From Phycisphaerales bacterium (GTDB lineage Bacteria; Planctomycetota; Phycisphaerae; SM23-33): a DNA stretch of 32,196 nucleotides. A program made the translations under genes and the position numbers. Positions within the stretch are counted from its first letter, which is position 1. Each line of letters starts with the position of its first letter. The notes under the pieces are model-generated. The model was given only the letters and a program-made list of their open reading frames with translations. It searched no databases and was not told where the DNA came from. The DNA is taken from positions 7,880-40,075 of the forward strand of contig PMYM01000203.1 in assembly GCA_003171235.1 (NCBI GenBank), read 5' to 3'. Shown here piece after piece: positions 1 through 32,196 of this stretch.

Positions 1-50
1 GTCTGGTAGTACCGCCGGCGGATCCACTCTTGGAATACCTTGATTTCCAT
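1..50 (-). CDS. 5' end of a truncated CDS (MEIKVFQEWIRRRYYQ...), possibly MazG-like nucleotide pyrophosphohydrolase
   Basis: ATG at 48-50 on the minus strand with AAGGA about 6 nt upstream. The frame is open to the window edge. The FQEWIRRRYY start resembles MazG-like proteins, but only 16 codons are visible. Confidence 0.4.
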   Translation of the reverse strand, partial: MEIKVFQEWIRRRYYQ

Positions 51-100
51 CGCTTGTCCTTGGTTTTGCTTTACCGATGCAATGATCGCAAGGGAACATG

Positions 101-191
101 GTTAATCGGTGACTCGGTTAATCAGTTAATCAGGAGTCAGGCTTGGCATATGCTTTTCCCGATCAACTGATTAACTGATCAACCGATTAAC
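101..191. repeat. Inverted pair of 8-nt tandem arrays (GTTAATCR units)
   Basis: Left arm 101-132: gttaatcg gtgactcg gttaatca gttaatca. Right arm 160-191: cgatcaac tgattaac tgatcaac cgattaac, the reverse-complement register. Spacer is 27 nt. Confidence 0.85.
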
Positions 192-196
192 ATTCT

Positions 197-1405
197 CTAT
201 TTGGTGTACTGCCCCTGATGCCGCGGCTGGGCAAGCTCCTGCCACTTGGGGTCGATCCGGGCGACGCCGTGCCAGCCGCGGGCCAGGTACAGGGCGTCCA
301 GCACGCAGACGGCCACCATGCTCTCGGCCACGGGGTAGATGCGCGGGCAGATGGTTATGTCGCGGCGGGTGATGGCCGCCAGCTTCTTTTGCTCCAGCGT
401 CATCATGTCCACCGTGTCCTGCTCCTTGGAGATGGTGGGGGTGGGCTTGACGGCCAGGCGCATCACCAGGTCCTCGCCGTTGGACATGCCGCCCAAAAAG
501 CCGCCGCAGTGGTTGGTGCGGAATCGCACCTTGCCCTGCTGCAGGAACGGCTGGTCGTTCCACTGGCTGCCCAGGGCGGAGGCGGCATCCCAGCCGGCGC
601 CGAATTCCAGTGCGGCCACCGCCCCGATGGACATCAGCCCGTGGGCGATGGTGGCCTTGAGCTTGTCGAATACCGGTTCGCCCAGCCCGGCGGGCACGCC
701 GCGGGCGATGATCTCGATGGCCCCGCCGGCCGTGTCGCCCGCCTCGCGCACCTTCAGCAGGTCGGCGATCATTTTTTCCGCCATCGGCAGGTCGCAGCAG
801 TTGAGGTCGTTGGCGCGGTAGTTGGCCTTGACCTCCTGAAAGTCCATGGTGCCGGCCGAGACGCTGCGGCCCTTGATGCCGTGGCTCTCGATGACGTGGG
901 CCAGCACTTCGACGCCCTCGCGGGCGAGGATCTGCTTTGCCACGGCCCCGCCGGCCACTCTTCCGACGGTCTCGCGCCCGCTGGCACGCCCGGCGCCGCA
1001 CCAGTCGCCGTGCTCGCCGTACTTGTAGAAGAAGTTCAGCTCGGCGTGGGCCGGGCGGACGACGTCCTTGACCTGGCGGTACTGTTCGACGTGTATGTCC
1101 TGGGTGTCCACGTTGCGGATCAAGAGGCCCACCGGCGCCCCGGTGGTCAGGCCCTCTAGCAGGCCCGAGACCACCTCCACCTGGTCGGTCTCCTTGCGCG
1201 GCGAGTCGAGCTTGCTTTGGCCGGGGCGGCGCTTGTCCAACTCGCGCTGGATCTGGGCCACGTCCAGCTTCATCCCGGGCGGCACGCCGTTGACGATGCA
1301 GAACAGCGACCCGCCCACGCCCCCGGAATCCTTGCTGGCGTGGTAGCCGTAACTCTCGCCGCAGGTGGTGATCTGGAAAACTCTGCCGAATGTGTTGCCC
1401 AGCAT
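197..1405 (-). CDS. aroC: Chorismate synthase
   Basis: 402 aa with GNTFGRVFQITTCGESYG, RPGQSKLDSPRKE, RPAHAELNFFYKYG and GAGRASGRETVGRVAGGAVAK motifs. Confidence 0.97.
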   Translation of the reverse strand: MLGNTFGRVFQITTCGESYGYHASKDSGGVGGSLFCIVNGVPPGMKLDVAQIQRELDKRRPGQSKLDSPRKETDQVEVVSGLLEGLTTGAPVGLLIRNVDTQDIHVEQYRQVKDVVRPAHAELNFFYKYGEHGDWCGAGRASGRETVGRVAGGAVAKQILAREGVEVLAHVIESHGIKGRSVSAGTMDFQEVKANYRANDLNCCDLPMAEKMIADLLKVREAGDTAGGAIEIIARGVPAGLGEPVFDKLKATIAHGLMSIGAVAALEFGAGWDAASALGSQWNDQPFLQQGKVRFRTNHCGGFLGGMSNGEDLVMRLAVKPTPTISKEQDTVDMMTLEQKKLAAITRRDITICPRIYPVAESMVAVCVLDALYLARGWHGVARIDPKWQELAQPRHQGQYTK

Positions 1406-1461
1406 GTGCGATCTCCTTTGTTTTTATCCCAGCCCGGAATCACTCCGGATCAAAACGACAG

Positions 1462-1501
1462 GTGAATCGGTGAATCAGTTAATCGGTTAATCAGTTTGTC
1501 C
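1462..1501. repeat. 8-nt tandem array, same unit family as 101-191
   Basis: gtgaatcg gtgaatca gttaatcg gttaatca gtttgtcc, strict period 8. Confidence 0.8.
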
Positions 1502-1531
1502 TAGTTTCGTGTCTCGATCGTTTTCCAAAAG

Positions 1532-1668
1532 TTCTAATCTCCAATATTCTAAATCCTAAACCATGTTCAAAACACCCAAGCACAAGAAGAACAAGCCTTG
1601 GCGAAGGTTTTCCTTTTGGCATTTGGCGTTTGGGTCATTGTTTAGGATTTAGGGTTTAGGATTTAGAG
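1532..1668. repeat. Inverted pair of 7-nt tandem arrays (TTTAGGR units) with an extra TTTGGC-type run
   Basis: Right arm 1641-1668: tttagga tttaggg tttagga tttagag. Left arm includes ttctaaa tcctaaa (1547-1560). A further period-7 run lies at 1614-1634: ttttggc atttggc gtttggg. Confidence 0.8.
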
Positions 1669-1677
1669 TTTTCCTTT

Positions 1678-2697
1678 CTATGCTTCACGTCCCACGGCGG
1701 CGGCGATCTTCCGCAGGCTGGCCATCACCTCTTCCAGGGCGGCCGGGGTGATGGACTGGGCGCCGTCGGAGAGGGCGTGCTCGGGGTCGAGGTGCACCTC
1801 CAGCAAGAGGCCGTCGGCCCCGGCGGCGACGGCGGCGCGGCACATGGCCGGCACCAGGTGGGAGTGCCCCGTGCCGTGGGAGGGGTCCACCAGCACCGGC
1901 AGGTGGGTCCGCTCCAGCAGTTCGGGCACCACCGCCAGGGGCAGGGTGTTGCGGACGTAGTCCTCGAAGGTGCGGATGCCGCGCTCGCACAGCATCACCT
2001 GGCGGTTGCCGCCGTTAATGATGTATTCCGCCGCCAGCAGCCACTCCTCCAGCATGGCCGATGGCCCGCGCTTCAGCAGCACGGGCTTGTTGACCTTGCC
2101 GGCCGCCTCCAGTAGCGGGTAGTGCTGCATGTTGCGGGCGCCGATCTGGATGACGTCGGCCACCTCGACCAGGGCGGCTAGTTCCTCCACGCCGGTGGCC
2201 TCGGAGACGATGGCCAGGCCGGTGAGCTTGCGGGCCTCAACCAGCACGTCGAAGCCCTTTTCGCGCAGGCCCTGGAAGGAGTAGGGGCTGGTGCGGGGCT
2301 TGTACACGCCGCCGCGCAGGCCGACGCAGCCGGCGCGGGCGGCCAGTTCGGCCACGCGCAAGAAACCCTCGCGGCTCTCGACGCTGCAGGGCCCGGCGAT
2401 GACGCCGATCCGCCGCCCGCCCATGGGGAAGCCCGCCGGGCCGATGGCGATCTCGGTCTTGGTGGCCTTGACCTCGGTGCTGGCCATCTTGTAGGGCGAA
2501 AGGATCGGCACCACGCGCTCGACCATGGGGGCGTTCTCGATGGCGCCCTTGTCCACCGTACGCTTGTCGCCGATGCAGGCCACCACCGTGCGGTCGGTGC
2601 CGGAAATCACGTGTTCCTTCAGGCCGAAATCCTGCACCAGGGCCACCACGTGCTGCACTTGCTCGGGGGTGGCGCCGGGTTTCATAACGACGATCAT
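1678..2697 (-). CDS. aroF: 3-deoxy-7-phosphoheptulonate (DAHP) synthase, AroF/AroA-beta type with N-terminal ferredoxin-like regulatory domain
   Basis: 339 aa with [45 protein letters not shown] and VDPSHGTGH motifs. Confidence 0.95.
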
Positions 2698-2976
2698 GAC
2701 AGGCTCCTATTGTCTTGGGATCGGCCGGTGTCCTGGGGCTAATGGCAGCGGATGCCGGAGACAGCGCGGGTTAGCCTCACCAGGCCCAGCGGGAATATAT
2801 GTAGTGACGCCGGGGCAGACGATCCGGCCCAAACACACCGGGCGCAAAGAGGCCCCTTGGCCCGCCCAGCGCCCGTGCACACTCCGGATTGTTCAAGAGA
2901 GTAGCCATCGGTCGGTTCGAACCGTCAGCGGGGTATTATAACCCATTCCTCGTTCGAAGGGGAACTCCGATCTACA

Positions 2977-3222
2977 CCAAGATTCTACGCAGAGGCGCAG
3001 AGAGCGCAGAGGATCGCAGAGAGAACATGATGATTGAGGCTGTCCAACAATCCATGGCAACCGGGCGTTTATAAGCCCACTGTTTGGACGGCGTCTATCG
3101 GCGCCGATCAGGAGTGGCGGCCTAAGAATCAAGGATCAAAGAGTTGTTTACCGGTATTTCCCAAACAACTCTTGGTGTTCTCTGCGTCCTCTGCGCCTCT
3201 GCGTAGAGTCTTGGTTAAAACA
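2977..3222. repeat. Inverted pair of ~9-nt tandem arrays (CGCAGAGRN units)
   Basis: Left: caccaagattcta cgcagagg cgcagagag cgcagagga tcgcagagag. Right (3171-3212): cttggtgttctctgcgtcctctgcgcctctgcgtagagtcttgg, the reverse complement of the same pattern. Confidence 0.8.
3139..3173. repeat. Perfect 11-bp hairpin inside the 2977-3222 element
   Basis: aagagttgttt (3139-3149), 13-nt loop, aaacaactctt (3163-3173). Confidence 0.8.
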
Positions 3223-3238
3223 GACCGCCAATCTACAA

Positions 3239-3958
3239 TTAGAGCAATTCCCGCTTGTCGATCTGGAGCAGGCGCGACACTTCGGCGCCGGCCGGCTGGA
3301 GGCGGATGTCCTCCAGGCGGCCGATCTGCACCAGCCTGCCCGCCGCCAGGATGCCCACGCGGTCGGCCACCAGGGCGGCCTCGGCCAGGCTGCTGCAGAC
3401 GTGTATGGTGGTGGCGCCGAAATCCTTGTGGGCCCGGCGGAGCTGCTGGCAGACTTCGCGCCGACCGGGTTCGTCCAGGGCGCCGACCGGCTCGTCCAGC
3501 AGCAGCAGGTCGGGGTGGGCGGCCAGCGCCCTGCCCAGGGCGACCAGGCGGGCCTGGCCGGCCGACAACTCTCCCGGCCGGCGGTCCAGCAGGTTGCCCA
3601 GGCCCAGGCTGCGGATGATGGGGTCGGCCAGATCGCGGGCCTGCCGGCGCGACAGCCCGCGCAGGCGCGGGGCGAACATCAGGTTGGCCCGCACGCTCAG
3701 GTGGGGGAACAGCAACGACTGCTGCGGCAGGTAGCCAACTTTCCGCTGGTGGGGGGCCAGGTGCGTCACGTCGCGGTCGCCCAGGCGGATGCGCCCCGAC
3801 TCGCTCCGCCGCAGCCCGCACAGGCACTCCAGGAGCAGGCTCTTGCCCGAGCCGGTCGGCCCCAGCAGCACGAAATACTCGCCGTTGGCGACGCGCAAGG
3901 TAACTTCCCGCAGCCAGAAGTCGCCCACGCGCAAGCTCAGGCTGTCCAGGGCCAGCAT
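3239..3958 (-). CDS. ABC transporter ATP-binding protein, molybdate/sulfate-type (ModC-like)
   Basis: Walker A GPTGSGKS, signature ELSAGQARLVALGRAL, Walker B LLLLDEPVGALD. Start at MLALDSL (3958); the ORF-track start at 4330 runs into the permease gene. Confidence 0.9.
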   Translation of the reverse strand: MLALDSLSLRVGDFWLREVTLRVANGEYFVLLGPTGSGKSLLLECLCGLRRSESGRIRLGDRDVTHLAPHQRKVGYLPQQSLLFPHLSVRANLMFAPRLRGLSRRQARDLADPIIRSLGLGNLLDRRPGELSAGQARLVALGRALAAHPDLLLLDEPVGALDEPGRREVCQQLRRAHKDFGATTIHVCSSLAEAALVADRVGILAAGRLVQIGRLEDIRLQPAGAEVSRLLQIDKRELL

Positions 3959-4797
3959 CAGGACCACTTCCTTCCCGGCGCCAGGGCGTGCACTGCCAGC
4001 AGGGCCGCCCCGGCCAGCACCATCATGATTGCCGTGGCGGCGATGGCGAATTCCAGGTTCCCGCTGGACAGTTCCAGGTAGATGTGCGTGGACATGGTTT
4101 CGACCTTGACCTGGGCCGAAGCCAGCAGGACCAGCATCGGCCCGAACACCCCCAGCGCCCGCGCCCAGGCCACGACGCCTCCGGCCACCAGGCCGTTGCG
4201 GGCCAGCGGCAGCGTCACCTTCCGGAAGGCCTGCCACCGGGTGCAGCCCAGGGTGAGGGCGGTCTGCTCCAGAGAGCGGTCCACCTCCAGGAAGGCGGTC
4301 TTGGCCGAGCGGACGGCGTACGGCACGCACAAGAAGAACTGGCAGAGCACGATGCCAAACGTGGACTGCAGGCTCCAGCCGCCGGCCTTGAGGCCCGACT
4401 CGATTGTCTGCCCTGTCCCGGTGGATAGGAACATCACCAGCGAAAGGCCGATTATCACCGGCGGCACCACCAGCGGCATGTCCACGATGGCGTCGGCCAA
4501 GGCCCGCCCGGGAAAGCGGTAGCGGGCCAGGGCGTAGCCGGCCGGCACGGCGAAGATCATCACCGCCGCCAGCGTCAGCAGCGAACTGGTCAGGCTGAGC
4601 TGCATGGCGGCAAGGATTTCGGGCGAGCCGGCCAGATACACCACGTGCCGCAACGACAGCGACTCGTACGACAGGCTCGAGGCGAACAGCGCCACGATCA
4701 GGCCCACCAGCAGGGCCAGCATCCCCAGCGACACTACCGAGAGAAAGTGAAACCTGGGGCCGGCGGGGCTGGTTCGATTGTCGTGACGGTCGCTCAT
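3958..4797 (-). CDS. ABC transporter permease, ModB/CysT-like
   Basis: Multiple TM segments and an EAA-like loop (RSLEQTALTLGCTRWQAFRKVTLPLA). The stop overlaps the ATPase start (TGATG). Start chosen at MSDRHDN. Confidence 0.88.
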   Translation of the reverse strand: MSDRHDNRTSPAGPRFHFLSVVSLGMLALLVGLIVALFASSLSYESLSLRHVVYLAGSPEILAAMQLSLTSSLLTLAAVMIFAVPAGYALARYRFPGRALADAIVDMPLVVPPVIIGLSLVMFLSTGTGQTIESGLKAGGWSLQSTFGIVLCQFFLCVPYAVRSAKTAFLEVDRSLEQTALTLGCTRWQAFRKVTLPLARNGLVAGGVVAWARALGVFGPMLVLLASAQVKVETMSTHIYLELSSGNLEFAIAATAIMMVLAGAALLAVHALAPGRKWS

Positions 4798-4924
4798 GTG
4801 CGGCGACATCTTACATTTTGCCCGCGGGAAATGTAAAGTCGCGGTTTGGCGGCGCAGCTTTTCAACCTGCGCCTGAAGGAACAGGTTACAAACCTGTTCC
4901 ACCTAAGAAGGAGTCGCCAGAGTC

Positions 4925-5680
4925 ATGGAGTTCTTCGACTGCAACGTCTTCTACGGCCTGAGCGTGGCCCAGAGCCAGATGCTGCCGGTGCCGACGGTGG
5001 GGCAGCTTCAAACGGCTCTGGCGGAGGCCGGCGTGGCCAAGGCCGTCGTCTGGCGGATCGAGCAGCACACGGGCGCCATGATGACGGCCAACCGGGTGCT
5101 GGCCGAGGATATCCGCGGCGCCGACAACCTCTACGGCACCTGGAGCATTTTGCCCTCGCACACCCACGAAATGCCGGCGCCTGACGAACTGCCCCCGCTG
5201 ATGAAGGCCAACCGCATCATCGGCTGGCGGCTGATGCCCAAGATGGGCCGGTATTTCGCCCGGGCCTTCGTGCTGGGCGACTACTTCAAGGTCGCCGTCG
5301 AGCGCAAGATTCCGGTTTTCATCTCCACCGCCCACGGCGCCCGGCCGGAGGACCTGGAGGACATCCTCAAGGCCTTCCCCCAGCTGACCGTGGTGCTGAC
5401 CTACGCCAGCGATTGGCCCAGCGACCGGGCCTACCGGCCATTCGTCAAGGAGTGGCCAAATCTCCACATCGACCTGTCCTACTGCATCGGCGACGCCGCC
5501 ATCGAGTCGTTCTGCCAGGAGTACGGCCCCTCGCGGCTGCTCTACGGCAGCAACTTCCCCGACTGCTACTTCGGCGGGCTGATGCAGATGGTGCGGCATG
5601 CGGGCATTCCCATTGCCGACCGGGAAGCAATCGCCGGCGGCAACCTGGGGCGGATCGTCCAGGAGGTGCGGCTTGATTAA
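4925..5680 (+). CDS. Amidohydrolase-2 family protein lacking the N-terminal HxH motif
   Basis: 251 aa with an amidohydrolase-2-like C-terminal half (YGPSRLLYGSNFPDCYFGG ... AIAGGNLGRIV). N-terminus is MEFFDCNVFYG instead of DxHxH. Confidence 0.8.
   Translation: MEFFDCNVFYGLSVAQSQMLPVPTVGQLQTALAEAGVAKAVVWRIEQHTGAMMTANRVLAEDIRGADNLYGTWSILPSHTHEMPAPDELPPLMKANRIIGWRLMPKMGRYFARAFVLGDYFKVAVERKIPVFISTAHGARPEDLEDILKAFPQLTVVLTYASDWPSDRAYRPFVKEWPNLHIDLSYCIGDAAIESFCQEYGPSRLLYGSNFPDCYFGGLMQMVRHAGIPIADREAIAGGNLGRIVQEVRLD
5661..5667 (+). promoter_or_regulatory. Shine-Dalgarno for a TTG-initiated amidohydrolase
   Basis: aggaggt located 5 nt before TTG at 5673, inside the 3' end of the preceding gene. Confidence 0.7.
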
Positions 5681-6563
5681 CCCCCGTTCCAAACTGGCGG
5701 CGGAATTCTTCGAGCACGGCAAGCTCAAGAGCTGCCCCATTTTCAATTTCCACGCCCACATGCACGACTGCTTCGGCCTGTTCATGCCGCGCAAGACCCC
5801 CGAGGGCATGATCCAGGCCATGCAGGAAACCAACACCCTGATGAGCTTCTTCTGCGGGCACGAGGGCATGCTGGTGCCGCAGGTGGGCGTGCAGCCGGAC
5901 ATCGACGCGGTGCGGAAATATCCCGATTACTTCCGCTCATACCACATCGTGATGGCCCGCTACCTGGACGTGCAGGCCGACCTGGCGCGGATGCGTCAGC
6001 ACGCCGACGTCTTCATGGGTTTTAAGTTCCACGGCGACTGGTTTGAGGTTCCCATCACCCGCGACGACCTCAAGCCCTACTGGGAATACGCCAACGAGCA
6101 TCACATGGTGGTGCTGGCCCACACCTGGGGCACCAGCAAGTACGACGGCCCCGACCAGGTGGCCCAGATCCTCTCGCGCTACCCCAACGTGGTGATCGCC
6201 GGGGCCCACGGCTTCCACGACGCCTGGGAGCGGGCGCCCGAGGTGGCCAACGCCTTCCCCAATTACTACTTCGAGCTGACGGCCGTGCTGGATAACCGCG
6301 GGGCCCTGGAGATGTTCCTGGAGCGGGCCCGCAACGGCTCGCGGCAGGTGCTGTTCGGCTGCGACCTGCCGTGGTTCTCGCTGCACCACGGCATCGGGGC
6401 GGTGCTGTCGGCCGAGATGAGCGACGAGGACCGGCGGAACATTTTTTACCGTAACGGTGTCCGCCTCTTGAAGCGGTACGACTGGTTTGCGCCGATCTGG
6501 CATGCCCGCGGCAGCGGCGAATCCATCGACGACATCTGCCGCCTGGCCCCGGCGCCCAAGTAG
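5673..6563 (+). CDS. Amidohydrolase-2 family metal-dependent hydrolase
   Basis: NFHAHMHDCFG (HxH metal site), VVLAHTWGTSKY, VIAGAHG, VLFGCDLPWFS. TTG start follows aggaggt and overlaps the upstream stop. Confidence 0.85.
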   Translation: MINPRSKLAAEFFEHGKLKSCPIFNFHAHMHDCFGLFMPRKTPEGMIQAMQETNTLMSFFCGHEGMLVPQVGVQPDIDAVRKYPDYFRSYHIVMARYLDVQADLARMRQHADVFMGFKFHGDWFEVPITRDDLKPYWEYANEHHMVVLAHTWGTSKYDGPDQVAQILSRYPNVVIAGAHGFHDAWERAPEVANAFPNYYFELTAVLDNRGALEMFLERARNGSRQVLFGCDLPWFSLHHGIGAVLSAEMSDEDRRNIFYRNGVRLLKRYDWFAPIWHARGSGESIDDICRLAPAPK

Positions 6564-6592
6564 GTCGGGCAGGCCTGAGCGACGCTATTCGA

Positions 6593-6915
6593 GGCCCAGC
6601 GGGCCGAAAGATGTTAGCCGGGGGTGTAGCGCCCCGAGCGCAGTCGAGGGACGCGAAACCCCCGGTAACGGGCTCTCCGGAATTCCAGAGGCAGTGCCTT
6701 GATTGGCCCAAGGGTTTGCGTTGATCTGCCGATGGTGTGATTTTCTGAGGGGTCTTTAGCAAAGCTCATCACAGCATCGCGAGCCAGATCAAATCCGCGC
6801 GCAGGTCCAGCCGGTCGCTCTGCATCACCTTCCGGCCGGTTTCCGGGGGCTGCGCCGCGCCCGGCTGCGCCGTGCTTGCTCCACCCCCGGCTACCATCTT
6901 TCGGCCCGTCGGGCC
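6593..6915. mobile_element. MITE-like element with 38-nt terminal inverted repeats
   Basis: 6593-6630 ggcccagcgggccgaaagatgttagccgggggtgtagc versus reverse complement of 6878-6915 ggcccgacgggccgaaagatggtagccgggggtggagc: 34/38 identical. Both ends extend into CCGGGGG...CCCCCGG hairpins. Confidence 0.65.
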
Positions 6916-6980
6916 TGGATTGTGCAAATGGCTGGCCCCCTCCCTCGTTGTGGTTAGCCCTCCTTGGTTCAGGGGCCCTT

Positions 6981-8534
6981 CTATGGATCACGCGGGGAGC
7001 TACTGTGCTTTACCTGGGCCGATATGTCGTCGGAGCTTCCGCCATCGTCGCGTTCATTCATGCCGACGCTATACAACAGGTAGCCGTTCTGGTCGGCCTT
7101 GTACACCAGCGCCTTATCGCTGAAAACATCCTTGGGAATCGTGCCGACCAGTTCCGGCGTGAGTTCCTCCAGCCTGTCCGCCCAATGGCCTTGGCGGGCA
7201 TGGAAACAGGCCAATGCCAGCGCGAGCTTCTCAATCTCCAATCTCGTGGAGTCTTCTTCAGTTCGTGAAATAATGGAGAAATGGTCACCGATCATACAGA
7301 TCACTCGGGCAATTTCCTTGCTCGCAAACTGGCGAGTTCCCCATCCGCCTAAAGCGTACAGAACGGACCTGTACTTGAGACTCCTAATGTCCTTCGTCAA
7401 TTGTTCTCTCTGTCGCTGATAGGCGGCATGGGCTTCCTTGCGGCCGGCAAATTGCCCCAATCGCAGGGCTGCGACATGCTCGTCATACGATGCGTTGCAG
7501 AATCGCAGCATCAGGTCGTAATCCAGCCCGGCGGTTCTCATCCGGCCGTATCCAAGCCTAGTGGTGTTCCCTCCGCGAGATAAGAACATGATCGACTCCA
7601 GAACCCCGAAACGCTCATATACGTCCGTCGTATACACGATGTCGCCCGGCGGCGGGAGGGCCTCCAATTGCCGCAGGATCGCCAGGGCCTTCTCCGGCGG
7701 CATGGGCCCACGGGTAACGAAGGCTGTGCCCTGCTCTGAGGCCATATCGTCGATGAGGAATGCCAGGATGTTAGCCAGAAGAGTAGGCAATTGCCCCACC
7801 AGGCGTGCAAAGCGATGCATGGTCAGCAGGTCGCTCCAGGCGCCATCAATATCTCCGTCGTGAATACGCAGGGCGGCTCGGCAGACAAGGGCGTCGGGAG
7901 CGTCCCGAAAGGGCGATATGCACACGTTGAAGGAAGTTATGAACAAGGGCGGATTGTCACTGGAGACGATGGGAAAGTAGAGCTTCGGGAGTGTGCTTGC
8001 CTGCTGGACCATACGCAGGGCCTGCTCGTTATCTGCCAGCCAACCCCTCAAGTCGGGGTGGATAATGCCTTCTTGCAATGAGACCAGAACTTCAGAAATG
8101 CCCGGATCAGGATTACCTCGCTTCCCGGCCCGTGACCCGGTCGTCGGCGCGGAAGCGGTTGCCGGAGCAGTCTTTTTGCGATCTTCCCATGGCTTGAAAT
8201 TGCCGGGCGACTGGATGTCGTCAACCGTCAGGCCAAGGCGGGAAAGGATCTCTTGCTCCGGGACCGACTGCTCCAGGGGTTTCATGAAACATGACCGCCC
8301 GAATGCCTTAAGAAGCAGGTTGGCGGCATTGTTCTGGGGGGTGACGCCTTCGGAGCACCTGGCGTCCACGGCGGCGGCGTAGTTGACCGTGCCATCGGGG
8401 TTCAAGGGGCCGTCGATGAAAGTGGTCTGGCGCGATATGACTATCTGTGGCGACTTTATCGGGAGATGCAGACTCATCCCTGCCGCCACCAGCACTCCAA
8501 CGATCGCCAGGGCGATCTTATAACGACGCTTCAT
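6981..8534 (-). CDS. Hypothetical protein with N-terminal signal anchor
   Basis: 517 aa from MKRRYKIALAIVGVLVAAGMSL. Continuous ORF with a C-terminal region (LALACFHARQGHWADRLEELTPELVGTIPKDVFSDKALVYK) of a type seen in planctomycete hypotheticals. Confidence 0.75.
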   Translation of the reverse strand: MKRRYKIALAIVGVLVAAGMSLHLPIKSPQIVISRQTTFIDGPLNPDGTVNYAAAVDARCSEGVTPQNNAANLLLKAFGRSCFMKPLEQSVPEQEILSRLGLTVDDIQSPGNFKPWEDRKKTAPATASAPTTGSRAGKRGNPDPGISEVLVSLQEGIIHPDLRGWLADNEQALRMVQQASTLPKLYFPIVSSDNPPLFITSFNVCISPFRDAPDALVCRAALRIHDGDIDGAWSDLLTMHRFARLVGQLPTLLANILAFLIDDMASEQGTAFVTRGPMPPEKALAILRQLEALPPPGDIVYTTDVYERFGVLESIMFLSRGGNTTRLGYGRMRTAGLDYDLMLRFCNASYDEHVAALRLGQFAGRKEAHAAYQRQREQLTKDIRSLKYRSVLYALGGWGTRQFASKEIARVICMIGDHFSIISRTEEDSTRLEIEKLALALACFHARQGHWADRLEELTPELVGTIPKDVFSDKALVYKADQNGYLLYSVGMNERDDGGSSDDISAQVKHSSSPRDP

Positions 8535-8728
8535 GACTTCCCCTTGCCTCGGGTTGTGCCTCCCAGGCATTATCCACCCTGGCCAGATGTTCGGCAAGCC
8601 AAACGCCGGCCGATTCCCATCCGGCAAATCCTTGCCTGGGGCGATAGGGCGGGTTTATAATCCCGGGCTCTTTAGTCCCGGCGTGGAAGGACTATTTGGC
8701 CGGCGGGGCATAAAGTCATCCGCCGGCA

Positions 8729-8766
8729 GGGTGCCATGCCCTTACGCGTTTTTGCGGAAGGGCATG
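8729..8766 (+). repeat. Orphan copy of the RAYT-associated REP-like palindrome
   Basis: gggtgccatgcccttacgcgtttttgcggaagggcatg. Nearly identical to 23593-23631 and to the reverse complement of 24283-24321. Confidence 0.85.
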
Positions 8767-8846
8767 CGGAACTACAAGACTCGTGCGACTGGCGGGCAAG
8801 ATGCCCGTGCCACTGAAATCGACTTTACGAAAGGCGAGGTAGAACG

Positions 8847-9875
8847 ATGCCGCTGGTACCGATGCGACAACTGCTGGATCACGCCGCCGAGAACGGCTAC
8901 GGCGTGGCGGCCCTGAACGTCAACAACATGGAGCAGATCCAGGCCATCATGGAGGCGGCCAACGAGACTGACTCGCCGGTCATCATCCAGGCCAGCCGGG
9001 GCGCCCGCAAGTACACCAACGACGCCTACCTGCGGCACCTGATGCTGGCGGCGGCTGAGCTGTACCCCGCCATCCCCATCGTCATGCACCAGGACCACGG
9101 CAACAGCCCGGCCACCTGCAAGTCGGCCATCGACCAGGGCTTCACCAGCGTCATGATGGACGGCTCGCTGAGCGAAGACGGCAAGAGCCCCAGCGGCTAC
9201 GAGTACAACGTCAAGGTCACGCGCGAGGTGGTGGCCCTGGCCCACGCCGTGGGCGTGACGGTCGAGGGCGAGATCGGCGCCCTGGGCGGCATCGAGGACG
9301 GGCACGGCGCCGGCCTGACCGAAGAGCAGGCCCAGGCCCACCTGACCGACCCGGTGCAGGCTGAGCAGTTCGTCAAGGACACCAAGGTGGACGCCCTGGC
9401 CGTGGCCATCGGCACCAGTCACGGGGCCTACAAGTTCAAGAAGAAGCCCACCGGCGACGTGCTCAAGATGAGCCTGATCGAGGACATCCACCGCCGCCTG
9501 CCCAACACCCACCTGGTGATGCACGGCTCATCCAGCGTGCCCCAGGAATTGCAGGACCTGATCAACAAGTACGGCGGGCAGATGAAGCCCACCTTCGGCG
9601 TGCCGATCGCGGAAATCCAGCGCGGCATCAAGCACGGCGTGCGCAAGATCAACGTGGACACCGACAACCGCATGGCCATCACCGGCGCCATCCGCAAGGT
9701 CTTTTGCGAGCAGCCCGAGAAGTTCGACCCGCGCGACTACCTGGGCCCGGCCCGCGAACTGATGAAGAAGGTCTGCATCGAGCGCATGATCGCCTTTGGC
9801 CAGGCGGGCAACGCCGGCAAGATCAAGCCCGTCACCTGCAAGGAAATGGTGAGTTTCTACAAAGGTAAGAAGTAG
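8847..9875 (+). CDS. fba: Class II fructose-bisphosphate aldolase
   Basis: 342 aa with [81 protein letters not shown]. Confidence 0.96.
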
Positions 9876-9894
9876 GTCCAGCACGCTTGGTTCT

Positions 9895-9922
9895 GAGTTG
9901 CGGGTCGCGAGTTGTGAGTTGT
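9895..9922. repeat. 7-nt tandem array (GAGTTGT units)
   Basis: gagttgc gggtcgc gagttgt gagttgt immediately after the fba stop. Confidence 0.65.
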
Positions 9923-9929
9923 ATTTAGC

Positions 9930-9958
9930 CCCCGGCCCTTGTGGCCGGGGATTCTTTT
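9930..9958 (+). terminator. Rho-independent terminator between convergent fba and aldo/keto reductase genes
   Basis: ccccggcc-cttgt-ggccgggg 8-bp stem followed by attctttt. Confidence 0.8.
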
Positions 9959-9959
9959 G

Positions 9960-10904
9960 CTACGCCAGTATCTGTTCGATGCGGGCCAGGACGTCGGGGG
10001 GAATCTTCTGCCCGGCGGCGGCGGCGTTGTCGGTCACCTGCTGGGGGCGGGTGGCGCCGCAGATGACGCTGGCGACGTTGTCCAGCCGCAGGCACCAGGC
10101 CAGGGCCAGTTGGGCCATGCTCATGCCCAGTTGCGCGGCCAGGGGCTTGAGCATCTCGACGCGGCGAAAGTTCTCGGGCGTCAGCACGCGCTGGATGAAC
10201 TGGTTGGCGCGGGCGTCGGCGGCCCGGCTGTCGGGGGGAATGGTCTTGCCGTCGTACTTGCCCGTCAGCACGCCTTGGGCCAGCGGGCTGAAGACCACCT
10301 GTCCCACGCCCAGCTTGCCGCAGGTGGGCACAATGTCGGCCTCGATGTCCCGCCTGAGCATGCTGTAGGAGGGCTGGTTGGAGACGATGCGGTCCAGGCC
10401 CAGCCCCTCGGCCAGGGCGTGGGCGTCCAGCATCTGCTGGGCCGTCCAATTGCTCACCCCGACGTACAGCGCCTTGCCGGCGCGGACCAGGTCATCGAAG
10501 GCCCGCAGCGTTTCATCCAGCGGCGCAGCCGGGTCGAAGCGGTGGGCCTGGTAGAGGTCCACGTAGTCGACCCCGAGCCGGCGGAGGGAGGCGTGGGCCT
10601 GCTCCATGATGTGCTTGCGCGACAGGCCCGACTGGTTGGGCTTCTCGCCCATGGGGAAGAAGCACTTTGTGGCCAGCACGTAGGTGTCGCGCGGAAAGGG
10701 CCGCAGGGCCTGGCCCAGCACTTCCTCGGCCGCGCCGGCGGCGTACACGTTAGCGGCGTCAAAGAAGTTGACGCCCAGTTCGTAGGCCTGGCGGACGCAG
10801 GCGGCGGCGCCGGCGGCGTTCACGGCGTTGCCGAAGGTCAGCCAACTGCCCAGTCCGATCTCGCTCAACTGCAACCCGCTGCGACCCAGCCGGCGATACT
10901 GCAT
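9960..10904 (-). CDS. Aldo/keto reductase
   Basis: MQYRRLGRSGLQLSEIGLGSW, NFFDAANVYAAGAAEEVLG, GVDYVDLYQAHRFD, VGVSNW motifs. Start set at MQYRRLG. Confidence 0.92.
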   Translation of the reverse strand: MQYRRLGRSGLQLSEIGLGSWLTFGNAVNAAGAAACVRQAYELGVNFFDAANVYAAGAAEEVLGQALRPFPRDTYVLATKCFFPMGEKPNQSGLSRKHIMEQAHASLRRLGVDYVDLYQAHRFDPAAPLDETLRAFDDLVRAGKALYVGVSNWTAQQMLDAHALAEGLGLDRIVSNQPSYSMLRRDIEADIVPTCGKLGVGQVVFSPLAQGVLTGKYDGKTIPPDSRAADARANQFIQRVLTPENFRRVEMLKPLAAQLGMSMAQLALAWCLRLDNVASVICGATRPQQVTDNAAAAGQKIPPDVLARIEQILA

Positions 10905-11005
10905 GGCGATTGCTCTCTTAACATGTTCTTTGTGCAACCCTGGCCGCCGGTTAACATTGCCGGCGCAGGCTAACGGCCCGGTTATCTTGATGGCAAGAGG
11001 AGCTC

Positions 11006-11692
11006 ATGGCAAGGGAAACCATACTCGTTGTCGATGACGAGCGGGAAATCCTGGAACTGCTGGAGTACAACCTTGCCAAGAACGGCTACAAGGTCGTGTG
11101 CGTCCGGACGGGCGAGGCGGCCCTGGAAAAGGCCCGCTCGGCCTTGCCCGACCTGGTGGTGCTGGACCTGATGCTGCCGGGCGTGGACGGGCTGGAAGTC
11201 TGCCGCCTGCTCAAGGGGGATTCCCGCACCGCCGCCCTGCCCGTGGTCATGCTGACGGCCAGGGGCGAGGAGGCCGACGTAGTGGCCGGCCTGGAACTGG
11301 GGGCCGACGACTACGTCACCAAGCCTTTCAGCCCGCGCGTGCTGCTGGCCAGGATCAAGGCGGTGCTGCGCCGGCGCAAGGAGCTGTCGCGTCCCGACGC
11401 CGCCCTGAAGGCGGGCGACCTGGCCATTGACCCCGGCAGGCACGAGGTGCTGATTAAGGGCAGGCCGGTCGAACTGACCCACACCGAGTTCAAGATCCTG
11501 CATTTCCTGGCCGGCCGGAAAGGCTGGGTCTTCACCCGCTACCAGATCGTCGATGGTGTTCAGGGCCAGGACGCCGCCGTCACCGACCGCAGCGTGGACG
11601 TGCACATCGTGTCCCTGCGGCGAAAGCTGGGGGCCTGTGGCGAGCGCATCCAGACCGTCCGCGGCGTTGGCTACCGCTTTAAGGAAGACTAG
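11006..11692 (+). CDS. Response regulator, OmpR/PhoB family
   Basis: ILVVDDEREILELLEYNL receiver with VVLDLMLPGVDG and ADDYVTKPFSP, plus a C-terminal winged helix. aagaggag Shine-Dalgarno. Confidence 0.94.
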   Translation: MARETILVVDDEREILELLEYNLAKNGYKVVCVRTGEAALEKARSALPDLVVLDLMLPGVDGLEVCRLLKGDSRTAALPVVMLTARGEEADVVAGLELGADDYVTKPFSPRVLLARIKAVLRRRKELSRPDAALKAGDLAIDPGRHEVLIKGRPVELTHTEFKILHFLAGRKGWVFTRYQIVDGVQGQDAAVTDRSVDVHIVSLRRKLGACGERIQTVRGVGYRFKED

Positions 11693-11693
11693 C

Positions 11694-13457
11694 ATGGCCC
11701 GTCGCCGGCTGCTGTGGAGAATATATCCGTCCTTCCTGATCTGCATCCTGCTGTGCGTGCTGGGGGTGGGGGCAAGCGCCGCCTACCTGGTGCGGTGGCT
11801 GGGGTATCACCAGGCCCAGGAGGAACTTCAAGGGCGGGCGCAACTGGCGCGCCAACTGCTGCCTCCCCAGCCGGCGGGGCGGATGGACGAGCTGGCCCGC
11901 CGACTGGCCGGGCTGAGCGGCGCCCGCGTCACACTGATCAGCCAGGACGGCACGGTGGTGGGGGAATCGGAGCTCACCTCCGAGTCGATGGAGAACCACG
12001 CCTGGCGGCCGGAGGTGCACCAGGCCCTGGACGGCCGGATGGGCATCTCCAGCCGCTACAGCAGCACCCTGCGGACCGACGTGCTGTACGTGGCCCTGCC
12101 CTGGAGCGATGCCCCCGGCGGCGGGGTGGTGCGCCTGAGCCTGCCGCTGGACCACGTCGCCCAGGCCATGCGGTCGATTTACATCGGCATCGGCCTGTCG
12201 GCCCTGGGCATGGCGGTGCTGGCGGGGGCCTTGGCCATGCTGGTCAGCCGGCGCGTCACCCGCCTGATCGAGCACATGCGCCAGGGGGCACAGCGTTTTG
12301 CCGCCGGCCAGTTGCGACATCGCCTGATGGCCCAGGACACCGACGAATTCGCCGGCCTGGCCGAGGCCCTAAACAGCATGGCCGGACAGCTCCAGGACAA
12401 GATCGCCTTCCTGGAGCGATACCGCACACTGCAGGAGACGGTGCTTTCAACCATGGCCGAGGGCGTGCTGGCCCTGGACCTGGAGGAGCGGATCATCAGC
12501 ATGAACGCCGCCGCCGCCCGGCTGCTGGGCGCCGACCCCCAGGCCGCCGCCGGCAAGCGCCTCCAGGAATTCTGCCGCAACCCCGCCCTCCAGCGCCTGG
12601 TGCGGGCCGTGCTCCAGAGCCGCCAGACCGCCGAAGGCGAAATCGTCCTGCGCGACGCCGTCGGCGAGCGCTGCCTGCAGGGGCGGTGCAGCCTGCTCCA
12701 ACCGGCTGGCGCCGACTGCGTGGGCGTGCTGCTGGTGCTGGCCGACCTGACACACCTGCGCCAGTTGGAGAACGTGCGGCGCGACTTCGTGGCCAACGTC
12801 TCGCACGAACTCAAGACGCCCATCACCTCCATCAAGGGCTTCGTCGAAACCCTGCGCGAGGGGGCCAAGGACGAGCCGGAGAATGCCCGGCGTTTCCTGG
12901 AGATCGTCGCCCGCCAGGCCGACCGGCTCGACGCCATTATCGAGGATTTGCTGAGCCTGTCCCGCCTGGAACGCGCCGGCGATCACGAACCGGTCGACCG
13001 CCCGCCCACGCCCCTCCGGCCGGTGATGGAAGCGGCCGTTGCCGACGTGCAGGAAAAGGCCCGGCGGAAGAATATCCAACTCGCGCTGGACTGCCCGCCG
13101 CAGGTGCAAGGCCTCATCAACCAGCGCCTGCTGGAGCAGGCCCTGGTCAACCTGCTGGACAACGCCGTCAAGTACAGCCCCGACGGCGGCAAGGTGGAGT
13201 TGTCGGCCGGCATCGAAGGGGCCAGGTTGATCCTGCGGGTGCGGGATTATGGCTGCGGCATCGAGCCCCAGCACCTGGGCCGCATCTTCGAGCGCTTCTA
13301 CCGGGTGGACAAGGCCCGCAGCCGGGAAGAGGGCGGCACCGGCCTGGGCCTGGCCATCGTCAAGCACATCGCCCAGGCACACGGCGGGGGCGTTTCGGTG
13401 CAAAGCGCCCCCGGTGCCGGCAGCACCTTCACCATCACCCTGCCGGCGACGACGTAG
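11694..13457 (+). CDS. Sensor histidine kinase, PhoR-like (TM, HAMP, PAS, HisKA, HATPase)
   Basis: FVANVSHELKTPITSIKGFVETL H-box, VNLLDNAVKYSPDGG N-box, GGTGLGLAIVKHIAQAHGG. ATG is one base after the response regulator stop. Confidence 0.94.
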   Translation: MARRRLLWRIYPSFLICILLCVLGVGASAAYLVRWLGYHQAQEELQGRAQLARQLLPPQPAGRMDELARRLAGLSGARVTLISQDGTVVGESELTSESMENHAWRPEVHQALDGRMGISSRYSSTLRTDVLYVALPWSDAPGGGVVRLSLPLDHVAQAMRSIYIGIGLSALGMAVLAGALAMLVSRRVTRLIEHMRQGAQRFAAGQLRHRLMAQDTDEFAGLAEALNSMAGQLQDKIAFLERYRTLQETVLSTMAEGVLALDLEERIISMNAAAARLLGADPQAAAGKRLQEFCRNPALQRLVRAVLQSRQTAEGEIVLRDAVGERCLQGRCSLLQPAGADCVGVLLVLADLTHLRQLENVRRDFVANVSHELKTPITSIKGFVETLREGAKDEPENARRFLEIVARQADRLDAIIEDLLSLSRLERAGDHEPVDRPPTPLRPVMEAAVADVQEKARRKNIQLALDCPPQVQGLINQRLLEQALVNLLDNAVKYSPDGGKVELSAGIEGARLILRVRDYGCGIEPQHLGRIFERFYRVDKARSREEGGTGLGLAIVKHIAQAHGGGVSVQSAPGAGSTFTITLPATT

Positions 13458-13469
13458 TGCGGAAAGTAA

Positions 13470-13558
13470 AGCTGAAAGCTGAAAACTGAAAGCTGAAATG
13501 AGGACTGAGGTCTTGGCCTTTGTTTTAGCTTTCAGCTTTTAGCTTTCAGCTTTCAGTT
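13470..13558. repeat. Inverted pair of 7-nt tandem arrays (AGCTGAA / TTYAGCT)
   Basis: Left 13470-13497: agctgaa agctgaa aactgaa agctgaa. Spacer 26 nt. Right 13524-13558: tttagct ttcagct tttagct ttcagct ttcagtt. Confidence 0.9.
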
Positions 13559-13569
13559 AGAATGCCCCG

Positions 13570-14490
13570 GTGCAAAAGATCACGGTCATCCTTGGCCCGA
13601 CCGCCTGCGGCAAGAGCGAGCTGGCGCTGGAGCTGGCCCGGCGGGCCGGCGGGCACATCGTCAGCGCCGACTCCATGCAGGTTTACCGGCGGATGGACAT
13701 CGGCACGGCCAAGCCTTCGCCGGCCATCCGGCAGGAAATTCCCCACCATTGCATCGACCTGGTCGAACCCAGCCAGAGCTTCAGCGTCGCCCAGTTCGTG
13801 GCCTGCGCCGATGCAGCCATCGCTAACATCGCCGCCGCCGGCAAGTGTGCCCTGGTGGTCGGCGGCACCGCCCTGTACCTCAAGTCCCTGGCTGAGGGAC
13901 TGTTCGAAGGGCCGTCGGCCGACCCCGAATTCCGCCGCCAACTGGCCGACCGCATCGGGCGCGAGGGCCTGCCCGCCCTGCACGCCGAACTGGCCGGCAT
14001 CGACCCCCAGGCCGCCGGGCGCATCCACCCCAACGACCAGAAACGAATCGTCCGCGCCCTGGAGGTTTACCGGCTCACCGGCCAGCCCATCAGCCAACTC
14101 CAGCAGCAGTGGGACCGCCCGGCCAAGCGGTACGACTGCCTGTACATCGGCCTGCGCCGCAGCCGCGATGACCTAAGTTCCCGCATCAACGCCCGCGTCA
14201 AGAGCATGATCCAAGAGGGCCTGCGGGATGAGGTGGCCGGCCTGCTGGCCGAACCGGCCGGGCTTTCGCCCCAGGCCGCCCAGGCCCTTGGCTACGCCGA
14301 GATGATCCGCCACCTGCGCGGCGAGCTTACCCTGGACGAGGCCGTCGAGCAGATCAAGATCAACACCCGCCAGTTCGCCAAGAGCCAGCGGACCTGGTTC
14401 CGCCGCTTCACCGACGTGCACTGGATCGACATGGAGCTCGACACGCCCATCTCCGCCGCCCTGGACCAGGCCTTGGCGGTGATGACCTAA
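13570..14490 (+). CDS. miaA: tRNA dimethylallyltransferase
   Basis: VILGPTACGKSELALELARR, SADSMQVYRRMDIGTAKPS, DLVEP, VVGGTALYLKSL, RIHPNDQKRIVRALEVY. GTG start. Confidence 0.95.
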   Translation: MQKITVILGPTACGKSELALELARRAGGHIVSADSMQVYRRMDIGTAKPSPAIRQEIPHHCIDLVEPSQSFSVAQFVACADAAIANIAAAGKCALVVGGTALYLKSLAEGLFEGPSADPEFRRQLADRIGREGLPALHAELAGIDPQAAGRIHPNDQKRIVRALEVYRLTGQPISQLQQQWDRPAKRYDCLYIGLRRSRDDLSSRINARVKSMIQEGLRDEVAGLLAEPAGLSPQAAQALGYAEMIRHLRGELTLDEAVEQIKINTRQFAKSQRTWFRRFTDVHWIDMELDTPISAALDQALAVMT

Positions 14491-14532
14491 GGCGGGTCCA
14501 TATCGTCAAGCGGATGGATGGAATTGCGGCGG

Positions 14533-15480
14533 TCACTGCCCCATCAGGAACTTCTCATCGGCCGGGAGGAAGGTGACCGGCTGGAGGGGGAGGAGCTGCA
14601 GGTCGAAGCGGCGGAGAAGCTCAGCCAGGTCGGCCTCCTGGCGGGTGGGCAAGAGGCCCGACCAGAAGCCGATCAGCCCCAGAACCTGCTGCGGCGTGGC
14701 CCCCAGCCGGCGATAGTGCGACAGGCGGGTGTCGCCGTGACGTTTGGCCAGCCGCCGGCCGTCGGGCCCGACCACCAGCGGCAGGTGCCAGTAGCGGACC
14801 GTCTCGCCCAGCCCCAGCAGGCGGCGGAGGTGGATCTGCCGGGCGGCTGACTCCAGCAGGTCCTCGCCGCGGACGATGCGGTCCACGCCGGCCTGGGCGT
14901 CATCCACCACCACGGCCAGTTGATACGCCGCCAGGCCGTCGCTCTTGAAGATGACGAAGTCGCCGCCGATGCGGCCCAGGTCGAATTCCCGCCGCCCGGC
15001 GAACTGGTCGTCCACGACGATTGTCTGGCCGTCGGTGCAGACCCGCCAGGCGATCGGCCTGCCGGTGGCGGCGGCCTGGTCGGCGGTGGCGAATCGCCCG
15101 CGGCAGGTTCCCGGATAGGCCGCTGCCGACTCATCGTCGTGGGGGGCGCTGCCGGCCTGCTGGGCGTCCTTTCGGCTGCAGACGCAGGGATAGGCCAGCC
15201 CCTTGGCCACCAGCGCCTCCAGCGCCTGGCGGTAAAAGTGCGCCCGCTGCGACTGGTACACCGCCGGCTGCTCCCACGTCAGCCCCAGCCAGGCCAACTC
15301 TTCCAGCATGTCCGCGGCCGAGCCGGGCTTGACGCGTGGGCCGTCCAGATCTTCCACGCGCAGCAGCATCCGCCAACCTTGCTGGCGGGCCAGCAGGTGG
15401 TTCAGCACGAAGGTGCGGGCGTTGCCCAGGTGCAGCGCCCCGGTGGGGGAGGGCGCCAGTCGCGTCAGGTGCTCTGTCAT
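14533..15480 (-). CDS. gluQ: Glutamyl-Q tRNA(Asp) synthetase
   Basis: TRLAPSPTGALHLGNARTF (HIGH-type motif), RVEDLDGPR, KSDGLAAYQLAVVVDDAQAGVDRIVRGEDLL, RLAKRHGD. No C-terminal anticodon-binding domain. Confidence 0.93.
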   Translation of the reverse strand: MTEHLTRLAPSPTGALHLGNARTFVLNHLLARQQGWRMLLRVEDLDGPRVKPGSAADMLEELAWLGLTWEQPAVYQSQRAHFYRQALEALVAKGLAYPCVCSRKDAQQAGSAPHDDESAAAYPGTCRGRFATADQAAATGRPIAWRVCTDGQTIVVDDQFAGRREFDLGRIGGDFVIFKSDGLAAYQLAVVVDDAQAGVDRIVRGEDLLESAARQIHLRRLLGLGETVRYWHLPLVVGPDGRRLAKRHGDTRLSHYRRLGATPQQVLGLIGFWSGLLPTRQEADLAELLRRFDLQLLPLQPVTFLPADEKFLMGQ

Positions 15481-15504
15481 TGAGCCAAGTATAACGCAGT
15501 GTGG

Positions 15505-15533
15505 CATGGTCAGGCTCCATTCGCCTGACCATG
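15505..15533. repeat. CATGGTCA-family palindrome
   Basis: catggtcagg-ctccattcg-cctgaccatg, perfect 10-bp stem. Stem sequence is related to the palindromes at 25502 and 26260. Confidence 0.65.
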
Positions 15534-15584
15534 TTTCGATGACGTGACGCGCCGGTTAGCCTGTCAAAGGCACGTTGCCCGGCG

Positions 15585-16844
15585 CTACTTGGCGGTCGCT
15601 GGGTTGCTGGTCGCAACTGGGGCCGAAGCGGCGCCGTCGGCTTCGACCACGATGCGGAACGTCACGCCGGGGTCGGGATCGCTGTTGATGAATTCAAACT
15701 CGCCGATGGCATAGCGCGGATTTGATCGCCCCATGCCCATGTGCTGGTGTTTCTTGGCCGGATCGCCGCCCGGCTTGTCTTCAGCCGGCATGGCTTGCGG
15801 GTCGGTGGCGTCCTTGATCGGCAGGGCAACCACCCTGGGGTTGTCGCTGAGTCGTTCCCAGAATCGGCTTTGCATGTCGTAGATGCCCCAGGCGTTGGCT
15901 CTGGCTGACTTGCCCGGGGCCGATGTGCGACTGCCCTGCTCCTTGTACTTTGCCGAGAACGGCGGGTTTGACGTGCCCACCCGGGCGGCGTACGCCCACT
16001 CGGCCGCCGTGGGCACGCGCACCTTCTGGCCGGTCTTTTCCGACAGCATTTGGCAGAACTTGTACATGTCCACGCAGGAGACGGTATGGATGGGCTGCTG
16101 CGGGCCGACATCCTGCTTGCAGGGGTTGTAGCCGGTTACCGCCTGGAAAGCCTCTTGAGCGACCTGGGTTTCGGAAAGGTAGTAGCCCTTGGTGAAAGTC
16201 ACCATGTGCGGGGGGTCTTCCTGCCAGTGCGGGGCCAGGTAAAACGGTTCGCCCATGAAGAACTTGCCCGGCGGGATGTAGATGCACTTGAGGGAGACGG
16301 CGTCGCTGATCTTGAGCACCAGCGGCGGCTTGTCCGGCACGACGAAAGGCTTATCCGGCGCCAGCATCTTGGCGGGATACTGGTAACTGGTATTAGGTTC
16401 GGCCTTGGTGACGTGGATCCACTTCTTGCCGTCCTTCTCTTCGAGCGTCCCGGTCAGGGAGTAGATCGACGTGCCGTAGCGGTTCTTGTTGTATAGTTCC
16501 GCCGCCGGCGGGCCGTCGATGAAGTACTTGAAGTTCTCGGTCCACAGGTCCATCAGCTTGCGGGCCGCGTCGCCGTCCAGTCCCTTGTCGGGGTAGTTCT
16601 CGGCCAGCAGGGCGTCCACCTTGGCCTTGACGGCCGGGGGGCCGTCCAGGACGTAGACGAAGGGGACCGTGTCCTTGAACGTGCCGGAAATATGGAAGTC
16701 GTTCAGCACGTTGCCGATGAGCGTGACCTCTCCAGCCTGCGACGCGGCGGGGGCTGTGGTCGAGGCCGGCTGGCTTAAACTAGAGGAGCTTGACACGAGT
16801 ACGAGGAAACAAACGGACAAAGCGAAAATGATGCGGTTAGTCAT
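15585..16844 (-). CDS. Secreted protein with formylglycine-generating-enzyme-like (SUMF1/FGE) domain
   Basis: Signal peptide; YIPPGKFFMGEP, ETQVAQEAFQAVTGYNPC, KVRVPTAAEWAYAARVGT. The usual GNVWEW C-terminal motif is not seen. Confidence 0.8.
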   Translation of the reverse strand: MTNRIIFALSVCFLVLVSSSSSLSQPASTTAPAASQAGEVTLIGNVLNDFHISGTFKDTVPFVYVLDGPPAVKAKVDALLAENYPDKGLDGDAARKLMDLWTENFKYFIDGPPAAELYNKNRYGTSIYSLTGTLEEKDGKKWIHVTKAEPNTSYQYPAKMLAPDKPFVVPDKPPLVLKISDAVSLKCIYIPPGKFFMGEPFYLAPHWQEDPPHMVTFTKGYYLSETQVAQEAFQAVTGYNPCKQDVGPQQPIHTVSCVDMYKFCQMLSEKTGQKVRVPTAAEWAYAARVGTSNPPFSAKYKEQGSRTSAPGKSARANAWGIYDMQSRFWERLSDNPRVVALPIKDATDPQAMPAEDKPGGDPAKKHQHMGMGRSNPRYAIGEFEFINSDPDPGVTFRIVVEADGAASAPVATSNPATAK

Positions 16845-17118
16845 GGTTGGAGGTCCTTATTCTTATGCCTTTACCACTTAGGTTAGCTGCAGAGCCTGGG
16901 AGTGTCGAGTATTTGACTTTCTTATCTCTTGCTGGCCTTGGCGCTGCTGTGTTTAACTCTTCCCGGACCTGCCTGGTTCCGGGCTTTGTTCTTGAATTGC
17001 CGCCGCGGATGTGGAGAAATACTCCGCGGCGCCGGTAGAGTTGTATAGGCCATCAAAGTGCGGAAGCGGGAAGAAGTTTGGAGAATATCGCGTTGCGTAC
17101 GGACGGCGCGGGTGAGAC

Positions 17119-17550
17119 ATGAAAATTGCCATTGGCAGCGATCACGCTGGATTTGAATACAAGGAGCGGATACGGGCCTACCTGGCCGAACACGGCCACG
17201 AGGTCAAGGATTTCGGCGCGTTTTCGGCCGAGCCGGTGGACTACCCGCTGTTCATCCGCCCGGTGGCCCTGGCGGTGGCGCGGGGTGAATACGAGCGGGG
17301 GATCATCCTGGGCGGCTCGGGCAACGGCGAGGCCATCGTGGCCAACCGCATTCGGGGCATCCGGGCCACGGTGTGCTGGGACGCGGTGTCGGCCCGGCTG
17401 GCGCGCGAGCACAACGACTCCAACATCCTGTCGCTGGGCCAGCGTATGATGTCCGCCAACACCGCCCTGGAGATAGTGGAGATCTGGCTGAGCACGCCTT
17501 TTGCCGGCGGGAGGCACGCCCGCCGCATCGCCCAGATCGATGACTTCTGA
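17119..17550 (+). CDS. rpiB: Ribose-5-phosphate isomerase B / LacAB family
   Basis: MKIAIGSDHAGFEYKERI, ERGIILGGSGNGEAIVANRIRGIRATVC, EHNDSNILSLGQRM. Confidence 0.95.
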   Translation: MKIAIGSDHAGFEYKERIRAYLAEHGHEVKDFGAFSAEPVDYPLFIRPVALAVARGEYERGIILGGSGNGEAIVANRIRGIRATVCWDAVSARLAREHNDSNILSLGQRMMSANTALEIVEIWLSTPFAGGRHARRIAQIDDF

Positions 17551-17566
17551 AGAAAGACCTGAACCA

Positions 17567-17717
17567 CAAAGCTCACAAAGAGCACCAAGAAAGGTCGGTG
17601 AATCGGTTAATCAGTTAATCAGTGCGAGAACCAGATCGATTCCGAAAAGGTAAACCGATTTGCGGCTCAACCGATTAACCTGTTTAGCGTTCTTCGTGTT
17701 CTTGTGGCGAAAATCTT
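17567..17717. repeat. Nested inverted arrays: ~9-nt CACAAAGAR outer arms and 8-nt GTTAATCR inner arms
   Basis: Outer left cacaaagct cacaaagag caccaagaa. Inner left 17598-17621 gtgaatcg gttaatca gttaatca. Inner right 17656-17679 cgatttgc ggctcaac cgattaac. Outer right ttcttcgtgttcttgtgg. Confidence 0.75.
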
Positions 17718-17724
17718 GTCTCCC

Positions 17725-18540
17725 ATGGAAAATGGAAAAACCGCAATCGTGACGGGCGCCTCCAGCGGCATCGGCATGGAGACGGCCTACGCCCTGGCCG
17801 GGCGCGGCTACCGGCTGGCGCTGGCGGCCAGGCGGGGCGACCGCCTGGAAGAGGTGGCCGGACGCTGCCGCGAGCGGGGCTCGCCCGAGGTCCTGGCCGT
17901 GCCCACGGACGTGGCCTTGGAAGAGCAGGTGGGGGCCCTTTTCGCCCGGGCGCTGGAGGCCTTCGGCCGGCTGGACGTGCTGGTCAACAACGCCGGCTAT
18001 GGGCTCTTCCAGCGCGTGCACGAGACCTCGACGGCGGAAATGCGGGCCATCTTCGAGACCAATTTTTTCGGCCTGTTTTTCGGCTGCCGCTGTGCGGCGC
18101 CGGTCATGATCCGCCAGAAGGGCGGGCACATCTTCAACGTTTCCAGCATCGTGGGCCGGCGGGGCACGCCTTTTCACGGGGCCTACTCGGCCACCAAGTT
18201 CGCCGTCATCGGCCTGACCGACACCCTGCGGGTGGAGCTGGCGCCGCATAACGTTCGCGTGACGGCGGTGCTGCCGGCTCTGACGGATACGGAATTCTTC
18301 GACCACAGCGTCAGGGGGCGGGGGGCCAGGCAGAGTTTCGCCAAGTTCAAGCGGCTCACGCCGGCCGATGTCGTGGGAAGGAAAATCGCCGCCGCCGTCG
18401 GCCGCAACCGCCCAAACATGACATTCACGCTGGGGGGAAAGTTGCTGGTGCTGATGTCGGCGCTGTCGCCCCGGCTGGTGGATTACGGCATGCGGCAGTA
18501 TTACGAAGACCTGCGCAAACGCCTGGGACTGTCGAGCTAG
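17725..18540 (+). CDS. Short-chain dehydrogenase/reductase
   Basis: AIVTGASSGIGMETA, LVNNAGYG, YSATKFAVIGLTDTLRVEL. ATG at 17725 preferred over the 17704 ORF start. Confidence 0.92.
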   Translation: MENGKTAIVTGASSGIGMETAYALAGRGYRLALAARRGDRLEEVAGRCRERGSPEVLAVPTDVALEEQVGALFARALEAFGRLDVLVNNAGYGLFQRVHETSTAEMRAIFETNFFGLFFGCRCAAPVMIRQKGGHIFNVSSIVGRRGTPFHGAYSATKFAVIGLTDTLRVELAPHNVRVTAVLPALTDTEFFDHSVRGRGARQSFAKFKRLTPADVVGRKIAAAVGRNRPNMTFTLGGKLLVLMSALSPRLVDYGMRQYYEDLRKRLGLSS

Positions 18541-18947
18541 TTGGGGCTGGGCTGGAGGGCATAGGCGTGGATCTGGGCCACGATCCGCTGGAGTTCCACC
18601 AGGTCGGGGGTCTTGACGAAGAACAGGCAACGCTCCTTGCCCAGGCACAGGGCGGCGTCTTCCTTGGAGGTCGAACTGGTCAAGATGGCCACGGGCAGCT
18701 TCCGCAGACGCGGGTTGAGCGTCATTTCGACCAGCACTTCACGCCCGCTCTTGACCGGCAGGTTCAGATCCAGGATGACGATGTCGAAGGAATCAATCGC
18801 CTGGAGCAGCCGGTCGATGGCCGACTGTCCGTCCGGGGCCACCTGCATGCCCACTTCCACGCCCAGGCGCTCCAGGGCGATCTGCACCAGCAGCACGTCC
18901 CCGGGGTTGTCCTCGACCAGCAGCACTTTTATTTTCCTGTCGTCCAT
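18537..18947 (-). CDS. Single-domain response regulator (Rcp1-like receiver)
   Basis: KVLLVEDNPGDVLLVQIALERLG, DIVILDLNLPVKSG, LPVAILTSSTSKED. Start at MDDRKIK. Confidence 0.92.
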   Translation of the reverse strand: MDDRKIKVLLVEDNPGDVLLVQIALERLGVEVGMQVAPDGQSAIDRLLQAIDSFDIVILDLNLPVKSGREVLVEMTLNPRLRKLPVAILTSSTSKEDAALCLGKERCLFFVKTPDLVELQRIVAQIHAYALQPSPN

Positions 18948-18955
18948 ACTGCCCT

Positions 18956-21544
18956 TCACTCGCTTTTGAGGGTGAACCGAAACGTGGTCCCCTCGCCCTT
19001 GGTTGACTCCAGCCATATTCGGCCTCCATGCCGTTCCACGATCTTCTTGCAGATGGCCAGTCCGATGCCGGTGCCGGGATAGCGGTCCCGGCTGTGCAAT
19101 CGCTGGAATATTTGGAATATCTTGCCGTGATGTTCGGGGTCGATGCCGATGCCGTTGTCGCGCACGGAGAATTCGCACTGGCCGTCGAATTCGCGATGCC
19201 CGATCTGGATCTCCACCGGGCGGTCGGCGTGGCGGAACTTGAGGGCGTTGCTCAGGAGGTTCTGAAACAACTGCGTCAACTGCACGGGGTCGGCCTGCAC
19301 CATCGGCAGGCTGTTCCAGGTGATTTTCGCCTGGGTTTCCTCCACCGGCAGCTTGAGATTGGCCAGCGCGGCTTGCAGGGCATTCTCCGACGAGACCGGC
19401 TGGAGGGTCTTGCCGGTCAGGGTGGTGCGCGAGTAGGCCAGCAGGTCCCGAACCAGTTGGCTCATGCGCTGGGCGCCTTCGACGGCGAAGCCGATGAACT
19501 CCTTGCCCTTGTCGTCGAATTTGTCCTGGTATTCGGAGGCCAGCAGTTGCACGAAGGCCGACACCATGCGCAGCGGCTCCTGCAGGTCGTGGCTGGCCAC
19601 GTAGGCGAACTGTTCCAGGTCCTTGTTGGAGCGGGCCAGGTCCACGGCGGTCTGCTCGGCGGCCTCTTTGGCTAAGCGGAGCTGGTCCTGGGCCTGCACG
19701 CGCTGGGTGACGTCTTCGGTGACCACCACGGCTCCCAGCAGTTGCCCGTCCTCGCCGTGGATGGGCAGGGCCTGGTTATGCAGGATTCTCTTTCCCCTGG
19801 CGGGGTTGTCGATCTCCACCGGTTCGTTCACGTACCAATAGCCGGTCTTGAGGGCCACCGCCAGGGCCCAATCCTCCGGCTGCACCGGCTGGCCGCTGGC
19901 CACCCATCTGCCCTTGTACTCGCCGTAGCGGTCCCTGGTCACGTGAGTGCTGATGCCCCAGATGCTCTGGACGGCGGGATTGGTGAAGACGATGGCGCCC
20001 TGGGCGTCGGCCAGGAAGATGGCCACCGGCAGGGCCTCCAGGATGGTCCGCAGCCGGCGCTCGCTATGCCGGAGGGCCTCCTCGGCCTGCTGGAACTGCT
20101 CGTTCTGGCTGGCCAGTTCCTCAGACTGTTGGGAAAGCTCCTCGTTCTGTTGTGACAGTTTCTCCGCCTGCTCGCGCAGGGTCTCTTCGGCCTGTTTCTG
20201 CGTGGTGATGTCGGTGCTGACCTCCAGGATGGCTGGCGGGCGCCCGGCTTCCCCGCGGCGCAGGGCGTACAGCAGGGAGATGGCCAGGTCGCTACCGTCC
20301 TGGCGGCGGCGCGTCACCTCGCCCTGCCAGTTTCCCTGCTCCAGCACGATTTGCCGGACCTGCTCAGCCGGCTGGGCGAAATGCGTCATTAGCACCTTGC
20401 CAACGTCCTGGCCCTCGGCCTGGGCGGCCTCAAACCCGTACAGCCGGCGGCAGCCTTCGCTCCAGCGGGTGATTCGGAACTGGGCGTCCAGGGCCAGCAG
20501 GTTGCCCTTGTCCAGCAAGGCCAGGTCCTGCTCCTGGGCGATGCTAAGGGCCTCGGCCCGGCGGGCGCGGGCCAGGCGTTCGGCCAGGAAGCTCAGGAAC
20601 AGGCCGGTGCCCACGAAAATGCCCACGGATATTTTATCGTTGAGGCCGGCGATGCCGAAACCTAACGGCTCGATGAACCAGTAATCCGCCGCCATCGCCG
20701 ACAACAGCGTCGCCAGGATGCCCGGCCCGGCGCCGGCCAGGCTGACCACCAGCAGGATGGCCGGATACCAGGTGATGAACAGCGGCATCGGGCCGAACTG
20801 GTTCACCAGCCACGTTCGCGAGGCCGTTGCCAGGGCGACCATGGCGACGGCAAAGGCATACCGGATAACCAGCCCCGGCCACGTCTTGGCGGCCTGCCCC
20901 TGGCCGGCGCCGTCCCCGGTCAGGCGCATCGTGCGGATGATCAGCACCGCCGCCGCCGACAGCACCGCCAAGGCCAGCACCGCCCCTAGACCCACGACCA
21001 GCACCGTGCTATGGGCGGCCTGGCTGGCGACTTGCTCTTGGGCAGCCAATTCCTGCTGCTCGCGGGCCCCCATCTGCTCCAGCACATAGCGAACGTCTTT
21101 CATTATCTGCTGGCCGGGGTCGGTCACGATGAGGGGCAAGGCCGCCTCCAGCCCATCCTGGCGACGGACCTGGATCGCCTTCTGGAGTTCATCCAGTTCT
21201 TGGCGGGAAAGTTCCTGCAACTGCTGCAGGCTCTGCAGTTGGGCCGGCTCGTCGCGGTTCAGGACTTTGAGCTTTTCCAGGCGGGAGTGAATCTGGCCGG
21301 GGGCGGCGTTATAGGATTCCAGGTAGCGCTGCTGGCCGGTCAGGACGAAGTCTTGCTGGCTGGCCTGGGCGCTCGTGAGCACCGAGAGCACGCGCTCGAG
21401 GTTATCCAGCACCCGGTAGGAGTGGGCGACCTGGCGGTCCTTATCCACCAGGTCCTGGATTCCCGTGTAAGAGCGGACGGCCACCGCGGCGGTGATCGCC
21501 AGGGCCAAGGCCAATGCGATTCCACTCTTCAGGCCCGACTTCAT
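18956..21544 (-). CDS. Sensor histidine kinase: CHASE3, DUF4118/KdpD-like TM region, two PAS domains, HisKA, HATPase
   Basis: CHASE3-type N-terminus, VNQFGPMPLFITWYPAILLVVSLAGAGPGILATLLSAMAADYWFIEP, YVASHDLQEPLRMVSAFVQLLA, GTGIGLAICKKIVERHGGRIWLES. Confidence 0.93.
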   Translation of the reverse strand: MKSGLKSGIALALALAITAAVAVRSYTGIQDLVDKDRQVAHSYRVLDNLERVLSVLTSAQASQQDFVLTGQQRYLESYNAAPGQIHSRLEKLKVLNRDEPAQLQSLQQLQELSRQELDELQKAIQVRRQDGLEAALPLIVTDPGQQIMKDVRYVLEQMGAREQQELAAQEQVASQAAHSTVLVVGLGAVLALAVLSAAAVLIIRTMRLTGDGAGQGQAAKTWPGLVIRYAFAVAMVALATASRTWLVNQFGPMPLFITWYPAILLVVSLAGAGPGILATLLSAMAADYWFIEPLGFGIAGLNDKISVGIFVGTGLFLSFLAERLARARRAEALSIAQEQDLALLDKGNLLALDAQFRITRWSEGCRRLYGFEAAQAEGQDVGKVLMTHFAQPAEQVRQIVLEQGNWQGEVTRRRQDGSDLAISLLYALRRGEAGRPPAILEVSTDITTQKQAEETLREQAEKLSQQNEELSQQSEELASQNEQFQQAEEALRHSERRLRTILEALPVAIFLADAQGAIVFTNPAVQSIWGISTHVTRDRYGEYKGRWVASGQPVQPEDWALAVALKTGYWYVNEPVEIDNPARGKRILHNQALPIHGEDGQLLGAVVVTEDVTQRVQAQDQLRLAKEAAEQTAVDLARSNKDLEQFAYVASHDLQEPLRMVSAFVQLLASEYQDKFDDKGKEFIGFAVEGAQRMSQLVRDLLAYSRTTLTGKTLQPVSSENALQAALANLKLPVEETQAKITWNSLPMVQADPVQLTQLFQNLLSNALKFRHADRPVEIQIGHREFDGQCEFSVRDNGIGIDPEHHGKIFQIFQRLHSRDRYPGTGIGLAICKKIVERHGGRIWLESTKGEGTTFRFTLKSE

Positions 21545-22210
21545 GCACGGGTCTCCGGTGTCGGCCGGCGCGCCGACTCAAAGTTTGGGCCCAGGTCGCC
21601 CTCCTCACGCGGCGCCGGCACAGGCCCGCGCAGGTCCGCGGCATCTTTACGGGCGGGCCCTCCGCCTGGCCCTCCGCCCGCAGGCCCCGCGGGGCCAAGG
21701 CCCCGGCCGGTCGTGTCCACCTTCTTCAAGGCACGCGTCGTCGGCATAGGCAACGATTCCTGGGAGAGATACTTTTTCGGCAAGCCATCGCCCTGGCCAT
21801 GAAGGTATTCAGGCTCCACCTGTTTCAGCGTCGTTCATCGGGACTGTTATTCGTATATCGCATGGCGCGCAGTAATCATGTATGCAAGGGGTGAGCAACG
21901 CACCATTAACAAGGATAGGCGCAACCGCGCAAAGGGGGAATCAGGCCAAATCAGAGGTTTGGCATAGGGGAAAATACTATTCTCTTGCGGCCCTCTTCGA
22001 CAGGCACTTTTGCCTCTGCTTGCCTGCCCGCGCAGGCCGCGCGGCCGGCCGGAGCTCCAGAGCAGGGCCTTGACGACCAGGGCCGGCAACGGCTACCGTT
22101 GTGCTCACCAGGCCGATGGGCCGCAGTGTTGGGGTTTACCGGCCGGTGAGTTTCATTCAGCGGGAGAGGCTCCTGTCCACCGCAAGAACCCTCCCGCCGA
22201 GGTGATTCCA

Positions 22211-23581
22211 ATGAGACTATCTCTCTTTGCGGCGGCGATCAGCCTGTTGCTGGCGGCGGGCGGGTGCTCGCTGGTCCCGGGCGATACGCCCGCTGAGCAA
22301 TCGCGAATGCAGGCGGCCGGCCGGGCCTACCAGGCGCCTTTCTCCCGTCGCGTCCTGCCCGAACTGCCCCTCAGCCCCCAGTGGCCGGAGGTGCTGCGGC
22401 GGGCCTTCCTGGCTAACGGCGACCTGGAGGCGGCATATTACGAATGGCAGGCGGCACTGGCACGGGTGCGCCTGGCCGGCGCCTATCCCAACACCAACCT
22501 GGCCCTGGGCTACCAGTACATGTTCTCGGGCGAGAACATGAAGGCCTTCGACCGCGGCACCTTCATCGCCGGCACCGATCCGGCGATGAACCTCTCCCTG
22601 CCGGCCAAGGTCGCCCAGGCGGCCCAAGTCGCCCTGGAGGAGGCCAAGGCCAAGGGCAAGCGGTTCGAGGCCGCCAAGTTTGCCCTGCAGCAGAAAGTGC
22701 TGACCCAGTATTACGACATGGCCCTGACGGCCGAGCGGCTGCGCATCCAGCAGGAGACGGCCGACCTGCTGAAGATGGTGGTGGACGTGTCGGCCCAGCA
22801 GGTCCGCGGCGGCGCGGCACAGGTGGACGTGCTCAAGGCCCAGACCGAGTATGCCATGGCCCAGGACGAACTGGCCAATATGAAGGTCGAATTGGCCTCG
22901 ATGCGGGCCATGCTCAACGGCATGCTCGCCCGCTCGCCCGACGCGCCGCTGGAGCCGCCCGCCCAACTGCCCGCCCCCAGGCCGCTGCCGCTGGACGACG
23001 CACAACTGCTCCAGGCCGCCATGCAGCGAAACCCCGAGCTGGCCGAGTTGGCCTTCCAGGCCCAGGCCCGCCAACAGGCCATCGAGTTGGCCCGCATGGC
23101 CTGGTGGCCGGACTTCTTCGTCCAAGTCAGCATCCAGGGCAGCATTCAGCAGGCCCTCATGGCCATGGTCATGCTGCCGGTCAATGCCCCGGCCATCCAG
23201 GCCGGCATCGACGAGGCCGACGCCATGCACCAGGCCGCCCTGGCCATGCTGCGGCAGGGGGGCTTCGACCGGGCTGGCCAGTTCGTCGCCACCCTGCAGG
23301 CTGTTCACAACCACGAGCGCCAAGCCGCTCTGTACCGCGACGACATCATCCCCAGGTCGCGCCAGGCGTTTGACAACTCCCTCCAGGCCTACACCGGCGG
23401 GGTGATCGGCTTTGCCGACGTGATCGACAGCCTGCGCGTGCTGCTGGGGGCCCGGCAGTCCCTGGCCCAGGCCCGCATGAATCGCGAAAAACGACTGGCC
23501 GAACTGGAAACCCTGCTGGGGGCCGACCTGGAGGCGCTGAAAACCCCCGCTACGACTTCTCAAGCAACCTCGCAGCCATAA
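22211..23581 (+). CDS. TolC/outer-membrane-factor family efflux lipoprotein
   Basis: MRLSLFAAAISLLLAAGGCS lipobox; repeated amphipathic Ala/Leu/Gln-rich helices typical of OMF proteins. ATG at 22211 with gaggtgatt upstream. Confidence 0.85.
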   Translation: MRLSLFAAAISLLLAAGGCSLVPGDTPAEQSRMQAAGRAYQAPFSRRVLPELPLSPQWPEVLRRAFLANGDLEAAYYEWQAALARVRLAGAYPNTNLALGYQYMFSGENMKAFDRGTFIAGTDPAMNLSLPAKVAQAAQVALEEAKAKGKRFEAAKFALQQKVLTQYYDMALTAERLRIQQETADLLKMVVDVSAQQVRGGAAQVDVLKAQTEYAMAQDELANMKVELASMRAMLNGMLARSPDAPLEPPAQLPAPRPLPLDDAQLLQAAMQRNPELAELAFQAQARQQAIELARMAWWPDFFVQVSIQGSIQQALMAMVMLPVNAPAIQAGIDEADAMHQAALAMLRQGGFDRAGQFVATLQAVHNHERQAALYRDDIIPRSRQAFDNSLQAYTGGVIGFADVIDSLRVLLGARQSLAQARMNREKRLAELETLLGADLEALKTPATTSQATSQP

Positions 23582-23592
23582 TCCGCATTTTT

Positions 23593-23631
23593 GGGTGCCA
23601 TGCCCTTACGCGTTTTGTGCGGAAGGGCATG
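23593..23631 (+). repeat. REP-like palindrome upstream of the RAYT gene
   Basis: gggtgccatgcccttacgcgttttgtgcggaagggcatg. CATGCCCTT/AAGGGCATG stem extended by a second helix with one mismatch. Confidence 0.88.
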
Positions 23632-23692
23632 TTCCGTCTTTCCGCCCAGAGGTGGTATTGCACCTATTCAGAACCACAGATAGAATCCCTTC

Positions 23693-24271
23693 ATGTCCGG
23701 GGCCAAACCACTCTATCGCAAGCGATGCAAGCGGTATGACATTCCTTGGCAGGCCCACTACCTGACGTTTTCGTGCTTCCACCGGCAGGCGTTCTTGTCG
23801 CGTCAACGAGCCTGTTAATGGCTGCTGGAATCGGTGGAGAACGCGCGCACCAGGCGCCCATTCGATCTATGGGCTTTCGTGATCATGCCCGAGCACGCGC
23901 ACCTTCTCATCTGGCCGCACGCGGGTGTCCGCGTCAGTGATATCCTGCTAACTATCAAGCAGCCGGTGACGCAGCGGTGCGTGGCGTGGGTCAAGCGCAG
24001 CGCCCCGCATTTTCTGCCGGCCATGCTCGACAGCCAACCCAACGGCAAGCATTTCTTTCGGTTTTGGCAGCGTGGCGGCGGCTACGACCGCAACCTGTGG
24101 TCGACGAGGGAGATTCACGAGAAGATTGCTTACATTCACAACAATCCTGTGCGGCGGGAACTGGTGGCGCGGGCCCAGGATTGGCCCTGGTCCAGCCTTC
24201 ACGCATGGGAGACCGGCCTGGACCAGCCGATTACGATAGATCGTCAGAGCGTGCCGATGTTGGGAGTATGA
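23693..24271 (+). pseudogene. REP-associated tyrosine transposase (RAYT, Y1/HUH) interrupted by one in-frame TAA
   Basis: MSGAKPLYRKRCKRYDIPWQAHYLTFSCFHRQAFLSRQRAC*WLLESVENARTRRPFDLWAFVIMPEHAHLLIWP...IHEKIAYIHNNPVRRELVARAQDWPWSSLHAW. The only stop before the natural end is TAA at 23816-23818, in the same frame. Confidence 0.88.
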
Positions 24272-24282
24272 AAATCGTCCGA

Positions 24283-24321
24283 CATGCCCTTCCGCACAAG
24301 ACGCGTAAGGGCATGGCACCC
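24283..24321 (-). repeat. REP-like palindrome downstream of the RAYT gene, inverted relative to 23593
   Basis: Reverse complement gggtgccatgcccttacgcgtcttgtgcggaagggcatg differs from 23593-23631 at one loop position. Confidence 0.88.
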
Positions 24322-24391
24322 AACGGAAGGGCATGGCACCCAACGCAGGGGCGGGTAGAATCAGCGTTGGCCAACGTTTCAAGGACCAGGC

Positions 24392-25480
24392 ATGAAGATC
24401 CAGAGCATCGAGACGTTCCTGTACAACCAGGTCGGCTTTGTCCGGGTGGTCGCCGACACCGGCGCGGAGGGCTGGGGACAGTTGGCGATGCCCTGCTCGG
24501 ACATTACCGCCACGGTGCTGCACCACCAGGTGGCCCCGGTGGCGCTGGGCGCGGACGCCGACGACCTTGAGTCGCTGGGCGACCTGGTAGTGGAGGCCCT
24601 CTACAAGTTCCCCGGCACCTACACCTGCCGGGCACTGGCCGGGCTGGATACCGCCCTGTGGGACCTCAAAGGCAAACAGGCCGGGCGTAGCGTGGCCGAC
24701 CTCCTTGGCCGGCGGCGCGACCGGGTCAGCGTGTACGCCTCCAGCATGCGGCGGGACATAACGCCCCAGGACGAGGCCGACCGCATGGCCCGATTCTGCC
24801 AGCGCCATGGCTTTGGCGCCGTCAAGGTGAAGATCGGCAAGCGCACCGGCCACGACCAGGACGAATGGCCGGGGCGCACGCAGCAGGTGGTTTCGGCCGT
24901 GCGGCACACCCTGGGCGATTCGATGGGCATCCTGGCCGACGCCAACAGTTGCTACACGCCCGCCAAGGCCATCGAGGTGGGCAGGATGCTGGAGGATTTT
25001 CACGTCGCTCATTTCGAGGAGCCATGCCCGTATTGGGAGATCGAGCAGACCGCCCAGGTGGCCGCGGCCCTGGACATTCCGGTGGCCGGCGGCGAACAGG
25101 ACTTCGACCTGTGCCAGTGGCGGCGGATATTCGCCCTCCGCGCGGTGGACATCGCCCAGCCGGACCTGCTGTACGTCGGCGGATTGACCCGGGCCCGGCG
25201 GGTGGCGCAAATGGCCCAGGCGGCCGGCCTGCCCTGCGTGCCCCACTCGGCCAGCCGAACGCTCTTGCAGGTGTTCACCCTGCACCTGCTGGCGGCCATT
25301 CCAAACGCAGTGCACATGGAATACTCCATCGAGGATGCCCCCCAGCAGGAGGGCTTATTCAGTCCGGCCCTGGAGGTTCGCGACGGATCGGTGGCCGTGC
25401 CCTCCGGCCCCGGCTGGGGGGTCACCCTCAACCCCAATGTCCTGGCGGCCTCGCAGCACCAGATCAGCCGCCGGGACTAA
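24392..25480 (+). CDS. Enolase-superfamily (mandelate racemase/muconate lactonizing-type) protein
   Basis: AGLDTALWDLKGKQAGRSVADLLG, AVKVKIGKRTG, GILADANSCYTPAKA, HFEEPCPYWE, VAGGEQDFD motifs. Confidence 0.93.
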   Translation: MKIQSIETFLYNQVGFVRVVADTGAEGWGQLAMPCSDITATVLHHQVAPVALGADADDLESLGDLVVEALYKFPGTYTCRALAGLDTALWDLKGKQAGRSVADLLGRRRDRVSVYASSMRRDITPQDEADRMARFCQRHGFGAVKVKIGKRTGHDQDEWPGRTQQVVSAVRHTLGDSMGILADANSCYTPAKAIEVGRMLEDFHVAHFEEPCPYWEIEQTAQVAAALDIPVAGGEQDFDLCQWRRIFALRAVDIAQPDLLYVGGLTRARRVAQMAQAAGLPCVPHSASRTLLQVFTLHLLAAIPNAVHMEYSIEDAPQQEGLFSPALEVRDGSVAVPSGPGWGVTLNPNVLAASQHQISRRD

Positions 25481-25500
25481 ATCTCGGGGATGGGGCGACA

Positions 25501-25538
25501 ACATGGTCACGCGGGGAGTGAAGAAGCGTGACCATGCC
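25501..25538. repeat. Palindromic direct repeat, copy 1, flanking hicAB
   Basis: acatggtcacgcggggagtgaagaagcgtgaccatgcc. 11-bp stem catggtcacgc/gcgtgaccatg. 3 mismatches in 38 versus 26259-26296. Confidence 0.85.
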
Positions 25539-25560
25539 GCCGCCGGCGGGGCGCTGGTAG

Positions 25561-25965
25561 TTATTTCTCCACCAGCACCGACGTGCGAATGAAGTCCGAC
25601 AGGCCGCGGAATCCCTTGGCCCGCGACTTGCTCTCCAGCAGGGTCTTTTCCTCAGCCGTCAGGCGGATGTTCACCTGCTCCGTGCGTTCTCCGATTCGTG
25701 CCGGGCTTGGCGGTTTCTGGCCCTGCTCGATCATCGTGGCGACAGCGGCCACGAAACCTTCTCGCGTGGATTTGATGCACGCCTGGGGCGTCTTGCCGTC
25801 GCCGTAGACGTTGGGCAGTTCCAGGCCGTGGCCGTACCACTCACCATCCTCAAACCACATGACGATTTCATAATCCATCGCCAGACGCTTGGCCTTTTTC
25901 AGCACCGCCTTGTCGAAGGGGCGGGCCGGGTCATCAGCCTTGAAGTTTTTGGATTTGTCGGACAT
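25561..25965 (-). CDS. hicB: HicB-family antitoxin with C-terminal ribbon-helix-helix
   Basis: YEIVMWFEDGEWYGHGLELPNVYGDGKTPQACIKSTREGFVAAV (HicB-like fold) plus VNIRLTAEEKTLLESKSRAKGFRGLSDFIRTSVL (RHH-like). Confidence 0.88.
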   Translation of the reverse strand: MSDKSKNFKADDPARPFDKAVLKKAKRLAMDYEIVMWFEDGEWYGHGLELPNVYGDGKTPQACIKSTREGFVAAVATMIEQGQKPPSPARIGERTEQVNIRLTAEEKTLLESKSRAKGFRGLSDFIRTSVLVEK

Positions 25966-26119
25966 AGACCGGCTTTACCTTTCCATGATGCACCGGGACG
26001 GCGAAGGGCCGGGCGCCCGGCTTGGTGAACACGTGGTGCGCCCCGGAGATTCGCGTGAAGAGGTAGCCTTTGGCTTCAAGCATCTTCTTCACATCCGGGT
26101 ATCGCATTTCGCTCGGCAT
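25934..26119 (-). CDS. hicA: HicA-family mRNA interferase toxin
   Basis: 61 aa MPSEMRYPDVKKMLEAKGYLFTRISGAHHVFTKPGARPFAVPVHHGKVKPVYVRQIQKLQG with G(A/S)HHxF. Overlaps hicB by 32 nt. Hidden inside a spurious 505-aa ORF in the track. Start could instead be the internal Met at 26107. Confidence 0.87.
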   Translation of the reverse strand: MPSEMRYPDVKKMLEAKGYLFTRISGAHHVFTKPGARPFAVPVHHGKVKPVYVRQIQKLQG

Positions 26120-26258
26120 AATGTAAGTATAGCACACGATATACCCAATGCAAGAGGAAGAGCGAAAACCTCTTTCGTCGCCATGGCCTTTGACCACCCC
26201 GGCAGCCAGGCCGGGCTGCCGGATCGGCCGGAACGGTTTAGCCCAGGGACGGGTTAAG

Positions 26259-26296
26259 ACATGGTCAGGCGGGGAGTGAAGAGGCGTGACCACGCC
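26259..26296. repeat. Palindromic direct repeat, copy 2, flanking hicAB
   Basis: acatggtcaggcggggagtgaagaggcgtgaccacgcc, same orientation as 25501-25538. Confidence 0.85.
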
Positions 26297-26542
26297 ACTT
26301 GCCCCCAGGCCGGCGTTTTGGCTCATCGAGGGCAACATTCCGCTTCGATTGAACAGCCGCGTGCGGCAGACTACACTGAAAGCGCCCGCGACGGTCGTGG
26401 GCCGAAATTCAAATGGGAAATCCGGGTGAAGATCCGCCGCCAAATTCCGAGATGGCGGCCATGTGGAACGGGACTGGCCACGGGCGCCGTCAGGGAAAAC
26501 GGCCTGCCCGCAATGGGGTTGGCCCGAGGAAAGGACCGGACG

Positions 26543-29500
26543 ATGCGCATGCGTCTGACGAACTGCCGGTGCTGGATTGCGTTTGCGATTCTGGGGCTGG
26601 TGCCAACCCTGGCCAGCGCCGCCCCTGAGAAGAAGCCCGAGGGACTGGTCGGGTACTGGAAGCTGACCGAAGGCGTCGGCCAGACGGCCTACGACTATTC
26701 GGGCAACCAGGCCCATGGCCGGGTGGTCGGCGGGGCGAAGTGGGAAACTGACGGCAAAGAGGCCGCCCTGCGCTTTGATGGCAAGAGCGGCTACGTTGAG
26801 ATTCCCGGCGGGGCATGGAACGTCGGCTCGCCGGTGACTTACATGTGCTGGTTCAAGGCCGAGGGCCTCGGCCAGGTCTTCGAGCACGCTCACACCGGCG
26901 CCGTCGCGGGCGTCTTCTCTCTGGGCCCCAATGGGCGGTTCGCCGGATATGACGCCAAGGTCGGCAGTTTCGGCGCCAGCCTGCCGGAGCCCAAGGCCAA
27001 CGAGTGGACCTTCGTCGCATTCAGCATCACTCCTACCGAGATACGCTGCTATTCCAACGGCGAGCTCAAGAGCACCGCGGCGATCCAGGGCATGCCGCGC
27101 ACCGACGGCGACCTGTTCCTGGGGGCGCGGGGCGAGGTGCCCGACGGGTACATGACCGGCAGCATCCGCGAGATGGCGGTCTTCAACCGCGCCCTTGAGG
27201 CCAAGGAGATCGCCGCCCTGTACCGCAACTACCAGCAAGGCGCGCCGCTTTATCAGCCGGCGACCGGCCTGAAGGTGCTGGCCGTCCAACCCGAGAAACT
27301 GCTGTATCGTTCCGTGGAAAACGGCAAGCTCGACGTGATCGTGAAGAACTTCGCCGCCACGACGCAATCCGCGACCCTGCGCGTCAACCTCCTTTCCCGG
27401 TTGGCGAGCGCGCAGGAAGTCGCCAAGACCCAGCTCACGCTGGCCGCCCACGAGTCCAAACTGGTTAGCGTTTCGGTGCCGTTTGCCGGGCAGTCCTTCG
27501 GCTGCGTCACCCAGGCCACGCTGGCCCAGGGCGAGGCCGTCTTTGACCGCGTGGAAAACGTGGTGAGCGTGGCCGACAATCCTTGGCTGGTCGGCGTGGG
27601 CGGGACACTTAATCCCGCGGAGGTCGGCGCCGCGTCCCCGGCGCGGCTGGACAAGATCGTCAAAGACGCTCGCCAGAAGTATGCCAACTGGCTAGAGATG
27701 TTCTTCTGGGCGCCCGATGACTGGGGCAACCTCAATCCGACCCTCGAGGAATGGTACAGCGGGCAGGCGAATTACTACGAAACAAAGGCCAATATGCACG
27801 GACTGATGGACCGCGCCCACGCCCAGGGCATCAAGATGATCACCTACGGCAAGCACACCGCCTGCGGCCCCGACGGCTGGGAGATCGCCCGCCAGCACCC
27901 GGAATTGTTCTACACCAACAATCAAAATCAAGTGAGCGGCATCTATAACGTGCGCCAGTTCGACGAGTGGAACGACAAGGACGCCCGCAAGAAGAAGGAA
28001 AACACCTTCGATTGGCTTTGGCTGTACCCCGATTTCCGCCGGATGGACGCCCTGGACTTCGGCATCAAGCAGATTGCCGATTCGGCCAACAACCTGGGTT
28101 GGGACGGCGTCCGCTTCGACGGCCACTTCACCGTCGCCAGCGATGAACTCAGCGCCTGGAACATGCGCCGCCTGAAGGAGACGGTCCTGGCGGCCCACCC
28201 GCAATTCGTCTTGGGCTTCAACTACGCCTTCTCGCCGGAAAATTACCCGGTCGTCACCCACGAGATGCGCGAGGCGATGGCCGGCGGCGGCATGTGGATG
28301 CAGGAATCGATCCGGGATTTCGCTTACGGCGACAGCCTCTCGTACGACCACTGGACCCAATCGACGCCCGCCAAGCCGGCCTATGCGCCGCACGAGCTGG
28401 CGGTGGTCAAGCAGATCCAGGCCATGGGCGGCACTTACCACTGCATCTACAACCTGGATGGCTCGCCCAAGAGCGTTTACAAGCTGATCTACGGCCTGAT
28501 CGCCGGCGGCCATTCGGTGTACGGCTCGCACGAGCTGACCCCCGGTTGCGGCAACTGGGGCAAGTTCATGGCGCGCTGGTCGGCCTTTCTCTGGAACCCG
28601 CGGCTGCAACCGGTGGCCAACGCGGTCGAGCAGGCCAGCGTGGACAAACCCGCCCTCTTCTGGCAGCCGCTGATGCAGGAGTTCGTCGATACCCCCACCT
28701 GCAAATACAAGATCCTCCATCTGGTCAATCCCTCTGGCGATGACCTGATCGCCAAGACGACCCTGCCCGATCCCCTCCAGCAGGTCGCCGTCCGAATCAA
28801 ACTCGATGCCGGGGCCCAGGCGCAGCGCATCGTCGTCGTCCGGCCGGAGAGCGAGCCCTACGACGTGGCCGTCGAACCCAAGATGCAAGACGGCCGGGTC
28901 GAGGTGGTGGTGCCCAAGGTGAACGTGTGGGCGATGGTCATACTCGAGGAGTCCGGGACCTTCACCGTTCCGGCCGACAAACCGGCCTACACCGAGCTGC
29001 CGGACCCCACGAAGGTGGCCGAAGGCCGCATCCTCGCCGGCTCCGCCCTCAGCAACGACCCGCTGCAGCCGCCGGCGACCGGCCTGAAACTGGCCGCCAA
29101 CGAGCAACTCTTCGAGACCGACGCCGGCTACCAGAACGTGCCCGGGCAGGCCGCCAGCGATCCGGAGGCCAACAACGGCCGCGCCCAGATTCGCGCCGAC
29201 GGCACCGGCTTCGTCTATTTCGGCCGCACCTGGATGGGGCCATGCCTGCCAGGCAAGTATCAGCTCCGCATCAGATTGAAACTAGTCGACGACAAGCAGC
29301 CCGCCCGCAATCAAAGCTGCGTCTTCGAGGTCTACATCGGTGAGAAACAGCACGCCGAAGTCATCTTTGATTCCGACCCTAAGAAAGTCCCAGCCGACCG
29401 GCATCTTATCATCGACGGCAAGTACCACGACTACACGGTGACGGAGATCGACATCCACGAGACGGCCTTCTTCAACGTGGTCGGCACCGCCCGCTCAGTC

Positions 29501-30229
29501 GAACCCAATGGCAATCGCTTCTACAGCGACCACTGCATCGTCACCCAGGTCCAGCGCTATACCGATGCCCAGTTGGCCGCCTGGAACCCGCCTGACAAGC
29601 CCAACGGGCTGCGCACGCCGCAGGGACACGCCCCGCAGAAGACTCTCCAGGTGCGCGGAATGTACTGGCGCCCGTACGCGGTGGACAAGGCGGTCCCCGT
29701 CTGTACGAGCGTCTATGCCGTCCCGGGGAAATACGAGGACTTGTATGCATACGACGCCCTGGTGCTGGCCAATATCGACCTGCTGTTCAGCAACTTCCAC
29801 ACCCGTCGCATGCTGCGCGACTTCGTGGCCGACGGCGGCCGCCTGGTCGTCCTCGGCGGCCCGATGACGCTGGGCCAGGGCGGGCTGACCGGCACCTGCC
29901 TGGAAGAGATGCTGCCCTTCATCTTGAATAAACCCCAGGGGGGCAATGAGGTCGTCCCCTGCGATAAACCACTGCTCCTGGGCGAAAGGCCGGGCCAGCC
30001 ATGGCCGGATAACCCGGCACTCTTTTGGCGACACCGAGTGACGCTCAAGCCGGGCGCCACCGCCGTCGCCTTTGCCGGCGATCTCCCCATCGCCGCGCGG
30101 GCCGACTACAATAAGGGCCTGGTCGCCGTCTTCGCCGGCACCGTCCTGGGCGCTGCGCCCGCCGACGCCACCCCGTTCTGGCAAACCGCCTCCTGGACCG
30201 GGCTGCTGCAAAAACTGGCGACGGAATAA
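26543..30229 (+). CDS. Large secreted protein: LamG/concanavalin-like N-terminal domain, TIM-barrel glycosidase-like core, C-terminal GATase-like domain
   Basis: Signal peptide MRMRLTNCRCWIAFAILGLVPTLASA; LVGYWKLTEGVGQTAYDYSGNQAHGRVVGGAKW...LRFDGKSGYVEIPGG (LamG); NNLGWDGVRFDGHF (barrel strand with acidic residue); YDALVLANIDLLFSNFHTRRMLRDFVADGGRLVVLGG. About 1228 aa. Confidence 0.82.
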   Translation: MRMRLTNCRCWIAFAILGLVPTLASAAPEKKPEGLVGYWKLTEGVGQTAYDYSGNQAHGRVVGGAKWETDGKEAALRFDGKSGYVEIPGGAWNVGSPVTYMCWFKAEGLGQVFEHAHTGAVAGVFSLGPNGRFAGYDAKVGSFGASLPEPKANEWTFVAFSITPTEIRCYSNGELKSTAAIQGMPRTDGDLFLGARGEVPDGYMTGSIREMAVFNRALEAKEIAALYRNYQQGAPLYQPATGLKVLAVQPEKLLYRSVENGKLDVIVKNFAATTQSATLRVNLLSRLASAQEVAKTQLTLAAHESKLVSVSVPFAGQSFGCVTQATLAQGEAVFDRVENVVSVADNPWLVGVGGTLNPAEVGAASPARLDKIVKDARQKYANWLEMFFWAPDDWGNLNPTLEEWYSGQANYYETKANMHGLMDRAHAQGIKMITYGKHTACGPDGWEIARQHPELFYTNNQNQVSGIYNVRQFDEWNDKDARKKKENTFDWLWLYPDFRRMDALDFGIKQIADSANNLGWDGVRFDGHFTVASDELSAWNMRRLKETVLAAHPQFVLGFNYAFSPENYPVVTHEMREAMAGGGMWMQESIRDFAYGDSLSYDHWTQSTPAKPAYAPHELAVVKQIQAMGGTYHCIYNLDGSPKSVYKLIYGLIAGGHSVYGSHELTPGCGNWGKFMARWSAFLWNPRLQPVANAVEQASVDKPALFWQPLMQEFVDTPTCKYKILHLVNPSGDDLIAKTTLPDPLQQVAVRIKLDAGAQAQRIVVVRPESEPYDVAVEPKMQDGRVEVVVPKVNVWAMVILEESGTFTVPADKPAYTELPDPTKVAEGRILAGSALSNDPLQPPATGLKLAANEQLFETDAGYQNVPGQAASDPEANNGRAQIRADGTGFVYFGRTWMGPCLPGKYQLRIRLKLVDDKQPARNQSCVFEVYIGEKQHAEVIFDSDPKKVPADRHLIIDGKYHDYTVTEIDIHETAFFNVVGTARSVEPNGNRFYSDHCIVTQVQRYTDAQLAAWNPPDKPNGLRTPQGHAPQKTLQVRGMYWRPYAVDKAVPVCTSVYAVPGKYEDLYAYDALVLANIDLLFSNFHTRRMLRDFVADGGRLVVLGGPMTLGQGGLTGTCLEEMLPFILNKPQGGNEVVPCDKPLLLGERPGQPWPDNPALFWRHRVTLKPGATAVAFAGDLPIAARADYNKGLVAVFAGTVLGAAPADATPFWQTASWTGLLQKLATE

Positions 30230-30292
30230 CACCTTTCGATTCTTCCGGATTCACCCTGAGTAGATCGAATGACCATCCTGCTGCACCTTTAC

Positions 30293-30697
30293 TTACCCAC
30301 CCGCAGGGAACAGAATGCCAAGAAGGAAGTACCCCAGGAAGGCGTAGCCCCCGATCACGGAGACAATCTTGGACGCCCACAAGAGCCTCGGAATCAAGTT
30401 GAGCCAGTGGGGTGCTTTCAACTGAGATTCTTCTGAGACTCCAGCCTTTTCCTTGAGCCAGTGGAAGATTCCCCAGATTACGGTCGCTAATGAATAATGG
30501 AGCAGGTCCAAGGCCAGAGTTAGCGCGAACAGGCAAACCGCCCATATCAGCTGGTGTGGGAACCTACTCCCTGATCCTTCCCCAATCCGGAAAATCCAAA
30601 CTACGGCGATACCCGCCAGAGCGAGATTCCGGGCGGCGTCGCTGGCTTTGCCGGAGAACTCGTAGTAGGACTCCCTAAAGTCCGACAGTTTTGCCAT
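30293..30697 (-). CDS. Hypothetical multi-TM membrane protein
   Basis: 134 aa with hydrophobic segments AARNLALAGIAVVWIF, LIWAVCLFALTLALDLLHYSL and IVSVIGGYAFLGYFLLGILF. Confidence 0.65.
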   Translation of the reverse strand: MAKLSDFRESYYEFSGKASDAARNLALAGIAVVWIFRIGEGSGSRFPHQLIWAVCLFALTLALDLLHYSLATVIWGIFHWLKEKAGVSEESQLKAPHWLNLIPRLLWASKIVSVIGGYAFLGYFLLGILFPAGG

Positions 30698-30708
30698 TGG
30701 TGAGCCTA

Positions 30709-30792
30709 CTACTTCTTCTTCGCTTTCTTGGCTTTCATTGCGGATTTCCTAGGTCCGGTGCTGCTGGTTCTGGTTCCCCTTTTCCTAGCCAT
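30709..30792 (-). CDS. 27-aa Lys/Arg-rich micropeptide MARKRGTRTSSTGPRKSAMKAKKAKKK
   Basis: Minus-strand ATG with AGAGGA about 6 nt upstream. Ends TAG TAG, 11 nt before the 30697 gene start. Below the ORF-track length cutoff. Confidence 0.6.
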   Translation of the reverse strand: MARKRGTRTSSTGPRKSAMKAKKAKKK

Positions 30793-30857
30793 TAGTGGTC
30801 CTCTAGACTTCGAGATGACCGACATGATGCCAGAGTATGGCTAACATGTCAAGTCGG

Positions 30858-30955
30858 GTAGGGCGTGCAACTGTTGGGTTGCACGCGCAATTCTGAACGA
30901 ATTTCGATTGAGCGGAATCGGATTGCGCGTGCGGCCCAGCAGCCGCACGCCCTAC
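30858..30955. repeat. BIME-like inverted pair of GTAG-headed REP hairpins
   Basis: 30858-30886 GTAGGGCGTGCAACTGTTGGGTTGCACGC. Reverse complement of 30927-30955 is GTAGGGCGTGCGGCTGCTGGGCCGCACGC. Each folds as a 9-bp stem with a 6-nt loop. Confidence 0.88.
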
Positions 30956-31062
30956 TTCACTTCACTACGCGCATGTCCAAGACGAGCAGCGTGCGGCGTT
31001 GCTAAGGCTGCCGCCGGTGGCGTGAGGGGAGTTTCTGGCCTGTTTGAAGGGAAAGATCGAGC

Positions 31063-31068
31063 TATAAT
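31063..31068 (+). promoter_or_regulatory. Candidate -10 box upstream of the 31092 gene
   Basis: TATAAT 24 nt before ATG; no convincing -35 at standard spacing. Confidence 0.35.
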
Positions 31069-31091
31069 AAGCCGGTAAAAGGGATTGCTTA

Positions 31092-32030
31092 ATGGAACTA
31101 CCTACCCAGGCTGTCCTGATGATGATTATTGCAGCGGGGAGCCTTTCCGGCTGCCACAAGAAGCATGCTGTCCCGAAAATGCCCCCAGTAAGCACGAACG
31201 AGACGGCTCGCACGAACGAGACGGTTGTAGATCCGAAATCGTTCTTTGATGAAATGCCCCCCAAACGCCCGCCAATGCCTGCTGATGGCACGGGGGTACT
31301 GAAGTTGACAGCTTCTTTGGTGGATATAGATGAAGAGGAGATTCTTGAGTTTGCGGACAGGCAACCTGTTTGGATGCGGTTTTTCTTTATCAACCTCAGC
31401 AACTCTCACCTTACTATGATCCTGCCCGGTCTTATGGGTAAGGGTCTGGGAGTAGAAATAGCTTCGACACCGGGATCTGCTGCAAACGTCAGGCTCTTGC
31501 CAATCGACGATCCCTATCTCGACTTCTCCTACAATATCTTTGGAATTGAACCTGGAAAAGGACTCTGTATCGAAGTGCTCTTGTCGGACTTCCTGGAGAT
31601 CAAGGGCGACGGTAGATGTGATATTGAGGCCAGTTTTCAACCTGTTACGAGACAATACGAAGGCGCGTGCAGATTGTCCGTCCGATTGCCCATGTCACGC
31701 AGTGGTTATGTAGATGAGCGGCGAATCTTAGACATTGTTAAGAAATTGAACGACCTCTATGATTCCGAGAGGATGTACGACCGCACCAAGGCTCTACAGG
31801 CGATTAGGACAGTGAAAGCAGTCGAGACGATGCCCTTGCTCGAACGAGCAATCAACGACTCGGAGCCATGGGTTCGGTCAGAGGGAATGACAAGCCTAAT
31901 CCGCTTGTCTTTTCCTGAGGCGAACGTGTTGCTAGAAAAGGCAAGAACTAGCACGGACGAGTATATTCGGGCGCCGGCAAGAAAAGAGCTTGATCGCCGA
32001 AAGATGACGGAAACTTCTCCTGACGACTGA
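31092..32030 (+). CDS. Hypothetical lipoprotein with C-terminal HEAT-like repeats
   Basis: Lipobox AGSLSGC. C-terminal DRTKALQAIRTVKAVETMPLLERAINDSEPWVRSEGMTSLIRLSFPEANVLLEKA resembles HEAT repeats. Confidence 0.7.
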   Translation: MELPTQAVLMMIIAAGSLSGCHKKHAVPKMPPVSTNETARTNETVVDPKSFFDEMPPKRPPMPADGTGVLKLTASLVDIDEEEILEFADRQPVWMRFFFINLSNSHLTMILPGLMGKGLGVEIASTPGSAANVRLLPIDDPYLDFSYNIFGIEPGKGLCIEVLLSDFLEIKGDGRCDIEASFQPVTRQYEGACRLSVRLPMSRSGYVDERRILDIVKKLNDLYDSERMYDRTKALQAIRTVKAVETMPLLERAINDSEPWVRSEGMTSLIRLSFPEANVLLEKARTSTDEYIRAPARKELDRRKMTETSPDD

Positions 32031-32196
32031 ACGGCTCTCCTCTACGCCTCCTCCCGCGCCCGTGCCAGGCCCGCGGATGAAATGCCCTACGTTTCAACGC
32101 CCACCATCATCCAGCGCCATCGAGAGGGCGATGCCGCTGATTCGGGCAGGAGGCGGGGGCGGCTGGAAAGGCATGAGAATCATGCCACCCGCCGGG

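Follow-up and report, generated by a model that had tools for sequence, protein, structure and literature searches.

A GTAG-type REP doublet in a Phycisphaerae-like genome and its probable copying by a RAYT

Two inverted hairpins at positions 30858-30955 of a 32,196-nt stretch of DNA (hereafter the window) most probably make up a REPIN (a head-to-head REP doublet) of a GTAG-type family, a non-autonomous miniature element that a RAYT copies; we put the probability of this reading at about 0.88. RAYTs are REP-associated tyrosine transposases of the Y1/HuH type. The class is known, both as REPINs and as GTAG REPs, and the window family is a new member of it. From sequence comparisons in its genome and in relatives, we infer that a RAYT moved the window copy. 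The window genome (G000) is a Phycisphaerae-like MAG of 3.6 Mb in 282 contigs, 87.6% complete.

Parts, folds and position of the doublet

Each hairpin has a perfect 9-bp stem (9/9 paired) with the head GTAGGGCGTGC, as seen in the sequence and by repeat search, and the original prediction had the coordinates, both stems and the common head right. The left hairpin (30863-30886) reads GCGTGCAAC-6 nt-GTTGCACGC and the right one (30927-30950) GCGTGCGGC-6 nt-GCCGCACGC. The GTAGG heads are inverted, starting at 30858 and 30955, and the full order is GTAGG-GCGTGCAAC-TGTTGG-GTTGCACGC-GCAAT, 30 nt, ATTGC-GCGTGCGGC-CCAGCA-GCCGCACGC-CCTAC. The parts are as follows.

30852..30857 (-): outer left flank AGTCGG; AG at -6/-5 is CT on the minus strand, 4 nt beyond CTAC (column counts over 26 subfamily arms; CT cleavage from PMC8266576)
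30858..30891 (+): left REP unit, AAC type; GTAGG, stem 30863-30871/30878-30886, loop TGTTGG, tail GCAAT (sequence and repeat search; model R1, E=3e-9)
30892..30921 (no strand): centre, 30 nt, differing in length and sequence between copies (comparison of ten doublets)
30922..30955 (-): right REP unit, GGC type, inverted; GTAGG, stem 30927-30935/30942-30950, loop TGCTGG on the minus strand, tail GCAAT (sequence and repeat search; model R1, E=2e-9)
30956..30961 (+): outer right flank TTCACT; CT at 30960-30961 mirrors the left flank (sequence and column counts)

The conserved element extends outward at both ends, where an AG at -6/-5 outside each GTAG reads CTAC-N4-CT on the other strand; among 26 arms of subfamily (a), described below, A stands at -6 in 22 and G at -5 in 23. 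Characterised TnpA_REP enzymes cleave at a CT dinucleotide, a preference attributed to the A and G of GTAG (PMC8266576), and by analogy we infer that the outer CT would be cut in the window family. On the model of the same enzymes, a RAYT would bind each GTAG-headed hairpin in the single-stranded state, GTAG would direct the cut to a CT flanking the opposite end, and the unit, as a single strand, would then be joined elsewhere.

Between the hairpins, the original prediction had placed a 40-nt centre with inverted ends. Those ends (GCGCAAT...ATTGCGC) are present, but they belong to the REPs as their conserved tails, which leaves a centre of about 30 nt (30892-30921). A central inverted repeat as a separate part was rejected, as it consists of the tails of the two REP units. 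The three-part fold proposed for the locus is possible, but a long hairpin is more stable: the minimum-energy DNA fold is one arm-to-arm hairpin with an AA/CC interruption (-39.4 kcal/mol), against -30.5 kcal/mol for the best DNA fold that keeps both hairpins separate.

The doublet folds far better than its shuffles, both as DNA (z -7.5; reached by 0 of 200 shuffles) and as RNA (z -10.2). A very stable RNA fold would suit a host-functional RNA or DNA element, such as an mRNA stabiliser, an attenuator, or a supercoiling or protein-binding site, with its hairpins kept at each site by selection; roles in mRNA stability and supercoiling have been proposed for other REPs (PMC3733652). We consider such a function improbable here, given that the doublet, with predicted ORFs starting on either side of it and diverging (30293-30697, -, and 31092-32030, +), does not stand 3' of a gene, that the Rfam search gave nothing near any gathering score, just weak miRNA-like chance matches, and that resident copies lose their pairing, as set out below. 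The ORF at 31092-32030 starts about 130 bp past the end of the REPIN; its product is predicted to be lipoprotein-like, with a weak, below-cut-off HEAT-repeat match.

The repeat family and its probable transposase

The proposal of an inverted REP pair of GTAG type was borne out by GTAG on both arms and by a genome-wide family. Exact copies of the 11-mer head GTAGGGCGTGC number 56 in the genome, and those of the reversed control pattern 9. Searching the genome with a covariance model built on one arm gave at least 127 matches at E<=1; the R1 and R2 model searches scored 150 candidates each, so that weak copies are undercounted. Subfamily (a), which includes the window copy, has GTGC...GCAC arms with 6-nt loops that are nearly identical and occur mostly as doublets. 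About 40 GAGC...GCTC arms, also with 6-nt loops, make up subfamily (b); they are mainly singlets and partly decayed. Subfamily (c) has GTGC arms with a short loop, and the arms of subfamily (d) carry an extra, variable inner hairpin.

Pairs of arms within 330 bp were head-to-head in 15 cases and tail-to-tail in none. The arms are mostly extragenic, with 12 of 42 (29%) inside an ORF of at least 200 aa compared with 73.5% of random positions in the same loci, by a crude ORF test. Like GTAG-type REPs, the family combines high copy number and this extragenic location with GTAG directly 5' of the stem-loop, in both window arms and in most family arms, and with a stem of 9 bp, inside the 6-13 bp range. 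Like REPINs, it has inverted head-to-head REPs with a spacer, and the arms of doublets are better conserved than singlets. In the contig collection, a strict 34-nt pattern had no matches; a looser short-loop pattern found 88 stretches there, and all those with a stated affiliation were planctomycete, mostly Phycisphaerae, which makes it very probable that the window genome is itself of Phycisphaerae. The plasmid search gave no matches.

Other repeats adjoin the family in places. At L050, L051, L062 and L063, several GTAGGGCGTGC REPs have a copy of one and the same GGTGCCATGCCCTTACGC palindrome no more than about 100 nt away, as if different REP families insert into or near one another. Short-loop AAC REPs (L041, L057, L058, L044 and L002) often precede a longer shared sequence, ...CACACCATCGGCAG...GGCCGATCACGGCACTGCCTCTG, forming a composite repeat.

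A RAYT flanked by hairpins with the same head, which the original prediction had named as a check, was found intact in relative G021 and as remnants in the window genome. The G021 gene encodes 184 aa, with a REP, GTAGGGCGTGCAACTTGTTGCACGC, about 50 nt upstream of its start and more such REPs downstream. Its product passes the NCBIfam model REP_Tyr_transpos (NF047646; 166.5 bits against a cut-off of 80), carries the HuH motif H59-x-H61, and has TnpA_REP 4er8_A as its nearest solved chain by sequence (E=3e-35). A profile built on two RAYTs matched in 38 of 60 genomes, and most of the RAYTs inspected among these matches were bounded by inverted GTAG hairpins with stems of their own, whose changes were fully paired. 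The REPs of the sister RAYTs of G021 and G031 differ in one T-A/A-T swap, the very one that distinguishes subfamilies (a) and (b) of the window genome.

In the window genome itself, fragments of RAYTs are found between or next to inverted REPs of the window family at C214:4097-4422 and C240:18304-18577; the C214 fragment comprises the C-terminal 48 aa and shares 54% identity with the G021 RAYT. Further pieces lie beside REPs on contigs C74, C29 and C134. These remnants adjoin the GAGC subfamily or hybrid arms, not the exact AAC/GGC heterodimer. In the window genome's assembly, a search with the two-RAYT profile and inspection of flanks found no intact RAYT flanked by a GTAGGGCGTGC-type REP, and an intact gene with the window REP may be absent through the incompleteness of the MAG. 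The sequences compared showed neither an empty site nor an excision. A Pfam Y1_Tnp search misses the RAYTs of this genome, which the two-RAYT profile finds. Some carry palindromes of their own: L369 (C7) and L367 (C24), both intact, have GTAGGGCACGC... and GTAGGGTGGGAG..., and the frameshifted L368 (C162) has GTAGGTCGGGCATGC.... At L124 (G000:C14:7471-7919), inverted GTAGGGTGTGCAGCC...GGCTGCACACC REPs with a different stem enclose what an internal deletion has left of a RAYT, its final part.

That the cognate transposase is absent from the window, and that the doublet has no kinship to the palindrome at 23593, had both been predicted and both held. At 23593-24321, the palindrome of the '23593 family' (GGGTGCCATGCCCTTACGCG...), which is a different family, is inverted around a broken Y1 gene (23693-24271, +) with an in-frame TAA at 23816-23818. 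This unit looks like a RAYT/TIRYT type of a different family. The pseudogene was ruled out as the cognate transposase by its different flanking palindrome and its 27% identity to the G021 RAYT.

The doublet might instead be a MITE that belongs to another transposon family or to another Y1 transposase of the window genome, its link to RAYTs being incidental. The genome does hold ten other Y1_Tnp loci, and the broken one lies within the window, but we judge this origin very improbable: the Y1 loci found by Pfam have no GTAGGGCGTGC hairpin in their flanks (a one-mismatch GCAGGGCGTGC is the sole approach to it, far off in L031), the window Y1 gene is as divergent in palindrome and protein as just described, and the RAYT remnants are directly bounded by REPs of the window family.

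Pairing in source types and in resident copies

To avoid selecting paired copies, arms were gathered with a sequence-only model, which gave at least 86 arms, 76 of them distinct. Among these 76, Watson-Crick pairs filled 618 of 684 cells compared with 545 (sd 6.3) in shuffles, which ignore relatedness, and the covariation signal lay in pairs 4, 7 and 8. Stem changes were counted relative to whichever of six fully paired source ('master') arms was closest, the six having been defined by us from the same data; 65 changes were one-sided (44 broken, 21 G-T) and 2 were two-sided (1 paired, 1 broken). We also compared nine REPs, namely the window GGC arm and eight that neighbour RAYT genes or RAYT remnants in different lineages. 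There, all 81 cells were paired, five of the nine pairs had changed on both sides, and pair 4 showed all four Watson-Crick forms.

Covariation exists between a few source types and is absent from the decay of resident copies. This combination would be expected if pairing were needed at copying and not afterwards, and structure seems to be selected when a RAYT copies the element: stem pairing would be selected at that step, after which the inserted copy would decay by one-sided changes. The same count weighs against host-functional hairpins maintained site by site. The original prediction had invoked selection or a mechanism acting on structure, to be doubted if unpaired substitutions in other copies were as frequent as paired ones. 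A structure-dependent mechanism did shape the family, and covariation is real between the source types and between REPs that flank different RAYT genes; selection on resident copies is contradicted by the excess of unpaired changes. Nor does the arm difference in the window represent local covariation, the point to which we now turn.

A fixed asymmetry and its setting among known REPs

Ten doublets of subfamily (a) are readable: the window copy (C31), two each on C107 and C124, and one each on C39, C44, C134, C138 and C154, those on C44 and at C107:9716 being decayed. All ten combine an AAC arm with a GGC arm, and therefore the difference between the window arms is one fixed asymmetry of the ends, inherited by all copies, and not covariation at the window locus. 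This asymmetry is unusually regular for the known class.

In silico folding as DNA put the long fold ahead of the two-hairpin fold by about 8.9 kcal/mol for AAC/GGC, compared with 22.7 for AAC/AAC and 23.8 for GGC/GGC, and the local hairpins were unchanged across all three. To judge by the smaller gap, the asymmetry makes it harder for the arms to pair with each other but costs neither hairpin its stability. As an addition to the RAYT-copied REPIN reading, not an alternative to it, the difference might itself be selected: by keeping the two REPs from joining into one long palindrome, it would let both hairpins form for the RAYT and spare the element from being removed as a palindrome. The uniformity of the ten doublets and the predicted energy gap point that way, and Di Nocera et al. 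(PMC3733652) noted a predominance of heterodimers without obvious explanation and suggested protection from palindrome removal. We nevertheless regard the idea as doubtful. The ten copies can trace to one founder, the long fold stays more stable even in the heterodimer, and homodimers persist in relatives G021 and G030, where 9 of 12 same-head doublets have AAC stems in both arms.

Among characterised systems, the REPINs of Pseudomonas fluorescens SBW25 (Bertels and Rainey 2011, PMC3116915) share with the window doublet inverted REPs, conserved outer ends, a less conserved spacer, the possibility of one long hairpin and a RAYT link, and compensatory changes have been reported for them. The window family has another REP sequence, belongs to another phylum, has ends fixed as different and is known here from sequence alone. 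The GTAG REP families and REPtrons of Di Nocera et al. (2013, PMC3733652) likewise have a GTAG head, a 6-13 bp stem, head-to-head dimers and a RAYT flanked by REPs; they include heterodimers with different stems (P. aeruginosa GTAG-24) and occur in the PVC group. Our comparison with their 24 families was one of architecture; what differs here is that the heterodimer subfamily, with its RAYT remnants and relatives, is followed in a Phycisphaerae-like lineage. With E. coli BIMEs and TnpA_REP (4er8; PMC8266576), the window family shares dimers of unlike REPs, the GTAG guide, the CT cleavage site and a Y1 transposase that is a close relative of the G021 RAYT. E. coli REP stems need a bulge, whereas the perfect stems of the window family resemble those of group 3 REPs in S. 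maltophilia (PMC8266576).

The family separates two claims that are often merged, namely that REP stems covary between source lineages and that inserted copies decay unpaired; the unpaired decay speaks for selection at the copying step rather than for a function that each copy serves in the host. It also sets all stages side by side, from RAYTs flanked by REPs in relatives through internally deleted RAYT units and REPINs to decayed singlets. The heterodimers of the window family and the homodimers of its relatives make the preference for heterodimers testable, and an adaptive asymmetry, if true, would answer why REP heterodimers are preferred.
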